Shown in pieces: positions 1 through 64,000 of a stretch of DNA of 64,000 bases. Each line of letters begins with the position of its first letter. The stretch's first letter is position 1. The stretch covers positions 62,001 to 126,000 of the forward strand of contig NZ_QOIL01000015.1 in assembly GCF_003323745.1 (NCBI RefSeq), read 5' to 3'. The stretch comes from Sphaerisporangium album. GTDB lineage: Bacteria; Actinomycetota; Actinomycetes; Streptosporangiales; Streptosporangiaceae. The position numbers and the translations under genes were made by a program. The notes beneath the pieces were generated by a model. It ran no database searches, was not told where the DNA came from, and saw nothing but the letters and a program-made list of their open reading frames with translations.

Positions 1-270
1 AGCCAGAGCTTGCTCGGCGGCGACCCCGCGGAAATGCAGAACATGGCCGCTCAGTTCACGCAGCAGGCCGAGCAGGTGCGTCAGACGATGGCGGCGCTCG
101 ACCGCGAGGCGGCGAAGGTCGGCACGGCGTGGACGGGCCCGGGAGCGGTGCGGTTCGGCGGCGCCTGGCAGAACTACCGCCAGGCGTTCCAGCGGATGTC
201 GGAGGAGCTCGCCGAGGCGTCCCGCCTGATCAACACCTACCGCGGCAACATCGAGTCCGCGACGCGATAG
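1..270 (+). CDS. WXG100-family (ESAT-6-like) protein, 5' end outside window
   Basis: Small helical-hairpin protein of the ESX/type VII secretion substrate family. About 89 residues are visible. A W-x-G motif (WTGPGA) lies near the middle of an otherwise helical, Gln/Ala/Glu-rich sequence, as in WXG100 proteins of about 100 aa. The frame is open to base 1 (S-Q-S then a TTG at 10), so the true start probably lies a few codons upstream of the window. The stop is 3 bases before the GTG of the TadE-like gene, implying co-transcription. An EccC-like ATPase gene lies just downstream on the other strand, which supports a secretion role. Secretion itself is inferred. Confidence 0.8.
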   Translation, partial: SQSLLGGDPAEMQNMAAQFTQQAEQVRQTMAALDREAAKVGTAWTGPGAVRFGGAWQNYRQAFQRMSEELAEASRLINTYRGNIESATR

Positions 271-273
271 CGC

Positions 274-798
274 GTGAGACGCGGGGGCTCAGGGGCGGCG
301 GCGGGCTCGCCGTCCCGTACGGACCGCGTTACGGCCCGGCGAGTGGCTTTCCACCGCCGGGCCTCGCCGTTCCGGGCGCGGGCGGCGTCGCGCGACCGCG
401 GGGCGTCGGTGATCGAGCTGGCGCTGATCATGCCGGTCGTGCTGGTGGTCATCCTGCTGATCGTGCAGTTCGCCCTGGTCTTCCACGGCCGTCAGGTGGC
501 GGACGCCGCGGCGCGCGAGGGCGCCAGGATCGCCAGGTCCGCCGGAACGGGGTCCGGGGGCTGGCAGGGGGCCGCCGAGGCGAAGGCGCGCGGCATCGTG
601 CGCGCCGTGGGGCCGAAGATGCTCCAGTCGGTGACCGTCCGGGCCTGGCAGAGGGGCGACCAGCGCGGGGTGACGGTCGAGGGGGACGCGGTCGCGGCCG
701 TCCCCCTGCTCCCGGGCATGTCCTTCAGGATCACCTCGACGTTCGGCGGGCCCATCGAGTGCTTCCGCCCCGACGACGGCACCGGCGACTGCCAGTAG
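274..798 (+). CDS. TadE-like pseudopilin
   Basis: 174 aa. After a basic N-terminus comes the TadE signature: a Gly-Ala-Ser-Val-Ile-Glu stretch (RGASVIELALIMPVVLVV) that starts one hydrophobic membrane segment (about residues 45-68), followed by a D-A-A-A-R-E-G-A-R motif typical of TadE/TadG proteins. These are minor pseudopilins of Flp/Tad pili, anchored in the membrane. The GTG start lies 3 nt after the WXG100 stop and has no clear Shine-Dalgarno, so translational coupling is likely. It is separated from the main tad locus (from 7399) by three genes and by opposite-strand EccC. The substrate or pilus it serves is not shown by the sequence. Confidence 0.75.
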   Translation: MRRGGSGAAAGSPSRTDRVTARRVAFHRRASPFRARAASRDRGASVIELALIMPVVLVVILLIVQFALVFHGRQVADAAAREGARIARSAGTGSGGWQGAAEAKARGIVRAVGPKMLQSVTVRAWQRGDQRGVTVEGDAVAAVPLLPGMSFRITSTFGGPIECFRPDDGTGDCQ

Positions 799-813
799 GG
801 TCCGGGGGCTCAG

Positions 814-831
814 GCCGGGCTCGGCCCCGGC
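814..831. terminator. short GC hairpin between convergent genes
   Basis: A GCCGGG/CCCGGC 6-bp stem with a 6-nt loop sits in the 33-bp gap between the TadE-like stop and the eccC-like stop. It is a plausible bidirectional terminator without a T tract. Confidence 0.4.
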
Positions 832-3800
832 TTACGTGGCCAGAGCGGCCTGCATGGGCGTGGCCGCGCCCGAGACGACCAGCAGGCCGCGTCCCGGAGG
901 CCCGCCCACCGCGCCGCGCGGCAGCCGCACGTTGAACAGGTCGCCGTCCGCCGGGCTCTGCACCGACAGCAGCAGCCCGGTGCGCGACTTGCGCGCCTCG
1001 GCCACGAACCCCCGGTACGCCGTCGCCAGGTCGCCGGTCGTGCCCGCGATCAGCAGCCCGTGCTCGCCGTCCCGCCCGCTGCGCAGCGTGGCCTCCAGCG
1101 CCATCCCGAGCGGCGAGTCGGGGGAGACGAGCTCGGCGTCGTCCACCAGCACGACGTACCGGTCATGCCCCGCCAGCGCGCCGGGCAGGTCGTCCCCCTC
1201 GCCGGTCAGAACGCCGAGCACGCCGTCCTGGCCGGACAGCTCGCGCAGCGGGCTGCGGCGCGGGGCCACCACGGCGACCGGCGTGTCCTGGCCGAGCAGC
1301 CAGCGCGCGGCCGTCAGCAGCGCCGACGACCGTCCGGACCTGGACGGGCCCGCGACCACCGCCGCAGGGCCCTGCGCGCCCAGGTCGACGCCGAGCGGGG
1401 CCAGCGAGTCCCCGCCCGCCCCGAGCAGCGCCCACAGCGGCGAGGGCGGCTTGAAGCCCGGGACCAGGTCCAGGGCCTGGGCGGAGGTGATGCGCATCGG
1501 CAGCGCGTCCACGCGCAACAGCGACGCGGGCGCGGGGTGCCGCTCGGCGGACGCGCGGGCGAGCGCCTGCAGGACCGCGACCTGAGCCGGGCCCGCCGGG
1601 TCCTCGTCCAGCAGCGCGATCTGGTTCTCGACGAGCCCCTGTTCCCCCATGGACAGCGCGCGGCCGGGCGGCATGACGGACGGCAGGCTGCGCGGAGGCA
1701 GTCCCGCCAGCCCGTAGTCGGCGGGATCGGCCAGCCGCATGATCAGCCGGTCGTCGAACAGCGTGGAGATCTGGCCGAGCAGCCCGGACCTGTCCGCGGT
1801 GACCACGGCCCGCAGCCCCACGGCGGGGCCCTCGCGCAGCAACTGCATCAGCGCGTCCAGCAGCCGGCCGTAGTCGTAGCCCTCGAAGGCGGCGGCGAAG
1901 CCCTCCCAGCGGTCCAGCATGAGCACGAGCCACGGCATCCGCAGCGCCTCGTCGCCGTGCCCTCCGGTCTGCCCGGCCGCCTGCCTGGCCTCGGCCAGGG
2001 ACGCGTACCCGGCCTCGGCGAGCACCTGCTGCCTGCGGCCGATCTCGGCGCGCAGGCGGGTGAGCAGCCGCTCGACCCGGTCGAGCTGGTCCCGGGTGAC
2101 CACCGCGCCGCAGTGGGGGAGCGCCACGAGGGGCAGCAGCGCGCCGGAGCCGCAGTCGATGGCGTGCACGTGGACGTCCTCGGGCGAGGCCAGCCGCGCG
2201 ATGGAGCCCGCCAGCGTGCGCAGCGCGGTCGACCTGCCGGTGCGCGCGGTGCCGGCGATCAGCAGGTGGCCGCCGCGCGGCAGGTCGAGGGCGAGCGGGC
2301 GGCGGTCCTGCGCCCACGGCAGGTCGGTGACGCCGAACGGCAGCGGCGGCACCTCCCCGGCCCTGGTCAGGGCCCGCGCCGACCACGTCTCCTCAGGTCC
2401 CTCCAGGAGGGTCGCGTCCGGCAGGGGCGGCAGCCACGGGCTGGGCTGCTCGGGGACGTTCGCGAGGCGCGCCGCGTCCACCAGGGCGTCGACCAGGACG
2501 GCCAGGTCGGACGCCGGCCCCGACGCCGAGACGCCCCCGGTGGACTCGGGGACCGTGCGCAGGGGGTGCCCGAGGTCGCGCCAGCCGACCTCCACGACCC
2601 GGGGCCCATGGGCGCGGCGCGCGACCTCCGGGACCCGGCCGCCGATCCTGGCCGTCTGGACGGGCTGCGCCGGGCCCGCACCCGAGCGGACGTAACAGCG
2701 GCCGGGCGTGGACTTGGAGATGTGGGCGGCCTCGGGGCCGGAGATGACGTCGGCCGACTCGGCGGGCTCGGTCACCCGCAGCGCGATGCGCAGCGAGGTG
2801 TTGGCCTGGATGTCGGCGGTGACGACGCCGCCCGGTCGCTGCGTGGCCAGCACCAGGTGGATGCCGAGGGAGCGGCCGCGCCGCGCGATGTCGACGAGCC
2901 CGTCCATGAAGTCGGGCAGCTCGGACACCATCGCGGCGAACTCGTCGATGATCAGCAGCAGGCGGGGAAGGGACGGGCGGGAGCCGGTGAGCTCCTGGTA
3001 GTCGTCGATGTCCTTGGCCCCGTGGGCGAGCAGCAGGCGCTCCCTGCGCCGGATCTCGGCGGCCAGGGACGACAGCGCGCGCTGGGTGAGGTGCTCGTCC
3101 AGGTCGCTCACCATGCCCACGGTGTGCGGCAGGCGCACGCACTCCTTGAACGCGGCCCCGCCCTTGTAGTCGATCAGCACGAACGTCATCTCGTCGGGCC
3201 GGTTGGCCACGGCCAGCGAGCAGATGAGCGTCTGGAGCAGCTCGGACTTGCCCGCGCCCGTGGTGCCGGCGACCAGCGCGTGCGGGCCGTCCGTCCGCAG
3301 GTCCACGCTGAACGGCCCGTCGGCGCCGACGCCGATCGGCACCGTGGTGGTACGGCCGCCCGCGCGCCAGCGGGCCGCGATCGCGCGTCCGGTCGGGGCG
3401 GGCAGCGCCAGCAGGTCCAGCAGGCGCACCGAGCCGGGCAGGACGGCCGTCGAATCGTCCCTGCTCACGTCCCGCAGCGGGGCCAGGGAGCGCGCGAGGC
3501 GGTCGCACCAGGCGACGGACACCTGGTCGGCGAGGATCTCCCCGATCGCGTCGAGGCCGCCGCCGCGCAGCCGGACGAACCCGCTCTCGCCGCAGTCGAC
3601 GACGGTGGCGCACTCCTCGGGCAGCAGCCGCTGGTCCTCGTCGACGGCGATCGTGTAGACGCCCGCGCGCGGGCCCTGCCGGAGCACCTGCGGCATGCCG
3701 GGGAGGCCGCGCAGCACCTGGGCGCCGTCGAGGATCACCAGCACGTCGTACGGGCGGTCGTCGTAGGAGGCGAACAGCGGCTCCTCGCCGGGCTGCGACG

Positions 3801-5469
3801 AGCGTCCCCAGGACTTGAGCGCGCCGCCGAGCGCTCCTTGAGGGTCGTCGTCGCCGAGACGCGCGCCGATCAGCGCGGCGAGCTCCGCGACCCGCTGGGC
3901 GGCGGCCTCGGGGTCGGCGCCGACCAGCGCCAGGGCGTCGGTGTCGCGGGGGGCGCAGTGCGGCAGCCAGCGGGCCCAGTTCCACTGCGCGGAGCCGTCG
4001 GCGTTGGCCGACAGGACGACCACCGACAGGTCGCGGGGGCTGTGCAGCGTGGCGGCGGCCCCGAGCAGCGAGCGGGCCACGCCGAGGGCGACCTCCCGCG
4101 GTCCGGTCACGCCGACGACGCCGAGCCGCCGCATGGCCAGCGAGACGGGCACGGCGCCGGAGGTCGGCGGCTCGGGCATCGCCAGGTCGGCGGAGGCGCC
4201 GCGCTCGGGCACGAACTCGATCTCGGCGGGCAGGTCGGCCAGGCCGACGCGCAGCCGCAGGGCGTCGGGGTCGTGGCTCCTGCGCTCCCACAGGCGCCGG
4301 CGCGGGCCGGTGGCGGTGAGCAGCAGCTCGGCGGGGTCGGGGGAGGCGGCGCGGCGTTCGAGCTCGTTGACGGCCCTGGCCTTCTCCACCGCGGCCTCGA
4401 AGCCCGCCTGGCGCTCCTTGTACGCCTTGAGCTCCTGGCGGTACTTCCTGCGGCCGTGCCGCCGGTCGCTGATCCACTGGCCGATCATGATCATCGGGGT
4501 CATGAGGGCGATCAGCAGGTAGAACCACATCTGGAACACCCAGGCCAGCGTGAAGCCCAGCACGGCGGGCAGGCAGGCGGCCAGCAACTGGAGGCGCACA
4601 CCCTCGCCCCGGGTGGGCTCCGCGGGCACCTCGAAGCGCCTGCGCCGCTCGGCGGGGCGCAGGCGAGGCGGCCGGTTGTAGGCCAGGCCGCCCTCGGGCA
4701 GCGCGTCCAGGTGCGCGTCGGGCGGCTCGGTGGCCCGCAGGACGAGCACGGAGTTGCCGCAGGTCAGCGGGGCGCCGTCCGGCCACGCCCGGGGCGCGCC
4801 CACCGGCTCGCCGCCGATGTGCGCGGTGGTGTGGGTGGCGCCGCGCGTCATGGCGCCGATGATCTCGGCGGAGGCCGCCTCCAGGCTCGCGGCGGAGTCG
4901 CGGCGTGCCCGTCTCCGTCTCTTCCGCGGGGGCTTGGCCGCCTCCTTGCCCGGGGGCGCGGAGGAGCGCAGGAGCACCTCGTCCGGCGTGACCCGCACCT
5001 CGACCGCCTCGGCGGGCATCTCCGGGTCGCCCACCGGCACCGCGCAGGCCGGATCGGAGCCGATGACGTGCACCCCGAGGCCCAGCCTGTGCACCGACCC
5101 GGCGGCGGGCCCTCCGACCACCCTGATCTCGATCACGCCGCCCGGCTCTGCCAGCAGTGTCGACCCGGCGGCGCGCTGGTCGAGGGTGACCAGGTCGCCG
5201 TCGCGCAGGGCGGCGACCACCGTCGCGTCGGGGTCCAGCCGCCGGCCGTCCACCCACAGCGACGGCCCCTCCTTGGCGGCGCGCGGGCGCGCCTGCCCTC
5301 CCATGCCGTACGGCGCGCGTGCGCGCGGCAGGCGTACGACGTTGCCGAGGGTCTCCGCCGGCGCGCCTTTCAGCGCGGCGGCGAGCCCCGCGACCGTGGT
5401 CTCCTCGTCGCCCTCGGCCACCACGTCGCGATGGCCGTGCTCTGAGACCACGGTAAGCATGATCCGCAT
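832..5469 (-). CDS. EccC/EssC-like FHA-FtsK/SpoIIIE ATPase of a type VII secretion system
   Basis: 1545-aa membrane ATPase expected to drive export of WXG100-type substrates. Order: an N-terminal ubiquitin-like/FHA-like region (about 1-240), a basic linker, two adjacent membrane helices (about 290-335), then three FtsK-type ATPase modules. P-loop 1 (GTTGAGKSE, about residue 740) is canonical and is followed by a Walker B ending LIIDEFAAM. The second (GTARTGRST, about 1070) and third (GPSRSGRSS, about 1375) have Arg in place of the catalytic Lys, so they are probably weak or non-hydrolytic, as in known EccC proteins. The ATG at 5469 has a good GGAGGAG Shine-Dalgarno. It is convergent with the WXG100/tadE pair. 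No EccB, EccD, EccE or mycosin gene is in the window. Confidence 0.88.
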   Translation of the reverse strand: MRIMLTVVSEHGHRDVVAEGDEETTVAGLAAALKGAPAETLGNVVRLPRARAPYGMGGQARPRAAKEGPSLWVDGRRLDPDATVVAALRDGDLVTLDQRAAGSTLLAEPGGVIEIRVVGGPAAGSVHRLGLGVHVIGSDPACAVPVGDPEMPAEAVEVRVTPDEVLLRSSAPPGKEAAKPPRKRRRRARRDSAASLEAASAEIIGAMTRGATHTTAHIGGEPVGAPRAWPDGAPLTCGNSVLVLRATEPPDAHLDALPEGGLAYNRPPRLRPAERRRRFEVPAEPTRGEGVRLQLLAACLPAVLGFTLAWVFQMWFYLLIALMTPMIMIGQWISDRRHGRRKYRQELKAYKERQAGFEAAVEKARAVNELERRAASPDPAELLLTATGPRRRLWERRSHDPDALRLRVGLADLPAEIEFVPERGASADLAMPEPPTSGAVPVSLAMRRLGVVGVTGPREVALGVARSLLGAAATLHSPRDLSVVVLSANADGSAQWNWARWLPHCAPRDTDALALVGADPEAAAQRVAELAALIGARLGDDDPQGALGGALKSWGRSSQPGEEPLFASYDDRPYDVLVILDGAQVLRGLPGMPQVLRQGPRAGVYTIAVDEDQRLLPEECATVVDCGESGFVRLRGGGLDAIGEILADQVSVAWCDRLARSLAPLRDVSRDDSTAVLPGSVRLLDLLALPAPTGRAIAARWRAGGRTTTVPIGVGADGPFSVDLRTDGPHALVAGTTGAGKSELLQTLICSLAVANRPDEMTFVLIDYKGGAAFKECVRLPHTVGMVSDLDEHLTQRALSSLAAEIRRRERLLLAHGAKDIDDYQELTGSRPSLPRLLLIIDEFAAMVSELPDFMDGLVDIARRGRSLGIHLVLATQRPGGVVTADIQANTSLRIALRVTEPAESADVISGPEAAHISKSTPGRCYVRSGAGPAQPVQTARIGGRVPEVARRAHGPRVVEVGWRDLGHPLRTVPESTGGVSASGPASDLAVLVDALVDAARLANVPEQPSPWLPPLPDATLLEGPEETWSARALTRAGEVPPLPFGVTDLPWAQDRRPLALDLPRGGHLLIAGTARTGRSTALRTLAGSIARLASPEDVHVHAIDCGSGALLPLVALPHCGAVVTRDQLDRVERLLTRLRAEIGRRQQVLAEAGYASLAEARQAAGQTGGHGDEALRMPWLVLMLDRWEGFAAAFEGYDYGRLLDALMQLLREGPAVGLRAVVTADRSGLLGQISTLFDDRLIMRLADPADYGLAGLPPRSLPSVMPPGRALSMGEQGLVENQIALLDEDPAGPAQVAVLQALARASAERHPAPASLLRVDALPMRITSAQALDLVPGFKPPSPLWALLGAGGDSLAPLGVDLGAQGPAAVVAGPSRSGRSSALLTAARWLLGQDTPVAVVAPRRSPLRELSGQDGVLGVLTGEGDDLPGALAGHDRYVVLVDDAELVSPDSPLGMALEATLRSGRDGEHGLLIAGTTGDLATAYRGFVAEARKSRTGLLLSVQSPADGDLFNVRLPRGAVGGPPGRGLLVVSGAATPMQAALAT

Positions 5470-5571
5470 GCGGCGTCTCCTCCGGGTACCGGCTCCCGCG
5501 CTTCAACGTAGCGACGGGAGTTCGCCCGGTCCGGAGGTTTACGCCAACCAGACCCGCGGGTGCCCGTTCTC

Positions 5572-6195
5572 CTACTTCTCCACTCTCTTGCCATCTGGGT
5601 GGATGAGATACCACTTGCCGCCGAAATCGGTCTTGCCCTGGCCGTTGTAGTCTCCGGCCGCCTTGTCGCCGCTGTAGTAGTACAACGGGTGCTTGTCGTA
5701 GGTGACCTGCTTCTCCCCCTGCGGGCGCGTGGTGGTGCCGAGCAGGCTCTCCTTGACCCCGTCGCCCGCCCGCGGCTTGTCACGGGTGATCAGCGGCGGC
5801 CAGGCGGTGGCGCAGGCGCCGGTGCAGTTCGGTGTGCTCCCGGTGTCCTTGTCGAACACGTAGAGCGCCCTGCCGTTGTCGCCCACCAGGACCTTGCCGT
5901 ACTTGGAGTCGGCGACCTTGACCTTGGCGTGCTCGGGCGTGGGCATGGGGCTCATCGACTCGGTGCCGGAGGGCGACGCCCCGGGCGAGGAGGTGGCCGT
6001 GGCCGTGGGGGACCCCGTGGGAGAGGTCCCGGGATAGCCCGGATAGGCGGACTCCGAGCCGGTCGGGGACGCGGACTCCGTGGCGTTCGCCGCCGCGTTG
6101 CTGTACCGCGTCGTGGGCGTGGCGGAATTGCCGCATGCGCCCACCAGCAGAACGGTCGTGGCCAGCCCGACGCCGGACGTCAGGATTCTGTTCAT
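5572..6195 (-). CDS. lipoprotein with secreted-repeat (Lipoprotein_15 / DUF1535-like) domain
   Basis: 207-aa exported lipoprotein. A short basic N-terminus and hydrophobic segment end in a lipobox (LLVGAC). Next is a Ser/Thr/Pro-rich linker of about 60 residues, then a globular domain with the YVFDKDTG...C..C.T.WPP pattern of the secreted-repeat family seen in actinobacterial lipoproteins. The domain's function is not established. The frame is open to 6507, but the ATG at 6195 is preferred because it has an AAGGAGGGGG Shine-Dalgarno and yields the signal peptide at the N-terminus. The upstream region carries two 11-bp direct repeats (6331-6355). Confidence 0.8.
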   Translation of the reverse strand: MNRILTSGVGLATTVLLVGACGNSATPTTRYSNAAANATESASPTGSESAYPGYPGTSPTGSPTATATSSPGASPSGTESMSPMPTPEHAKVKVADSKYGKVLVGDNGRALYVFDKDTGSTPNCTGACATAWPPLITRDKPRAGDGVKESLLGTTTRPQGEKQVTYDKHPLYYYSGDKAAGDYNGQGKTDFGGKWYLIHPDGKRVEK

Positions 6196-6330
6196 GACCC
6201 CCTCCTTCTCACGTGCTCCGCACCTGCGTGCCGAGACGGACATATGCACCTGTCGAGGGGGGACGTAGCTATCGTTCCCCGCCATAACGGGTTTCAGCAC
6301 ATCCGTCTGGTTTCGGCTGGTCTCATGCTT

Positions 6331-6355
6331 AAAGACCGATACGGAAAGACCGATA
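6331..6355. repeat. two 11-bp direct repeats, 14-bp period
   Basis: AAAGACCGATA occurs exactly at 6331-6341 and 6345-6355. The 14-bp spacing is not an integral helical turn of 10.5 bp. The pair lies upstream of the minus-strand lipoprotein gene and about 100 bp from the first DnaA box, so it could be an operator for that gene or an iteron-like element. Confidence 0.6.
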
Positions 6356-6453
6356 GCCTGGGTGATCGCCCGGCGGCTCCGCGTCCTTCGGGGGCGCGGC
6401 TCCGGCGCTGATGTGCGCGGGTTCCCGTTCACCTGGAGGTCGGATGGCGCCCG

Positions 6454-6616
6454 TCGTCCACAGCCATGTGGAAATCGACCCTCGCCTGTGGATAACTCTG
6501 TGGGCAACGGAGGGCGGGACGGGATAAACCGGATATGTGCCTATATTTCAGACAGAACTACTCGGACGGTCCCCGCCCGGGGTTGTGGACAAAGATGTGG
6601 ACAAGATTGTGCACAC
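6454..6616. other. cluster of DnaA boxes
   Basis: Matches to the DnaA box (TTATCCACA in E. coli; TTGTCCACA preferred in Streptomyces). TCGTCCACA is at 6454-6462 on the plus strand. On the minus strand are TTATCCACA at 6487-6495 (perfect), TTGTCCACA at 6584-6592 and again at 6596-6604 (both perfect). One-mismatch copies are TTGCCCACA at 6499-6507 (minus) and TTGTGCACA at 6607-6615 (plus). Six sites in 162 bp is far above chance for a GC-rich genome. No dnaA, dnaN, gyrB or rpmH gene is near, so this is not the standard oriC setting. A DnaA-titrating or regulatory cluster is more likely. Confidence 0.7.
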
Positions 6617-6659
6617 GCGGCCGGCAAAGTGTCCGGCCGGTTAACGCGGAGGTACGCCC

Positions 6660-6995
6660 ATGCCCGAATACGTGCAGGTCCAGGTCGCGGTGGACGGGCG
6701 CGCCACGGCGGCGGCGCTGGCGCGGTCGGTGGTCTCGGCCGGGCTCGCCGCCTGCGCCCAGGCCGTCGGCCCCATGACCAGCGTCTACCGCTGGAAAGGC
6801 GAGATCGAGACGGCCGAGGAGTTCCTGTTGCTCGTCAAGACGACGCGCGAGCGCTCGGGGGAGTTGATCGAGCACATTCGCCGCGAGCATCCGTACGAGA
6901 CCCCGGAGATCATCGCGCTTCCGGTCGTGGGCGGCCTCGGCGCGTACCTCCGGTGGATCGACGAGGAAACGGCTCGGGTTCCCTTGCAGCCCTAG
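6660..6995 (+). CDS. cutA: CutA-family divalent-ion tolerance protein
   Basis: 111 aa, the usual CutA length (100-115). CutA proteins are cytoplasmic trimers with a ferredoxin-like fold related to PII. The family is linked to copper and other divalent-ion tolerance, but its precise role is unsettled. Family features: an N-terminal beta strand, a central S-x-Y-x-W-K-G segment (SVYRWKGEIE), the E-x-x-L-L-x-K-T strand, and a C-terminal H-P-Y-E-x-P-E-I-I-A-L-P motif. The ATG follows a GCGGAGGT Shine-Dalgarno at a spacing of about 7 nt. The DnaA-box cluster ends about 45 bp upstream, so DnaA could influence its transcription (inference). Confidence 0.92.
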   Translation: MPEYVQVQVAVDGRATAAALARSVVSAGLAACAQAVGPMTSVYRWKGEIETAEEFLLLVKTTRERSGELIEHIRREHPYETPEIIALPVVGGLGAYLRWIDEETARVPLQP

Positions 6996-7398
6996 GAAGG
7001 GGTCCGTCCCGGGAGCGGTTAAGATGCGGGTTCGCGGGGAACAGGCAACTGACGATAGTGACGCCTGTTACGGGGGTTACAGCCGATACAAAGGGGAATA
7101 TAGGCGCAAATTTCGATGCGATCGGTGTGACGGGAACGCTGGGATTGTTGACCCTCCCATTGACAGCTAATCGATAGTGGATGAGCATGGGTCCGGTTTC
7201 CAACCCTGAGCTTGGTGCAAGCTGCACGCGAAGGTACGAGAATTCGGTCCCATAACCGAAGATCTCCGTCCTAACATATCCGTGACCATGCCGTTCCGCC
7301 CCGTGGTCATGCGGTTCGTCTCGATCGGCCCAGAGTTGATCGATATCAGCGCATGGTGCGGGCATCGGCCTGGTCCCTGATTCGGGAGCCCCCCACCC
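6996..7398. other. 403-bp leader region of the tad locus
   Basis: No gene is seen. Two -35-like hexamers, TTGACC (7148-7153) and TTGACA (7160-7165), lie upstream of GATAGT (7173-7178), but spacings are imperfect (19 and 7 bp). Two perfect short palindromes follow: AGCTTG-gtg-CAAGCT (7209-7223) and TTCGGT-cccata-ACCGAA (7243-7260). If transcription starts near 7180-7190, the cpaB-like mRNA would have a leader of about 200 nt. Confidence 0.5.
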
Positions 7399-8100
7399 AT
7401 GAGGATCAGCGAGAAACCCGACCGCGACAGCCGTGCGACCGTCAACGCGGACCGCCCGGGGTCGCCGGGTGCGCTGTCGGGCCCCGCGTCCCGCAAGCTC
7501 CCCGTGCCGCCCCGCGAACGCAAGCCCGCCCTCGCGGCCCTCGCCCTGCTGCTCGTCCTCGGCGGCGCCCTCGCCACCACCCTGCTCGTCGTGCGCAGCG
7601 GCGACCGTGTCTCGGCCATCCGCATCACCCAGCAGATCGGCGCGGGCCAGCCGATCATCCTCGCGGCGATGGAAGAGGTCCAGATCGCCGACACGGGCAT
7701 CGCCTACGTCGACTACCGCCAGCGCGAGAAGGTCGCCGCCACCTTCGCCCGCGTCACCCTGCTGCCGGGCACCCTGCTCACCGAGGCGATGGTCAGCACG
7801 GACAGCGAGCAGAGCGGCCCGGGCAAGGTCACCCTCGGACTGGCGCTCAAGGCCGGCCAGGTGCCGCTCGGCCTGCTGCGCGGCGACCACGTCCAGGTGC
7901 TGTACGTCCCCGGCTCGGGCAGGGGCACGTCGCAGGGCAGGGTGCTCGCGCCGAGCGCGCTGGTCGAGAGCGTGGGCTCCAGCGAGACCAGCAGCACGGG
8001 GCTGGTGTCCATCATCGTCGACTCCTCGGTCTCGCCCACCATCGCCATGTACGCCTCCAGCGGCGAGATCGCCCTGGGCAAGCTCGCGGGAACGGGCTGA
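7399..8100 (+). CDS. cpaB: SAF-domain protein, CpaB/RcpC-like, of the Tad pilus
   Basis: 233 aa. A Pro/Arg-rich cytoplasmic N-terminus is followed by one membrane helix (about 43-65) and a SAF domain (about 70-135; ITQQIGAGQPI then the LPGTLLTEAMV strand), matching the CpaB/RcpC pilus-assembly family. The rest is a beta-rich extracellular region. In diderms CpaB binds the secretin channel; in actinobacteria, which have no secretin, the role is presumably in the cell-envelope part of the machine. It is the first gene of the tad run and its stop is one base before the next start. The start has only a weak Shine-Dalgarno. Confidence 0.78.
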   Translation: MRISEKPDRDSRATVNADRPGSPGALSGPASRKLPVPPRERKPALAALALLLVLGGALATTLLVVRSGDRVSAIRITQQIGAGQPIILAAMEEVQIADTGIAYVDYRQREKVAATFARVTLLPGTLLTEAMVSTDSEQSGPGKVTLGLALKAGQVPLGLLRGDHVQVLYVPGSGRGTSQGRVLAPSALVESVGSSETSSTGLVSIIVDSSVSPTIAMYASSGEIALGKLAGTG

Positions 8101-8101
8101 G

Positions 8102-8914
8102 GTGGCGCTCATCGCCCTCGCCGCCGACAAGGGCGCCCCCGGCGTGACCACGGCCGCGACCGCCCTCGGCGCGGTGTGGCCCCGCCCGGTGCTCCTCGCC
8201 GAGTGCGACCCCTCCGGCGGCGACCTCGTCTACCGCCTGCCCGGCATGGACGGGTCCGTGCTCAACCCCTCCCGCGGCCTGCTCAGCCTCGGCGCGACGG
8301 CCCGGCGCGGCCTGCGCCCCGAGCAGGTCTACGAGCACACCCAGAAGCTGGTGGGCGGCCTGGACGTCCTCACCGGGCTCACCAACGGCGAGCAGGCCGC
8401 CGGGCTGACCTGGCTGTGGGGCCCACTCGGCCGCGCGCTGGCCGCGCTTCCGCAGGCGGACGTCCTCGCCGACCTCGGCAGGCTGGGCGGCCACCCGCAG
8501 ATGAACGAGCTGATCGCCGAGGCCGAGCTGACGCTGCTGTTCACCCGGCCCAGCCTGGACCACGTGGCACACCTGCGCGAGCGGCTGATGCTGATCACCG
8601 GGCAGGTCGGCGTGGTCGTGATCTCCGACCCCCGGTCCTATCGCGGGTCGATCGACGAGGTGCGGCGCATCGTCGCCGCGACGAGCAAGGAGGTCGCGTT
8701 CGTGGCGGGCCTCGCGTACGACCCGAAGGGAGCCGAGCTGCTGCGCGGCCAGTGGGGCGGCCGGCTGGACCGCTCCCTGCTGATCCGTACGGCCCGCGAG
8801 CTGGCCGGGCGCCTGGCCGCCCGCGTCGCGCCCGGACGTACGCCCGCCCCCGGCCGCACGTCGCCTCCGGCCGGCGACGCGCCGCGCCCGCGGACGGGAG
8901 GCCTCTCCAGATGA
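8102..8914 (+). CDS. TadZ/CpaE-like MinD-ParA ATPase
   Basis: 270 aa, cytoplasmic. The N-terminus VALIALAADKGAPGVTT is the deviant Walker A region of MinD/ParA proteins: the signature Lys is kept in K-G-A-P-G, but the usual G-K-T/S is V-T-T, so ATP hydrolysis may be impaired. A LLAECDPSGGD segment follows (switch region, Asp-Pro-Ser). In Tad loci such proteins position the machine at the pole or septum. The GTG at 8102 directly follows the previous TGA with one base between them. The C-terminus is a Pro/Arg tail. It could be called a generic ParA-like protein, but its place between cpaB and tadA supports the TadZ role. Confidence 0.75.
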   Translation: MALIALAADKGAPGVTTAATALGAVWPRPVLLAECDPSGGDLVYRLPGMDGSVLNPSRGLLSLGATARRGLRPEQVYEHTQKLVGGLDVLTGLTNGEQAAGLTWLWGPLGRALAALPQADVLADLGRLGGHPQMNELIAEAELTLLFTRPSLDHVAHLRERLMLITGQVGVVVISDPRSYRGSIDEVRRIVAATSKEVAFVAGLAYDPKGAELLRGQWGGRLDRSLLIRTARELAGRLAARVAPGRTPAPGRTSPPAGDAPRPRTGGLSR

Positions 8915-8939
8915 GCGTCACGGCAGAGGAGGTCGGCGG

Positions 8940-10247
8940 GTGAGCATCGACCACACGCTGGTGAAGCGGTTCCGGCAGGACGTCGGCGACCGTCTCGCGC
9001 ACCAGCGCCGTCTGGACCAGGCCGGCGGCCTCGCGCCCATGTCGGGCGAGGACGAGCGCCAGTTCGCACGGGCGCTGATCTCCCAGGTGCTGGAGGAGCA
9101 CGCCCGCAACGAGATCGGCTCGGGCCGCACCCCGCCCACCGCCGAGGAGGAAGAGGCCCTCGCGGCGGGCATCCACGCCGCGCTGTTCGGCGTCGGACGG
9201 CTCCAGCCGCTGCTGGACGACCCCGAGGTCGAGAACATCGACGTCAACGGTTGCGACCGCGTGTTCGTCGGGTACGCCGACGGCCAGGAGCTCATGCACG
9301 ACCCGGTGGCCGACTCCGACGAGGAGCTGGTCGAGCTCATCCAGATCCTCGCCGCCTACAGCGGCCTGTCCAGCCGGGCGTTCGACACCGCCAACCCGCA
9401 GCTCGACCTGCGGCTGCCCGACGGCTCCCGCCTCTCGGCCGTCATGGACGTGACGGTGCGTCCGGCCGTGTCGATCCGCCGGGCGCGCCTCGGCAAGGTC
9501 TTCCTCAGCGATCTGGTCGGCAACGGCACGCTCACCGCCGAGCTCGGCCGCTTCCTGTCGGCCGCCGTGGCCGCCAGGAAGAACATCATGATCGCGGGCT
9601 CCACCAACGCCGGGAAGACCACGCTGCTGCGGGCCCTGGCCAACGAGATCCCGCCCCACGAGCGGCTGATCACGGTCGAGCGCGCCCTGGAGCTGGGCCT
9701 GGACCAGTTCCCCGAGCTGCACCCGAACGTCGTCGCCTTCGAGCACCGCCTGCCCAACTCCGAGGGCCAGGGCGAGATCACCATGGCCGAGCTCGTGCGC
9801 CGCTCGCTGCGCATGAACCCCAGCCGCGTGATCGTCGGCGAGGTGCTGGGCGACGAGATCGTCACGATGCTGAACGCGATGACCCAGGGCAACGACGGGT
9901 CCCTGTCGACCATCCACGCGAACTCCTCGATGGAGGTGTTCAACCGCATCGCCACCTACGCGCTGCAGGCCGAGGAGCGGCTGCCCATCGAGGCCACGCA
10001 CATGCTGATCGCGGGCGCGATCGACTTCGTGGTCTTCATCGAGAAGCGCAACGACTACCACCAGGGCGGCCGCCTGCGCCGGTACGTCGCCAGCGTCCGC
10101 GAGGTCGCGGGCGTCGACGGGCGGGTGCTCTCCTCGGAGGTCTTCGCCCCCGGCCCGGACGGGTACGCCGTGCCGCTCGCGCCGATCGCCTGCCTGAACG
10201 ACCTGATCGACCACGGCTACGACCCGACGATGGGGGCCTGGTCGTGA
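8940..10247 (+). CDS. tadA: TadA/CpaF-type secretion ATPase
   Basis: 435-aa cytoplasmic hexameric ATPase that powers Tad pilin assembly. An N-terminal helical domain precedes the VirB11/PulE-like core. Walker A is GSTNAGKTT (about 219-227). The Asp/Glu boxes and Walker B lie in RVIVGEVLGDE, and a His box is in SLSTIHANS. Length and order fit CpaF. The GTG at 8940 has a GAGGAGG Shine-Dalgarno. Its stop overlaps the tadB start (GTGA), which indicates translational coupling. Confidence 0.93.
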   Translation: MSIDHTLVKRFRQDVGDRLAHQRRLDQAGGLAPMSGEDERQFARALISQVLEEHARNEIGSGRTPPTAEEEEALAAGIHAALFGVGRLQPLLDDPEVENIDVNGCDRVFVGYADGQELMHDPVADSDEELVELIQILAAYSGLSSRAFDTANPQLDLRLPDGSRLSAVMDVTVRPAVSIRRARLGKVFLSDLVGNGTLTAELGRFLSAAVAARKNIMIAGSTNAGKTTLLRALANEIPPHERLITVERALELGLDQFPELHPNVVAFEHRLPNSEGQGEITMAELVRRSLRMNPSRVIVGEVLGDEIVTMLNAMTQGNDGSLSTIHANSSMEVFNRIATYALQAEERLPIEATHMLIAGAIDFVVFIEKRNDYHQGGRLRRYVASVREVAGVDGRVLSSEVFAPGPDGYAVPLAPIACLNDLIDHGYDPTMGAWS

Positions 10248-11155
10248 TCCCGCTGCCCGCCGGGCTCTTCGACTGGCTGGCGCTGCTGGCCGGCGCCGCG
10301 GTCGGCGGCGGCCTGTTCCTGCTCGGCCTCGCCCTGTACGGCGTCCGCCCGAAGCCCGCCACCCCTGACCGCGGCGCGCGCCGCCGCGAGCTCGTGCGCA
10401 GGCTCTCCACCCGGTCGGCCGTGGCCACCATCACCGGCGGCCTGGTGCTCGTCGTCACCCAGTGGCCGGTCATGGCGGCGGGCGCGGTGCTGCTCGTCCT
10501 CGCCTGGCGGGGCCTGACCGGCGGCGCGGCCGAGGAGCGCTCGGCCATGAGCCGGCTCGAAGGGCTCGCCGCCTGGACCGAATCGCTCCGGGACACCATC
10601 GCCGGGGCCGCGGGCCTCGAACAGGCGATCCCGTCCTCGATCAGGGCGGCGGCGCCGACGCTGCGTCCCCACCTGCGCTCGCTGGTCGACCGCCTGCACA
10701 CCCGCATGCCCCTGGCCGACGCGCTGCGCCTGTTCGCCGACGAGCTGGACGACCCCTCCGCCGATCTGGTGATCGCCGCGCTGATCCTCAACGCCAAGCT
10801 GCGCGGCCCGGGCCTTCGGGAGGTGCTCGGCGCGCTCGCCGTCTCGGCCCGCGAGGAGCTGGACATGCGCCGCCGCGTCGAGGCCGAGCGCAGGTCCACG
10901 CGGCGCAGCGTCCAGATCGTGGTGGGCACGGCCGTCGCGTTCGCCACGCTGCTGGTGGTCTTCAACCGCTCCTACGTCGAGGAGTACAACTCGCTGCTCG
11001 GGCAGGCCGTGCTGGTCGTCGTCGCCGCGCTGTTCGGCGCCGGGTTCGCCTGGATGCGGCGGCTCGCCCGGTTCGACAAGCCGGCCCGGCTGCTCGGACC
11101 GGCCACCGGCGCCCCCGTGGAGCGCGAGCTGGTCTCGGGAGGCGCCCGTGGTTGA
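10244..11155 (+). CDS. tadB: TadB-like inner-membrane platform protein
   Basis: 303 aa with a T2SSF (GspF-type) domain. Hydrophobic segments lie near residues 8-30, 55-85, 225-245 and 255-275. Between them is the cytoplasmic four-helix region (RLEGLAAWTESLRDTIAGA) characteristic of TadB. TadB and TadC together form the membrane platform on which the TadA ATPase acts. The frame is open far upstream, but the GTG at 10244 overlaps the tadA stop by 4 bases and gives the normal length. Confidence 0.88.
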   Translation: MIPLPAGLFDWLALLAGAAVGGGLFLLGLALYGVRPKPATPDRGARRRELVRRLSTRSAVATITGGLVLVVTQWPVMAAGAVLLVLAWRGLTGGAAEERSAMSRLEGLAAWTESLRDTIAGAAGLEQAIPSSIRAAAPTLRPHLRSLVDRLHTRMPLADALRLFADELDDPSADLVIAALILNAKLRGPGLREVLGALAVSAREELDMRRRVEAERRSTRRSVQIVVGTAVAFATLLVVFNRSYVEEYNSLLGQAVLVVVAALFGAGFAWMRRLARFDKPARLLGPATGAPVERELVSGGARG

Positions 11156-12074
11156 GAACGTCCTGGCGGGCGCGGCGGTGGGCCTCGGCCTGTTCCTGCT
11201 GTTCAGGGCCCTGTTCCCGCCCCGCCCCGGCCTGGTGGCCCGCCTGCTCGCGCTGGACTCGGTGCGCGAGGGCGACGACGCGTTCCGGCGCCAGCTCATC
11301 AGCCCCGACGAGAACGTCAGCGCGTTCCGGCGGGGCCTCGGCGTCCGGCTCGCCCAGTTCTACGCCTCGCGCGGCTGGGAGGTCCGCTCGGTCCGCGCCG
11401 ACCTGACGCTGCTCGGCCGCTCCTTCGAGGGCTACCTCGCCACCAAGGTGCTGCTCGCGGTGTCCGGGCTGCTGTCCTTCCCGGTCCTGGTCGGCTGGCT
11501 GGCGCTGATCGGCTGGTCGATCTCGCTCCAGGTGCCGCTGTGGGCGGCGCTGGTCGTCGGCGTGGTGTTCTTCTTCCTGCCCGACCTGCAGATACGCCGG
11601 GACGCCGCCGTGCGGCGGCGCGACTTCCGGCACGCCGTGGGCGCCTTCCTCGACCTGGTGGCGATGAACCTCGCCGGAGGCAGGGGAGTGCCCGAGGCGC
11701 TGCTGATGGCGGTCTCGGTCGGGGAGGGCGGCGGCACGTCCAACTGGGCGATGGCCCGCATCCGCGAGGCGCTCGGCAACGCCAGGATCGTCGGCATCAC
11801 CCCCTGGCAGGCGCTCGGCCAGCTCGGCGACGAGATCAACGTCGACGAGCTGCGCGACCTGTCGGCGGCGCTCGGGCTGGTGGCCGACGACGGCGCCAAG
11901 GTCCGTGCCTCGCTCACCGCCCGCGCGGCGACCATGCGGCGGCGCGAGCTCGCCGAGGTCGAGGGCCAGGCCGGCGAGCGTTCCCAGTCCATGCTGGTCG
12001 CCCAGCTCCTGCTCTGCGCGGGATTCGTGATCTTTCTCAGTTTTCCGGCAGCGATGAAGATGTTGGGGGCGTAG
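11148..12074 (+). CDS. tadC: TadC-like inner-membrane platform protein
   Basis: 308 aa with a second T2SSF domain. Membrane segments are at about 5-25, 100-140 and 285-305. The intervening segment (FLDLVAMNLAGGRGVPEAL) is the usual TadC pattern. The GTG start overlaps the tadB stop by 8 bases, and its TAG stop abuts the ATG of the pilin gene. It pairs with TadB as the pilus assembly platform. Confidence 0.88.
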   Translation: MVENVLAGAAVGLGLFLLFRALFPPRPGLVARLLALDSVREGDDAFRRQLISPDENVSAFRRGLGVRLAQFYASRGWEVRSVRADLTLLGRSFEGYLATKVLLAVSGLLSFPVLVGWLALIGWSISLQVPLWAALVVGVVFFFLPDLQIRRDAAVRRRDFRHAVGAFLDLVAMNLAGGRGVPEALLMAVSVGEGGGTSNWAMARIREALGNARIVGITPWQALGQLGDEINVDELRDLSAALGLVADDGAKVRASLTARAATMRRRELAEVEGQAGERSQSMLVAQLLLCAGFVIFLSFPAAMKMLGA

Positions 12075-12308
12075 ATGCTCACTCCACCGTGGCTCGAATA
12101 CCTGGTCGCCGTGCTGCACGTGCGGGTCGACCGGGCCAGGAACGCCCCCTCGCGCGGAGCCTCCGCCGTCGAGTGGGTGATCATCACGGCGATCATTGCG
12201 GGCGTGGCCCTCGGGCTCGCCACGTTGATCAAGACGCTGGTCACCCAGAAGCAGAACGAGATCCAGACCAACTTCGGCGGGGGCGGCGGTACCGGCGGAA
12301 AGCCGTGA
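12075..12308 (+). CDS. small Flp-type pilin candidate
   Basis: 77 aa. A short charged N-terminal region ends in RGASAVEWVIITAIIAGVAL, a class-III (Flp-like) prepilin segment: Gly, then a hydrophobic helix with Glu at position +5 from Ala. A hydrophilic tail ending in Gly-rich sequence follows. The N-terminal part is longer than in many Flp leaders (about 27 residues before the presumed cleavage after Gly). It lies between tadC and two TadE-like genes with no intergenic space, which supports the role of major pilin. The prepilin peptidase gene is not in this window. Confidence 0.72.
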   Translation: MLTPPWLEYLVAVLHVRVDRARNAPSRGASAVEWVIITAIIAGVALGLATLIKTLVTQKQNEIQTNFGGGGGTGGKP

Positions 12309-12820
12309 CCGTGCGCTTCCGCCGGGATCGCGCGTCACCGGGCGATCGGTTCGCCCGGCGTCGCCGGGTCGCCAGGGCCGGTCAGGGCGCTCGGGTGGGC
12401 CAGGGCGCTCGGGTGGGTCGGAGCGACCGGGCCGGTCGTGAGGACCGGGGGTCGATGGCGGTCGAGGCCGTCATGCTCGCGCCCGTCTTCCTGCTCTTCC
12501 TGATGTTCCTCGTCGGCGCGGGCCGCGTCGTGGAGGCGCAGGGCGAGGTGAACGGCGCCGCCAGGGACGCCGCGCGCGCCGCCTCGGTGCAGCGCACGAT
12601 GGGCGCGGCGTCGGGCGCGGCGGCCGAGGCCGCGAAGGCGGCGCTCGGCGGCCAGTGCCGACCGGAGGTGAGCCTGGCGGGCAGCGACTGGAACGAGGGC
12701 GGCACCGTCCGCGCGACCGTGACCTGCGAGCTGAGCCTGGACTTCCTCGGGTTCGGGGCGATCAAGCAGGTGGAGGGCACGTCCGTGGTGCCCTTGGAGC
12801 TGTTCCGGAGGGTCGGATGA
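12305..12820 (+). CDS. TadE-like pseudopilin
   Basis: 171 aa. An Arg/Gly-rich N-terminus includes a 6-residue tandem duplication (GQGARV twice; 17-bp DNA repeats at 12383-12399 and 12401-12417). It precedes the TadE-type segment RGSMAVEAVMLAPVFLLFLM (about 48-67) and the A-A-R-D-A-A-R motif. A cysteine pair (C in GQCRPE and VTCELS) may form a disulfide outside the cell. The GTG start overlaps the upstream stop (GTGA), and its own stop overlaps the next ATG (ATGA). Confidence 0.8.
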   Translation: MTVRFRRDRASPGDRFARRRRVARAGQGARVGQGARVGRSDRAGREDRGSMAVEAVMLAPVFLLFLMFLVGAGRVVEAQGEVNGAARDAARAASVQRTMGAASGAAAEAAKAALGGQCRPEVSLAGSDWNEGGTVRATVTCELSLDFLGFGAIKQVEGTSVVPLELFRRVG

Positions 12821-13326
12821 GACCCGCTCGGGACCGCGGCGGCTCGATGCCGGTGTCCAGCGGCCGATGCTCGTCCACCGGGCGCGGGCCGATGTCGGTC
12901 CTCACCGACCGGGGCTCGATGTCGGTGTTCACCGTGCTGTTCTCGGTGGTGGTGTTCATGCTGGCCGGGTTGCTGGTGGACGGCGGGGCCGCGATCAACG
13001 CGCGGCTGCGGGCGTCCGACGTCGCCGAGCAGGCGGCGCGGGCGGCGGCCGACCAGATCGACGTCGAGAACCTGCGCGCGACCGGCACCGTCCGCCTGCT
13101 CGGGGACGAGGGCGCGGTGTGCGGCAAGGCGCGCCGGATCGTGGCCGCCCACGGCGACTCCGACCTGCGGCTCACGCGCTGCCAGACCGGCGCGGGCCAG
13201 GCCGAGGTGGACGTCGCGGTCGGCGTCCGCTGGAAGGCGATCTTCCTGGCGGCGTTCGGGTTCCCCGGAGCCGAGATGTCCGGGACCGCCGTCGCGGGCC
13301 CCGACCCCGGCGACCAGCCGCCGTGA
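12817..13326 (+). CDS. TadE/TadG-like pseudopilin (Tad N-terminal type)
   Basis: 169 aa. After about 35 polar residues comes RGSMSVFTVLFSVVVFMLAG (hydrophobic helix, about 32-55) and then LLVDGGAAINARLRASDVAEQAARAAADQ, which is the TadG/TadE-type N-terminal motif. The rest is a small exported domain with two Cys. The ATG start overlaps the preceding stop. It completes a run of pilin and pseudopilins typical of actinobacterial tad loci. Confidence 0.78.
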   Translation: MRPARDRGGSMPVSSGRCSSTGRGPMSVLTDRGSMSVFTVLFSVVVFMLAGLLVDGGAAINARLRASDVAEQAARAAADQIDVENLRATGTVRLLGDEGAVCGKARRIVAAHGDSDLRLTRCQTGAGQAEVDVAVGVRWKAIFLAAFGFPGAEMSGTAVAGPDPGDQPP

Positions 13327-13396
13327 CCGCGCCGCCCGTCGCGGGCGGACGCCGCGTAAGAGGCTCGAATGACCGGGGGACGAAGGAAGGAGAGGG

Positions 13397-16387
13397 ATGA
13401 CCGCGTCACGCACGCCCCCGTCGCGTACGCCGTCCAGGGGGATCACGCCGGCGCCGGTCGCGCGCATCCGGCCGCGCCGCACGCCCGGTGACGTGATCGT
13501 GGGCATCGGAGCGCTCATCGTCCTGGCCGCGCTCATGGGCGGCGTCCCCTACGCCCTCCTGCGCTACGCCGGCCCGCCGCTGTCCCCGGAGTTGCTGAGC
13601 GGCGACCTGCTCACCCGCCAGATCGGCACCGGCACGGCCGTCGCGATCCTGGTGCTGCTGGTCTGGCTGACCTGGTTCCAGCTCGTGATCTGCGTGATCG
13701 TCGAGGTGTACGCCGGGATCCGCAGGATCGGCATGCCCGCCCGCGTCCCCCTCTCCGGCGGGCCGCAGGCGCTGGCCAACCGGCTGGTATCGGCCGCGCT
13801 CATGCTCTTCACGGTGTCCGCCGCCGCCATCCCGCTCACCGCCTTCTCCTCCGCCCCGCCTCCCGCCAGGCCGACGGTGGTGGCCTCGGCCCTGCACACC
13901 CCGGCGAGCACGGACGCCTCGACGGCCTCCCTGGACTCGCTGGAGGCGGTGCGCCAGGTCAAGAAGGTGTACGTCGTCCAGCCGCCGCACGGGCGTCACC
14001 ACGAGAGCCTGTGGGAGATCGCCGACAAGTGCCTCGGCGACGGGCGCCGCTATCCCGAGATCTACCGGCTCAACCAGCACAAGACCCAGCCGGACGGCAC
14101 CCGCCTGCAGATGGCCGACCTGATCAGGCCCGGCTGGGTGCTCGACATGCCGGACGACGCGCGGGGCGTCCACGTAGTGCCGGTGGACGAGACGCGCGAG
14201 GCCACGCTGAAGCGCCACGCCGGCGAGCCGGTCGAGGCCGACGGCCGCACGCAGTTCGTGGTCCAGGACGCCGGGCACCGCCGGACGGGCGGGACGGACG
14301 TCTCCCGCGACCGCCTCGGCACGGTCAACCGCGAGGCCGGCGTCGAGCAGGGGACGTCCGAGGCGAGGAACGCCGGGCAGGAGGAGAGGAAGATCTCCAC
14401 CCCGCCCTCCCCGCCGCCCCACCGCGCCTACCACCTGCCCGCGCAGAAGGGGACGGGCGCGACGGCGGTCCCGTCCGTCAAGAGCGCCGACAGGACCGCC
14501 AAGCCCGAGCAGGCCGACAGGCTCCAGAAGCCCGAGACGCAGGACACCGGCGGGGGTCTAGACCTCATCGACTATCTGGCCGGGGGATCGCTGGCGGCGG
14601 CCGGCCTGCTCGCCGCGCTCGGACGCCGCCGCCGCGAGCAGCTCTGGAACCGCGCGTTCGGCCGCCGCATCGCCCGGCCGCGCGGGGACGCCGCCGGGGC
14701 CGAGGTCGCGCTGCGCCTGGGCTCCGACGCGCCCGGCAGCCGCATGCTGGACAACGGACTGCGCCTGCTCGGCAAGCTGCTGGCCGAGCAGGGCCGTGTC
14801 CCCCCGACCGTCTACGCCGTCCACTTGTCCGCCCGGGGCCTGGACCTGTGGGTGCACCCACCGGAGCCGGACGCGCCCGAGCCCTGGGAGTCGCACGACG
14901 GCGGCCGTACCTGGCGGCTGCCCGCCCACGAGGGGCGCGGCATCGACGAGCACGCGCTGGCGGACGCCCCCGCCCCGTACCCGGGCCTGGTCTCGCTGGG
15001 GGTGACCGACTCGGGCCGCGTCCTGATTGATCTGGAGGCCGCGCACGGCGTCATCGCCGTCACCGGGCACCGCGTGCGTGACGCCCTGGCCGCGCTCGCC
15101 GTCGAGCTGGTGACCAACCGCTGGTCCGACCGGATGCGGGTCACGCTCGTCGGCTTCGGCGGCGACCTGTCGATGATCGCCCCGGAGCGCGTGCGGGTCG
15201 TGGGCAGCCTGGCCGAGGCGCTGCCCGAGCTGGAGTCCCAGGCCGAGGAGGTCGCCGCGTCGGGCGACGGCGTGCTGACCGGCCGCGTCCACGCGCGCGC
15301 CGCCGACCCCGCCTGGCCGCCGCACTTCCTGCTGTCCGCGATCGCGCCCGACCCCGACGAGGCCGTCCGCCTGGCCCGGCTCGGCCGCCTGGGCACGCGC
15401 ATGGCGGCCGGGTACGTCGTCGCGGGCGACGTCCCGCACCCCACGTGGACGTGGGAGATCACCGAGGACGGCAAGGCGAAGGTCGACGCGCTCGGCGTCA
15501 CGGTCGCCGCCCAGTTGCTGCCCCGCCGCCACTACGACGCGGTGATCGAGCTGTTCCGCACGGCCGAGCGCCTCGACGGCGAACCGGTGCGCGAGGAGGA
15601 GGCGCCGCAGGAGTTCACCACCTCGCCCACGATCAACGTGCGCATCCTCGGGCCCGTCGAGATCGGCCCGGTGCCGCCGCTGGAGGAGGGCAGGGCCGAG
15701 CTGGCGTCCGAGATGGTGGTGTACCTGGCCTCGCACCCGGCGGGTGTCCACCCGGTCGTCCTCGGCGGCATCCTGTGGCCCCGCGGCGTGCAGTCCGTCG
15801 TCCGCGACGCCACGATCGCCCGGGTCGCCGACTGGCTGGGCACCGACAGCGAGGGCAGGCCCAACCTCAGGACCGACGACACCGGACGGCTCCGGCTCGG
15901 GCCCGAGGTGCGGTCCGACTGGCAGCTCTTCCGCGAGCTGGTCCGCCGCTCGCACAACGACCCGGGCGCGCGGGCCGTGCTGCTGGAACGGGCGCTCGGC
16001 CTGGTCCGGGGGCCGTTGCTCAACGGCAGGCCGCGCGGGCGGTACGCGTGGCTGGCGGCCGACGAGCTGGAGTACGAGGTGAGCGCGAGCGTGGCGGACG
16101 CGGCGCACCGGCTGTGCGAAGTGCGGCTGGCGCACGGCGACGCCGAGGCCGCGGTGGCCGCCGTCCGCGCGGGGCTGCTGCTCGCGGCCGACGACGAGGG
16201 GCTGTGGCGCGACCTGCTGAGGGCCGCGCACGCCACCGGGGACCCGCTCAAGCTGCGCGCGGTCGTGGACGGCCTGCACCGCCGGGCCGCCTCGCATCCG
16301 TACGGCGGCGGGATGGCCCCGGAGACGGAGGCGCTCATCGACGAGCTGCTCCCGTCATGGCGGCTGCATTCGATGCCGTCCGCATGA
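13397..16387 (+). CDS. membrane LysM-BTAD protein of the tad locus
   Basis: 996 aa. Three membrane helices (about 32-55, 75-105 and 130-152) precede a LysM-like domain (about 190-252; SLWEIADKCLGDG, then a W-V-L-x-M-P end). A charged linker, another hydrophobic segment (about 388-408) and a mixed domain follow. The C-terminus (about 740-996) has a winged-helix/BTAD-like organisation as in SARP proteins (RILGPVEIGPV to LRAAHATGD). The combination recurs in actinobacterial tad loci (family knowledge). Whether the BTAD part binds DNA or only proteins is unknown. The ATG has a strong GAAGGAGAGGG Shine-Dalgarno. Confidence 0.78.
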   Translation: MTASRTPPSRTPSRGITPAPVARIRPRRTPGDVIVGIGALIVLAALMGGVPYALLRYAGPPLSPELLSGDLLTRQIGTGTAVAILVLLVWLTWFQLVICVIVEVYAGIRRIGMPARVPLSGGPQALANRLVSAALMLFTVSAAAIPLTAFSSAPPPARPTVVASALHTPASTDASTASLDSLEAVRQVKKVYVVQPPHGRHHESLWEIADKCLGDGRRYPEIYRLNQHKTQPDGTRLQMADLIRPGWVLDMPDDARGVHVVPVDETREATLKRHAGEPVEADGRTQFVVQDAGHRRTGGTDVSRDRLGTVNREAGVEQGTSEARNAGQEERKISTPPSPPPHRAYHLPAQKGTGATAVPSVKSADRTAKPEQADRLQKPETQDTGGGLDLIDYLAGGSLAAAGLLAALGRRRREQLWNRAFGRRIARPRGDAAGAEVALRLGSDAPGSRMLDNGLRLLGKLLAEQGRVPPTVYAVHLSARGLDLWVHPPEPDAPEPWESHDGGRTWRLPAHEGRGIDEHALADAPAPYPGLVSLGVTDSGRVLIDLEAAHGVIAVTGHRVRDALAALAVELVTNRWSDRMRVTLVGFGGDLSMIAPERVRVVGSLAEALPELESQAEEVAASGDGVLTGRVHARAADPAWPPHFLLSAIAPDPDEAVRLARLGRLGTRMAAGYVVAGDVPHPTWTWEITEDGKAKVDALGVTVAAQLLPRRHYDAVIELFRTAERLDGEPVREEEAPQEFTTSPTINVRILGPVEIGPVPPLEEGRAELASEMVVYLASHPAGVHPVVLGGILWPRGVQSVVRDATIARVADWLGTDSEGRPNLRTDDTGRLRLGPEVRSDWQLFRELVRRSHNDPGARAVLLERALGLVRGPLLNGRPRGRYAWLAADELEYEVSASVADAAHRLCEVRLAHGDAEAAVAAVRAGLLLAADDEGLWRDLLRAAHATGDPLKLRAVVDGLHRRAASHPYGGGMAPETEALIDELLPSWRLHSMPSA

Positions 16388-16539
16388 TCGAACAGAAGTG
16401 ACAAAAGGTGCAGACGCCGACAGAAGCGGACGAGATGGCGAGGGTGGCGGGGCTCGTGGGGCTCGATGAATCCGGCGAGTCATACCGATACCCGCAAAAC
16501 GGTGGTTGGGGCGCCCAAGCCGTGATTACCGTCGCGGGT

Positions 16540-17205
16540 ATGCGGATGCGGGTCGCCCTCGCCGCCGTCGCGCTGCTCGCCACGGGCTGCTCGGCCGGCG
16601 CGGAACGTCCGTTCACCCCCGGCGGCGCGTCCGGCGCGGCACCCTCCGCCTCCTCGGGAGCCGGGGTCGTCACGCCCGGAGCCCCGAAGGCCCTGTCCAC
16701 CGCGGGCGCCGAGACCGTCGACGTCGCCCCGGGCCTGTCGGTGTCGATCGAGTGGCCCGCCGGCCTCGACTCCTCGCGGCAGGCCATGGTCAGAGCCTTC
16801 ACCGACGGCTACGTCGGCGCGTGGCGGGCCGTCACCACCGGCGGCGAGGACAAGTCGTACCTCGACGGCGTCGAGGACCAGGCCGCGCGTGACGCCTACA
16901 CCTGGGTGCGCGGCTTCCTGAACCGCGGCCAGTCCGCCACCGGGACGGCCAAGCTCTACGCCCTGCGGGTCGCCTCGGTCGTCGGCCGGGGCGCGGAGGT
17001 CGACGCCTGCGTCGACGAGTCCGGCCTCCAGGTCACCGGCACCGGCGGGAGCCCCGTCGCCACCCAGCCGTCCTGGACCCGGCCGCCCGCCGCGATCTAC
17101 CTCCAGGTCGCCGCCCTGCGCAAGGGCGACGACGGAGCCTGGCGCACCAAGGCGTTCATGCACGCCGCCTACCCCCATCAGCGCGCTAAGGAGTGCCGCC
17201 GATGA
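16540..17205 (+). CDS. hypothetical lipoprotein linked to the tad locus
   Basis: 221 aa. The N-terminus MRMRVALAAVALLATGCSAG is a lipoprotein signal with lipobox ATGC. A Gly/Ala/Ser-rich linker and a small domain of unknown function (AFTDGYVGAWRAV...) follow. The frame is open from 16408, but the ATG at 16540 puts the signal peptide at the N-terminus. No Shine-Dalgarno is evident, so the start could also be the second ATG at 16546 or a leaderless mRNA. The stop overlaps the next ATG (ATGA), so the two exported proteins are probably co-translated. Confidence 0.72.
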   Translation: MRMRVALAAVALLATGCSAGAERPFTPGGASGAAPSASSGAGVVTPGAPKALSTAGAETVDVAPGLSVSIEWPAGLDSSRQAMVRAFTDGYVGAWRAVTTGGEDKSYLDGVEDQAARDAYTWVRGFLNRGQSATGTAKLYALRVASVVGRGAEVDACVDESGLQVTGTGGSPVATQPSWTRPPAAIYLQVAALRKGDDGAWRTKAFMHAAYPHQRAKECRR

Positions 17206-18182
17206 GAACACTGAAGGCGCTGGCGCTGGCCGCCTCGCTGACCACTCTCACCTTGTCGACCCTGACCTTGTCGCCCCCTCCGACCGCCGCCGCGGCGTTC
17301 GACGACGACGGCGGTCCGAAGGGCACGGGCTTCCAGGACGGCCGCACGAGCGGCGTCGTGCTCCAGCACTCCAAGATCGTCGTCAGCGGCGATGGCCTCG
17401 GCGGCAAGGGCGACGGCTACCGGGTGAAACGTCCCTGCTGGTACGAGCCCGGCGACGACGCCGACGCGATGCTGAAGAAGCAGCAGGACGCCGACGTCTA
17501 CTGGCGGCACCTCAACCCGGACGCCAGCGAGCAGGACCAGAAGAAGCACATGGAGCAGTTCCAGAACAAGGTGGGCAAGGACGGGCGGTGGTGGACGCCC
17601 GCCTTCAACGCGGCCGACCCCGACGGGCTCGCGTGCTGGTCCGGGCTCCAGGGCGCCGTGTGGGTGCCCGCGGGCGGCACACCCCCGGGCGGCATCACCC
17701 TGGAGGAGCTGTACCAGATCGCGCGCGCCGCGCTGACCGTCCCCGAGCCCAGGATCGAGCTCAGCCCCGACGTCAAGAGCTACGTGAACCTGCCCACCTG
17801 GGTGTGGCTGACCGGCATCGGCGCCCCCACCCGCTCGGTCACGGCCGAGCTCCCCGGCGTCATGTCCGCCACCGTCACCGCGAACCTGAGCCGGGTGGAC
17901 ATCGACCCCGGCACGACCTCCGACCGCGCCGAGGTCAAGGAGGACTGCGGCCCCACCGGCCACCCGTACCAGAAGGGCGGCACCTTCACCTGCGGCGTCC
18001 GCTACCTCCACGCCTCCGCCGACCGGCCCCGCAAGGCGTACACCCTGCAGGTCACCACGGTCTGGACCGTGACCGCCGCCGCGGCCGGCTTCGCCTACGC
18101 CCCCGTCCAGGTGACCGCCGCCCGAGACGTCCCCGTGGGCGAGGTCCAGAGCATCGTCCGGGAAGGTCCCGGCGATTCCTGA
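17202..18182 (+). CDS. secreted hypothetical protein linked to the tad locus
   Basis: 326 aa with a Sec-type signal peptide (about 1-31: basic start, Leu/Thr-rich core, cleavage near PTAAAA). The mature part has paired Cys (RPCWYEPG; LACWSG; EDCGPTG; FTCGVR), suggesting disulfides, and a beta-rich C-terminal half. I do not recognise a catalytic motif. Overlap with the preceding lipoprotein gene and position at the end of the tad run suggest an envelope role in the pilus system, which is inference. An 18-bp-stem terminator follows. Confidence 0.72.
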   Translation: MRTLKALALAASLTTLTLSTLTLSPPPTAAAAFDDDGGPKGTGFQDGRTSGVVLQHSKIVVSGDGLGGKGDGYRVKRPCWYEPGDDADAMLKKQQDADVYWRHLNPDASEQDQKKHMEQFQNKVGKDGRWWTPAFNAADPDGLACWSGLQGAVWVPAGGTPPGGITLEELYQIARAALTVPEPRIELSPDVKSYVNLPTWVWLTGIGAPTRSVTAELPGVMSATVTANLSRVDIDPGTTSDRAEVKEDCGPTGHPYQKGGTFTCGVRYLHASADRPRKAYTLQVTTVWTVTAAAAGFAYAPVQVTAARDVPVGEVQSIVREGPGDS

Positions 18183-18267
18183 CCTGTTCGGGGCGTGACG
18201 GCGGAGGAACGGCGACTTGAGGGCGCCCCGCCCCCGCCGAGCCGGAGTCTCGGCCGTGAACACGGCC

Positions 18268-18305
18268 CCCCCGGGTACCGGACGACCTCGTCCGGTACCC
18301 GGGGG
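18268..18305. terminator. 18-bp perfect-stem bidirectional terminator
   Basis: CCCCGGGTACCGGACGA-type arm at 18268-18285 pairs perfectly with 18288-18305 around a CC apex. It lies between the convergent tad-linked gene and the secreted-protein gene at 18322. There is no T tract, as usual in very GC-rich actinobacteria. Confidence 0.75.
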
Positions 18306-18321
18306 CCTGCGGTGCCGCCTT

Positions 18322-19257
18322 CTACTGACGGTAGGTGTTGCGCGTGTAGGTCAGGCTGTAGGTACCGCGGTTGGCGAAGTACTGGGAGATCAGGTACGCG
18401 GGGTCGGTGGCGAGGACGCCGGGCTGCAGGTCGCTGCCGTCGTCCATGTCGTCCCAGGCCCACGGCGCGTGCGCCGCGTTCGCGCGGCCGTTGTCGCCCG
18501 CGAACGTGCCCCACGAGGCGTAGGGCTGGGGGTCGAAGCGGCGGTCCCACAGGCCGCCCGCGCCGAAGATGTCGACCAGGCGGTAGGCGACCGAGCGGTC
18601 GTCGCCGCCGGACGGCACCTCTCCGTCCCCGCGGCTCGGGTAGTAGACGATGCCGTCACCGCCGGGGAAGCCGCCGCCGTTCCAGGCCTTGTAGCCGTGC
18701 CCCTTGGCCTCCTGGAAGCCGGTCGGATGCGGCTGGCCGTCCCAGTTCTGCATGATCAGGGTGCCGTCGATGTTCTCGCGTCCCCCGGTGAACGGGCTGC
18801 CCGGCGGCGTGTAGGAGTAGAAGTTGTCGTGGGACAGGGTGACCATCGCCTGGAGCGCGCCGTACTGGCTGCCGTCCTTCCTGACCGTGAGCAGCAGCCC
18901 TTCCATGTCGTTCTCGTGCGGGCCGAGCGTCTTCCAGTCGCGGGGGTGGAAGAAGCCATACGTGATGAACCAGTGGGTGTCGGTTTCTACCACCGAGTAG
19001 TAAACCGTGCCGACCAGCCGTGACACGTTCGCGTCGAGGTTGTCCCAGTTGTTGCGCGTGTTCCAGTCCCCGTCGTAGTCGACCGGGGCCAGGTAGTCGG
19101 CCGTGTACTTGGACGAGGCGCTGTCCTGGTAGTGAACGGGGGCCCAGCGGTACGCCAGGTCCGCGTCGCCGACCGCGGCGTCCGCCGTCCCTGTGAGGCC
19201 GATCACCGCGATGGCCGATGCCGTGAGGACGAGTGAGGCGAGCTTTCGTCGGAGCAT
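18322..19257 (-). CDS. secreted protein of unknown function
   Basis: 311 aa. Signal peptide at about 1-29 (MLRRKLASLVL... with ADA-AVG cleavage). The mature sequence begins LAYRWAPVHYQDSAS and contains VDYDGDWNTRNNWDN, THWFITYGFFHPRDW, HENDMEG and several aromatic-rich strands. Similar secreted proteins with a Y-R-x-A-P-V-H-Y-Q-D start occur in actinobacteria and fungi, but I know of no established function. The Asp/Asn clusters could bind metal. The frame is open to 19350; the ATG at 19257 is preferred because it begins the signal peptide. Confidence 0.78.
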   Translation of the reverse strand: MLRRKLASLVLTASAIAVIGLTGTADAAVGDADLAYRWAPVHYQDSASSKYTADYLAPVDYDGDWNTRNNWDNLDANVSRLVGTVYYSVVETDTHWFITYGFFHPRDWKTLGPHENDMEGLLLTVRKDGSQYGALQAMVTLSHDNFYSYTPPGSPFTGGRENIDGTLIMQNWDGQPHPTGFQEAKGHGYKAWNGGGFPGGDGIVYYPSRGDGEVPSGGDDRSVAYRLVDIFGAGGLWDRRFDPQPYASWGTFAGDNGRANAAHAPWAWDDMDDGSDLQPGVLATDPAYLISQYFANRGTYSLTYTRNTYRQ

Positions 19258-19503
19258 GCCGAATCTCCCGTGACTGGGGGGTTGGGTCCGGGTCACGGTG
19301 AACGTAAACCGCCCGAACCACGCCGAGAAGACGCCGAGACGACCCTTCACGTGGAGATCACGGTCTCGTCACGACCCGTTCGGCCCCGAGTCCCCGCCCT
19401 CGTGGGCCGACGCGAGTGCGGGCCGTCGTGGGTCGTCCGTGCCAGGATCGTGGGACGGTTCCCGGTCCGGGACGTCGCTCGGCCCACTTTCCGGGAGGAC
19501 TAC

Positions 19504-19950
19504 GTGAAACAGCTCATGGCCCGGCTCTGGCGTGGTCTGGCGGGGCCGCTCCAGTGGCGCGTCCTGTGGCTCCGCCACGCCAAGTTCATGGTCGGCGTCA
19601 CCGGAATCGTGCGGGACGTCGACGGCAACGTGCTGCTCCTCAAACACCGCTTCTGGCCGGAGGGCCGCCAGTGGGGGCTGCCCACCGGGTGCGCGAACAA
19701 GGGGGAGACCTTCGAGGACACCATCGTCCGGGAGGTACGCGAGGAGACCGGCCTCGACGTCCAGGTCGGCCGCCTCGCCCACCTGAGGAGCGGCTACAAG
19801 CTCCGCGTCGAGGTCGCCTACGAGGCCCGCGTGACGGGGGGAACCCCGCGCATCGACTCCCTGGAGATCCTCGAAGCACGCTGGTTCACCCCCGACGCCC
19901 TCCCCGAAGGCCTCCAGGAGGGTCACCGCCTGCTGATCCACGGCGAATAG
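19504..19950 (+). CDS. Nudix hydrolase
   Basis: 148-aa cytoplasmic hydrolase of nucleoside-diphosphate-linked substrates; the substrate cannot be told from sequence. The Nudix box G-x5-E-x7-R-E-x-x-E-E-x-G is complete at about 62-84 (GCANKGETFEDTIVREVREE followed by TGL). The GTG at 19504 has a GGGAGGAC Shine-Dalgarno 5-6 nt upstream. The frame is open to 19270, but that longer version has no ribosome site and an Arg/Pro-rich extension typical of non-coding frames. Confidence 0.85.
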   Translation: MKQLMARLWRGLAGPLQWRVLWLRHAKFMVGVTGIVRDVDGNVLLLKHRFWPEGRQWGLPTGCANKGETFEDTIVREVREETGLDVQVGRLAHLRSGYKLRVEVAYEARVTGGTPRIDSLEILEARWFTPDALPEGLQEGHRLLIHGE

Positions 19951-20013
19951 GAGCTGGAGCGCCGGTCAGGTAACCGCCTTGGGCTTCGAGCGCGGTATCC
20001 CTGATCCAGCTCC
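19950..20013. other. long imperfect hairpin after the Nudix gene
   Basis: GGAGCTGG near 19950 pairs with CCAGCTCC ending near 20013, with inner pairs GTCAGG/CCTGAT and ACCGC/GCGGT. It could be the Nudix terminator or an RNA structure upstream of the MOSC gene. There is no T tract. Confidence 0.4.
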
Positions 20014-20125
20014 GCTCGGATGCGGATTCCGCCGCGCCGGTGTGTGCGGGAGTCCGCGGGTATATGCGGGATGTGGCGGCAGTGGCCATGCGGAATAGAG
20101 GTCGCCTCTTTTGGCGGCCGGAACG

Positions 20126-20131
20126 TACTGT
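20126..20131 (+). promoter_or_regulatory. -10 element (TACTGT) of a likely leaderless MOSC mRNA
   Basis: TACTGT ends 7 nt before the ATG at 20139. There is no Shine-Dalgarno in this gap. No clear -35 is seen. Confidence 0.4.
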
Positions 20132-20138
20132 CGGTCGC

Positions 20139-20789
20139 ATGAGAGTGCTGTCCGTCAATGTCGGCAGGCCGCGGACCAACCCGTGGAAGGGACTCGGTAT
20201 GACGGGCATCGACAAGCGGCCCGTGGACGGGCCCGTCGCCGTCGTCGAGCCCGGCCCGAAGGGCACCGGGGTCTCGGGGCTCGTGGGAGACCGCGTCTAC
20301 GACGTCAAGCACCACGGCGGGACCGACCAAGCCGTCTACGCCTACGCCCGCGAGGATCTCGACAGGTGGGAGGCCGAGCTGGGCAGACCGCTCGGGAACG
20401 GGGCCTTCGGGGAGAATCTCACGACGGCCGGTCTCGACGTCAACGCGGCGCTGATCGGCGAGCGCTGGCGTATCGGGGACCAGGTGATCCTGGAGGTGTC
20501 CTGTCCACGGCTGCCCTGCGGGACCTTCCAAGGGTGGCTGGAGCGAGAGCACTGGATCAAGGAGTTCACAGCGGCGGCGCTGCCCGGCCCGTACCTGCGG
20601 GTGATCGAGCCGGGGGAGATCCGCGCCGGCGACCCGATCGAGGTCGTGTACCGCCCCGACCACGACGTGACCGTCGCCGTCACCTTCCGCGCGACCACCC
20701 TCGAACCCGGACTCCTCCCCCTGCTCTCTGCCGCCGACGCCCTGCCCGAGGAACTGAAGCACCAGGCGCGCCGCCGCGTGAACTCGTAG
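20139..20789 (+). CDS. MOSC-domain protein (YiiM-like)
   Basis: 216 aa. It contains the MOSC fold hallmarks: MRVLSVNVGRPR N-terminus, G-D-x-V-x-D-x-x-H-H-G-G-x-D-Q-A-V-Y-A-Y (partly GDRVYDVKHHGGTDQAVYAY), G-x-F-G-E-N-L, and the Cys-containing CPRLPCGTFQGW. MOSC proteins carry or transfer sulfur or bind molybdenum cofactor; YiiM-type members reduce N-hydroxylated compounds (family knowledge). The ATG at 20139 is chosen over the 20040 start because it begins the conserved domain. Molybdenum-cofactor genes fdhD and fdhF occur elsewhere in the window but are not adjacent. Confidence 0.88.
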   Translation: MRVLSVNVGRPRTNPWKGLGMTGIDKRPVDGPVAVVEPGPKGTGVSGLVGDRVYDVKHHGGTDQAVYAYAREDLDRWEAELGRPLGNGAFGENLTTAGLDVNAALIGERWRIGDQVILEVSCPRLPCGTFQGWLEREHWIKEFTAAALPGPYLRVIEPGEIRAGDPIEVVYRPDHDVTVAVTFRATTLEPGLLPLLSAADALPEELKHQARRRVNS

Positions 20790-20834
20790 AGGCATACGGT
20801 CCGACGGCGCGCGAAGGGGGCGGAGGTCACGCCG

Positions 20835-21341
20835 TCACAGGGCCTTTTCGTGGCCGAGGAGCCATTCCTTGACGTGGGCGCCGTAGTAGTAGCCGCCGAA
20901 GCCGCCCACCGAGGGGAGGACGCGGTGGCAGGGGACGAAGGGGGCGATCAGGTTCTGGGCGCAGGCGCCTCCGGCGGCGCGGGCGGCCGTCTTCGGCAGG
21001 CCCGCGTGCTCGGCGAGCCGGGCGTACGACACGGTCGTCCCCGGCGGGACCGCGCGCAGGGCCGCCAGCAGGCGCTGACGGGTGGGCGTGCCGGGCTGGT
21101 CCACTTCCACGCTGTCGAGCGCGAACAGGTCGCCGTCGAGGTAGTCCCGTACGGCCCGCGCCGGTTTGCCGAGGTCGTCCACCGGGTTGAGGGGCAGAGC
21201 CCTGAGCTTCGCGGGCAGCCGGGCGAACATCTCGCCGGGGTCGCCGGTGAAGCCGGCCGCGACCAGCACACCGCCGTGGGTGAGCAGCGACAGCGGGGCG
21301 ATCGGGGTGGGCAGGACCTGCGCGTCGATCGTCTCGGTCAT
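20835..21341 (-). CDS. ogt: methylated-DNA--protein-cysteine methyltransferase
   Basis: 168 aa. It repairs O6-alkylguanine by irreversible transfer of the alkyl group to its own Cys. The active site is VPCHRVLP (Cys near 138), preceded by the DNA-binding helix region (TVSYARLAEHAGLP, where an R-like reading helix is expected) and followed by GGFGGYYYG. The length is normal for Ogt. The ATG at 21341 overlaps the stop of the upstream ada-alkA gene by 4 bases, so the two repair genes form a coupled operon. The longer frame to 21509 lies inside the upstream gene and is rejected. Confidence 0.93.
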   Translation of the reverse strand: MTETIDAQVLPTPIAPLSLLTHGGVLVAAGFTGDPGEMFARLPAKLRALPLNPVDDLGKPARAVRDYLDGDLFALDSVEVDQPGTPTRQRLLAALRAVPPGTTVSYARLAEHAGLPKTAARAAGGACAQNLIAPFVPCHRVLPSVGGFGGYYYGAHVKEWLLGHEKAL

Positions 21342-23059
21342 AGCGAGCTCCAGAGGTAGAGAGCGGCGTACGCCCGCCACGGGCGCCACCGTTCGACGTC
21401 GTGTTCGGTGATGTCGAGCGCCTTCATCGCCTTGCGCAGAACGAGATCGCCCGAGGGCCAGGCGTCCGGGTCGCGCAGGGCGCGCATCACGATGTAACCG
21501 GTCGTCCACGGGCCGATTCCGGGGATCTCCATCAACCGCGCCGCCGTCTCGGCCGGGTCGGCGCCTCCGTCCAGGTGGATCTCACCCGCGGCCGTCTTCT
21601 CCGCGAGAATCCTCAGCGTCTCGGTCCGGCGTCCGGTCATCCCGAGTCCGCTCAGATCCGCCTCGGCGAGCTGCGCGGCCGTGGGAAAGAGCAGATAGGG
21701 CTGCCCGCCGGCCACCTCCGGCACGGCCTTGGCGCCCCTTTGCCCGCTCCCACCGGACCTCGTGCACCCCTGGTCCGAGGTCGAGGGTTCTTCGGCTCCG
21801 GCTCCGGTGGATTCGTGGGTCTCGGGATCACGATCGGGGGTGGTGGGCGGGATGATGTCACAAGGTTTCGCGGGCGAGCCGGTGCGGGCGGTGATGCGGC
21901 CGAGCAGGGTTCTGGCGCCGGCTACGGAGACCTGCTGGCCGACGACGGCGCGGACCGCGAGTTCGAAGCCGTCGAAGGCGCCGGGGACGCGTAGGCCGGG
22001 GCGGGCTTCGACGAGCGGGCGGAGCGTGGTGGTGCGGAGGGCGTCGGCGATGGCGTCGGGGTCGGCGTCCAGATCGAGCAGGCGGCGGCAGCGGGAGACG
22101 ATCCTGGCCAGGTGACGCGTGTCGTCCAGTGTCACCGAGAGGTCGATGTGGCCGTCGGCGGGGGTCAGCGTGATGATGCCGCCGGGGACGGCGCGGCGGT
22201 ACATCGTCGCGGTGGCCTGCTCGACGCCGGGAACGGCCCGCGCCGCGAGGAACCCGAGCAGGTTGCCGGCGTCGTACGGCTTCCGGTGGTGGAGGCGCAG
22301 CGTCAGCGCCGCCGGGGTGCCCTGGACCGTGGCCCTCGCGGCCCCGTGGGCGCGTGGGGAAGAGGCCGCCGCCCGTGTACGAGGGCCGGTGGTGCCGTCC
22401 GTGGCGCCATCCGCCAGGGGAGACCGGGCGGAGTCGTCGGGCCGGGAGGGGCTGCCGGAGGGTTTTCCGCCGGGGCGGGTGAGGGGGCCGGAGGTCTTGC
22501 GGAGGTCGCTGGGGGCGAAGCCGTAGGCCTCCTTCATCGTGGCGTTGAACTGGCGGACGCTGCCGAAGCCCGCCGCGAAGGCGACGTCGGTGACCGGCAG
22601 GGAGGTCTCGGTCAGAAGCTGCTTGGCGAGCAGGAGCCGCCGGGTCCTCGCCACCGCCAGCGGCCCGGCGCCGAGGCGCGAGGTGAACAGGCGCAGCAGG
22701 TGGCGCTCGGTCACGTGCAGGCGGCCCGCCAGCCCGGCGACGCCGTACTCGTCGGCCACGCCGTCGTCGATCAGCCGCAGCGCCCGTCCGACCAGGTCGG
22801 CGGCCACGTCCCAGCCGGGGTCGCCAGGGCTGAGCTCAGGGCGGCAGCGGCGGCACGGGCGGAACCCGGCGGCCTCGGCCGAGGCGGCGTGCCGGTAGAA
22901 GCGGACGTTCTGCCGGGCGGGCGTACGCGCGGGGCAGACGGGGCGGCAGTAGATGCCCGTCGAGGTGACGGCCGTGTAGAACCGCCCGTCGAACCTGGTG
23001 TCCCGGGCACTGACCGCCCGGTAACAGGAGTCGAAGTCGAGCGTCTGATGGGGTGTCAC
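21338..23059 (-). CDS. Ada-AlkA fusion: alkylation-response regulator / 3-methyladenine DNA glycosylase
   Basis: 573 aa, three parts. (1) N-terminal Ada zinc domain with C38, C42, C69 and C72 (IYCRPVCP; PCRRC), where C38 is the expected methylphosphotriester acceptor. (2) AraC-type helix-turn-helix (about 88-190; HLLRLFTSRLG, FGSVRQFN). (3) AlkA N-terminal domain and HhH-GPD glycosylase (IPGIGPWTTGYI and catalytic Asp in PSGDLVL). Two low-complexity linkers interrupt it (about 195-245 and 385-440), the second inside the glycosylase part. GTG start at 23059. It overlaps ogt, forming an adaptive-response operon that it probably activates itself. Confidence 0.92.
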   Translation of the reverse strand: MTPHQTLDFDSCYRAVSARDTRFDGRFYTAVTSTGIYCRPVCPARTPARQNVRFYRHAASAEAAGFRPCRRCRPELSPGDPGWDVAADLVGRALRLIDDGVADEYGVAGLAGRLHVTERHLLRLFTSRLGAGPLAVARTRRLLLAKQLLTETSLPVTDVAFAAGFGSVRQFNATMKEAYGFAPSDLRKTSGPLTRPGGKPSGSPSRPDDSARSPLADGATDGTTGPRTRAAASSPRAHGAARATVQGTPAALTLRLHHRKPYDAGNLLGFLAARAVPGVEQATATMYRRAVPGGIITLTPADGHIDLSVTLDDTRHLARIVSRCRRLLDLDADPDAIADALRTTTLRPLVEARPGLRVPGAFDGFELAVRAVVGQQVSVAGARTLLGRITARTGSPAKPCDIIPPTTPDRDPETHESTGAGAEEPSTSDQGCTRSGGSGQRGAKAVPEVAGGQPYLLFPTAAQLAEADLSGLGMTGRRTETLRILAEKTAAGEIHLDGGADPAETAARLMEIPGIGPWTTGYIVMRALRDPDAWPSGDLVLRKAMKALDITEHDVERWRPWRAYAALYLWSSL

Positions 23060-23066
23060 ACCCCCA

Positions 23067-23072
23067 AAGCTA
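23067..23072 (-). promoter_or_regulatory. -10 element (TAGCTT) of the ada-alkA promoter
   Basis: On the minus strand TAGCTT ends 7 nt before the GTG at 23059, so the mRNA is probably leaderless. A GTTGCT-like -35 lies 16 bp further upstream. Confidence 0.4.
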
Positions 23073-23239
23073 TGCGCCGCAGAAACCGAGCAACTGGCGG
23101 AATTCAGACCTCACCATGCCCGGCCTCCCGACCATGAGGTGAAGCTCCACCGCTCCGCCGACCAGACGGTACCGAGGGAGGATATTCCCCACGAGCGGGA
23201 TGATCTAGCGAAAAACAGACACAGTCGGCAGGGGGGGCG

Positions 23240-24187
23240 TTACTTTGTGGAGATGCCGACGCCGAGGTCGAACTCCCGGTAGACGCGGGCCCAGAAGCCG
23301 TCGCGGAGCCAGACGCGGGCCTCCGGGTAGGGGCGCAGGGAGTGGCCCAGTTCCTTTTCGGCCTCGATGAGCAGCTCGGTGTCGATGACGGTCGGCAGGA
23401 GCGGGCCGGGGAGCAGGTCGCGGATGTTGTCGCGGCCCCGGGTGAGGATCCACTTCTGCGCGACGTGCTCGCCGACCTCCTCGACCCTCGGGCGGCTCGG
23501 GCCGAGCTTGGTGACCTGGCCGGGGTGCTTGACGGCGGGCTTGGTGCTGATCGGGGTGCGTCCGGCGAAGACCTGGGCGGGCGACGGCGGCGAGGGGGCC
23601 GCGGCGGGCACGACCTGCGCGGCGCGGCTGAAGTAGGGCCGCAGGAAGTCGGAGCCCAGCTCCTCCACCGTGTCGGATTCCCATACGAGCCGTTCGGCCT
23701 GATTCGTCCCGTAGGGGGGCTCGACACCCCACAGGTGGATGCGCACGCCGAACGTCTGCGCGGCCTCGACGGCGGGCACCATGTCCTCGTCCCCCGCGAT
23801 GAGGACGGTGTCGCTCACCGCGTGGTGGCGGGCCAGCGCCTCCAGGTCGCTGCGGATCTGCGCGTCGACGCCCTTCTGCTGCCCCCGGGCGTTCAGGTTG
23901 CCGAGGCGGACCTTGACCCAGGGAAGCTGGGCGATGACCCGCTGGTCGACGGTCGGCACGCGGTCGCGGGCGGCGTCGTACCAGTAGACGCGCAGGAGCT
24001 CACCGGGGATGCGCTCCATGGCATGCTTCTTGAGCGCCTGGATGAGCTCGTCGGCGGAGACGCGGTATTCCTTGCGCTCCTTGGCGCCCAAGAGGACCTC
24101 GCCCGCCGCCGCGTAGAGGTAGCCGACATCCACGAGGACGGCGTATTTCGCCGCCACGGGATGCGGTGTGAGGTCCGGGATTGCCAT
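23240..24187 (-). CDS. NYN-domain (PIN-like) putative ribonuclease
   Basis: 315 aa. The N-terminal NYN domain (about 12-190) has the expected acidic residues: AVLVDVGYLY, QKGVDAQIRSDLEAL and VLIAGDEDMVPAV, which together form a PIN-like metal site. A Pro/Ser-rich linker (about 205-235) leads to a C-terminal domain of about 75 residues ending FDLGVGISTK that I cannot assign. NYN proteins are often RNases, but the target is unknown. The ATG at 24187 has a GGAGGAGAGC Shine-Dalgarno and a TATAGT -10 upstream. The gene stands alone between ada and accE. Confidence 0.85.
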   Translation of the reverse strand: MAIPDLTPHPVAAKYAVLVDVGYLYAAAGEVLLGAKERKEYRVSADELIQALKKHAMERIPGELLRVYWYDAARDRVPTVDQRVIAQLPWVKVRLGNLNARGQQKGVDAQIRSDLEALARHHAVSDTVLIAGDEDMVPAVEAAQTFGVRIHLWGVEPPYGTNQAERLVWESDTVEELGSDFLRPYFSRAAQVVPAAAPSPPSPAQVFAGRTPISTKPAVKHPGQVTKLGPSRPRVEEVGEHVAQKWILTRGRDNIRDLLPGPLLPTVIDTELLIEAEKELGHSLRPYPEARVWLRDGFWARVYREFDLGVGISTK

Positions 24188-24227
24188 GCTCTCCTCCAGG
24201 GCCTCTGACTCAGGCGATGATCGGCTG

Positions 24228-24233
24228 ACTATA
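24228..24233 (-). promoter_or_regulatory. -10 element (TATAGT) of the NYN gene
   Basis: TATAGT on the minus strand, about 40 nt before the ATG at 24187. A TGGGAC -35-like hexamer lies 18 bp upstream. This is a conventional promoter with a leader that includes a strong Shine-Dalgarno. Confidence 0.45.
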
Positions 24234-24291
24234 TTCCCCCATTTCTAGATAGTCCCAACTCTTGGCTCGCTTGACACCCACTTCCAAAGAT

Positions 24292-24495
24292 CTAATGAGG
24301 CCGTGAGCTCGCTCGCCACGCCCCTGATCCCGGAGAGAGCGCCGTTCTCATCTGGTGTGCAGGGTTACGCCACAAAGCTGGCTTTTGGGCGGGTCGCGGG
24401 GGAGTTGCCGCCCTTGTCGCCACCGCGATGACCAGCGCGGCGACCTCCTCCGGCGTGGCCGCCCCGTGCACGACCCTCAGATACGACTGAGCCAT
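24292..24495 (-). CDS. accE: acyl-CoA carboxylase epsilon subunit
   Basis: 67 aa, the usual small size. Epsilon subunits stabilise the beta-alpha complex of actinobacterial acetyl/propionyl-CoA carboxylase. Seen: an N-terminal LRVVHGAATPEEVAALVIAV segment and the W-R-x-x...W-R-A-S-x-x-P-H C-terminus (GSGAWRASSRPH). It follows the beta-subunit gene after 9 bp on the same strand, as in other actinobacteria, so the two are co-transcribed. Confidence 0.88.
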   Translation of the reverse strand: MAQSYLRVVHGAATPEEVAALVIAVATRAATPPRPAQKPALWRNPAHQMRTALSPGSGAWRASSRPH

Positions 24496-24504
24496 GGACT
24501 TCTC

Positions 24505-26103
24505 CTACAGCGGGATGTTGCCGTGCTTCTTCGGCGGCAGCGTCGCGCGCTTGTTGCGCAATGCCCGCAACGCCCGGACGATCTTGATACGGGTGTCCGA
24601 CGGCCGGATGACCGCGTCGACGTACCCGCGCTCGGCCGCGAGATAAGGATTGGCGAGCGTGTCCTCGTAGTCGGCGATCAGGCGGGCGCGCTCCTTCTCC
24701 GGGTCCTCGGCGGTCGCCAGCTCCCGGCGGTACAGGATGTTCACCGCGCCCTGCGCGCCCATCACGGCGATCTGCGCCGTCGGCCACGCGAGATTGATGT
24801 CGGCGCCGAGGTGCTTGGAGCCCATGACGTCGTACGCCCCGCCGTACGCCTTGCGGGTGATGACGGTGACCAGCGGCACGGTCGCCTCGGCGTAGGCGTA
24901 CAGCAGCTTGGCCCCGCGCCGGATGATGCCGTTCCACTCCTGGTCGGTGCCCGGGAGGAAGCCGGGCACGTCCACGAAGGTCAGGACGGGGATGTTGAAG
25001 GCATCGCAGGTGCGGACGAATCGCGCGGCCTTCTCGGAAGCGGCGATGTCCAGCGTCCCGGCGAAGCTCATCGGCTGGTTGGCCACCACCCCGACCGAAT
25101 GCCCCTCGACCCGCCCGAACCCGACCACCATGTTCGGCGCGAACCCCGCGTGGATCTCCAGGAACTCGCCGTCGTCCAGGACGTGCCCGATCACCTGGTG
25201 CATGTCGTACGGCTGGTTGGGCGAGTCGGGGATCAGGACGTCCAGCTCGCGGTCGGCGTCGGTGACCGTGAGGTCGGCGGGGCTGTCGAAGGCCGGCACC
25301 TCGTCCATGTTGTTGGACGGCAGGTACGACAGCAGCGCCCGGGCGAACTCCAGGCAGTCGGCCTCGTCCACGGCCTCGTAGTGCGCGACGCCCGACTTGG
25401 AGTTGTGGGTGTGCGCGCCGCCGAGCTCCTCGAACGTGACCTCCTCGCCGGTCACCGTCTTGATCACGTCCGGCCCGGTGATGAACATGTGCGACTTCTC
25501 ACGCACCATCAGCACGAAGTCGGTCAGAGCGGGGGAGTAGACCGCGCCGCCGGCGCACGGCCCCATGATCAGCGAGATCTGCGGGATCACGCCCGAGGCG
25601 TGCACGTTGCGCTTGAAGATCTCGGCGTAGAGCCCGAGCGAGACCACGCCCTCCTGGATGCGGGCGCCGCCGGAGTCGTTGATGCCGACAACAGGGCAGC
25701 CCGTCTTCAGGGCGTGGTCCATGACCTTGACGATCTTCTCGCCGAAGACCTCGCCGAGCGAGCCGCCGAAGACGGTGAAGTCCTGCGCGAACACCGCGAC
25801 CGGGCGGCCGGCCACGGTGCCGTAGCCGGTCACCACGCCGTCGCCGTACGGGCGCTCGCGCTCCAGGCCGAAGCTGGACGACCGGTGGCGGGCCAGCTCG
25901 TCGAACTCGACGAACGACCCCTCGTCCAGGAACTCGACCAGCCGCTCGCGGGCGGTCATCTTGCCCTTGGCGTGCTGCTTCTCGACCGCACGCGCGGAAC
26001 CGGCGTGCGCGGCCTCGTCCAGGCGCCGCTCAAGGTCGGCGATCTTGCCCGCGGTGGTGTGCGGGTCGGCGCCCTCGATGTGTGACACGGGCTCAGCGCT
26101 CAT
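24505..26103 (-). CDS. pccB: acyl-CoA (propionyl-CoA) carboxylase beta subunit
   Basis: 532-aa carboxyltransferase subunit that moves CO2 from biotin to acetyl- or propionyl-CoA. Both halves of the crotonase-like carboxyltransferase fold are present: glycine-rich oxyanion motifs [13 protein letters not shown] and [12 protein letters not shown] in the N half, and the second acyl-CoA/biotin region [13 protein letters not shown] and [11 protein letters not shown] in the C half. The length is normal. The biotin-carrying alpha subunit is not here, but biotin ligase birA is at 35807. The ATG has only a distant GGAGG, so a leaderless mRNA with -10 TAACCT is possible. It shares a short divergent promoter region with the ABC genes. 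Confidence 0.92.
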
Positions 26104-26109
26104 GCCCGT

Positions 26110-26139
26110 AGGTTAGTCCTCCCGCGAACGACGCCGTCA
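26110..26139 (-). promoter_or_regulatory. pccB promoter (TGACGG-N18-TAACCT)
   Basis: On the minus strand TGACGG (26134-26139) and TAACCT (26110-26115) are 18 bp apart, and TAACCT ends 6 nt before the ATG, as in leaderless actinobacterial promoters. Confidence 0.42.
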
Positions 26140-26167
26140 CACGGAGTCGCCGTAGGGCATGCCCGAT

Positions 26168-26173
26168 TAGAGT
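26168..26173 (+). promoter_or_regulatory. -10 element (TAGAGT) of the ABC operon
   Basis: TAGAGT fits the actinobacterial TAGRRT -10 consensus and ends 6 nt before the ATG at 26180, indicating a leaderless mRNA. The -35 is poor. Confidence 0.45.
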
Positions 26174-26179
26174 GACCTC

Positions 26180-26989
26180 ATGACCCCTTCAGCCGGTGAG
26201 TCCCCTCGCGCGGAGCCCGGCGGGTCGCCCCCCGCCGTCCGCACACGTGGCCTGTTCAAGCGGTTCGGCCCCCAGGTCGCGGTCGCCGGGGTGGACCTGA
26301 TGGTCCCGCGCGGCAGCTTCGCCGGTCTGGTCGGGCCGAACGGCGCCGGGAAGACGACCACCCTGTCGATGATCACCGGCTTGCTGCGGCCGGACGCGGG
26401 GTCGGCCGAGGTCGGCGGCGCGGACGTCTGGCGCGATCCCGTCGCGGTGAAGTCCCAGGTCGGGGTGCTCCCGGAGGGGCTGCGGCTGTTCGAGCGGCTG
26501 TCCGGGCGCGAGTTGCTGTCCTACAACGGGCAGATCCGCGGCATCCCGAAGGACGAGGTCGCCCGGCGCGCCGAGGAACTGCTGAAGGTCATGGACCTGG
26601 CCGGCGCGGCCGACAAGCTGGTGGTCGACTACTCCACCGGCATGCGCAAGAAGATCGGCCTGGCCGCCGCGCTCCTGCACAACCCGAAGGTGCTGTTCCT
26701 GGACGAGCCGTTCGAGGGCGTCGACCCGGTGAGCGCGAGCACGCTGGTCGAGGTGCTGCGCCGCTACACCGCGTCCGGCTCGACGATCATCTTCTCCAGC
26801 CACGTCATGGAGCTGGTCGAGCGGCTGTGCGACTGGGTGTCGGTGATGAACCAGGGCCACATCGTCGCCCAGGGCCCCCTCGACGAGGTCCGCGGCGCCA
26901 ACACCCTCAACGAGACGATCCTCGACCTGGTCGGCGCGCGCGGCAACGGCGAGGAGGGGTTGTCGTGGCTTGGCTCTTCGTCCGCCTGA
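26180..26989 (+). CDS. ABC transporter ATP-binding protein
   Basis: 269-aa cytoplasmic ATPase. Walker A is GPNGAGKTT (about 52-60), the signature region is YSTGMRKKIGLAAAL, Walker B is VLFLDEPFEGVD, and the switch His is in IIFSSHVMEL. The family resembles drug/lipid export ATPases of the ABC-2 type (NatA/CcmA-like). It overlaps the next gene by 25 bases, which encodes the partner membrane protein. The exported substrate is not indicated. Confidence 0.92.
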   Translation: MTPSAGESPRAEPGGSPPAVRTRGLFKRFGPQVAVAGVDLMVPRGSFAGLVGPNGAGKTTTLSMITGLLRPDAGSAEVGGADVWRDPVAVKSQVGVLPEGLRLFERLSGRELLSYNGQIRGIPKDEVARRAEELLKVMDLAGAADKLVVDYSTGMRKKIGLAAALLHNPKVLFLDEPFEGVDPVSASTLVEVLRRYTASGSTIIFSSHVMELVERLCDWVSVMNQGHIVAQGPLDEVRGANTLNETILDLVGARGNGEEGLSWLGSSSA

Positions 26990-28521
26990 AGCTGCGGCTG
27001 ATCGCCGGAAACCTGCGCGGCGACGCCGTCCGCCGGATCGGCTTCGTGGTGACGCTGATCGCGGCGGTGGTCGCGGGCTTCGGCGGGCTGGCGCTGACGA
27101 GCCTGCTGCGCCTGGCGCCCCCGGACGTCGCCGTGCAGGTGGGCATGGTGTTGTTCACCCTGCTCGCCGTCGTCTGGATCGTCGCGCCGCTGATGGCGTT
27201 CGGAGTGGACGAGACGCTCGACCCGGCCCGCCTGGCGCTGTTCCCGCTGACGCCCAGGCAGATGGCCACCGGCATGTTCGCCGCCTCCGCCGCCGGTCCC
27301 TGGCCCCTGGCCTCGATCCTCATCCTGCTCGGGGCGGTGATGGGGCTGGCACGCGGCCTGACGGGCGCGCTGATCGGCCTGGTGGCCGTCGTCCTGCAGG
27401 TCGCGCTGTGCATGGTCGCCTCGCGGGCCGTCACGACGGGCCTGTCGCGCCTGCTGCGCAGCCGGCGGGGCCGTGACCTGCTCGCTCTCGGGGTCGTGGT
27501 CGTCATCCTGGTCAGCCAGCTCCCCAACCTGCTGCTCAGCCGCGGCTACGGAGACGACGCCCGCGCGTTCCTGTCCGGCCTCGCCTCGGTGGTCCGCTGG
27601 GGGCCGCCCGGCATGGCCGCGCACGCCATCGCCGACGGCGGGCTCGTCGGCCTGGCCGAGGTCGCCGCCGTCGCCGTGGTCGTCCTGCTGCTCGCCTGGG
27701 TGTGGATCTCCACGCTGGGCCGCGCCATGGTGACCGCCGACTCCTCCACGCAGGCCGGCTCGGTGCGCCGCGACCGCCTGGAGGCCCTGCTGTCCGGCGG
27801 CCCGCTCGGCGCCGTCGCCGGCAAGCAGGTGAAGTACCTGCGCCGCGAGCCGCGCGGCCGCATGGGCTGGCTGGCCGCCATCGGAGTCTCCGCCGTCCTG
27901 ATCTTCACCGCCACCGGCGACGCCGAGGCCGTCCCCGCGGTGATGTCGGCCCTCGGGCCCGTATGCATGGGGGCGCTGCTGATCGGGCTGCAGTCGGCCA
28001 ACCTGTTCGGCGGCGACGGCGGCGCGCTGTGGATGAGCGCCCTGGCCTACTCCTCCGGCCGCGACCTGCGCACCGACCTCGCCGGACGGCAACTCGCCGT
28101 CGCGCTGGTCGGCGTCCCGATCCTGGCCGTGCTGTCGCTGGCCGCCGCCCTGGTCGCCGGGGAGCCGCTCGCGGCCGTCCCCGCCCTGCTCACCGGCACC
28201 GGCCTGCTGCTGGTCGCCCTGGGGGTGGGCGCGGTGGCGAGCGTGCTGATGCCCTACACCTTTCCCGACCGGCTCAACGCCTTCTCCAGCGCCGCCCCCG
28301 GCCAGGGCGCGGTGGCGTTCGCCGGGTCGATGGTCGCCATGATCGCGACCGTCGCGCTGGCGGTCCCGCTCGTCCTGCCGGTCTTCTTGGGGCTGACCTG
28401 GGTGTCGGTGCTGGGGGTCGCGTACGGGTTCGGCATCGCGCTCGGGGGCCGGGTGCTCGCGGCCTCGATCGGCTATCCCCGCCTTCCGGAGATCATCGCC
28501 GCCGTCTCGCGCCCCGCCTGA
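26965..28521 (+). CDS. ABC-2-type transporter membrane protein
   Basis: 518 aa with about 12 hydrophobic helices, starting LFVRLKLRLIAGNL and continuing through several Ala/Leu/Val-rich segments. It is the permease partner of the upstream ATPase. The GTG at 26965 is preceded by GAGGAGGGG and lies inside the end of the ATPase gene, so translation is coupled. Such large permeases paired with one ATPase are common in actinobacteria; substrate unknown. Confidence 0.85.
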   Translation: MAWLFVRLKLRLIAGNLRGDAVRRIGFVVTLIAAVVAGFGGLALTSLLRLAPPDVAVQVGMVLFTLLAVVWIVAPLMAFGVDETLDPARLALFPLTPRQMATGMFAASAAGPWPLASILILLGAVMGLARGLTGALIGLVAVVLQVALCMVASRAVTTGLSRLLRSRRGRDLLALGVVVVILVSQLPNLLLSRGYGDDARAFLSGLASVVRWGPPGMAAHAIADGGLVGLAEVAAVAVVVLLLAWVWISTLGRAMVTADSSTQAGSVRRDRLEALLSGGPLGAVAGKQVKYLRREPRGRMGWLAAIGVSAVLIFTATGDAEAVPAVMSALGPVCMGALLIGLQSANLFGGDGGALWMSALAYSSGRDLRTDLAGRQLAVALVGVPILAVLSLAAALVAGEPLAAVPALLTGTGLLLVALGVGAVASVLMPYTFPDRLNAFSSAAPGQGAVAFAGSMVAMIATVALAVPLVLPVFLGLTWVSVLGVAYGFGIALGGRVLAASIGYPRLPEIIAAVSRPA

Positions 28522-28576
28522 GGCGCCCTGTCCGAAGGCCCGTCCTGCGCCCCGTTCGCGCGCGGCCCTCGATCAC

Positions 28577-28592
28577 ATTGGTCTAGTCCAAT
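28577..28592. promoter_or_regulatory. DasR/GntR-type palindrome upstream of ppc
   Basis: ATTGGTCTAGTCCAAT. The TGGTCTAG-x-CCA core matches the DasR response element (consensus TGGTCTAGACCA) at all but one position, and the outer arms ATTGG/CCAAT are perfectly symmetric. It lies 50 bp upstream of the ppc start. Binding by DasR, the GlcNAc-responsive GntR regulator of actinomycetes, is inferred. Confidence 0.55.
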
Positions 28593-28601
28593 ACGTGAGA
28601 C

Positions 28602-28634
28602 GGTATCCAGCTCCGGGCGACGCTTGGATACCCT
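28602..28634. promoter_or_regulatory. inverted repeat overlapping the ppc -10 region
   Basis: GGTATCCA (28602-28609) and TGGATACC (28625-28632) form a perfect 8-bp inverted repeat with 15 bp between arms. The right arm overlaps TACCCT (28629-28634), a possible -10 element 7 nt before the ATG at 28642. It looks like a repressor operator. Confidence 0.45.
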
Positions 28635-28641
28635 TCGTGCT

Positions 28642-31431
<2,790 letters not shown>

Positions 31432-31453
31432 CGCCGCGGACCGCGACACGCGG

Positions 31454-31481
31454 GGCACCCGGCCGATCAGGTACGGGTGCC
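31454..31481 (+). terminator. ppc terminator
   Basis: GGCACCCG and CGGGTGCC form an 8-bp perfect stem with a 12-nt loop, followed by TTT. It lies 8 bp before the stop of the convergent NYN gene and may serve both. Confidence 0.7.
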
Positions 31482-31489
31482 TTTCGCGT

Positions 31490-32074
31490 TCAGATCTTGC
31501 CAGTCCAGTCCTCCACGACCCCTAGCCAGTCCTCTTCGTTGAGAAAGTGGCAGTAAGGGAGCCTGGTGTTTGCTATGCGAAGCGGCTTGAACCCGGACCA
31601 GCAGGCTACTTCTACGTGACCCAGCCGAAGCTGCGTGATGGTCTGCAAGGCAGGCAATAGGTCCGTGTCGCTGGAGAACAGCACAAGTGCGTCGTACAAC
31701 TTCCGGAATGCGAGATGGAGAAGGTCCACGGCGATCGCCACGTCGATGCCCTTCTCTTGCGGAGAGTTATGCGGCCATCCGCGGTAGTTAAGCTGACGCC
31801 GCACCATATGTACGCGTGGATCGCGCTCCCACCTGGAGGCTTGGGCGTCGTTTGCGGCGGCCGGGGTGCGCTGATGGTTGGGGTCGGGTCTGCCCCGGTA
31901 TACGCGCACCGCGGCTGCCTCGCTGGGGCGTAGGCGACGTTTCGCGATGAGGTCGGCGATCTTGCTGGGGTCGGGGACGCAGGAATAGAGAGGGGCGCCG
32001 TACCTCTCGAATACGTTATGTCCGCTCAAATGGACATTCTGAAAGTCGAGGAAGACGGCGACACGCTCGGTCAC
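31490..32074 (-). CDS. NYN-domain (PIN-like) putative ribonuclease, lower-GC gene
   Basis: 194 aa, essentially a single NYN domain: VAVFLDFQNVHLSG (first Asp), KGIDVAIAVDLLHLA (middle acidic residues) and ALVLFSSDTDLLPAL (S-S-D-T-D), all expected for the PIN-like metal site. Codon use is less G/C-biased than in the flanking ppc and fdhD genes, suggesting later acquisition. GTG start with GGAG 7 nt upstream. A terminator-type hairpin with a T5 run sits directly before the Shine-Dalgarno (32089-32121), so expression may be controlled by attenuation. The target RNA and role are unknown; a defence or toxin function is only a possibility. Confidence 0.82.
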   Translation of the reverse strand: MTERVAVFLDFQNVHLSGHNVFERYGAPLYSCVPDPSKIADLIAKRRLRPSEAAAVRVYRGRPDPNHQRTPAAANDAQASRWERDPRVHMVRRQLNYRGWPHNSPQEKGIDVAIAVDLLHLAFRKLYDALVLFSSDTDLLPALQTITQLRLGHVEVACWSGFKPLRIANTRLPYCHFLNEEDWLGVVEDWTGKI

Positions 32075-32088
32075 GTTCTGACTCCATG

Positions 32089-32121
32089 AAAAAGCCCCGC
32101 CAGTCCCGGAGGACGGCGGGG
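32089..32121 (-). terminator. intrinsic terminator/attenuator in the NYN leader
   Basis: On the minus strand CCCCGCC/GGCGGGG (7 bp) plus inner GTCC/GGAC (4 bp, one bulge) around a 4-nt loop, then C-TTTTT. The T run ends 3 bp before the GGAG Shine-Dalgarno of the NYN gene. Its core is part of a 27-bp sequence repeated at 32282-32308. Confidence 0.65.
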
Positions 32122-32125
32122 AGCA
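32099..32125. repeat. 27-bp direct repeat, copy 1
   Basis: Identical over 27 bp to 32282-32308. The core GTCCCGGAGGAC is palindromic. This copy lies just upstream of the NYN gene. Confidence 0.75.
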
Positions 32126-32133
32126 ATGTCAAC

Positions 32134-32161
32134 AGTGTAGCAATGAGTTGCCCTAAGCCAA
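32134..32161 (-). promoter_or_regulatory. candidate NYN promoter (TTGGCT-N16-TACACT)
   Basis: Minus strand: -35 TTGGCT at 32156-32161, -10 TACACT at 32134-32139, spacing 16 bp. A start near 32127 would place the hairpin at 32095-32121 at the very beginning of the mRNA. Confidence 0.45.
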
Positions 32162-32281
32162 GATAGCTTTACGGTAAGGACTTCGCATGCTCAACGTGAT
32201 GATGTGGATGCATGGAGTTGCCGACTGTGGTCGGGAACGGAGTCGACGGCCTCGCCACCGGCTGACACGACAATAATCCCT

Positions 32282-32308
32282 GCCAGTCCCGGAGGACGGC
32301 GGGGAGCA
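32282..32308. repeat. 27-bp direct repeat, copy 2
   Basis: Second copy of the 27-bp sequence at 32099-32125, about 43 bp past the fdhD stop. It may act as the fdhD terminator. The outer stem has one mismatch in the minus-strand RNA but only a G-U pair in the plus-strand RNA. Confidence 0.75.
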
Positions 32309-32350
32309 GTGCCCCAAGACCACCGGCGAGGGCGTGTGGCTGAGGCCGGT

Positions 32351-33346
32351 TCAGTTGGATTCGGCGTGGTCGGTGGTGTGTGCGGCGGTTGCGTCCGGGC
32401 GCCTGACGCGGTCGGGGGATGAGTAGATGTTGAAGCGTTCGTTTCTCAGGAAGCCTATGAGGGTCAGGTCGAACTCCCTGGCCAGGTCGACGGCCAGGGA
32501 GGAGGGGGCCGAGACGCCGCAGACCATGGGGAGGCCGGCGGACAGGGCCTTTTGCATGATCTCGTAGCTGGTTCTGCCGCTCACCAGGAGGAGGCAGGAC
32601 GTCAGGGGGAGGCGGCCGGAGAGCAGGGCCCAGCCGACGAGCTTGTCGACGGCGTTGTGGCGGCCGACGTCCTCGCGCAGGGCGAGCAGGGTGCCGTCCG
32701 AGGTGAACAGGCCCGCGGCGTGGAGGCCGCCGGTCTTGCCGAAGATGCCCTGGGCCTTTCTGAGGTGTCGAGGGAGGTCGTACAGGGTTTCGGCGGCTAT
32801 GGGGCCGAATGGCCGGGCGGCGGGAACGAGCGCGTCACCGGTGACCCTCCCGGAGGTGTCGGGGATCGGGGCAGGGGTCTGGCGGGCGCGCAGGGCTTCC
32901 AGGCTGGCGGTGCCGCAGACGCCGCAGGCGCTGGATGTCATGAAATGTCGGTGCATGGTGGGCAGGTCGGGCAGGGCCGGGCCGTGCAGGCGTACGGTCA
33001 CCGTGTTGTAGCGGGCCTCGGGCGGCAGGTCCTCGTCGGTGCAGTACGCGATCGAGGCGATGTCGCCGGGCCCCGCGATGCCCTCGCCGGAGAGGAAGCC
33101 GGCGGCGAGTTCGAAGTCGGCGCCGGGGGTGCGCATGGTGACGGCGAGGGTGCGGGTGGCGCCGCCGGCCGTGAGGCGGATCTCCAGGGGCTCCTCGGTG
33201 GCCAGGTCGTCGCGGCGGTCACGCACGGCCGTGCCCGAGACCTCCCGGACGCGCACCCGCGTCGTCGGCCCGGGGCGCGCGGACCTCGCGGTGAAGGCCT
33301 CGGTGCTGGTCATGGCATGGTCCCTACCCACCTCGGCGGCCGTCAT
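32351..33346 (-). CDS. fdhD: formate dehydrogenase accessory sulfurtransferase FdhD
   Basis: 331 aa. FdhD passes sulfur from a cysteine desulfurase to the bis-MGD molybdenum cofactor of formate dehydrogenase. The C-x-x-C motif is C141/C144 in SSACGVCGTASL. C-terminal motifs (LREDVGRHNAVDKLVGWAL; VSGRTSYEIMQKA) match the family. The ATG at 33346 overlaps the upstream stop (ATGA), so the enzyme and its chaperone are coupled; a second ATG at 33313 is also possible. The 27-bp hairpin copy lies downstream. Confidence 0.93.
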   Translation of the reverse strand: MTAAEVGRDHAMTSTEAFTARSARPGPTTRVRVREVSGTAVRDRRDDLATEEPLEIRLTAGGATRTLAVTMRTPGADFELAAGFLSGEGIAGPGDIASIAYCTDEDLPPEARYNTVTVRLHGPALPDLPTMHRHFMTSSACGVCGTASLEALRARQTPAPIPDTSGRVTGDALVPAARPFGPIAAETLYDLPRHLRKAQGIFGKTGGLHAAGLFTSDGTLLALREDVGRHNAVDKLVGWALLSGRLPLTSCLLLVSGRTSYEIMQKALSAGLPMVCGVSAPSSLAVDLAREFDLTLIGFLRNERFNIYSSPDRVRRPDATAAHTTDHAESN

Positions 33347-35556
33347 GGGGTGAGGGGGCGGAGGGTGACGGTGGCGTTGTAGTCCGGGATGCGGGCGTCG
33401 GGCGAGCGGCGGTGGGCGTCGAGCAGGACGTTGCCCTCAGGCCAGTGGATCTGCAGGTTGCCCGGGGTGAGGGGCGCGCGCAGCACGCGCCCGGTGAAGC
33501 GTCCGGCGGCCCCGGTCAGCTCGACCTCTGCGCCGTCGGCCAGCCCCAGCCGGTCGGCGTCGTACGGGCTCATCAGCACGGCCTCGCGGGTCGCGCCGTT
33601 GAAGCCGTCGCGCCGCTCGTGGACCATGCTGTTGAACTGCTTGCCGCGCCGGGTCGCCACCATGAACGCGCCTTCGGGCCGTTCGAGCGGCGGCACGGGC
33701 ACGGCGCAGAAGTGGCCGAGGCCGTCCGAGGTGGGAAAGCGCCCGCCGGGGCACAGGTGCCGCCCGCCGTACTGCACGTTGTCGCCGAACTTCGCGAGCC
33801 CGGCGATTCCCGCGTAGAACGGCACAGCCGCCTCGATGTCCCGCCGGATCTCCGCGGTCCCTTCCGGATAGCGCACCCGGTCGGCCAGCTCCGGACGGGC
33901 GCGCGCGGCCAGCTCGGTGAAGATCTTCCACTCCGGCCACGCCTCGCCGACGCGCGGCCCCGCGACCTCCGGGGAGAAGATGACGCGGCGCTCGGTCGAG
34001 GTCTCGGTGACCCCGCCCTCCATCTCGTACCGCGTCTGCGCGGGCAGCAGCAGCACGTCGCCCTCGGACTCGACCAGCATCTGGCTGGAGAGCACGATGT
34101 CGACGTGGACGCGCAGCGGCAGGCGGGACAGCGCCTCGCGGCAGTACGCGGGATCGGGCAGGACCTCCAGGAAGTTGCCGCCGGAGGAGATCAGCACGTC
34201 CAGCTCCCGCGCGTGCGCGGCGTCGATCATGTCGGTGGCGGTCAGGCCGGGCGTGGCGGGCACCTCGAAGCCCCACTTCTCGCTGAACATCGCGGCGTTC
34301 TCGGGGGTGACGGGCAGCCCGCCGGGCAGGCCGGTGGCGTACGCGCCCATCTCGGCGCCACCCTGGACGCCGCTGTGCCCGCGGATCGGCATGAGCCCGC
34401 AGTTGTCGCGCCCGACGAACCCGCGGGCCAGCGCGAGGTTGACGATCGAGCGGACGTTGTCCTCGCCGTAGGTGTGCTGGGTGATGCCCATCGACCAGAC
34501 CAGTACCGCCGATTTCGCCTGGCCCAGCAGGGAGGCCAGCTCGTGCATCTGCTCACGGGTGGCGCCGCTCAGCGCCTCCAGCTCCTCCCACGACTGCGCG
34601 GCCACCGCCGCCCGCGCCTCCTCGAAACCGGCCGTGTGCTCGTCGATGAACGCCTTGTCCAGCCAGTCGTTCTCGATCAGGTGCTTCAGCACGCCGTTGA
34701 GGAAGCCGATGTCACCGCCGACGTTCACCCCGAAGAAGTGGTCGGTGATCTTCGTGCCGAACAGCGCGGACTCGGCGTTGGACGGCACCCAGTAGCGCTC
34801 CATTCCCGGCTCGCGGTAGGCGTTGACCATCGCGACGCGGGTGCCCGCCTTCTTGGCGTGGTACAGGTACTTCATCGCGACCGGCTGGTTGTTGGACGGG
34901 TTGGACCCGATGAAGACGATCAGGTCGGAGCCGATCCAGTCGGTGTAGGAGCAGGTGGTCGCCGCGGCGCCGATGGTCTGCTTGAGCGCGACGGTCGAAG
35001 GCGAGTGGCAGATGCGCGCCGCGTTGTCGATCGAGTTGGTGCCGAGCGCGCGCACGGCCTTCTGGGCGGCGAAGTAGTTCTCGTTCGGCATGCCCCGGCT
35101 GGTGAGGTAGACGCCGAGCCGGTGGCCGCGCACCTGGGACGCGGCGAGCTCCAGCGCGTCGACCCAGCTCACGCGGGTGAACCCGGGCTCGCCGCGCCGC
35201 CGCAGCATGGGGTACGGCAGGCGGCCGAGGTCGCGCAGCGCCGCGCTGCGCATCCCGGTCAGGGGGGCGACGTCCGCCAGGAGCGAGGCGTCCAGCGCGG
35301 GCATGGTGTTCAGCTTGAGCAGCCGCAGCCGGATGTTGCACAGGTGGATCTCGTCCATGGTCCAGTCGCGCATGCCGCGCGTGCCGAGCGCGCAGCCGTC
35401 GCAGGTGCCCTGGGTCAGCACGCGCCAGGCGTAGCGCCGGTTGCCCTTGACCGATCGGAACGCCTTCCACAGTTCCAGGTAGTTGTTGGGTTTGCGCTCG
35501 CCGATGCCGAAGGGCTTCCAGCTCGCCCAGTTCCGAGGGTCCAGACGCTTGCTCAC
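33343..35556 (-). CDS. molybdopterin oxidoreductase, YdeP/FdhF type (formate dehydrogenase alpha-like)
   Basis: 737 aa. Family of single-subunit bis-MGD molybdoenzymes (Fdh alpha-like, YdeP). The N-terminus has TQGTCDGCALGTRG (C52, C55), fewer cysteines than a normal 4Fe-4S motif. Later features: FIGSNPSNNQPVAMKYL, GHSGVQGGAEMGAY and a C-terminal molydopterin-dinucleotide-binding domain (RGKQFNSMVHERRDGFNG). No selenocysteine codon is evident. The coupled fdhD gene suggests that sulfuration is needed and supports formate or a related small substrate. The electron acceptor is unknown. Confidence 0.87.
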   Translation of the reverse strand: MSKRLDPRNWASWKPFGIGERKPNNYLELWKAFRSVKGNRRYAWRVLTQGTCDGCALGTRGMRDWTMDEIHLCNIRLRLLKLNTMPALDASLLADVAPLTGMRSAALRDLGRLPYPMLRRRGEPGFTRVSWVDALELAASQVRGHRLGVYLTSRGMPNENYFAAQKAVRALGTNSIDNAARICHSPSTVALKQTIGAAATTCSYTDWIGSDLIVFIGSNPSNNQPVAMKYLYHAKKAGTRVAMVNAYREPGMERYWVPSNAESALFGTKITDHFFGVNVGGDIGFLNGVLKHLIENDWLDKAFIDEHTAGFEEARAAVAAQSWEELEALSGATREQMHELASLLGQAKSAVLVWSMGITQHTYGEDNVRSIVNLALARGFVGRDNCGLMPIRGHSGVQGGAEMGAYATGLPGGLPVTPENAAMFSEKWGFEVPATPGLTATDMIDAAHARELDVLISSGGNFLEVLPDPAYCREALSRLPLRVHVDIVLSSQMLVESEGDVLLLPAQTRYEMEGGVTETSTERRVIFSPEVAGPRVGEAWPEWKIFTELAARARPELADRVRYPEGTAEIRRDIEAAVPFYAGIAGLAKFGDNVQYGGRHLCPGGRFPTSDGLGHFCAVPVPPLERPEGAFMVATRRGKQFNSMVHERRDGFNGATREAVLMSPYDADRLGLADGAEVELTGAAGRFTGRVLRAPLTPGNLQIHWPEGNVLLDAHRRSPDARIPDYNATVTLRPLTP

Positions 35557-35806
35557 CGGGGGTTCACCGTCTCCTAGCCGTTCCGACCCGGTCCGGCCGT
35601 CACCCGGCCGTTCCGCTCGCCCGCCGTGGTCAGGTGGGCGATACCCATAGCATCACCCCTCGTCCCTCTTTGACGAACGGCGGTCCCGAGCACCCGGCCG
35701 GAGGTTCGGTAAGGCGGAGACAAAATCTGGGGGGCATAACGGAGTCTTCGACGGTCCGCACACCCGGACTGGCACGCCACCGCGGCGGAGAGAGGAGGAT
35801 GGAGGC

Positions 35807-36625
35807 GTGCTCGACTCGCCGTACACCGATCTCGACCGGCCGCCGCTCTCGCAGGAGGCCCTGACCCGTGCGCTCGTCCGGCCGGAGGGCCTGTGGTCCC
35901 GCCTCAGCGTCGTCGACCGCACCGGCTCCACCAACGCCGACCTGGCGCAGGCGGCCCGCGACGGCGCGCGCGAGGGCGCCGTGCTGATCGCGGAGCTCCA
36001 GCTCGCGGGGCGCGGCCGGCTCGGCCGGGTGTGGACGGCGCCGGCGCGGTCGGGGCTGACGTTCTCCGTCCTGCTGCGGCCCCCGGTCCCCGTGGCCCGG
36101 CAGGGCTGGGTGACGCTGCTGGTCGCGCTGGCCGCCGCCTCGGCGGTCCGCCGCGTCGCGGGCGTGGACGTCCGGCTGAAGTGGCCGAACGACCTGCTGG
36201 CCGGCGAGCGGAAGCTGGCCGGGGTGCTGGCCGAGCGCGTCGACAGCGCGGTGATCGTCGGCATGGGGCTGAACGTGACGGTGCGCTCCGAGGAGCTGCC
36301 GGTGCCCACCGCGACCTCCCTGTCTCTGGAGAACGCCGAGTGCGCCGACCGCGACCCGCTGATCCGGGCGGTGCTGCGCGAGATCGAGACGCACTACCGC
36401 GAGTGGGTGGCGGCCGGGGGCGACCCGGACGCGTGCGGGCTTCGGCCCGCCTACGTCGCGATGAGCGCCACCATCGGCCGGGACGTCCGGGTCGAGCTGC
36501 CCGGCGAGCGCATCCTGGAGGGCCGGGCCACCGGCGTGGACGCGTCGGGCCATCTGCTCGTGACCGCGGACGGGGTGGAGCGGGCGGTCAGCGTCGGCGA
36601 CGTCGTCCACGTCCGGGCGACCTGA
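35807..36625 (+). CDS. birA: biotin--[acetyl-CoA-carboxylase] ligase
   Basis: 272 aa. Activates biotin with ATP and attaches it to the carrier Lys of biotin enzymes such as the acyl-CoA carboxylase whose beta and epsilon subunits are at 24292-26103. Motifs: DRTGSTNAD, GRGRLGRVW (about 68-76, biotinyl-AMP loop), KWPNDL (about 125) and KLAGVLAE, then a C-terminal SH3-like domain (RDVRVELPGERILEG). There is no N-terminal helix-turn-helix, so it is a non-regulatory (group I) ligase. GTG start with GGAGG upstream. Confidence 0.93.
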   Translation: MLDSPYTDLDRPPLSQEALTRALVRPEGLWSRLSVVDRTGSTNADLAQAARDGAREGAVLIAELQLAGRGRLGRVWTAPARSGLTFSVLLRPPVPVARQGWVTLLVALAAASAVRRVAGVDVRLKWPNDLLAGERKLAGVLAERVDSAVIVGMGLNVTVRSEELPVPTATSLSLENAECADRDPLIRAVLREIETHYREWVAAGGDPDACGLRPAYVAMSATIGRDVRVELPGERILEGRATGVDASGHLLVTADGVERAVSVGDVVHVRAT

Positions 36626-36688
36626 GCGTCGGCGCGGCGCGGTGTGTGGGGCAGACGCGGGGCTGATCGTCGTGCCACGATTTGCCCC

Positions 36689-37201
36689 ATGGGTCTCCCT
36701 GAACATCATCTGACGACCGGGGAGCGGGTCGTCCACTCGTTCCACCCGCACTGGAAGCGGCTGGTCGTGCCGTTCCTCGCGTTGGTCCTCGTTGTCGCCG
36801 CCTCCAGCGTGGCGTTCCTCTACATTCCCACCGACTACGAGTACGTCCGGTACGCGTGGATCGCGGTCGCCGTCGTGTCCGTGGTCGCGCTCATCCTGTG
36901 GTCGTTCATCCCGTATCTGCGGTGGAAGACGACCTCGTACACGCTCACCACCCACCGCTTCAACATCAGCACGGGCATCCTGAACAAGTCCGACGACGAC
37001 ATCCCGCTGGCGAAGGTCAACAGCGTCAGTTCCGACCAGACGTTCGTCGAGCGCATGCTCGGCTGCGGCACCCTGGTGGTGGAGTCGGCGTCCGACAAGG
37101 GGGAGATCACGCTCAGGGACATCCCGAAGATCCAGGCGGTGCGGGCGGAGCTGTTCCGTCTCGTCGAGGACGCCTCGGACGGGGATATCGACGGCCGCTA
37201 G
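36689..37201 (+). CDS. PH-domain (YdbS-like) membrane protein
   Basis: 170 aa. Two membrane helices (about 26-44 and 52-72) are followed by a bacterial PH-like domain (bPH2/DUF304: YTLTTHRFNISTGILNKSDDDI, VNSVSSDQTFVERMLGCGTL). These proteins are common next to birA in actinobacteria; the function is unknown. The ATG at 36689 is chosen over the 36644 start because the conserved MGLPEHHL N-terminus begins there. No clear Shine-Dalgarno. Confidence 0.82.
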   Translation: MGLPEHHLTTGERVVHSFHPHWKRLVVPFLALVLVVAASSVAFLYIPTDYEYVRYAWIAVAVVSVVALILWSFIPYLRWKTTSYTLTTHRFNISTGILNKSDDDIPLAKVNSVSSDQTFVERMLGCGTLVVESASDKGEITLRDIPKIQAVRAELFRLVEDASDGDIDGR

Positions 37202-37369
37202 TGTCGCGGGGGCGGCGCGCGTCCGGGCGGGTCCTGAGCGGCGCGGGTCTTGACGGGCGTGCCGGTCATCGACAACGGTCATCTGGATCGTGAACGCGGT
37301 CGGCGCCTCTTCGAGGACGCATAGACGTCGACATATGCGGAAAAACGATGAACAGGGAATGGAGTCAGC

Positions 37370-38455
37370 ATGCCGTACGAAGTGCAGGGCGTGGTCGCCG
37401 CGGGCAAGGGCGAGCCGGTGTCGGTGCGGACGGTCATCGTCCCGGACCCGGGGCCGGGCGAGGCCGTGGTGAACGTCCAGGCGTGCGGGGTGTGCCACAC
37501 CGACCTGCACTACCGTGACGGCGGGATCAACGACGAGTTCCCCTTCCTGCTCGGGCACGAGGCCGCGGGCGTGGTCGAGGCGGTCGGACCCGGGGTGACC
37601 GGCGTCGCCCCCGGCGACTACGTGATCCTCAACTGGCGGGCCGTGTGCGGCAACTGCCGGGCGTGCCTGCGCGGCCGTCCGTGGTACTGCTTCAACACGC
37701 ACAACGCCGCCCAGAAGATGACCCTGGAGGACGGCACCCCGCTCAGCCCGGCGCTCGGCATCGGCGCGTTCGCGTCCAAGACGCTGGTCGCCGCCGGGCA
37801 GTGCACCAAGGTGGACCCGGACGCGCGGCCGGCGGTGGCGGGCCTGCTCGGCTGCGGCGTGATGGCCGGGCTGGGCGCGGCGCTCAACACCGGCAACGTC
37901 ACCCGCGGCGACTCGGTGGCGGTCATCGGCTGCGGCGGGGTGGGCGACGCCGCCATCCTCGGCGCGTCGCTGGCCGGCGCGGCGAAGATCATCGCGGTGG
38001 ACATCGACGACCGCAAGCTCGACCTGGCCGGAGGGTTCGGCGCGACGCACACGGTCAACTCCAGGACCACCGACCCGGTGGAGGCGATCCGCGAGCTGAC
38101 CGGCGGCCACGGCGCCGACGTCGTGATCGAGGCGGTCGGGCGGCCGGAGACCTACAAGCAGGCCTTCTACGCCCGCGACCTGGCCGGCACGGTCGTGCTG
38201 GTCGGCGTGCCGACGCCGGAGATGACGCTGGAGCTGCCGCTGCTGGACGTCTTCGGCCGCGGCGGGTCGCTGAAGTCGTCCTGGTACGGCGACTGCCTGC
38301 CGAGCCGGGACTTCCCCATGCTGATCGACCTCTACCTGCAGGGCCGGCTGAACCTCGACGGGTTCGTCTCGGAGACCATCGAGCTGGACCAGGTCGAGGA
38401 GGCGTTCGGAAAGATGCACCGCGGCGAGGTCCTGCGCTCGGTGGTGGTCCTGTGA
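37370..38455 (+). CDS. mscR: S-(hydroxymethyl)mycothiol dehydrogenase (mycothiol-dependent formaldehyde dehydrogenase)
   Basis: 361-aa zinc alcohol dehydrogenase of the MDR superfamily. It oxidises the formaldehyde-mycothiol adduct with NAD to S-formylmycothiol, and MscR proteins also reduce nitrosomycothiol (family knowledge). Seen: catalytic zinc ligands in ACGVCHTD (C39) and GHEAAG (H63), four structural-zinc Cys in [15 protein letters not shown], and the NAD fold GCGGVGD with an acidic residue at the end of beta 2. The immediately downstream, 4-base-overlapping MBL gene is the usual partner in actinobacteria. Confidence 0.9.
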
Positions 38456-39087
38456 CGGGCACGCCGGGTATCGGGCGCCTGGCCACGTCCGGGACGTTCA
38501 CGCTGGACGGCGGCACGTGGGACGTCGACAACAACGTCTGGCTGGTCGGCGACGAGCGCGAGGTGGTGGTGATCGACGCGGCGCACGACGCCGCGGCGAT
38601 CGCGGCGGCGGTGGGTGACCGGCGGCTGAAGGCGATCGTCTGCACGCACGCCCACAACGACCACGTCAACGCGGCCGGGGAGCTGTCCGACGCCACGGGC
38701 GCGCCGATCCTGCTGCACCCGGACGACGAGGTGCTGTGGGCGATGGTGTACGGCGCCGACCGCGCGTTCGATCCGCTGCGGGACGGCCAGGTGATCGAGG
38801 TCGCGGGCACCGGGCTGCGCGTGCTCCACACGCCGGGCCACGCGCCCGGGGCGGTCTGCCTGTACGCGCCCGACCTCGGCACCGTCTTCAGCGGCGACAC
38901 GCTGTTCTCGGGCGGGCCGGGCGCGACCGGCCGGTCGTACTCCTCGTTCGACACCATCATCGGCTCGATCAGGGATCGGTTGCTCGTCCTGCCGCCGGAG
39001 ACGGTGGTGCGCACCGGCCACGGCGACGAGACCAGCATCGGCGCCGAAGCCCCTGACCTGGAGAAATGGATCGCCCGGGGCCACTGA
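38452..39087 (+). CDS. MBL-fold hydrolase paired with MscR
   Basis: 211 aa metallo-beta-lactamase-fold protein. The metal motif THAHNDH is at about 64-70, with further ligands in [15 protein letters not shown] and [10 protein letters not shown], as in glyoxalase II-like thioesterases. Its GTG overlaps the mscR stop (GTGA). I infer that it hydrolyses S-formylmycothiol to formate and mycothiol, completing formaldehyde detoxification. This role is proposed for the family rather than proven. Formate could feed the FdhF-type enzyme at 33343. Confidence 0.85.
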
Positions 39088-39145
39088 CCCCCGCTCACGG
39101 GCACGCCCGCGCCCCCGGACAGGGGGCAAGTGTGGAGGAACTCAC

Positions 39146-39189
39146 ATAGGCAAGCCTTACCTACCTCGGCTAAGGTGAGGCTTACCTTT
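39146..39189. promoter_or_regulatory. tandem IdeR/DmdR (iron) boxes upstream of bfd-bfr
   Basis: Two 19-bp sites resemble the IdeR/DtxR consensus TTAGGTTAGGCTAACCTAA: 39146-39164 (13 of 19 matches) and 39171-39189 (14 of 19), 25 bp centre to centre. TAAGGT at 39171-39176 could be the -10, which would place the second box over the promoter. Confidence 0.65.
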
Positions 39190-39218
39190 TCCTCCATTCC
39201 CCGAAGGGCGTTTTCAGC

Positions 39219-39398
39219 ATGTACGTATGCATCTGCGAGGCTGTGACGGAGAACGAGGTTCACGCCTGTATCGCCGCAGGTGCGAGGACGGCGCGCCAGG
39301 TACGCGACATCACGGGCGCGGGCAAGGACTGCGCGACCTGCGTCCGCAAGATCTGTGCGATTCTGAACCGATCTACGGAGCTTGTCGCAACCGCGTGA
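39219..39398 (+). CDS. bfd: bacterioferritin-associated ferredoxin
   Basis: 59-aa [2Fe-2S] protein that reduces bacterioferritin to release its iron. The four cluster ligands C4, C6, C38 and C41 are at exactly the positions of E. coli Bfd (C-x-C-x31-C-x-x-C). N-terminus MYVCICEAVTENEV and the KDCATCVRK segment are typical. The ATG at 39219 lies 30 bp past the second iron box. bfr follows after 15 bp. Confidence 0.92.
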   Translation: MYVCICEAVTENEVHACIAAGARTARQVRDITGAGKDCATCVRKICAILNRSTELVATA

Positions 39399-39413
39399 AA
39401 TGAGGGTCTGCCC

Positions 39414-39905
39414 ATGCAGGGGGACAAGGACATCATCGCTCTGCTGAACGAGCAGCTCACATCCGAGCTGACCGCTATCAACCAGTACTTCCTCCACGCC
39501 AAGATGCAGGAGCACTGGGGCTACACCAAGCTCGCCGCGTACACGCGGACCGAGTCGATCGACGAGATGCGCCACGCCGAGGTGCTCACCGACCGCATCC
39601 TCTTCCTCGAGGGTCTTCCGAACTACCAGAAGCTCGGCACGCTGCACATCGGCCAGACCGTCAGGGAGCAGCTGGAGTCCGATCTTCAGCTCGAACTCGG
39701 TGTGGTCGCGCGCCTGCGCCCGGGGATCGCCCTGATGCGCGAGCGGGGGGACGTCACCTCGGCCCGGATCTTCGAGGACATCCTCCAGGACGAGGAGCAC
39801 CACATCGACTACCTGGAGACCGAGCTCCAGCTGCTGGACACGCTCGGTGACGGGCTGTACCTCCAGCGTTTCCTGGAGGTCCCCGGAGGCGAGGGCTCCG
39901 ACTGA
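39414..39905 (+). CDS. bfr: bacterioferritin
   Basis: 163 aa, normal length. Forms a 24-mer shell storing iron, with heme between subunits. Ferroxidase and heme residues are recognisable: QLTSELTAINQYFLH (E18, Y25), DEMRHAE (E51, M52 heme ligand, H54), LELGVV (E94) and EDEEHHIDYLE (E127, H130). ATG start with a weak GAGGG. It is co-transcribed with bfd, so release and storage proteins share iron control. In most bacteria these two are regulated oppositely. Confidence 0.95.
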   Translation: MQGDKDIIALLNEQLTSELTAINQYFLHAKMQEHWGYTKLAAYTRTESIDEMRHAEVLTDRILFLEGLPNYQKLGTLHIGQTVREQLESDLQLELGVVARLRPGIALMRERGDVTSARIFEDILQDEEHHIDYLETELQLLDTLGDGLYLQRFLEVPGGEGSD

Positions 39906-40050
39906 CCCGCGCGGGCTCGCCCGCGTCCGGGAGCCGCCCCGCGATTCGTCCCACCGGCGTGTCGAAGCCGTGACCGAGGGTACGGATGGTGCAGCGGGTG
40001 TGTGAGGGTACTGCGGGCGAGCTCATCCAGGTTTCGTCGTCTTTGCCCAG

Positions 40051-40078
40051 GTCAATTGGTGGGTCAACGACGAGTCAA
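40051..40078. promoter_or_regulatory. three GTCAA direct repeats, 11-12 bp apart, upstream of the response regulator
   Basis: GTCAA occurs at 40051, 40063 and 40074, each one helical turn apart. This is the layout of an OmpR-type response-regulator binding site. It is 50 bp upstream of the RR start, so autoregulation is likely. Confidence 0.5.
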
Positions 40079-40116
40079 ACCGCGCGCTGTACCCGGGAAA
40101 CGATCGCCTAAGGTCC

Positions 40117-40122
40117 TACGAT
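40117..40122 (+). promoter_or_regulatory. -10 element (TACGAT) of the two-component operon
   Basis: TACGAT ends 6 nt before the ATG at 40129, indicating a leaderless mRNA. There is no Shine-Dalgarno. Confidence 0.45.
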
Positions 40123-40128
40123 CGCTTT

Positions 40129-40797
<669 letters not shown>

Positions 40798-40808
40798 CAT
40801 CCAGCTAG

Positions 40809-42080
40809 ATGCGCCGTAGGTTGCTGTCCTCGACCTTGGTGGTCGCGGCCATCGCGGTCCTGCTCCTGGGCGTCCCACTCGGGCTGGTGGTCACTCGTCT
40901 CATCGACGACGAGGCGGTCCAGCAGCTCCGGGCACAGGCGACGCTGCTGCTCAGCCAGGTGGAATACGCCCGCATCGAGGATCGGCCGATCGATCCCGAA
41001 GAGCTGCAGCGGCAGTATCCGAACAGATACGTCCAGATCTTCATCCGCAACAGCCCGACCGTCATCGTCGGTACGGAGCCGCCCCCCGATCGGCAGATGA
41101 CCGAGGAGACCCACTCAGAGAGCGGGGTCTATGTCCGCATATCCAGGGACCGTGCCCAGGTGGAGCGGAACATCCGGGGTTGGCTCATGCTCATCGTGGC
41201 CCTGGCCGGGCTGGCCCTCGCGGTCGCGGTGTCGCTCGCCGTCGTCCAGTCGCGCCGGCTGACCCTGCCGCTCCTGGATCTGGCGCGGATCGCGGAGCGG
41301 CTGGGCTCCGGCGAGGCCAGGCCGAGCCGGCACCGGTACGGCATTCCGGAGCTGGACGGGGTCGCCGAGGTGCTCGACCGCAGCGCCACCCGCCTCGCCG
41401 AGCTGCTGAGCCGCGAGCGGGAGTTCGCCACGGACGCCTCCCACCAGCTGCGCACCCCGCTCACCGGGCTCACCATGCGCCTGGAGGAGATCGTGGCCGC
41501 GGCCGACCAGCCGGCGATCGTCCGGGAGGAGGGCGAGGCGGCGATCATCCAGGCCGAGCGGCTCACGGCCGTCATCGACGAGCTGCTGGCCGCCGCCCGG
41601 CGGCAGCGCCATGCCCAGGCGGAGGCGATCTGCCTGGACGAGGTGCTGCGCCAGCAGATCACCGAGTGGGAGCCCGCCTTCCGCAGGTCCCGGCGCACGC
41701 TGCACCTGGACGGGGCGCGCGGCCTGCGCGCGCTGGTCAGCAAGGGCGGGCTGAGCCAGGTGGTGTCGACGCTGCTGGAGAACTCTCTGGAGCACGGGGA
41801 CGGCCCGGTGACGATCACTACCGGCAACTGCGACAGGTCCGTCGTGATCGAGGTCGCCGACGAGGGGCAGGGCATCCCCGAGCACCTGCGGGCACGGGTG
41901 TTCGACCGCAACGTCAGCGGCGCCGGGGGGACGGGGCTGGGGCTGACGCTGGCGCGGGCGCTGACCGCGTCCGACGGCGGGCGCCTGGAGCTGATCCGGC
42001 CACGACCGGCGGTGTTCGCCCTGTTCCTGCGCCCGGCCGACGAGACCGCGCGCCACCGTGTGGTGAGCGGCCCCGCGTGA
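40809..42080 (+). CDS. sensor histidine kinase
   Basis: 423-aa membrane kinase, partner of the preceding regulator. Two membrane helices (about 6-28 and 125-148) flank an extracytoplasmic sensor of about 95 residues. A HAMP-type linker follows, then the H box TDASHQLRTPLTG (H212), the N box (LLENSLEH), the G1 box (VADEGQGIPEH) and the G2 box (GAGGTGLGLTLARAL). The start is ATG at 40809. Confidence 0.92.
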   Translation: MRRRLLSSTLVVAAIAVLLLGVPLGLVVTRLIDDEAVQQLRAQATLLLSQVEYARIEDRPIDPEELQRQYPNRYVQIFIRNSPTVIVGTEPPPDRQMTEETHSESGVYVRISRDRAQVERNIRGWLMLIVALAGLALAVAVSLAVVQSRRLTLPLLDLARIAERLGSGEARPSRHRYGIPELDGVAEVLDRSATRLAELLSREREFATDASHQLRTPLTGLTMRLEEIVAAADQPAIVREEGEAAIIQAERLTAVIDELLAAARRQRHAQAEAICLDEVLRQQITEWEPAFRRSRRTLHLDGARGLRALVSKGGLSQVVSTLLENSLEHGDGPVTITTGNCDRSVVIEVADEGQGIPEHLRARVFDRNVSGAGGTGLGLTLARALTASDGGRLELIRPRPAVFALFLRPADETARHRVVSGPA

Positions 42081-42083
42081 TGA

Positions 42084-42117
42084 GCGCCATATGAGCCCTT
42101 GCGCCATATGAGCCCTT
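42084..42117. repeat. tandem 17-bp repeat after the kinase gene
   Basis: GCGCCATATGAGCCCTT twice, 42084-42100 and 42101-42117, followed by degenerate copies of the GCCCTTAYGGG part. It lies in the gap between convergent genes. Confidence 0.7.
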
Positions 42118-42199
42118 ATGGGCCCTTACGGGTCCTTGTCGGCCCGTGATCAGCGCGGGCGGGGGCAGCGCGGCGGCGAGCCTTGTGGGCCCCGCCCGG

Positions 42200-42844
42200 T
42201 CAGCGCCTGTTGGCGGGCGGGGCCGTGGGGAAGAAGGCGGCGCCGCCGGGACTGCTCTGCGGCGAGGCGCCCTCGGGGCCGTGCGGCGTGTTGCCGTTGA
42301 GGCTGCGCGCCGAGGTGCCGTCGAAGGTCTGGAACGTGACCTCGGCGCCGGGGGCCTGCGCCGGGGTGCCGGGGGCCTCCGGGAGGCCGGTGTGCGGGTC
42401 GACCGGGGGCAGCCCGGGCGGCAGGAAGACCCACTTCTTGTACGACCAGAACCGGAACAGCGTGCCCAGGGCCGTGCCGATGAACATTGAGATGTTGTAG
42501 CTCAGGATGCTCTGCATCTGCAGGACGTACTCGACGAAGCTGATGATGAGCACCGAGATCAGCAGGCCGATGCCGTTGAGCACGAAGAACAGGAAATATT
42601 CGCGGGCCAGGCCGGACTGCTCGCGATGCCGCCACGTCCAGTAGCGGTTGGCGAGGTAGGAGATGGTGGCCGCGACGACCGTGGCGATGACCTTGCTGGT
42701 CACCGGCCCCAAGCCGAGGACGTACCGCATGAGGTTGGAGCCGCCGAAGTCGATTACGAAGGCGATGGCTCCGATGGTGCCGAACTTCGCGAGCTCGTCG
42801 AAGATCGAGGAGAACCTGTCATACAGGCGACGTATGAGCTGCAC
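42200..42844 (-). CDS. GtrA-family membrane protein
   Basis: 214 aa with four membrane helices (about 20-40, 50-68, 85-110 and 115-135), the GtrA pattern (KFGTIGAIAFVIDFG; YLANRYWTWR; RFWSYKKWVF). GtrA proteins are thought to flip or anchor polyprenyl-linked sugars during cell-surface polysaccharide synthesis. A Pro/Gly-rich cytoplasmic tail of about 70 residues follows. GTG at 42844 with AGGAAGGA Shine-Dalgarno; the longer frame to 43003 has no ribosome site. A UDP-glucose dehydrogenase gene 3 kb away fits a surface-glycan theme. Confidence 0.85.
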   Translation of the reverse strand: MQLIRRLYDRFSSIFDELAKFGTIGAIAFVIDFGGSNLMRYVLGLGPVTSKVIATVVAATISYLANRYWTWRHREQSGLAREYFLFFVLNGIGLLISVLIISFVEYVLQMQSILSYNISMFIGTALGTLFRFWSYKKWVFLPPGLPPVDPHTGLPEAPGTPAQAPGAEVTFQTFDGTSARSLNGNTPHGPEGASPQSSPGGAAFFPTAPPANRR

Positions 42845-43032
42845 AACGGTCCTTCCTAGGGTCGAAAACCCCTTTAGGTTACCGGTGCCGGGGTGAGCCG
42901 CGTGTCGTGTCCACAGACCTCCCATAAAGACTGTTGTGTGAAATATCCGGACTTTAACGGCTAGTAACCGGTGCGGTGCGCTAGGCTGCGCCGCAGTCCG
43001 CAATGGTGTGCCCTGGAGAGGTGGCTCCCAGC

Positions 43033-43989
43033 GTGCTGCGTCGGCTGGCCGCTCTCGCGATCGGCGTCGTCCTCCTTCCCGGTTGTGGCGCGCGCGACGA
43101 CGGCCCCCCGGTCGGGACGCCGAGTCCCGCGAACGTCGCGACCTCCGCCCCCACGGTCGGCCCCGACGAAGCCGCGACCGCGTTCGGCCTGCTGAGACGG
43201 CTCGACGACGCGTGGAGCGGTAAGGACTGCGCCGAGGTCGCCTTCCTGACGGCCTCGCCCGAGAGCGGGCTGGGCGGTCGTGCCTGCGAGGCGACCCGGA
43301 ACGGCCGCCCGGTCCCCGCCTCCCTCGCCTACGGCGACGTCGACTACTACATCCCGGGCGCCCTCGGCGGCCGCCCCTGGTTCGTCGCCCTGGCCCACCG
43401 CCCCCACCCGTCCTACTTCCTGTTCGAGCACGACGAGGGCCGCTGGCGGCTCGCGCTCGGCCCGATCAGGCTCGTCGGCGACGCCCCGGAGCTCGACGTC
43501 GACGAGACGCAGGCCGCCCACGCCGTGCCCGCCGACGACCCCGAGGACGGCGTCCGCGCCCGGCTGGCGCCACAGAAGCACCTGGCCTACCTTTCCGACC
43601 CGGCCGGGCTGAGCGGCGTGCGGTTCGCCTCCGGGGACGCGATGACCCGCCTGCTCGCCGAGCTGGTGCGCAAGCCGTCCCAGGTGCGCCCGGACCGGCT
43701 CGGCGTCGACGTCCGGCTCGTCCCCGGCGAGACCCGGGCCCTCGCCCTCGCCGGCGGCGGCGCGCTCGTCTTCCACGCGCTCCAGGTCGTCTACAGCCAG
43801 CGGGCCCGCACCGGAAAGGTCGCCCACCCCGTCTTCGGCGCCGCCGCCGTACGCGCCTTCACCGGCAAGGCGAGCCCGAAGACGGTCACCGCCACCGAGC
43901 TGATCCTCCTGGCCACCACGGTCGCCCCCGACGGGAGGATGACCACCGTCGCCCTGCGCAGGACGCCGGCCGACATCACGGCCACCTGA
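43033..43989 (+). CDS. hypothetical lipoprotein
   Basis: 318 aa. N-terminus MLRRLAALAIGVVLLPGCGA with lipobox LPGC; then a Thr/Pro-rich linker and a domain of about 270 residues with no motif I recognise (DVDYYIPGALGGRPWFVALA; PSYFLFEHDEGRWRLALGPI). The start is uncertain: in-frame ATG 43003, GTG 43021 and GTG 43033 exist. 43033 puts the signal at the N-terminus and has GGAGAGG about 12 nt upstream. The gene lies upstream of purK in the same direction with 36 bp between, but purK seems to have its own promoter. Confidence 0.75.
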   Translation: MLRRLAALAIGVVLLPGCGARDDGPPVGTPSPANVATSAPTVGPDEAATAFGLLRRLDDAWSGKDCAEVAFLTASPESGLGGRACEATRNGRPVPASLAYGDVDYYIPGALGGRPWFVALAHRPHPSYFLFEHDEGRWRLALGPIRLVGDAPELDVDETQAAHAVPADDPEDGVRARLAPQKHLAYLSDPAGLSGVRFASGDAMTRLLAELVRKPSQVRPDRLGVDVRLVPGETRALALAGGGALVFHALQVVYSQRARTGKVAHPVFGAAAVRAFTGKASPKTVTATELILLATTVAPDGRMTTVALRRTPADITAT

Positions 43990-44011
43990 CCGCGCACAGG
44001 AGGCGGCTGGG

Positions 44012-44017
44012 TAGGGT
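44012..44017 (+). promoter_or_regulatory. -10 element (TAGGGT) of purKE
   Basis: TAGGGT fits the TAGRRT consensus and ends 8 nt before the GTG of purK, so the mRNA is nearly leaderless. Confidence 0.4.
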
Positions 44018-44025
44018 TTGGGCTT

Positions 44026-45195
44026 GTGACCAGTGAAGCGACCAGGGGGGCAGTGCCTCCCATCGGCCCCGTCGTGGGCATGGTGGGGGCGGGCCAGCTT
44101 GCCCGGATGACCCAGCAGGCGGCAATCGCGCTCGGCGTCGAGCTACGCGTCCTCGCGAACTCCCTCGACGAGAGCGCCGCCCGGGTGATCGCCGACACGC
44201 GGCTCGGCGACTACCGCGACCTCGCCGCGCTCCAGGCGTTCGCCGAGGGCTGTGACGTGATCACCTTCGACCACGAGCACGTCCCGACCGGCCACATCGA
44301 GGCGCTGGCGGCGCGGGGCGTGGCCGTGCGCCCGGGGGCCGAGGCGCTGGTGCACGCCCAGGACAAGGCGGTCATGCGCGAGCGCCTCACCGCGATCGGC
44401 GCGCCCTGCCCGGCGTGGGCCCGCGTGTCCACCGCCGAGGACGTCGAGGGCTTCGCCAAAGAGCACGGCTGGCCGGTCGTGCTCAAGGCCGCGCGCGGCG
44501 GGTACGACGGCCGGGGCGTGTGGGTCTGCGCGTCGGCGGGGGAGGCCGCCGGGGTGCTGGCCTCCGGCACCGCGCTCATCGCCGAGGCGTTCGTCCCGTT
44601 CGAGCGCGAGGTGGCCGTGCTGGTCGCGCGCTCGCCGCACGGCCAGGGCGTGAGCTACCCCGTCGTCGAGACCGTCCAGAAGGACGGCATCTGCGTCGAG
44701 GTCATCGCCCCCGCGCCCGGCCTCGATCCCGAGCACGCGGCCCAGGCCCAGCACGTCGCGCTCAAGATCGCCAACGAGCTCGGGGTGACCGGGCTGCTGG
44801 CCGTCGAGATGTTCCAACTCCCCGGCGGCCGGTTCGTGGTCAACGAGCTGGCCATGCGCCCGCACAACAGCGGCCACTGGACGATCGAGGGCGCCCGCAC
44901 CTCGCAGTTCGAGCAGCACCTGCGCGCGGTGCTCGACCTGCCGCTCGGCTCGCCCGCCCCCGCCGCGCCCGTCGTGGTCATGGCCAACGTGCTCGGCGGG
45001 GCCGACCCCGACCTGTTCCGCCGCTACGAGCACGTCATGGCGCACGACCCCGGCGTGAAGATCCACTTCTACGGCAAGGAGGTCCGGCCGGGCCGCAAGA
45101 TCGGGCACGTCACCGCGCTCGGCACCGACCTCGCCGAGGTGCGCGCCCGCGCCCGCCACGCCGCCGTCCACCTCGCCACGGGAGAGTACGTCTGA
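44026..45195 (+). CDS. purK: 5-(carboxyamino)imidazole ribonucleotide synthase
   Basis: 389 aa. ATP-grasp enzyme of purine synthesis: converts AIR and bicarbonate to N5-CAIR. Seen: [11 protein letters not shown] start, ATP-grasp region [15 protein letters not shown], and the conserved E-x-x-x-R-P-H-N-S-G-H ([13 protein letters not shown]). Its stop overlaps the purE start by one base (TGATG), so the two are co-translated. Confidence 0.95.
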
Positions 45196-45719
45196 TGGCG
45201 GGATCGCCCCTGGTGGGCCCCCAGGTCGGCATCGTGATGGGCAGCGACTCGGACTGGCCCGTGATGCGGCTCGCCGCCGAGGCGGTCGCGGAGTTCGGCG
45301 TCCCCTTCGAGGCCGACGTCGTCTCGGCCCACCGCATGCCCCGCGAGATGATCGCCTACGGTGAGCAGGCCGCCGGGCGGGGCCTGCGCGTGATCATCGC
45401 CGGGGCCGGGGGAGCCGCCCACCTGCCCGGCATGCTGGCCTCGGTGACGCCGCTCCCGGTGATCGGCGTGCCGGTCCCGCTGAAGTACCTCGACGGCATG
45501 GACTCGCTGCTGTCGATCGTCCAGATGCCCGCCGGAGTTCCCGTGGCCACGGTCGCGGTCGGGGGCGCGCGCAACGCGGGGCTGCTGGCCGTGCGCATCC
45601 TGGCCGCCGCCGACGAGGGGCTGCGGGCGAAGATGACCGACTTCCAGGCGACCCTGCGCGACCAGGCCCACGCGAAGGGCGAGCGGCTGCGGGCCGAGGC
45701 CGCCGGCCTGGGCGGCTGA
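45195..45719 (+). CDS. purE: N5-CAIR mutase
   Basis: 174 aa. Class I PurE, converts N5-CAIR to CAIR. Motifs [15 protein letters not shown] (catalytic His) and [11 protein letters not shown] are present. ATG at 45195 overlaps the purK stop. A strong terminator follows at 45792. Confidence 0.95.
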
Positions 45720-45791
45720 GGGCCGGCTGCTCGGTCGGCACCGGGCTCACACGGCGCTCACACGGAGGCTCGGCACAGGGCTCGTACGAGA

Positions 45792-45815
45792 GGGCCGCTC
45801 CGTTCGGAGCGGCCC
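45792..45815. terminator. purKE / ugd bidirectional terminator
   Basis: GGGCCGCTCC/GGAGCGGCCC, a perfect 10-bp stem with GTTC loop, between convergent purE and UDP-glucose dehydrogenase genes. Confidence 0.8.
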
Positions 45816-45867
45816 TGTGGCATTTCGGTGGCCGTATCCAGGCACGGCCCGGCTACGGCCGGGCGGG

Positions 45868-47187
45868 CTACGGCCGGCCGAGTGCGCGGTAGTGCCAGCC
45901 CGAGGCGCGCCAGGTCTCGGCGTCCAGCGCGTTGCGGCCGTCCACGATCTTGCGGGCGGCCACGACCCCGCCGAGCTCCTCGGGGTCGAGGTCGATGAAC
46001 TCCTGCCACTCGGTCAGCAGCAGCACGACGTGCGCGCCCTTGGCCGCGTCCAGGGCCGAGGCGCCGAACCCGAGCGTCGGGTGGGCCTTGCGCGCGTTGC
46101 CGAGCGCCACCGGGTCGTACACCGTGACGTCGCCGCCCTGCTCGCGGATCTTCACGGCGACGTCGAGCGCCGGCGAGTCGCGGATGTCGTCGGAGTTGGG
46201 CTTGAACGCCGCCCCGAGCACCGCGACCGTGCAGCCCTGGAACGAGCCCCCGGCGAGCTCGCGGGCCAGGTCCACCATGCGGGCGCGGCGGCGCATGTTG
46301 ATCGCGTCGACCTCGCGCAGGAAGGTGAGCGCCTGGTCGGCGCCGAGCTCGCCCGCGCGGGCCATGAACGCCCGGATGTCCTTGGGCAGGCAGCCGCCGC
46401 CGAAGCCGAGGCCGGGGTTGAGAAAACGGCCGCCGATGCGCTCGTCGAAGGACAGCGCCAGCGACAGGTCCTTGACGTCGGCGTGCGCGGCCTCGCAGAC
46501 CTCGGCCATGGCGTTGATGAACGAGATCTTGGTGGCGAGGAAGGCGTTCGCCGCGACCTTGACCAGCTCGGAGGTGGGGTAGTCGGTGATGATCACCGGA
46601 GTGCCCTCCGCCAGCATGGGCTCGTACACCTCCCGCATGACCTTCTCGGCCTTGTCGGAGACGACGCCGAGCACGATGCGGTCGGGGCGCATCGTGTCCC
46701 GGACGGCGAAGCCCTCGCGCAGGAACTCGGGGTTCCAGACCAGCTCGACCAGTTCCCCGGCGGGGGCGAGGCGTGCGAGCTTGTCGGCGAGGCGCTGGGC
46801 GGTGCCCACGGGCACGGTCGACTTGCCGACGACCACGCACTCGCGGTTCAGGTACGGGGCGAGGGACTCGACCACCGCGTCGAGGTAGGAGACGTCCGCC
46901 GCGTACTCGCCCTTCTTCTGTGGAGTGCCCACACAGATGAAGTGCACGTCGCCGAACTCGGCCGCCTCCTCGTAGGAGGTGGTGAATCGGAGCCGTCCTG
47001 AGGCGAGGCCCTGGCGGAGGATCTCCTCCAGGCCCGGCTCGTGGATGGGGAGCTCACCGGCGGACAGACTGGCGACCTTGCCCGGATCGACGTCCAGGCC
47101 GAGCACTTCGTAACCGAGCGCGGCCATGCACGCCGCGTGTGTGGCACCCAGGTATCCGGTCCCCAGGACCGTCAGGCGATAGGACAC
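45868..47187 (-). CDS. ugd: UDP-glucose 6-dehydrogenase
   Basis: 439 aa, normal length. Oxidises UDP-glucose to UDP-glucuronate with two NAD. NAD-binding [10 protein letters not shown] at the N-terminus, catalytic Cys in [10 protein letters not shown], and C-terminal domain ([16 protein letters not shown]). The product could supply surface polysaccharides; GtrA is nearby. A GDP-mannose dehydrogenase cannot be fully excluded. The GTG at 47187 has GGAGGGAG 8-9 nt upstream; the open frame to 47274 is not needed. Confidence 0.9.
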
Positions 47188-47348
47188 GAGCGTGCTCCCT
47201 CCATGTTCCGCTGTCGACCCCATCTTTACCGTTACGTTGCCGAGGCATGTTACCGGCCCCCCTGGCTCCCGCAACAGTACAAACCGGACATTTCACCGGG
47301 GGCGCTATCCATATACCCCTGGTTCAGTCCCCGTATTGTTGGACGTCC

Positions 47349-47354
47349 TACTAT
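47349..47354 (+). promoter_or_regulatory. -10 element (TACTAT) of the acyl-CoA dehydrogenase gene
   Basis: TACTAT ends 6 nt before the ATG at 47361; no Shine-Dalgarno is present, so the mRNA is probably leaderless. Confidence 0.45.
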
Positions 47355-47360
47355 TTGTCT

Positions 47361-48524
47361 ATGAGCTTCCCTCTGTACGCACCGGGTGACGAGCACCGCA
47401 TGCTGCGCGAGACCGTGAGGGCCCTCGCCGACGAGAAGATCGCCCCGCACGCCGCCTCCGTTGACGAGAACGGAGAGTTCCCGTGGGAGGCGTACAAGGC
47501 GCTGGTGGCCGCCGACCTGCACGCCGTGCACGTCCCCGAGCAGTATGGCGGCGCCGGAGCCGACGCGCTCGCCGCCGTGATCGTCATCGAGGAGGTCGCG
47601 CGGGCCTGCGCGTCCTCCTCCCTCATCCCCGCGGTCAACAAGCTCGGCACGGTGCCGCTGCTGCTGTCGGCCTCCGAGGACCTCAAGCAGCGCTACCTGC
47701 CGCGAGTGGCTCGCGGCGAGGGCATGTTCTCCTACGCCCTGTCCGAGCCGGAGGCGGGCTCCGACGCCGCCGCGATGAAGACCCGGGCCGTCAGGGACGG
47801 TGACCACTACGTGCTCAACGGCACGAAGATGTGGATCACCAACGCGGGCGTCTCGGAGTTCTACACCGTCATGGCCGTCACCGACCCCGCCGCCGGAGCC
47901 CGGGGCATCTCGGCCTTCGTCGTCGAGAAGGACGACGAGGGCGTGAGCTTCGGCGCCAAGGAGAAGAAGCTCGGCATCAAGGGCTCGCCCACGCGCCAGG
48001 TCATCCTGGAGAACGTGCGCATCCCCGCGGACCGCATGATCGGCGAGGAGGGCACCGGCTTCAAGACCGCCCTCGCCACCCTGGACCACACCCGGATCAC
48101 CATCGCCGCCCAGGCGCTCGGCATCGCCCAGGGCGCGCTCGACTACGCCATCGGCTACGTCAAGGAGCGCAAGCAGTTCGGCAAGGCGATCGCCGAGTTC
48201 CAGGGACTCCAGTTCATGATCGCAGACATGGCGATGAAGCTGGAGGCCGCCCGCCAGCTCACCTACGCCGCCGCGGCCAAGTCCGAGGCCGCCATGCACG
48301 GTGAGAGGGTCGCCGACCTGACCTTCTTCTCCAGCGCGGCCAAGTGCGCCGCCTCCGACGCCGCGATGGAGATCACCACCGACGCCGTCCAGCTTCTGGG
48401 CGGTTACGGCTACACCCGCGACTACCCGGTGGAGCGCATGATGCGCGACGCCAAGATCACCCAGATCTACGAGGGCACGAACCAGATCCAGCGCATGGTC
48501 ATGGCCCGGCAGCTCCTGAAGTAG
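47361..48524 (+). CDS. acyl-CoA dehydrogenase
   Basis: 387-aa flavoprotein of beta-oxidation or branched-chain amino-acid breakdown. Signatures: [15 protein letters not shown] and [13 protein letters not shown] (FAD/substrate region), [10 protein letters not shown], and [20 protein letters not shown] with the catalytic Glu in Y-E-G-T. The length is standard. The chain length of the substrate cannot be read from sequence. The ATG at 47361 begins the conserved domain, although the frame is open to 47139. Confidence 0.92.
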
Positions 48525-48688
48525 GGCTCCCGGTTTCGAGACGGTCCGCGGCGCGCCCCTGCCGCGCCCGCGTTCCATCGCTGGTTGAACGGGGACGCGA
48601 CGGGGGCGTGTGCTCATGGGACCTCAACCGGCGAAGATCGTGAATCGTCAGGGAGTACTGCGGTTCGTCGTCCCGGCGTACTACCCAT

Positions 48689-48714
48689 CCTGAACCGGGT
48701 GGCCCCTGTTCAGG
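48689..48714 (-). terminator. hairpin at the end of the small ORF
   Basis: CCTGAAC and GTTCAGG form a 7-bp stem spanning the stop codon region. Confidence 0.4.
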
Positions 48715-48919
48715 CGTACGGATCGAAGGGAATGCCCACCGGCTTGGCGGTGAGCACGCGAGCCGCGAACGACGGGTTTCCGAACCGGCGCCGGCTCTTG
48801 ACCGGAGGTCCACCGGGAAACGACTCTCCGGGCAACGCCGGTCGCATTGGACCTCCCTCATTCATTTCCCGGCATGGCGGAACCGCCTGCCCCGGAAAGG
48901 GGGCGGGGTTCCAGACCAT
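48710..48919 (-). CDS. candidate small protein, unknown function
   Basis: 69 aa from ATG 48919, or 45 aa from an internal ATG (MRPALPGESF) that has GGGAGG 4 nt upstream. Pro/Gly/Arg-rich; C-terminus RFGNPSFAARVL then a PFDPYA end. No family is recognised. Support: near-consensus promoter TTGACT-N17-TAGCGT ending 11 nt before the first ATG, and CCTGAAC/GTTCAGG hairpin across the stop. The second half has typical G/C third positions, the first half less so. It could also be a non-coding transcript. Confidence 0.4.
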   Translation of the reverse strand: MVWNPAPFPGQAVPPCREMNEGGPMRPALPGESFPGGPPVKSRRRFGNPSFAARVLTAKPVGIPFDPYA

Positions 48920-48930
48920 GATCGAGGATC

Positions 48931-48959
48931 ACGCTAGGATCCTGACATCCGTTAGTCAA
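48931..48959 (-). promoter_or_regulatory. near-consensus promoter TTGACT-N17-TAGCGT
   Basis: Minus strand: -35 TTGACT at 48954-48959, -10 TAGCGT at 48931-48936, 17-bp spacing. It is the best housekeeping-type promoter I saw in this window. Confidence 0.6.
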
Positions 48960-49026
48960 TAACGAAATAGGGAGAAATTTAAGGACCGGTGAATCTTTGG
49001 CGTCCAGAACGTCCGCCCTGCCGGAA

Positions 49027-49668
49027 TCAGAGATCGGCCAGCGTCAGCGGCCCGTACCGTGCGGCCGACGCCCCGGTGACGTAGGCCCAATAGCGGTCGC
49101 CATAGCACCAGTGCCACCACTCGGTCGGATAGTTGATCAAGCCCGCCGCCTCCAGCGCCTCGCCGAGGATGTGACGGCGCTCGGCGGCGTCCGTGGAGAT
49201 CGACGTGCTCGCGGTGTGGCAGGCATCGGTGTCGGTGTCGTTGACCTGCGTGCCGAGCCATAGCTCGTTGCCGTCCGCGTCGCACAGGGTCAGGTCCACG
49301 GCGGCGCCGGCCACGTGCGGCGCGACCTCCGGCGGCGAGATGTAGCGGCCGGCCTCGCGGCGGTACCAGGCCGGCTCATGGCCGGGGCGGGCCGTGCGGA
49401 GACGGTCGACGTGGGCGTCGAAGTACCGTTTCTGCAGCTCCAGGGGCCGGAAGCCTTCGATGACGAGGAAGTGCAGCTCGGGCGGCAGCAGGGTCTGCGC
49501 GGTGACCAGGCGGTCCACGACGCTGAGCCGGAGCCGGGCGTACGCCCCCGCCGCATCGGCCAGGCGCGGGTCGAGGCGCAGTGCCGGGATGCCGCGCAGG
49601 TCGAGCAGCTTCTCCCCGGACTCCACGACCGGGATCCGGCTGATCACAGGATCGGAGAGCAGGATCAT
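49027..49668 (-). CDS. VanX-like D-alanyl-D-alanine dipeptidase
   Basis: 213 aa, peptidase family M15D. Zinc ligands H118, D125 (APHVAGAAVD) and H186, with catalytic E183 (TEWWHW). No signal peptide, so it is cytoplasmic like VanX/DdpX, and would split D-Ala-D-Ala dipeptide. ATG at 49668 with GAAGGAAA Shine-Dalgarno. No vanH/vanA ligase genes are adjacent, so glycopeptide resistance is not indicated. Its neighbours are peptidoglycan hydrolases, suggesting a recycling or scavenging role. A frameshifted paralogue is at 54326. Confidence 0.9.
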   Translation of the reverse strand: MILLSDPVISRIPVVESGEKLLDLRGIPALRLDPRLADAAGAYARLRLSVVDRLVTAQTLLPPELHFLVIEGFRPLELQKRYFDAHVDRLRTARPGHEPAWYRREAGRYISPPEVAPHVAGAAVDLTLCDADGNELWLGTQVNDTDTDACHTASTSISTDAAERRHILGEALEAAGLINYPTEWWHWCYGDRYWAYVTGASAARYGPLTLADL

Positions 49669-49714
49669 TTCGTTTCCTTCGGTGGTCGGTTCGGGCTGGG
49701 CGCGATAGCCGTGA

Positions 49715-49749
49715 GCGCCGGCGGCCGCAGTGGGTGCGGCCACCGGCGC
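49715..49749 (-). terminator. terminator after the GH25 gene
   Basis: GCGCCGGCGGCCGCA pairs with TGCGGCCACCGGCGC, 15-bp arms with one mismatch and a 5-nt loop, in the gap before the vanX-like gene. Confidence 0.65.
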
Positions 49750-49766
49750 TGGGTGGGGTGGTGGGA

Positions 49767-51857
49767 TCAGTTGTTGGCGGCGGTGGTGAGAAGCTGGCGG
49801 AAGATTCCCCAGCCGGTGCCCAGGCTCTTGTAGGCGGCGAAGCTGAAGGTGGTGGCGGTGCTGGTGCTGCGCCAGATCATGAGTTCGTCGCCGCCGTTGA
49901 AGCCGATGATGTCGCTCTTGCCGTCGGCGTCGAAGTCGCCGCCGATGAATTTCGTGACGGTGCGCCATCCGGTGGAGACGAAGACCCCGGTGGTGGAGAA
50001 GTTGCCGGGGGTGCTGGTGTTGCGGTGGATCCACAGGTCGCTGCCGGCGATTCCGGCGATGTCGACCTTGCCGTCGCCGTCGTAGTCGGCCAGGGGGAGG
50101 AACTGGGTGAAGATTCCCCAGCCGGTGCCGAGGCTTTTGTAGGCGGCGAAGCTGAATGTGGTGGCGGTGCTGGTGCTGCGCCAGATCATGAGTTCGTCGC
50201 CGCCGTTGAAGCCGATGATGTCGCTCTTGCCGTCGGCGTCGAAGTCGCCGCCCATGAACTTGCTGACGGTGCGCCATCCGGTGGAGACGAAGACCCCGGT
50301 GGTGGAGAAGTTGCCGGGGGTGCTGGTGTTGCGGTGGATCCACAGGTCGCTGCCGGCGATTCCGGCGATGTCGACCTTGCCGTCGCCGTCGTAGTCGGCC
50401 AGGGGGAGGAACTGGGTGAAGATTCCCCAGCCGGTGCCGAGGCTTTTGTAGGCGGCGAAGCTGAATGTGGTGGCGGTGCTGGTGCTGCGCCAGATCATGA
50501 GTTCGTCGCCGCCGTTGAAGCCGATGATGTCGCTCTTGCCGTCGGCGTCGAAGTCGCCGCCCATGAACTTGCTGACGGTGCGCCATCCGGTGGAGACGAA
50601 GACCCCGGTGGTGGAGAAGTTGCCGGGGGTGCTGGTGTTGCGGTGGATCCACAGGTCGCTGCCGGCGATTCCGGCGATGTCGACCTTGCCGTCGCCGTCG
50701 TAGTCGGCCAGGGGCAGGAGCTTGTCGAAGATTCCCCAGCCGGTGCCGAGGCTTTTGTAGGCGGCGAAGCTGAATGTGGTGGCGGTGCTGGTGCTGCGCC
50801 AGATCATGAGTTCGTCGCCGCCGTTGAAGCCGATGATGTCGTCCTTGCCGTCGGCGTCGAAGTCCCCGGCCATGAACTTGCCGACGGTGCCCCAGCCGGA
50901 GGAGATGAACGTGCCCTGCGTGGAGAAGTTTCCGGGGGTGCTGGTGTTGCGGTGGATCCACAGGTCACCGCCCGCCACGCCGGCGATGTCCTGCTTCCCA
51001 TCGCCATCGAAATCGCCGAGCGTCCCCGGCAACGGTGCGGGAGGCGGAGGGACGTCGCGGTGGGCGAGAGCGTCCAGTTGAGCCTGCGTGCCGTTGAAGA
51101 CGTTCAGCGTGACGTTAGTGGTGGGGACTCCGGGGACGCTGCCGACGTCGGCGTACTGCCACATCAGCCAGGTGCTCCAGCCGGGCGGCACCCTCGGGGT
51201 CGTCCGTCCGCTGCCGTAGTCGGCGACCTGGAGTCCGTAGGAGCCGAAGGCGGTGGTGCTCGCCATGCACCCCGTCATGAAGCCGGCCGCCGTGTAGATC
51301 CACGGCTTGACGCCGAAGGCCGCCTGCACCTTGTCCAGGAAGATCTGCGCCTGCGAGACCGTGGTGTACGGCGGGCAGGCGCTGGTGCCGTCGTCGGTCC
51401 ACTCCATGTCCAGGATCGGCGGCAACTCGCCCGCCCGGTGTCCGGTGTAGCCCGCGGCGCGCAACTCGGCGATGAAGTAGTCGGCCTGCGCGCCGGCGGT
51501 GTTCGCGCTGTAGCCGGTGAAGAAGTGGTACGGCGCGGTGGCGATCCCCTGGGCCAGAGACGCGGCCAGGTCGCCCCGGAAGTAGGAGTTGATCTTGTTG
51601 GTGCTCCTGGTGGCCTTCAGCGTCGCGAAGGTCACTCCGGACTGGCGGATCTGGGACCAGTTCACCGAGGCGCCGCCCGGGTGCTGGTATTCAGTGATGT
51701 CCACGCCCTTCACCGGATACTGTCCCGGCTGCGGGCTTGCGGACGAGGCGTTCGCGGGCTGTCCGAGCGCCCCGGCGATTCCGACGGCGAGGACCGCGGC
51801 GACGAGACGGTGAGCCCACTTCGACCGTCGCCCGAACTGAACTGAGAACGCGGACAT
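49767..51857 (-). CDS. secreted GH25 muramidase with FG-GAP repeat array
   Basis: 696 aa. Signal peptide about 1-37 (cleavage ANA-SS). GH25 domain about 48-250 with D53 (GVDITEYQ) and catalytic D150-x-E152 (ILDMEWTDD); cleaves the MurNAc-GlcNAc bond of peptidoglycan. From about 275 comes a Ca-binding FG-GAP/VCBS-type array: four 103-residue units, each with two D-x-D-x-D-G-x-x-D loops (DFDGDGKQD; DFDADGKDD), predicted to form a beta-propeller. ATG at 51857 (GGAG upstream) preferred over GTG 51872. Two units are identical in DNA, and one unit is identical to one in the next gene. Confidence 0.9.
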   Translation of the reverse strand: MSAFSVQFGRRSKWAHRLVAAVLAVGIAGALGQPANASSASPQPGQYPVKGVDITEYQHPGGASVNWSQIRQSGVTFATLKATRSTNKINSYFRGDLAASLAQGIATAPYHFFTGYSANTAGAQADYFIAELRAAGYTGHRAGELPPILDMEWTDDGTSACPPYTTVSQAQIFLDKVQAAFGVKPWIYTAAGFMTGCMASTTAFGSYGLQVADYGSGRTTPRVPPGWSTWLMWQYADVGSVPGVPTTNVTLNVFNGTQAQLDALAHRDVPPPPAPLPGTLGDFDGDGKQDIAGVAGGDLWIHRNTSTPGNFSTQGTFISSGWGTVGKFMAGDFDADGKDDIIGFNGGDELMIWRSTSTATTFSFAAYKSLGTGWGIFDKLLPLADYDGDGKVDIAGIAGSDLWIHRNTSTPGNFSTTGVFVSTGWRTVSKFMGGDFDADGKSDIIGFNGGDELMIWRSTSTATTFSFAAYKSLGTGWGIFTQFLPLADYDGDGKVDIAGIAGSDLWIHRNTSTPGNFSTTGVFVSTGWRTVSKFMGGDFDADGKSDIIGFNGGDELMIWRSTSTATTFSFAAYKSLGTGWGIFTQFLPLADYDGDGKVDIAGIAGSDLWIHRNTSTPGNFSTTGVFVSTGWRTVTKFIGGDFDADGKSDIIGFNGGDELMIWRSTSTATTFSFAAYKSLGTGWGIFRQLLTTAANN
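49795..51030 (-). repeat. FG-GAP array, four 309-bp units (GH25 gene)
   Basis: Period exactly 309 bp. 50101-50405 and 50410-50714 are identical as far as I can read, and 50701-50999 is identical to 52628-52926 in the neighbouring gene. Confidence 0.9.
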
Positions 51858-51945
51858 GTCTGCTCCGATCACCTGGGAATTCCGCGGGTTCTTGACCGGT
51901 CCGGCGTCGTGCGCTTGGGCACGACCACTCGAACGCGGGGAAGGC

Positions 51946-51991
51946 GCGAGCGTCGGTGGCCGTGGCGTGCGCTGCGGCCACCGACGCTCGC
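51946..51991 (-). terminator. terminator after NlpC-type gene 1
   Basis: GCGAGCGTCGGTGGCC (51946-51961) pairs perfectly with GGCCACCGACGCTCGC (51976-51991), 14-nt loop, 12 bp past the stop. Confidence 0.7.
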
Positions 51992-52002
51992 CGGTGTCGT
52001 GG

Positions 52003-53607
52003 TCAGCTCACGGCCGCGGAGGTGAGAAGCTGGCGGAAGATTCCCCAGCCGGTGCCTAGGCTCTTGTACGCGGCGAAGCCGAAGTCGGTGGCGTTACTGC
52101 TGCTGCGCCAGATCATGAGTTCGTCGCCGCCGTTGAAGCCGATGATGTCGCTCTTGCCGTCCGCGTCGAAGTCCGCTCCGAGGAACTTGCTGACGGTGAG
52201 CCAGCCGGAGGAGACGAACACACCCTGCGTCGAGAAGTTGCCCGGCGTGCTGGTGTTGCGGTGGATCCACAGATCGCTGTACGCCACGCCCGCGATGTCC
52301 TTCTTGCCGTCGCCGTCGTAGTCGGCCAGGGGCAGGAGCTTGTCGAAGATTCCCCAGCCGGTGCCGAGGCTTTTGTAGGCGGCGAAGCTGAATGTGGTGG
52401 CGGTGCTGGTGCTGCGCCAGATCATGAGTTCGTCGCCGCCGTTGAAGCCGATGATGTCGTCCTTGCCGTCGGCGTCGAAGTCCCCGGCCATGAACTTGCC
52501 GACGGTGCCCCAGCCGGAGGAGATGAACGTGCCCTGCGTGGAGAAGTTTCCGGGGGTGCTGGTGTTGCGGTGGATCCACAGGTCGCTGCCGGCGATGCCG
52601 GCGATGTCCTTCTTGCCGTCGCCGTCGTAGTCGGCCAGGGGCAGGAGCTTGTCGAAGATTCCCCAGCCGGTGCCGAGGCTTTTGTAGGCGGCGAAGCTGA
52701 ATGTGGTGGCGGTGCTGGTGCTGCGCCAGATCATGAGTTCGTCGCCGCCGTTGAAGCCGATGATGTCGTCCTTGCCGTCGGCGTCGAAGTCCCCGGCCAT
52801 GAACTTGCCGACGGTGCCCCAGCCGGAGGAGATGAACGTGCCCTGCGTGGAGAAGTTTCCGGGGGTGCTGGTGTTGCGGTGGATCCACAGGTCACCGCCC
52901 GCCACGCCGGCGATGTCCTGCTTCCCGTCACCGTCGAAATCACCCAGGGTCCCCAGTTGCTGCGGCACGGGCGGCGGCGTTTGCGGGTCCTCGATGACGT
53001 TGTTGTAGTGGATGGCGTGCTCGAAATTGCTCGTGATGTCGTTCAGGGACCGGAAACCGAGGTTGCCGAAGTTGCTGTTCCGTGACGGGTTGCGCACCGT
53101 CTCACCGGTGCTGTTGAACGAGTAGAAGTAGGCGCCCTCGGAGTGGTTGGCGTTGTTCTTCCAGCGCGCGAACAGCTCGGTGTGGTCCGACAGGCCCTTG
53201 AAGTTCACCCGCAGTACGGCGTCTCCCGGCTTGAGGTCGTTGAAGCTCCCGAGGCGGGTCAGCCGGCTTCCTCCGATCCAGCTCTCGAAGACGCTGGTGT
53301 CGTAGTAGCCCTCGGTCAGGTGCCAGACCATCGAGATGAGCCCGGAGCAGTCGCGGCGATATCTCTCACCCCCCGTGGGGCCGGTTCGCCATGTGCTCTT
53401 GTCCGAGCTGTTCAGGTAGGTGTAACCCTGGTCCACCCAGTGCTGGGCACGGGCCAGGACCTCGGAGCGGGTGATCTGGCCGCCGGCCGACGAGGCGGCG
53501 TGGGCCGGGGCGGCGGTCGCGACCGAGGTGACCACGGTGCCCGTGAAGCCGATGGCCGCTGCCACCATCGTGCCGAGGGCGCCGGAGACTAGGCGGTTGA
53601 GTTTCAT
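52003..53607 (-). CDS. secreted NlpC/P60-like hydrolase with FG-GAP array (block B)
   Basis: 534 aa. Signal peptide about 1-37 (AHA-AS). Catalytic domain about 45-210 with Cys in RRDCSGLISM (C87) and His in GLSDHTEL (H142), the order of NlpC/P60-like amidase/endopeptidases that cut peptide bonds in peptidoglycan. From about 218 follow three 103-residue FG-GAP units of the same type as in the GH25 gene. ATG at 53607 with GGAAGGG Shine-Dalgarno. It is paralogous to the gene at 57000 in the catalytic part only; the repeats differ. Confidence 0.86.
   Translation of the reverse strand: MKLNRLVSGALGTMVAAAIGFTGTVVTSVATAAPAHAASSAGGQITRSEVLARAQHWVDQGYTYLNSSDKSTWRTGPTGGERYRRDCSGLISMVWHLTEGYYDTSVFESWIGGSRLTRLGSFNDLKPGDAVLRVNFKGLSDHTELFARWKNNANHSEGAYFYSFNSTGETVRNPSRNSNFGNLGFRSLNDITSNFEHAIHYNNVIEDPQTPPPVPQQLGTLGDFDGDGKQDIAGVAGGDLWIHRNTSTPGNFSTQGTFISSGWGTVGKFMAGDFDADGKDDIIGFNGGDELMIWRSTSTATTFSFAAYKSLGTGWGIFDKLLPLADYDGDGKKDIAGIAGSDLWIHRNTSTPGNFSTQGTFISSGWGTVGKFMAGDFDADGKDDIIGFNGGDELMIWRSTSTATTFSFAAYKSLGTGWGIFDKLLPLADYDGDGKKDIAGVAYSDLWIHRNTSTPGNFSTQGVFVSSGWLTVSKFLGADFDADGKSDIIGFNGGDELMIWRSSSNATDFGFAAYKSLGTGWGIFRQLLTSAAVS
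52028..52954 (-). repeat. FG-GAP array, three 309-bp units (NlpC-type gene 1)
   Basis: Same 309-bp unit type as in the GH25 gene. The second and third units are identical over about 250 bp. Confidence 0.88.
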
Positions 53608-53661
53608 GGTGTCCCTTCCGGGGAGGCGTTTCGTCCTGCACCGGAAGGTTCGGATGGGGCA

Positions 53662-53683
53662 CTGAAAATTCGCTGAAACTCCG
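53662..53683 (-). promoter_or_regulatory. tandem 11-bp repeats, candidate SARP operator (block B)
   Basis: CTGAAAATTCG and CTGAAACTCCG (plus-strand reading) directly abut, 54 bp upstream of the start at 53607. Same layout as 58599-58620. Confidence 0.5.
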
Positions 53684-53696
53684 TGGAGCGGGGATT

Positions 53697-54200
53697 TCAG
53701 GACGCGGGCGCACCCTCGGTGAGCTCGGCGAGCATGGTCGCCTCGCCGAGTCGGTCGCCCGCGCGGCCTGGTTGATCCGCTCCCGGGCCTCGAACCTGTT
53801 GACCCCGAGGAACGACGGGCCCAGCCGGGCCGAGGCGAACTGGCACACCAGGTCGTGCAGGCCGAGGGCGGCAGCGCGCTCCAGGCCGACGACCAGCGCG
53901 GGCCGCTCGATGTCGAACCAGTCGTGCGGGGCCGCCAGCACCTGCGCCACCAGCTCGCGCGGGACCGGCGAGGCCGCCACGGCGGGGCGCCGCCAGCCGA
54001 TCTCGTCGGACGGGGTGTGGACGGTCACCTGTTCGGCCACGCTCAGCCAGCCGCCGAGCACCCGGCCCACGGCCGCCGCCGCCCCTTCGGCCGACTCCTC
54101 CGCCTCGGCCCGTTCGCTCCCGTAGATCCGTACCAGGTCGTGCATCCGGTACCGGAGCGTGCCGATCTCGTCGACCCGGCTGAAGTCCACGAGCTGTAGC
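53697..54200 (-). pseudogene. remnant of a SARP/AfsR-type regulator gene
   Basis: Homologous to the intact regulator at 58634: about 53757-54198 corresponds to its central region (parental 59540-59966, the end of the NB-ARC region through FGARERIN-like residues), and 53697-53735 corresponds to its last codons and stop. About 825 bp between them is lost, with a junction at GAGCTCGGC, a sequence present at both parental points, so the deletion looks microhomology-mediated. The frame is shifted. The DNA-binding N-terminus and P-loop are absent. It cannot make a working regulator. Confidence 0.85.
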
Positions 54201-54325
54201 AGCCGTCGTAGTCGAAACCGGGCTCGTACATGCGGTCGGTCCACGGGGCCGCCCAGTCGAGGGCGTAATGGCCTGTGAACCTTTGGCGTCGAGAACGCCG
54301 CCTCGGCGCGACCGGCGCCGCGCGG

Positions 54326-54966
54326 TCAGAAGCCGGCCCGCGTCACCGGCCCGTACCGCGCGGCCGACGCCCCGGTGACGTAGGCCCAGTAGCGGTCGCC
54401 GTAAGACCAGTGCCACCACTCGGTCGGGTAGTTGACCAGGCCGGCCGCCGTCAGCGCCTCGCCGAGGACGCGGCGGCGCTCCGCGGCCTCGGCCGGGACG
54501 GCGGTGCCGGCGGTGTGGCAGGCGTCGGTGTCGGTGTCGTTGACCTGCGTGCCCAGCCACAGCTCGTTGCCGTCCGCGTCGCACAGGGTCAGGTCGACGG
54601 CGGCTCCCGCCACGTGCGGTGCGACCTCGGGCGGGGAGATGTAGCGGCCGGCCTCCCGGCGGTACCAGGCGTGGTCGTGGCCGGGGTGGGCGATCTTGAG
54701 CCGGTCGACGTGGGCGTCGAAGTACCGTTGCTGGAGTTCGATGGGGCGGAAGCCTTCGACGATCAGGAAGTGGAGTTCGGGGGGAGGAGGGTTTGTGCGG
54801 TGACGAGGCGGTCCACGACGCTGAGGCGTAGGTGGCCGTAGTCGCCGTCCGGGTCGGCCAGGCGCGGGTCGAGGCGCAGCGCCTGGACGCTTCGCAGGTC
54901 GACCAGCTTTTCCCCGGCCTCCTCGACCGGAATGCGGCTGATCACGGGATCGGAGAGCAGGATCAT
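54326..54966 (-). pseudogene. frameshifted VanX-like D,D-dipeptidase paralogue
   Basis: Closely similar to the gene at 49027 along its length, but split: residues 1-62 (to VTAQTLLPP) and the rest (ELHFLIVEGFRP to the end) are in different frames. The change is one missing base in a G-rich run at about 54779-54790, where the intact paralogue reads GGGCGGCAGCAGGG. The zinc motifs (APHVAGAAVD; TEWWHW) are intact in the second frame. It may be a pseudogene, a phase-variable gene or a sequencing error in the G run. Confidence 0.82.
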
Positions 54967-54995
54967 TGTCTGTCCTCATCGGGTCTGGACGGCTA

Positions 54996-55030
54996 GACAG
55001 GCCGCCCGGTGGGAGTCCGGGCGGCCTGTC
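54996..55030 (-). terminator. terminator after the lysozyme-like gene
   Basis: GACAGGCCGCCCGG pairs perfectly with CCGGGCGGCCTGTC, 7-nt loop, 50 bp past the stop at 55080. Confidence 0.7.
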
Positions 55031-55079
55031 CGCGCTTGGGAGGAGGGAGGTGCGGTGGTATGGCACCGCCTGGTCGGGA

Positions 55080-56123
55080 TCAGAGGGGGTTGGTGCGGGT
55101 CTGGTCCCAGCCGCCGGGGCCGGAGTCCCAGACGTTGGCCGGTCCGGTGAATCCGCCCGTGGCTTTGGCGGTCCAGACGAACAGGACGGTTCGCAGGTCC
55201 GGGTAGTTGTAGAACACTCCCACGTCGGTCATGCCGTCGCCGTTGAAGTCGCCGTTGACGGGCTTGGATCGGGTCTGGTCCCAGCCGCCGGCGCCGGAGT
55301 CCCACACGTTGGCCGGTCCCGTGAACCCGCCTCCGGTCTTGGCGGACCAGACGAAAAGCACCGTCCGCAGGCCGGGGTAGTCGTAGTAGACGCCGACGTC
55401 TGCCCGGCCGTCGCCGTTGAAGTCGCCGTTGACGGGCTTGGATCGGGTCTGGTCCCAGCCGCCGGCCCCGGAGTCCCACACGTTGGCCGGTCCCGTGAAC
55501 CCGCCTCCGGTCTTGGCCGTCCAGACGAAAAGCACCGTCCGCAAGTCCGGGTAGTTGTAGAACACTCCCACGTCGGTCATGCCGTCGCCGTTGAAGTCGC
55601 CGTTGACGGGCTTGGATCGGGTCTGGTCCCAGCCGCCGGCCCCGGAGTCCCACACGTTGGCCGGTCCGGTGAACCCGCCTCCGGTCTTGGCGGACCAGAC
55701 GAAAAGCACCGTCCGCAGGCCGGGGTAGTCGTAGAACACTCCGACGTCTCCGCGGCCGTCGCCGTTGAAGTCTCCGCTGACGGGCTTGGATCGAGTCTGG
55801 TCCCAGCCGCCGGCCCCGGAGTCCCACACATTGGCCGGTCCGGTGAACCCGCCTCCGGCTTTCGCCGTCCAGACGAACAGGACGGTTCGCAGGTCCGGAT
55901 AGTTGTAGAACACTCCGACGTCTGCCCGGCCGTCGCCGTTGAAGTCGCCGTTGACGGGCTTGGACCGGGTCTGGTCCCAGCCGCCGGGGCCGGAGTCCCA
56001 CACGTTGGCCGGTCCGGTGAACCCGCCTCCGGCTTTCGCCGTCCAGACGAACAGCACCGTCCGCAGGCCGGGGTAGTCGTAGAACGCCGCCACGTCATCG
56101 AGACCGTCGCCGTTGTAATCCGC
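55080..56123 (-). repeat. FG-GAP array, six 174-bp units
   Basis: The GTCTGGTCCCAGCC landmark recurs at 55099, 55273, 55447, 55621, 55795 and 55969, exactly 174 bp apart. Confidence 0.9.
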
Positions 56124-56858
56124 CCGCATGCCTGAAGAATCCGCAGGAGGTGCGGACGGAGGCTCTGCGGTCCAGAGGGCGTCGACGAGTAGTTGGGCGT
56201 CGTGGACCTCTCTGCCGTAAGCGTCCGGGACCGCGGAGACCTGCACGGTCTGGCAGATGGTCCCGATGTCCCCGCTCATCCAACCGTTGTTGGGAAACTT
56301 GCGCAGCATGGCGTTGAGGAACGCGTTGGTGGAGTACACCGGGTCGGTCAACTGGGCGGGGGTGCCCCAGCCCTGCGACGGGCGCTGCTGGAACAGTCCC
56401 AGGCTGTCGTGATCCACGGCAACGGTGTAATTGTGCAAGGTGCTTTCGGTGATGGCGGTGGTCACGGCGATCACAGCCGCTCGCTTGTCCAGGCTCCGGC
56501 TCTTGGTCGTGTCAACGATGATCCGGGCGCACGAGACGTTGTAGGCGTTCACGCTCTGTCCCAGGCGCGGGCCGTTCATCTGTGGCCGTACCTGGCCGGC
56601 GATGGCGGCGTCGGTGCCGGTCTCCCCGCCTGGTACGCATGCGGCGTAGGCCAGCATCGGCGCCAGTTCGGTGGACACCGGAGGGCCTGCCGGACCGGGA
56701 ATGCCGGCCGTTGGCGTCGGGTGAGGAGCTTGCGCTGCCGCGGTGCCGGTACCGCTGGCGAGGAAGCCGGCGACGAGAACGGTCAGCACGATCAGTAGGC
56801 GAACGACGGGTACGCGAGGGGCAGTGCCACGAGGGACATGGGGATGGGTCGAGTCCAC
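55080..56858 (-). CDS. secreted lysozyme-like (transglycosylase-type) protein with FG-GAP array
   Basis: 592 aa. Signal anchor/peptide about 1-43. Domain about 60-230 contains ITESTLHNYTVAV (E138 as candidate catalytic Glu) and DHDSLGLFQQRPSQGWG, a motif of actinobacterial transglycosylase-like domains; the enzymatic assignment is inferred. From about 245 come six FG-GAP units of 58 residues (174 bp), each with D-x-N-G-D-G and FYDYPGLRTVLF. GTG at 56858 with GGAG upstream is preferred over 56990. It holds the place of the GH25 gene in the paralogous block. Confidence 0.78.
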   Translation of the reverse strand: MDSTHPHVPRGTAPRVPVVRLLIVLTVLVAGFLASGTGTAAAQAPHPTPTAGIPGPAGPPVSTELAPMLAYAACVPGGETGTDAAIAGQVRPQMNGPRLGQSVNAYNVSCARIIVDTTKSRSLDKRAAVIAVTTAITESTLHNYTVAVDHDSLGLFQQRPSQGWGTPAQLTDPVYSTNAFLNAMLRKFPNNGWMSGDIGTICQTVQVSAVPDAYGREVHDAQLLVDALWTAEPPSAPPADSSGMRADYNGDGLDDVAAFYDYPGLRTVLFVWTAKAGGGFTGPANVWDSGPGGWDQTRSKPVNGDFNGDGRADVGVFYNYPDLRTVLFVWTAKAGGGFTGPANVWDSGAGGWDQTRSKPVSGDFNGDGRGDVGVFYDYPGLRTVLFVWSAKTGGGFTGPANVWDSGAGGWDQTRSKPVNGDFNGDGMTDVGVFYNYPDLRTVLFVWTAKTGGGFTGPANVWDSGAGGWDQTRSKPVNGDFNGDGRADVGVYYDYPGLRTVLFVWSAKTGGGFTGPANVWDSGAGGWDQTRSKPVNGDFNGDGMTDVGVFYNYPDLRTVLFVWTAKATGGFTGPANVWDSGPGGWDQTRTNPL

Positions 56859-56910
56859 AGTTCTTCTCCGGGGGGTGGCTCTGGCGGGACCTGGTCGGGG
56901 ATCTGGCGAC

Positions 56911-56945
56911 CAGTGCGGCGTGCGGGACCACCGCACGCCGCACTG
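56911..56945 (-). terminator. terminator after NlpC-type gene 2
   Basis: CAGTGCGGCGTGCGG pairs perfectly with CCGCACGCCGCACTG, 5-nt loop. Confidence 0.7.
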
Positions 56946-56999
56946 CTGGTCGGCCCAGCAGGGTTCGGCCGACTGCTGGAGTTCAGGCATGCGTGGTGA

Positions 57000-57869
57000 T
57001 CAGAGGGGTTTGGTGCGGGATTGGTCCCAGCCGCCTGCGCCGGAGTCCCAGGCGTTGACGGGTCCGGTGAAGCCGCCTGCGGTCTTGGCCGTCCAGGTGA
57101 ACAGGACGGTTCGGAGGCCGGGGTAGTCGTAGAGGATGCCGACGTCTCCCCGGCCGTCGCCGTTGTAGTCGCCGCTGACGGGCTTGGATCGTGTCTGGTC
57201 CCAGCCGCCTGCGCCGGAGTCCCAGGCGTTGACGGGTCCGGTGAACCCGCCTGCGGTCTTGGCCGACCAGGTGAACAGGACGGTTCGCAGGCCGGGGTAG
57301 TCGTAGAAGACGCCGACGTCGGTCATGCCGTCGCCGTTGAAGTCGCCGCTGACGGGCTTGGATCGTGTCTGGTCCCAGCCGCCTGCGCCGGAGTCCCAGG
57401 CGTTGACGGGTCCGGTGAAGCCGCCTGCGGTCTTGGCCGACCAGGTGAACAGGACGGTTCGCAGGCCGGGGTAGTCGTAGAAGACGCCGACGTCGGTCAT
57501 GCCGTCGCCGTTGAAGTCGCCGGTGACGGGCTTGGACCGTGTCTGGTCCCAGCCGCCTGCGCCCGAGTCCCAGGCGTTGACCGGTCCGGTGAAGCCGCCC
57601 CCGGTCTTGGCCGTCCAGGTGAACAGGACGGTTCGCAGGCCGGGGTAGTCGTAGAAGACGCCGACGTCGGTCATGCCGTCGCCGTTGAAGTCGCCGCTGA
57701 CGGGCTTGGACCGTGTCTGGTCCCAGCCGCCTGCGCCCGAGTCCCAGGCGTTGACCGGTCCGGTGAAGCCGCCCCCGGTCTTGCCCGACCAGACGAACAG
57801 GACGGTTCGCAGGCCGGGGTAGTCGTAGAACGCCGCCACGTCACCGAGACCGTCGCCGTTGAAATCGGC
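57000..57869 (-). repeat. FG-GAP array, five 174-bp units
   Basis: Landmark TGGTCCCAGCC-type repeats at 57019, 57193, 57367, 57541 and 57715. The units are more alike to each other than to those of the gene at 55080 (CAGGCGTTGACGGG versus CACGTTGGCCGG variants). Confidence 0.88.
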
Positions 57870-58538
57870 TCGCAGACCTCCATTGCCGGTCGCGTCGTCT
57901 ACCGGCGGGGTGGCCCCCGGGTCGTCGAGGATGCCGTTGTAGTGGATCGCGTGCTCGAAGTCGCTGGTGATGGCGCTCAGGGAGCGGAAGCCCAGGTTCC
58001 CGAAGTTGCTGTCCTTGTACGGGTTGCGCACCGTCTCGCCGGTGCTGTTGAACGAGTAGAAGTAGGCGCCGGCGCCGTGGTCGGCGTTGTTCTTCCAGCC
58101 GGCGAACACCTCGATGTGGTCCGACAGGCCCTTGAAGTTCACCCGGAGGACGGCGTCACCCGGCTTGAGGTCGTTGAAGCTGTCCAGGCGGGTGATCCGG
58201 CCGCCGATCCAGCTCTCGAAGACGCTGGTGTCGTAGTAGCCCTCGGACAGGTGCCAGACCATCGAGACCAGCCCGGAACAGTCGCGGCGATACTTCTCGC
58301 TCCCGACCGGGCCCGTCCGCCATGTGGTTTTATCCGAGCTGTTTAAGTAGGTGTACCCCTGGTCGACCCAGTACTGGGCCCGGGACAAGACCTCGGAGCG
58401 GGTGATCTGGCCGTCGGCCGTGGAGGCGGCGTGCGCGGGCGTGGCGACGGTGACGGTGGTGACCGCGGCGGCAGAGAAGCTGAGGGCCGCTGCCACCATC
58501 GCGCTGAGCGTGCTGGAGATCAGGCGGTTGAGTTTCAT
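57000..58538 (-). CDS. secreted NlpC/P60-like hydrolase with FG-GAP array (block A)
   Basis: 512 aa. Signal peptide about 1-37 (AHA-AS). Catalytic domain nearly the same as in the gene at 52003: Cys in RRDCSGLVSM (C87) and His in GLSDHIEV (about H141). From about 225 there are five FG-GAP units of 58 residues (174 bp), the type found in the neighbouring lysozyme-like gene, not the 103-residue type of its paralogue. ATG at 58538 with GGAAGGA Shine-Dalgarno. The longer open frame is only the shadow of the regulator gene. The candidate SARP operator is 61 bp upstream. Confidence 0.87.
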   Translation of the reverse strand: MKLNRLISSTLSAMVAAALSFSAAAVTTVTVATPAHAASTADGQITRSEVLSRAQYWVDQGYTYLNSSDKTTWRTGPVGSEKYRRDCSGLVSMVWHLSEGYYDTSVFESWIGGRITRLDSFNDLKPGDAVLRVNFKGLSDHIEVFAGWKNNADHGAGAYFYSFNSTGETVRNPYKDSNFGNLGFRSLSAITSDFEHAIHYNGILDDPGATPPVDDATGNGGLRADFNGDGLGDVAAFYDYPGLRTVLFVWSGKTGGGFTGPVNAWDSGAGGWDQTRSKPVSGDFNGDGMTDVGVFYDYPGLRTVLFTWTAKTGGGFTGPVNAWDSGAGGWDQTRSKPVTGDFNGDGMTDVGVFYDYPGLRTVLFTWSAKTAGGFTGPVNAWDSGAGGWDQTRSKPVSGDFNGDGMTDVGVFYDYPGLRTVLFTWSAKTAGGFTGPVNAWDSGAGGWDQTRSKPVSGDYNGDGRGDVGILYDYPGLRTVLFTWTAKTAGGFTGPVNAWDSGAGGWDQSRTKPL

Positions 58539-58598
58539 CGAAATCCTTCCGATGGAGGCGCGTTGTGCGTCCTTGCACCGAAAGGTTCGAGTCGGGCG

Positions 58599-58620
58599 CT
58601 GAAACTCCGCTGAAAATCCG
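58599..58620 (-). promoter_or_regulatory. tandem 11-bp repeats, candidate SARP operator (block A)
   Basis: CTGAAACTCCG and CTGAAAATCCG (plus-strand reading) abut at 58599-58609 and 58610-58620. On the coding strand the shared heptamer is TTTCAGC-like with 11-bp period. It lies between the regulator stop and NlpC-type gene 2. Confidence 0.55.
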
Positions 58621-58633
58621 TGGAGGGCGGATT

Positions 58634-61600
58634 TCAGGACGCGGGCGCACCCTCGGCGAGCTCGGCGTACTCGCGGGCGCCGTGGTCGTGGAAGACCTTG
58701 ACGACCCGGGCGCGGATCTCGGCAGCGGTCTCGGTCTCGCCGCGGGCCTCGTGCAGCAGGGCGAGGTCGCGTTCGGTGCGGGCGAGCCACAGCGGGGCCT
58801 CCATGTCCCGCCACACGTCCATCGCCGCGGTGAGGCAGGCCGCCGCGTCCGTCAGGTCGCCGTCGGCCAGGTGCAGCTCGCCGAGGGTGCGCAGGGCCAT
58901 GCCCAGCCCCCAGCGGTCGCCCATCGCCTGGCAGGTCGACAGCACGCCCTCCAACGGGGCCAGAGCCAGGTCGGTCCGGCCCAGGCGGAGCCGCGCCTTG
59001 GCCAGCGCGCGGATCGAGTGCGCCTCCATCAGCTTGTCGCCGAGCCGGGCGAAGATGGCCGCCGCGGCCTCGGCCGTCTCGATCGCCGGGACGTAGCGGC
59101 CGGTGGCCCGGTGGAACAGGCTCATCGTGCGCAGCGTCACCGCCTCGCCGCGCGGGCTGCCGAGACGGCGGTAGGCGGCCAGGGACTGCTCCAGACCGGA
59201 CCAGGCGGTGGGGTAGTCGCCGAGCTCCAGCCGTACGGAGGCGGCCAGCCGCAGCAGGTAGAAGGTCCCTACGTCCTCGCCGAGCTCCGCCAGCAGCGTG
59301 GTGGCCTGGTCGAGGAAGTGCAGCGACTCGACCAGGCGTCCCGCCTCCCGGCAGGTGATGCCGAGCCCGGCGAGTGCCACGGCCTGGCCGCGCGCGTCGC
59401 CGAGCTCGCGGAAGGCGCCGAGCGCCTCGCCCAGGACCCGGCGGGCCTCCGGGAAGCGGTCCTGGTCGTAGCGGAGCTGCCCGAGCTCGGCCAGCATGGT
59501 CGCCACGCCGTTCTGGTCGCCCGCGCGGCGCGCCGCGGCCAGCGCCGCCTGGTTGATCCGCTCCCGGGCCTCGAACCTGTTGACCCCGAGGAACGAGGGG
59601 CCGAGCCGGGCCGAGGCGAACTGGCACACCAGGTCGTGCAGGCCGAGGGCGGCGGCGCGCTCCAGGCCGACGACCAGCGCGGGCCGCTCGATGTCGAACC
59701 AGTCGTGCGGGGCCGCCAGCACCTGCGCCACCAGCTCGCGCGGGACCGGCGAGGCCGCCACGGCGGGGCGCCGCCAGCCGATCTCGTCGGACGGGACGTG
59801 GGCGGTCACCTGCTTGGCCACGCTCAGCCAGCCGCCGAGCACGCGGCCCACGGCCGCCGAGACCGTTTCGGGGGATTCCTCCGCCTCCGCCCGCTCGCTC
59901 CCGTAGATCCGTACCAGGTCGTGCATCCGGTACCGGAGCGTGCCGATGTCGTCCACCCGGCTGAAGTCCACGAGCTGCGCGTCGACCAGGCGCTCCACGA
60001 TGTCCTCGGCGAGCGTCGCCGGGACGTCGTTCAGCCAGGCGACGATCCACGGGGAGAACTCCGGGACGCCCAGATGGCCGAGCCGCCGCAGCGCGAGGCG
60101 CGCGTCGTCGTCAAGCCCCCGGTAGCTGAGTTCGAAGCCGGCCCGGACCTCGAGGTCCGCGATGGCCAGCTCGTCCAGCCGCCGCCGTTCGTCGGTCAGC
60201 CGGTCGGCCAGCAGCCGCAGCGGCCAGCGCTGACGGGTGGCCAGCCGGGCCCCGGCGATGCGGATCGCCAGCGGCAGCCGGCCGCACAGCTCGGCGATTT
60301 CCCGGGCCACCGGCTCCTCCGCCGCCACCCGCTCGGGCCCGACGATCCTGACGAGCAGCTCGATGGCCTCGGCGGGGTCGAGGACGTCCAGGTCGGTACG
60401 GCGGACGCCGCCGAGGCCGCCGAGCCGGTTGCGCGAGGTGATCAGCACGCCGCCGCCGGGACCGCCGGGCAGCAGTGGGCGCACCTGCCGCTCGTCGGCG
60501 GCGTCGTCCAGGAGCACCAGCACCCGGCGGCCGGCCAGCAGGGACCGGTACAGCTCGGCCCGCTCCGGGGTTCCGGCCGGGACGGCGGAGGGCTCGACCC
60601 CGAGCGCCGTGAGGAACCGGCCGAGCACCTCGCCGGCGTCGGCGGGGGTCTCGCCCATCCCGCGTAACTCGGCGTACAGCTGACCATCGGGGAAGGCGGC
60701 GGCGACCCGGTGGGCGACGTGCACCGCCAGGGCCGATTTGCCGGTGCCTGCGCGGCCCGCGACGACCTGGATGACCGGGGACGCGCCCGCGGTCAGCGCC
60801 GTGACCAGGGCGGAGGTCTCGGCCGCGCGGCCGGTGAAGTCCGCGGGCGCCAGCGGGAGCTGGGCCGGCGCGGCGACGCGGACCGTATCGCCGGACGGCG
60901 GCGCCAGCAGGGCGGGGTCGCCGCGCAGGATGGCGTGGTACAGCTCGGTCAGCTCTGGACCCGGGTCCACGCCGAGCTCCTCGGCCAGCACCTCGCGGCT
61001 CTCCCGGAAACCGGCCAGGGCGTCGGACTGGCGGCCGAGCCGGTACAGCGCGGTCATGTACTGGGCGCGCAGCCGCTCGTTGACGGGGTGACGGCCGACC
61101 AGCGCGGCCAGCTCGCTCACCAGCTCGCCGTGCCGGCCGAGCGCGAGATCCGCCTCGATGCGCTCCTCGGTGGCGGTCAGCCGGAGCTGTTCCAGCCGGG
61201 CCACTTCCCCGCCCAGCGGTGAGGTGCCCAGCCCGGCCAGGGCGGGCCCGCGCCACAGGGCCAGCGCCGCGCCGAGCAGGTCGGAGGTCTCCTGGAGATT
61301 GGACGCCTGCCGCGCCTTGGCCAGGAGTTGCTCGAACCGGTCCACGTCCAGCGACCCGACGGGGAGCTGCGCCATGTAGCCGGGCGCGCGGGTGACGATC
61401 ACGTCGGTGATGCCGTACCGGGCCAGGGCCTGGCGCAACGTCTTGACGTAGGTCTGGATCGCCGCCTTGGCGGTCTCCGGCGGGTCGTCCGGCCAGAGGA
61501 TGTCGATCAGCCGGGCCATCGGCACGATGTGCCCGTGCTCCAGCAGCAGCGTGGCCAGCAAGGTCTGCGGCTTGGCTCCGCCCAGCGGGACGGACACCCC

Positions 61601-61645
61601 CGTAGCCGCCGTCACTTCGACCGGCCCCAGAAGCCGAAACTCCAC
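58634..61645 (-). CDS. AfsR/SARP-type regulator with NB-ARC and TPR domains
   Basis: 1003 aa. Order: OmpR-like winged helix (1-95; MEFRLLGPVEV, RLIDILWPDDPPETA), bacterial transcriptional activator domain (about 96-250), NB-ARC ATPase (about 270-545; P-loop GRAGTGKSALAVH about 297, RVLVLLDDAADE Walker B), linker, and C-terminal TPR-like repeats (about 730-990). SARPs activate nearby genes by binding direct repeats. Its place at the head of the hydrolase genes suggests that it controls them. The GTG at 61645 is preferred (GGGGAG 5 nt upstream) over the open frame to 61816. A deleted copy is at 53697. Confidence 0.88.
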   Translation of the reverse strand: MEFRLLGPVEVTAATGVSVPLGGAKPQTLLATLLLEHGHIVPMARLIDILWPDDPPETAKAAIQTYVKTLRQALARYGITDVIVTRAPGYMAQLPVGSLDVDRFEQLLAKARQASNLQETSDLLGAALALWRGPALAGLGTSPLGGEVARLEQLRLTATEERIEADLALGRHGELVSELAALVGRHPVNERLRAQYMTALYRLGRQSDALAGFRESREVLAEELGVDPGPELTELYHAILRGDPALLAPPSGDTVRVAAPAQLPLAPADFTGRAAETSALVTALTAGASPVIQVVAGRAGTGKSALAVHVAHRVAAAFPDGQLYAELRGMGETPADAGEVLGRFLTALGVEPSAVPAGTPERAELYRSLLAGRRVLVLLDDAADERQVRPLLPGGPGGGVLITSRNRLGGLGGVRRTDLDVLDPAEAIELLVRIVGPERVAAEEPVAREIAELCGRLPLAIRIAGARLATRQRWPLRLLADRLTDERRRLDELAIADLEVRAGFELSYRGLDDDARLALRRLGHLGVPEFSPWIVAWLNDVPATLAEDIVERLVDAQLVDFSRVDDIGTLRYRMHDLVRIYGSERAEAEESPETVSAAVGRVLGGWLSVAKQVTAHVPSDEIGWRRPAVAASPVPRELVAQVLAAPHDWFDIERPALVVGLERAAALGLHDLVCQFASARLGPSFLGVNRFEARERINQAALAAARRAGDQNGVATMLAELGQLRYDQDRFPEARRVLGEALGAFRELGDARGQAVALAGLGITCREAGRLVESLHFLDQATTLLAELGEDVGTFYLLRLAASVRLELGDYPTAWSGLEQSLAAYRRLGSPRGEAVTLRTMSLFHRATGRYVPAIETAEAAAAIFARLGDKLMEAHSIRALAKARLRLGRTDLALAPLEGVLSTCQAMGDRWGLGMALRTLGELHLADGDLTDAAACLTAAMDVWRDMEAPLWLARTERDLALLHEARGETETAAEIRARVVKVFHDHGAREYAELAEGAPAS

Positions 61646-61931
61646 CGCCACTCCCCGTATGTCGGCTTTCCGGCGAGGCAGTTTTACTGAATTAACAGAT
61701 ATGTAGGCACAGCATGGCCAGTGCCGGCTCGGCGCGCAAGGTCGCGCGACGGGCTTCCTTTCGTGATCCAACCATTGAGCCACAGGCCTCGCGCGGAGCT
61801 GGAGCCGGACACTCACGCGGCTCGCGCCCGCGCGCCCCGGGGCGGGGGACGGCGGCGGGCCGGGCGGCGGTAGCCTGAGAGCTTGCCGGGGAGGCGGGTG
61901 GGCCGCCTGGGACCGCAGAGCAGGGGGCAGG

Positions 61932-62762
61932 GTGAAGCTTCTCCACTCCGGGAAGGTGCGGGACGTCTACGAGGATCGTGGGGACATCGTCCTCGTGGCC
62001 TCCGACCGCGTCTCCGTCTACGACGTCATCCTGCCGACGCCCATCCCCGACAAGGGCAAGGTCCTCACGCGGCTGTCGCTGTGGTGGTTCGAGCAGCTCG
62101 CCGACGTCGTCCCCAACCACGTGATCTCGGCCACCGACGTCCCCCCGGAGTTCGCGGGGCGGGCCGTGCGGTGCCGCAGGCTGGACATGGTCTCCGTCGA
62201 GTGCATCGCGCGCGGCTACCTCACCGGGTCCGGCCTGAAGGAGTACCAGGCGCGCGGCTCGGTGTCCGGCGTCGCGCTGCCGCCCGGCCTCGTCGAGGGC
62301 TCACGACTGCCCGAGCCGATCTTCACGCCCACCACCAAGGCCCCGCTCGGCGAGCACGACGAGTTCATCACCTTCGACGACGTGATCGCCCAGGAAGGCG
62401 CCGAGACCGCCGAAGAGCTCCGCCGCGCCACCCTGGAGGTCTACCGGCGCGGCGCCGAGATCGCCGCCGAGCGCGGCATCCTCATCGCGGACACCAAGCT
62501 GGAGTTCGGCCGGTCCGCCGACGGCACGCTCATGCTCGGGGACGAGCTGCTGACCTCCGACTCCTCCCGCTTCTGGGCCGCCGGCCAGTGGCGGCCGGGG
62601 CGCGCGCAGCACTCGTTCGACAAGCAGTTCGTCCGCGACTGGGCCACCGGGACGGGCTGGGACAAGCAGGCCCCCGCCCCGGAGGTCCCCGCCGGCATCG
62701 TCGAGGCCACGCGCGCCCGCTACATCGAGGCCTACGAGCTCATCACCGGCAAGGCCTGGTAG
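61932..62762 (+). CDS. purC: phosphoribosylaminoimidazole-succinocarboxamide synthase
   Basis: 276 aa. Purine pathway: joins aspartate to CAIR to give SAICAR. Starts KLLHSGKVRDVYE; conserved IARGYLTGSGLKEY, ADTKLEFG and the DSSRFW / SFDKQFVRDW region are present. GTG start with a G-rich Shine-Dalgarno (GCAGGGGGCAGG). It is separate from purKE, 16 kb away. Confidence 0.93.
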   Translation: MKLLHSGKVRDVYEDRGDIVLVASDRVSVYDVILPTPIPDKGKVLTRLSLWWFEQLADVVPNHVISATDVPPEFAGRAVRCRRLDMVSVECIARGYLTGSGLKEYQARGSVSGVALPPGLVEGSRLPEPIFTPTTKAPLGEHDEFITFDDVIAQEGAETAEELRRATLEVYRRGAEIAAERGILIADTKLEFGRSADGTLMLGDELLTSDSSRFWAAGQWRPGRAQHSFDKQFVRDWATGTGWDKQAPAPEVPAGIVEATRARYIEAYELITGKAW

Positions 62763-62778
62763 CGCCCGCCGGGCCCGG

Positions 62779-64000
62779 TCACTTCTTGCAGATGTTCTGC
62801 GTCGCCGTCCGCGCCACCGGGGAGCCCGAGGCCGAGGGGCTGGTCGAGGGGGACGCGGCGGTGTCCTTGACCGTCACCTTGCGCACGCCCGAGTACTTGG
62901 AGCCGACGATCACCTCGACGCCCGCCACGTCGGCCTCGCGCAACTCGGCTCCGGGGATCGCGGCGGCCACCGTACGCGCCGACTCCTCGCGCCCGGCCGG
63001 GTAGCGGACCACGGGGTCGGTGTAGTTCCTGGTCGCGGTGTCGCCCGGGGCGGACGGCACCTGGAAGCCCATGCGCAGCAGGTCCGCCTTGGTGCGCGCG
63101 CCGAGGCCGGTGATGGCCGTGCCGTTGACCACGCGCACCGCGATGCGCTCGGGCGGCACCGTCAATTCCTTCGCGCCGGACGTGGCCGCCGGGTCCGGCG
63201 AGGGCGACGTGGGCGGGGTGGACGACGGGGCAGGGATCGCGGTCTTCGTGACGGCGGGCTTGACGAGCGGCTCGTCGTCGCCGATGCGCCGGAACAGGTC
63301 GCGCGCCGCCGCCTTGTCCCACAGCACCGCCGACTCGCCGGTGGGCGCCCGGTAGTCGACGTCCGCGAGGGGCACGGTCGTGAACGCGACGTCGTCGGTG
63401 GAGACGTCCTTGAGCTGGTTGGCCAGCCCGAGCATGTCCTTGGCCAGCGCGTCGTCGACCGTCAGCGTCTTCAGCGTCGACCCGACCAGCCCGGTCAGCT
63501 TCGCGGGGTTGGCCAGGGTGCCGCCGCTGAGCGCGCGGTGCAGCAGCGCCGAGATCACCTGCTGCTGGCGGTCGATGCGGTCCAGGTCGGAGCGGGCGGT
63601 GGCGCGGGTGCGGGCGTAGAACAGCGCCTTCACCCCGTCGAGCTCGTAGGTCCCCGGCTGGAGCTTGAACTTGGTGTGCTGGTCGTCGATGGCCACGGGC
63701 GTGCAGACCGAGATGCCGCCGAGGGCGTCCACGACCTTGATGAAGCCGAGCACGTTGACCTCGACGTAGTGGTTGATGGTCAGCCCGGTGGCCTCGCGCA
63801 CGGTGCGGACGGCCAGTTGCGCGCCGCCGAGGGAGTACGCAGAGTTGATCTTGTGGGTGCCCTTGCCGGGAATGTTCACCCAGCTGTCCCGGGGCAGGCT
63901 CACCACGGTGATCTTCTCGTGGTCCTCCGAGAGGTGGATGACCATCATCGTGTCGCTGCGCTGCCCCACCTCGCGGCCGAGGTGCAGCCGGTTCTGCTCC
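62779..64000 (-). CDS. LytR-CpsA-Psr (LCP) family protein, N-terminus outside window
   Basis: At least 406 residues visible; the frame stays open past 63969 to the window edge. LCP enzymes attach wall polymers (teichoic acids, arabinogalactan or capsule) from lipid carriers to peptidoglycan, outside the membrane. Motifs: QRSDTMMVIHL, VVSLPRDSWV, HKINSAYSLGG and FYARTRATARSDLDRIDRQQ (substrate-phosphate Arg residues). A Pro/Ser linker leads to a C-terminal LytR_C domain (VRVVNGTAITGLG) and a Ser-rich tail. The membrane anchor is beyond the window. It is convergent with purC. Confidence 0.9.
   Translation of the reverse strand, partial: EQNRLHLGREVGQRSDTMMVIHLSEDHEKITVVSLPRDSWVNIPGKGTHKINSAYSLGGAQLAVRTVREATGLTINHYVEVNVLGFIKVVDALGGISVCTPVAIDDQHTKFKLQPGTYELDGVKALFYARTRATARSDLDRIDRQQQVISALLHRALSGGTLANPAKLTGLVGSTLKTLTVDDALAKDMLGLANQLKDVSTDDVAFTTVPLADVDYRAPTGESAVLWDKAAARDLFRRIGDDEPLVKPAVTKTAIPAPSSTPPTSPSPDPAATSGAKELTVPPERIAVRVVNGTAITGLGARTKADLLRMGFQVPSAPGDTATRNYTDPVVRYPAGREESARTVAAAIPGAELREADVAGVEVIVGSKYSGVRKVTVKDTAASPSTSPSASGSPVARTATQNICKK

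What the first reader, a model, noticed from the sequence alone, without database searches (positions are those of the whole stretch)
49027..61645. Duplicated four-gene peptidoglycan-hydrolase block with matched, exchangeable FG-GAP propellers
Read on the minus strand, 61645-54326 is: SARP regulator, NlpC-type + FG-GAP, lysozyme-like + FG-GAP, vanX (frameshifted). 54200-49027 repeats that order: SARP remnant, NlpC-type + FG-GAP, GH25 + FG-GAP, vanX. The NlpC domains are clear paralogues, yet the repeats in one block are 58-residue units and in the other 103-residue units. In each block the repeat type is shared with the neighbouring muramidase-type gene, and the muramidase catalytic domain itself differs. 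So propellers were replaced together within a block. I infer a secreted wall-degrading set (glycan strand, stem peptide, D-Ala-D-Ala) whose propellers determine target or self-association.
Basis: partly seen in the sequence, partly recalled or inferred. Interest (0 to 1): 0.8.

Follow-up and report, generated by a model that had tools for sequence, protein, structure and literature searches.

The report
Wall-cutting enzyme sets sharing one lectin
Some actinomycete bacteria carry small gene sets whose different wall-cutting enzymes wear the same probable sugar-binding domain, and that domain changes in all of them together, which suggests that each set is aimed at one particular cell surface.

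Summary
Two tandem blocks (61816-54326 and 54196-49027, minus strand) are paralogous in SARP regulator, NlpC-like peptidase and VanX-like gene (84-91% DNA). Their propellers are 25-27% alike between blocks but match within each block (84% and 91% aa), on different muramidases (GH184-like, GH25). This is one case of a wider pattern. Of 81 loci found through the block-A muramidase domain, 49 have a C-terminal module and a recognised hydrolase neighbour; in 48 the nearest one shares that module (48-100% identity, 34 at 75% or more). In a second set it was 13 of 13. Modules of partnered loci form 17 clusters (FG-GAP, tachylectin-like, PLL-like and others) and change at least 22 times on a quick muramidase tree, yet 38 of 51 pairs are more alike within the locus than to any other locus. 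The block-A propeller is homologous along its length to the teichuronic-acid-binding lectin of umbrella protein UmbA4 (E 3e-56). Best reading: secreted wall-lysis sets, each addressed by one shared lectin kept alike by gene conversion, probably against other bacteria. Nothing was assayed; target and role are inferred. VanX lacks a signal peptide by eye.

The parts
58634..61816 (-). SARP-type regulator (SARP_A; Trans_reg_C, BTAD, NB-ARC, TPR); true start may be near 61645
   Evidence: Pfam BTAD 5.3e-45, NB-ARC 6.2e-12, TPR_12 3.9e-26; 80% to L069 and 79% to L028
57879..58538 (-). Nlp_A signal peptide (by eye) and NlpC/P60-like peptidase domain (Cys87, His141)
   Evidence: 83% aa to the Nlp_B domain; Cys and His columns invariant in 12 of 12 of A4; Pfam NLPC_P60 13.7 bits, below the cut-off of 23; positions
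57000..57878 (-). Nlp_A module: five 58-residue FG-GAP propeller units
   Evidence: 84% to the Mur_A module
56133..56990 (-). Mur_A N-terminus and GH184-like muramidase domain (Glu182, Asp193); the true start is probably downstream of 56990
   Evidence: profile A1 hits 8b2h 2.8e-18 and 8b2e 4.3e-14 with Glu and Asp aligned
55080..56132 (-). Mur_A module: six 58-residue FG-GAP units, homologous to the UmbA4 lectin
   Evidence: phmmer 3.4e-56 to 9oee_A; Foldseek of the whole Mur_A model (mean pLDDT 76.7) 1.3e-22
54326..54967 (-). vanX_A, VanX-like M15 gene, out of frame
53721..54196 (-). SARP remnant of block B (an inner stretch of the SARP gene, followed by its last codons)
   Evidence: 90.7% DNA to 59977-59483; next homologous stretch begins at 53730 with 58667, inside the SARP 3' end
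52957..53607 (-). Nlp_B signal peptide (by eye) and NlpC/P60-like peptidase domain (Cys87, His142)
52003..52956 (-). Nlp_B module: three 103-residue FG-GAP units
   Evidence: 77% to L028; PVL lectin 1.3e-11
51027..51872 (-). GH25_B signal peptide (by eye) and GH25 muramidase domain
   Evidence: Pfam PF01183 1.2e-35
49767..51026 (-). GH25_B module: four 103-residue units, 91% to Nlp_B over 313 aa
49027..49668 (-). VanX_B, VanX-like M15 dipeptidase, no signal peptide by eye
   Evidence: Pfam PF01427 63.1 bits, cut-off 27; NCBIfam dipept_VanX 38.6 bits, cut-off 320, not met

Best explanation
The window holds two lectin-addressed wall-lysis cassettes. In each, two secreted enzymes that cut different bonds of peptidoglycan (an NlpC-like peptidase and a muramidase) carry the same C-terminal beta-propeller lectin. 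The lectin binds a surface glycopolymer, so that both enzymes gather on the same wall. The module is kept alike between the genes of a cassette by gene conversion, and it is replaced in all of them when the target changes. A SARP regulator drives the set together with a cytosolic VanX-like dipeptidase. In the window a block was duplicated, and one copy then took another lectin and another muramidase (probably block B). Shown by sequence: anatomy, matching, module turnover, homology to known lectins and to GH184. Inferred: binding specificity, synergy, action on other bacteria, regulation by SARP, the role of VanX, gene conversion as the mechanism, and selection for matching.
For: Matching: the nearest recognised hydrolase neighbour shares the module in 48 of 49 loci (48-100% identity, 34 at 75% or more) and in 13 of 13 of a second set; two random partnered loci share a module cluster with probability 0.12. 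The partner's module retrieves its own locus's Mur module first in 42 of 51. Turnover: 22 changes of module cluster among partnered loci plus the window (51 rows, 17 clusters), 31 over all 76 labelled rows. Muramidase domains up to 89% alike carry modules only about 25% alike (L070/L074), and domains up to 85% alike carry modules without detectable similarity (L096/L125; L029/L101 and L109/L116 at 82-83%). Concerted change: within-locus similarity exceeds that to any other locus in 38 of 51; 14 of 37 pairs use the same codon at 95% or more of identical residues. One genome can hold cassettes with different modules, each matched: the window, L214, and TRM90804 with L074, L099, L109, L146. Lectin nature: UmbA4 3.4e-56, PVL 1.3e-11, umbrella-particle chain 8w20_C 1.4e-14 for L109, PLL 2.6e-19 for L078. 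Published: UmbA lectins decide target species (PMC13274773, passages). GH184 Glu and Asp conserved.
Against: No binding or lysis data. Two of four further module types tested, L071 and L090, find no solved lectin by sequence. In 11 tachylectin-like loci (Amycolatopsis, Kibdelosporangium, Kutzneria, Actinoplanes and relatives) partners match only at 48-66% and are not homogenised; two of three loci with the dead NlpC module are at 60-64%. L130 holds an NlpC-like gene 1.2 kb away whose extra part does not match; L136 a CHAP gene 3.7 kb away. L147 has only broken M15 pieces as nearest hydrolase. In L134 the partner is no recognised wall hydrolase and is 37% alike. GH25 genes do not follow the rule in general: 0 of 20 freshly fetched loci share 120 aa or more of the C-terminal part with a neighbour. 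Five of the eight family HMMs were built from matched partners, so unlike neighbours of other families could be missed. 13 Mur genes with a module stand alone. The loci are related and were chosen by likeness to Mur, so counts are not independent.
Confidence: 0.62

Rival explanations
1. The matching is neutral: adjacent repeat-rich genes convert each other, and no shared target is selected for.
For: Shared tracts lie inside the homologous modules and stop at their edges (median 32% identity upstream and 32% downstream, random 29%), as homology-bound conversion gives. Arrays are also homogenised inside one gene: GH25_B units 2 and 3 are identical.
Against: Conversion needs homology (general knowledge), so it cannot carry an unrelated new module into the second gene; yet unrelated modules are found matched again and again. 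Modules with few internal repeats are matched too (two SH3-like units in L076 at 89%, the NlpC-like module of L138 at 96%).
Confidence: 0.15
2. The sets remodel the producer's own wall (sporulation, hyphal growth), and modules follow the producer's own changing glycopolymers.
For: Actinomycetes use NlpC and M23 enzymes in development (recalled); some lineages keep one conserved module (Actinoplanes solo genes, Amycolatopsis group).
Against: One genome can carry several cassettes with different modules (window; L214; TRM90804). Muramidase domains at E 1e-30 or better occur in 2 of 296 evenly drawn genomes of the phylum, own genome included, which is odd for core development. The block-A module is a close relative of an attack lectin.
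Confidence: 0.25
3. Cassettes come matched as ready units by horizontal transfer, with no exchange in place.
For: Peptidase family and module often differ together between loci with related Mur domains (M23 in L071, CHAP in L068, NlpC-like in L069).
Against: Muramidase domains up to 89% alike lie beside modules about 25% alike, and pairs can be more alike within a locus than orthologues between species (L071/L073 orthologues 88.7%, pairs 97.9% and 90.0%). Blocks A and B of the window share 84% peptidase DNA but not their propeller DNA.
Confidence: 0.2
4. The propellers hold the enzymes together (self-association) rather than to a target.
For: UmbA4 with its ligand forms filaments largely through the propeller (PMC13274773, passage).
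Against: Those filaments formed on adding the ligand; the matched modules include families of known sugar-binding lectins.
Confidence: 0.1

Closest known systems
Streptomyces umbrella toxins (UmbA lectins), PMC11062931 and PMC13274773 (passages seen)
   Same: Diverse, swappable C-terminal lectins, many of them beta-propellers; the block-A propeller is homologous along its length to the UmbA4 chain 9oee_A; secreted.
   Different: Here the lectins sit on wall hydrolases, not on trypsin-like UmbA; ALF repeats are found in 0 places of the window's genome and in 1 of 11 genus genomes; the enzymes of a set share one lectin, whereas umbrella particles draw on an overlapping set of several.
GH184 muramidases (PMC10394673, passages seen)
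   Same: Catalytic domain, with equivalents of Glu41 and Asp66.
   Different: The enzymes solved in that paper are fungal, some with SH3-like modules; these are actinobacterial, with matched modules in gene sets.
Pneumococcal choline-binding hydrolases (recalled, no call)
   Same: Several wall hydrolases of different bond specificity share one wall-binding module type.
   Different: One module type across the genome, aimed at the own wall; here each locus has its own module and several differ in one genome.
NlpC/P60, CHAP and M23 wall peptidases
   Same: Catalytic families of the partners.
   Different: Their modules follow the locus, not the enzyme family.

Membership tests
GH184 muramidase (Mur_A domain) | Sequence similarity to solved GH184 enzymes | tested here: met
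   8b2h 2.8e-18, 8b2e 4.3e-14 with profile A1; both codes stand in the structure table of PMC10394673
GH184 muramidase (Mur_A domain) | Catalytic Glu41 (essential by mutation) and Asp66 near the substrate, as numbered in the Kionochaeta enzyme | tested here: met
   Aligned to a Glu and an Asp invariant in 6 of 6 of A1 and 21 of 21 of A3; residue numbers in the two chains counted by hand
GH184 muramidase (Mur_A domain) | Muramidase activity | not testable with these tools
   no assay
GH25 (GH25_B domain) | Pfam PF01183 above cut-off | tested here: met
   123.9 bits, cut-off 27
NlpC/P60 (Nlp_A, Nlp_B) | Pfam PF00877 above cut-off | tested here: not met
   Nlp_A 13.7 bits, Nlp_B none, cut-off 23
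NlpC/P60 (Nlp_A, Nlp_B) | Catalytic Cys and His | tested here: met
   Cys and His columns invariant in 12 of 12; that these are the catalytic pair is by motif, recalled
VanX (VanX_B) | NCBIfam VanX equivalog cut-off | tested here: not met
   38.6 bits against 320; the wider Pfam PF01427 is met
Umbrella toxin | UmbC with ALF repeats in the genome | tested here: not met
   PF03752 in 0 places of G000
Umbrella toxin | Trypsin-like domain joined to the lectin | tested here: not met
   none listed by Pfam in the four propeller proteins
Umbrella toxin | UmbA4-type lectin | tested here: met
   3.4e-56 over residues 1-340 of 348 of the Mur_A module

The most novel reading that the evidence does not exclude
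A second class of lectin-addressed bacterial weapons: actinomycetes release sets of wall hydrolases that cut different bonds but carry one and the same lectin address, drawn from the same pool of lectins as umbrella toxins. Lectins are replaced in all enzymes of a set at once, so a genome can hold a quiver of sets, each aimed at another neighbour, under antibiotic-type (SARP) control.
Probability: 0.45. Interest if true: 0.92.

Novelty: new variant of a known kind. Interest (0 to 1): 0.8.

Why it matters
If true, target specificity of extracellular wall lysis in these actinomycetes is written in a module that can be read from the genome, and each cassette offers two to four independent copies of the same address to test. 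It extends lectin targeting, so far shown for umbrella particles, to simple secreted enzymes. It also gives a natural case in which a domain is kept common to unrelated enzymes of one locus, and a source of wall-lysing enzymes of possibly narrow range. The matching rule itself does not depend on any functional guess and can be checked in any new genome.

Tried and rejected
Rule limited to FG-GAP: rejected, since tachylectin-like, PLL-like (DUF346), SH3-like and dead NlpC modules are matched too. Rule general for GH25 enzymes: rejected. Of 23 GH25 places with open frames of 400 aa or more, 20 were fetched and none shares 120 aa or more of its C-terminal part with a neighbour; L166 is a tandem GH25 pair (98 aa at 64%). 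The N-terminal parts of L162, L169, L171 and L172 had weak in-locus matches (26-31% over up to 337 aa, no low-complexity filter) that I did not follow. L033, held from an earlier search, does match (NlpC-like and GH25, 100% over 238 aa). The three not fetched there: the window, L033, G354:C7. Phage origin: A1 finds 7 viral contigs at 37-47%; not pursued. The Nlp_B model (pLDDT 76.8) gave only propeller matches in the 50 rows shown, so the peptidase fold was not confirmed by structure. Literature: ten searches; no listed title or abstract start describes hydrolase sets with matched modules. Open full-text papers only; listings seen, and passages of three papers.

Rows dropped: of 81 Mur loci 6 had no C-terminal part of 40 aa; of 75, 24 had no partner of 120 aa: 11 solo genes of Actinoplanes and relatives, L094 and L098 solo, L069/L077/L079 matched over only 58-98 aa, L095 matching only overlapping frames of its own stretch, and seven at contig ends, at an N-run or without a recognised neighbour. 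Solo status was read gene by gene for L080, L094 and L098 and by HMM for the other ten. On recount, the 31 module changes include eight loci with short, cut or doubtful modules; without them it is 26, and among partnered loci 22.
Full report
What is in the window. On the minus strand, block A is SARP_A (58634-61816), Nlp_A (57000-58538), Mur_A (55080-56990) and a broken vanX-like gene (54326-54967). Block B is a SARP remnant (53721-54196), Nlp_B (52003-53607), GH25_B (49767-51872) and an intact VanX-like gene (49027-49668). The blocks are paralogous in SARP (90.7%), the peptidase part (84.5%) and vanX (85.5%), and the peptidase homology stops in the linker before the propeller. Propellers are 5 and 6 units of 58 residues in A, 3 and 4 units of 103 in B. 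Nlp_A/Mur_A modules are 84% alike, Nlp_B/GH25_B 91%, A to B 25-27%. The organism is probably a Sphaerisporangium: contigs of a same-genus genome, G010, have the lengths of contigs of Sphaerisporangium sp. TRM90804.

The glycan-cutting domains differ in kind. GH25_B is GH25. The Mur_A domain has no Pfam match but is GH184-like: profile A1 hits two solved enzymes of the GH184 paper (2.8e-18 and 4.3e-14; PMC10394673, passages). The Glu shown there by mutation to be essential and the Asp near the substrate are aligned here and invariant in 21 of 21 sequences of A3. The peptidase is NlpC/P60-like by an invariant Cys and His (12 of 12), though it stays below the Pfam cut-off.

The pattern is wider. 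A scan of named genomes with the Mur domain kept 80 of 95 relatives found (Nonomuraea, Sphaerisporangium, Actinoplanes, Amycolatopsis and others); with L029 that makes 81 loci, of which 75 have 40 aa or more after the domain. In 51 of 75 another open frame of the same locus shares 120 aa or more of it. Partners include M23, CHAP, NlpC-like and M15-like enzymes (M15-like and NlpC-like partly by eye). Of 49 loci with a module and a hydrolase neighbour recognised by my HMMs, the nearest neighbour shares the module in 48, at 48-100% identity, 34 of them at 75% or more; L147 has only broken M15 pieces there. Neighbours that do not match lie further off in L130 and L136, and third genes in L131, L138 and L146 have no extra part of 40 aa. 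Two random partnered loci share a module cluster with probability 0.12. Some loci have three or four enzymes with one module (L101, L108, L116, L125, L126).

Modules turn over, but together. All modules form 22 clusters at 45% identity (single linkage). On the tree of Mur domains (quick tree, 34 of 79 branches open) the cluster changes at least 31 times over 76 labelled rows, 26 times without eight doubtful ones, and 22 times among 50 partnered loci and the window (17 clusters). Mur domains up to 89% alike carry modules about 25% alike (L070/L074; window/L071 86% and 24%), and domains 82-85% alike carry modules without detectable similarity (L096/L125, L109/L116, L029/L101); in each of these named loci the partner shares its own Mur gene's module at 80% or more. 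Within-locus similarity exceeds that to any other locus in 38 of 51. The 13 others are 11 tachylectin-like loci of Amycolatopsis, Kibdelosporangium, Kutzneria, Actinoplanes and relatives (48-66% within) and two with the NlpC-like module (60-64%). The 38 include L134, whose partner is no recognised wall hydrolase and only 37% alike. A partner's module finds its own locus first in 42 of 51.

DNA traces of conversion. In 37 pairs of 75% aa or more the median is 95.6% aa and 92.7% DNA; 14 use the same codon at 95% or more of identical residues; L109 has 982 identical bases, L078 (a complete genome) 761. Ninety bases before the module and 60 after the stop are at a median of 32%, near the random 29%; in 29 of 37 both modules run to within three residues of the stop. 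Downstream values of 98% and 100% in L138 and L125 were not looked into. The boundaries alone do not show selection, since conversion is bound by homology. But conversion cannot bring an unrelated module into a second gene, so matching kept through some 22 changes of type points to selection for matching. That step is an inference.

Second set. Sixteen have a C-terminal module; 13 of these have a recognised hydrolase neighbour within 1 kb and 13 of 13 match (79-99.6%). L213 and L216 have none, and L230 has one at 3.8 kb with a partial match at the locus end. Fourteen Mur genes without a C-terminal module have no recognised peptidase neighbour; their N-terminal parts were not examined. L214 holds two cassettes 9 kb apart with different modules, each matched, as in the window.

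Control. For GH25 genes the rule does not hold in general: 0 of 20 loci, with L033 as an exception known beforehand. So matching is a property of the Mur cassettes and of some sets in which GH25 stands in for Mur.

Regulator and VanX. Among the 80 named loci a SARP_A relative (45% identity or more) lies in 19, a VanX_B relative in 11, both in 10, and neither in 13 solo Mur loci. At the density in the window's genus (24 matches in about 95 Mb) about 0.25 VanX matches would be expected in these loci; this is a rough figure from one genus. Orders vary: SARP-peptidase-Mur-VanX (window, L115), or VanX and SARP divergent from peptidase and Mur (L068, L072, L092). VanX_B has no signal peptide by eye; salvage of D-Ala or self-protection are guesses.

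How the window arose. SARP_A is 80% to L069 and 79% to L028. Mur_A is 88% to L069, whose set has the 58-type module; Nlp_B's propeller is 77% to L028, where I find SARP, peptidase and VanX but no muramidase. The two window peptidase domains are 83% alike but only 41-50% to those of L028 and L069. So the peptidase domain was probably replaced in this lineage, the block was then duplicated, and lectin and muramidase were replaced in one copy, probably B.

What the modules do. The Mur_A module matches 9oee_A over 340 of 348 residues (E 3.4e-56; Foldseek 1.3e-22). That entry is titled as UmbA4 with S. griseus teichuronic acid; the matching study, PMC13274773, reports that UmbA lectins decide the target species (passages; the held text does not print the entry code). 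The 103-type matches the fungal GlcNAc lectin PVL (1.3e-11). The L109 module matches 8w20_C (1.4e-14), an entry of the first umbrella paper (PMC11062931), and L078 the PLL lectins (2.6e-19). L071 and L090 find none. The window's genome has no ALF repeats, so these lectins seem to work here without umbrella particles.

Verdict. Anatomy, matching and joint turnover are shown by sequence. Binding to a shared surface polymer is likely. Attack on other bacteria is the favoured but untested purpose.

Noticed in passing
L069, L093, L097, L100, L102, L110, L120, L123, L129: In these loci the Mur open frame runs off the end of the contig, inside or just before the module, as if near-identical modules break short-read assemblies. 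Cassettes may therefore be undercounted in draft genomes.
   Followed up: partly
L036 and L037 (= L146 and L131); L138 by cluster: The shared module is itself an NlpC-like domain in which the Cys position reads Gly (letters seen for L036 and L037 only), so a dead peptidase may serve as the binding module.
   Followed up: partly
L122, L127, L128, L132, L133, L135, L136, L137, L139, L141, L144: In these loci the partner is permuted: tachylectin-like module first, CHAP domain last; here the modules are not homogenised.
   Followed up: partly
L080-L089, L113: Actinoplanes and relatives keep a solo Mur gene with one conserved FG-GAP module and no recognised partner.
   Followed up: partly
L130:2894-4579: An NlpC-like gene with another module (tachylectin-like by eye) beside a matched M15-like/Mur pair: the clearest mismatch seen.
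   Followed up: no
L138 and L125, downstream of the modules: Here 98-100% identity goes on for 60 bases past the stop codons, unlike the other pairs.
   Followed up: no
window 61932-62762 (+): Open frame that reads like PurC (SAICAR synthetase); recalled from the sequence, not searched.
   Followed up: no
window 54326-54967: vanX_A is out of frame; decay after duplication or an assembly error cannot be told apart here.
   Followed up: no
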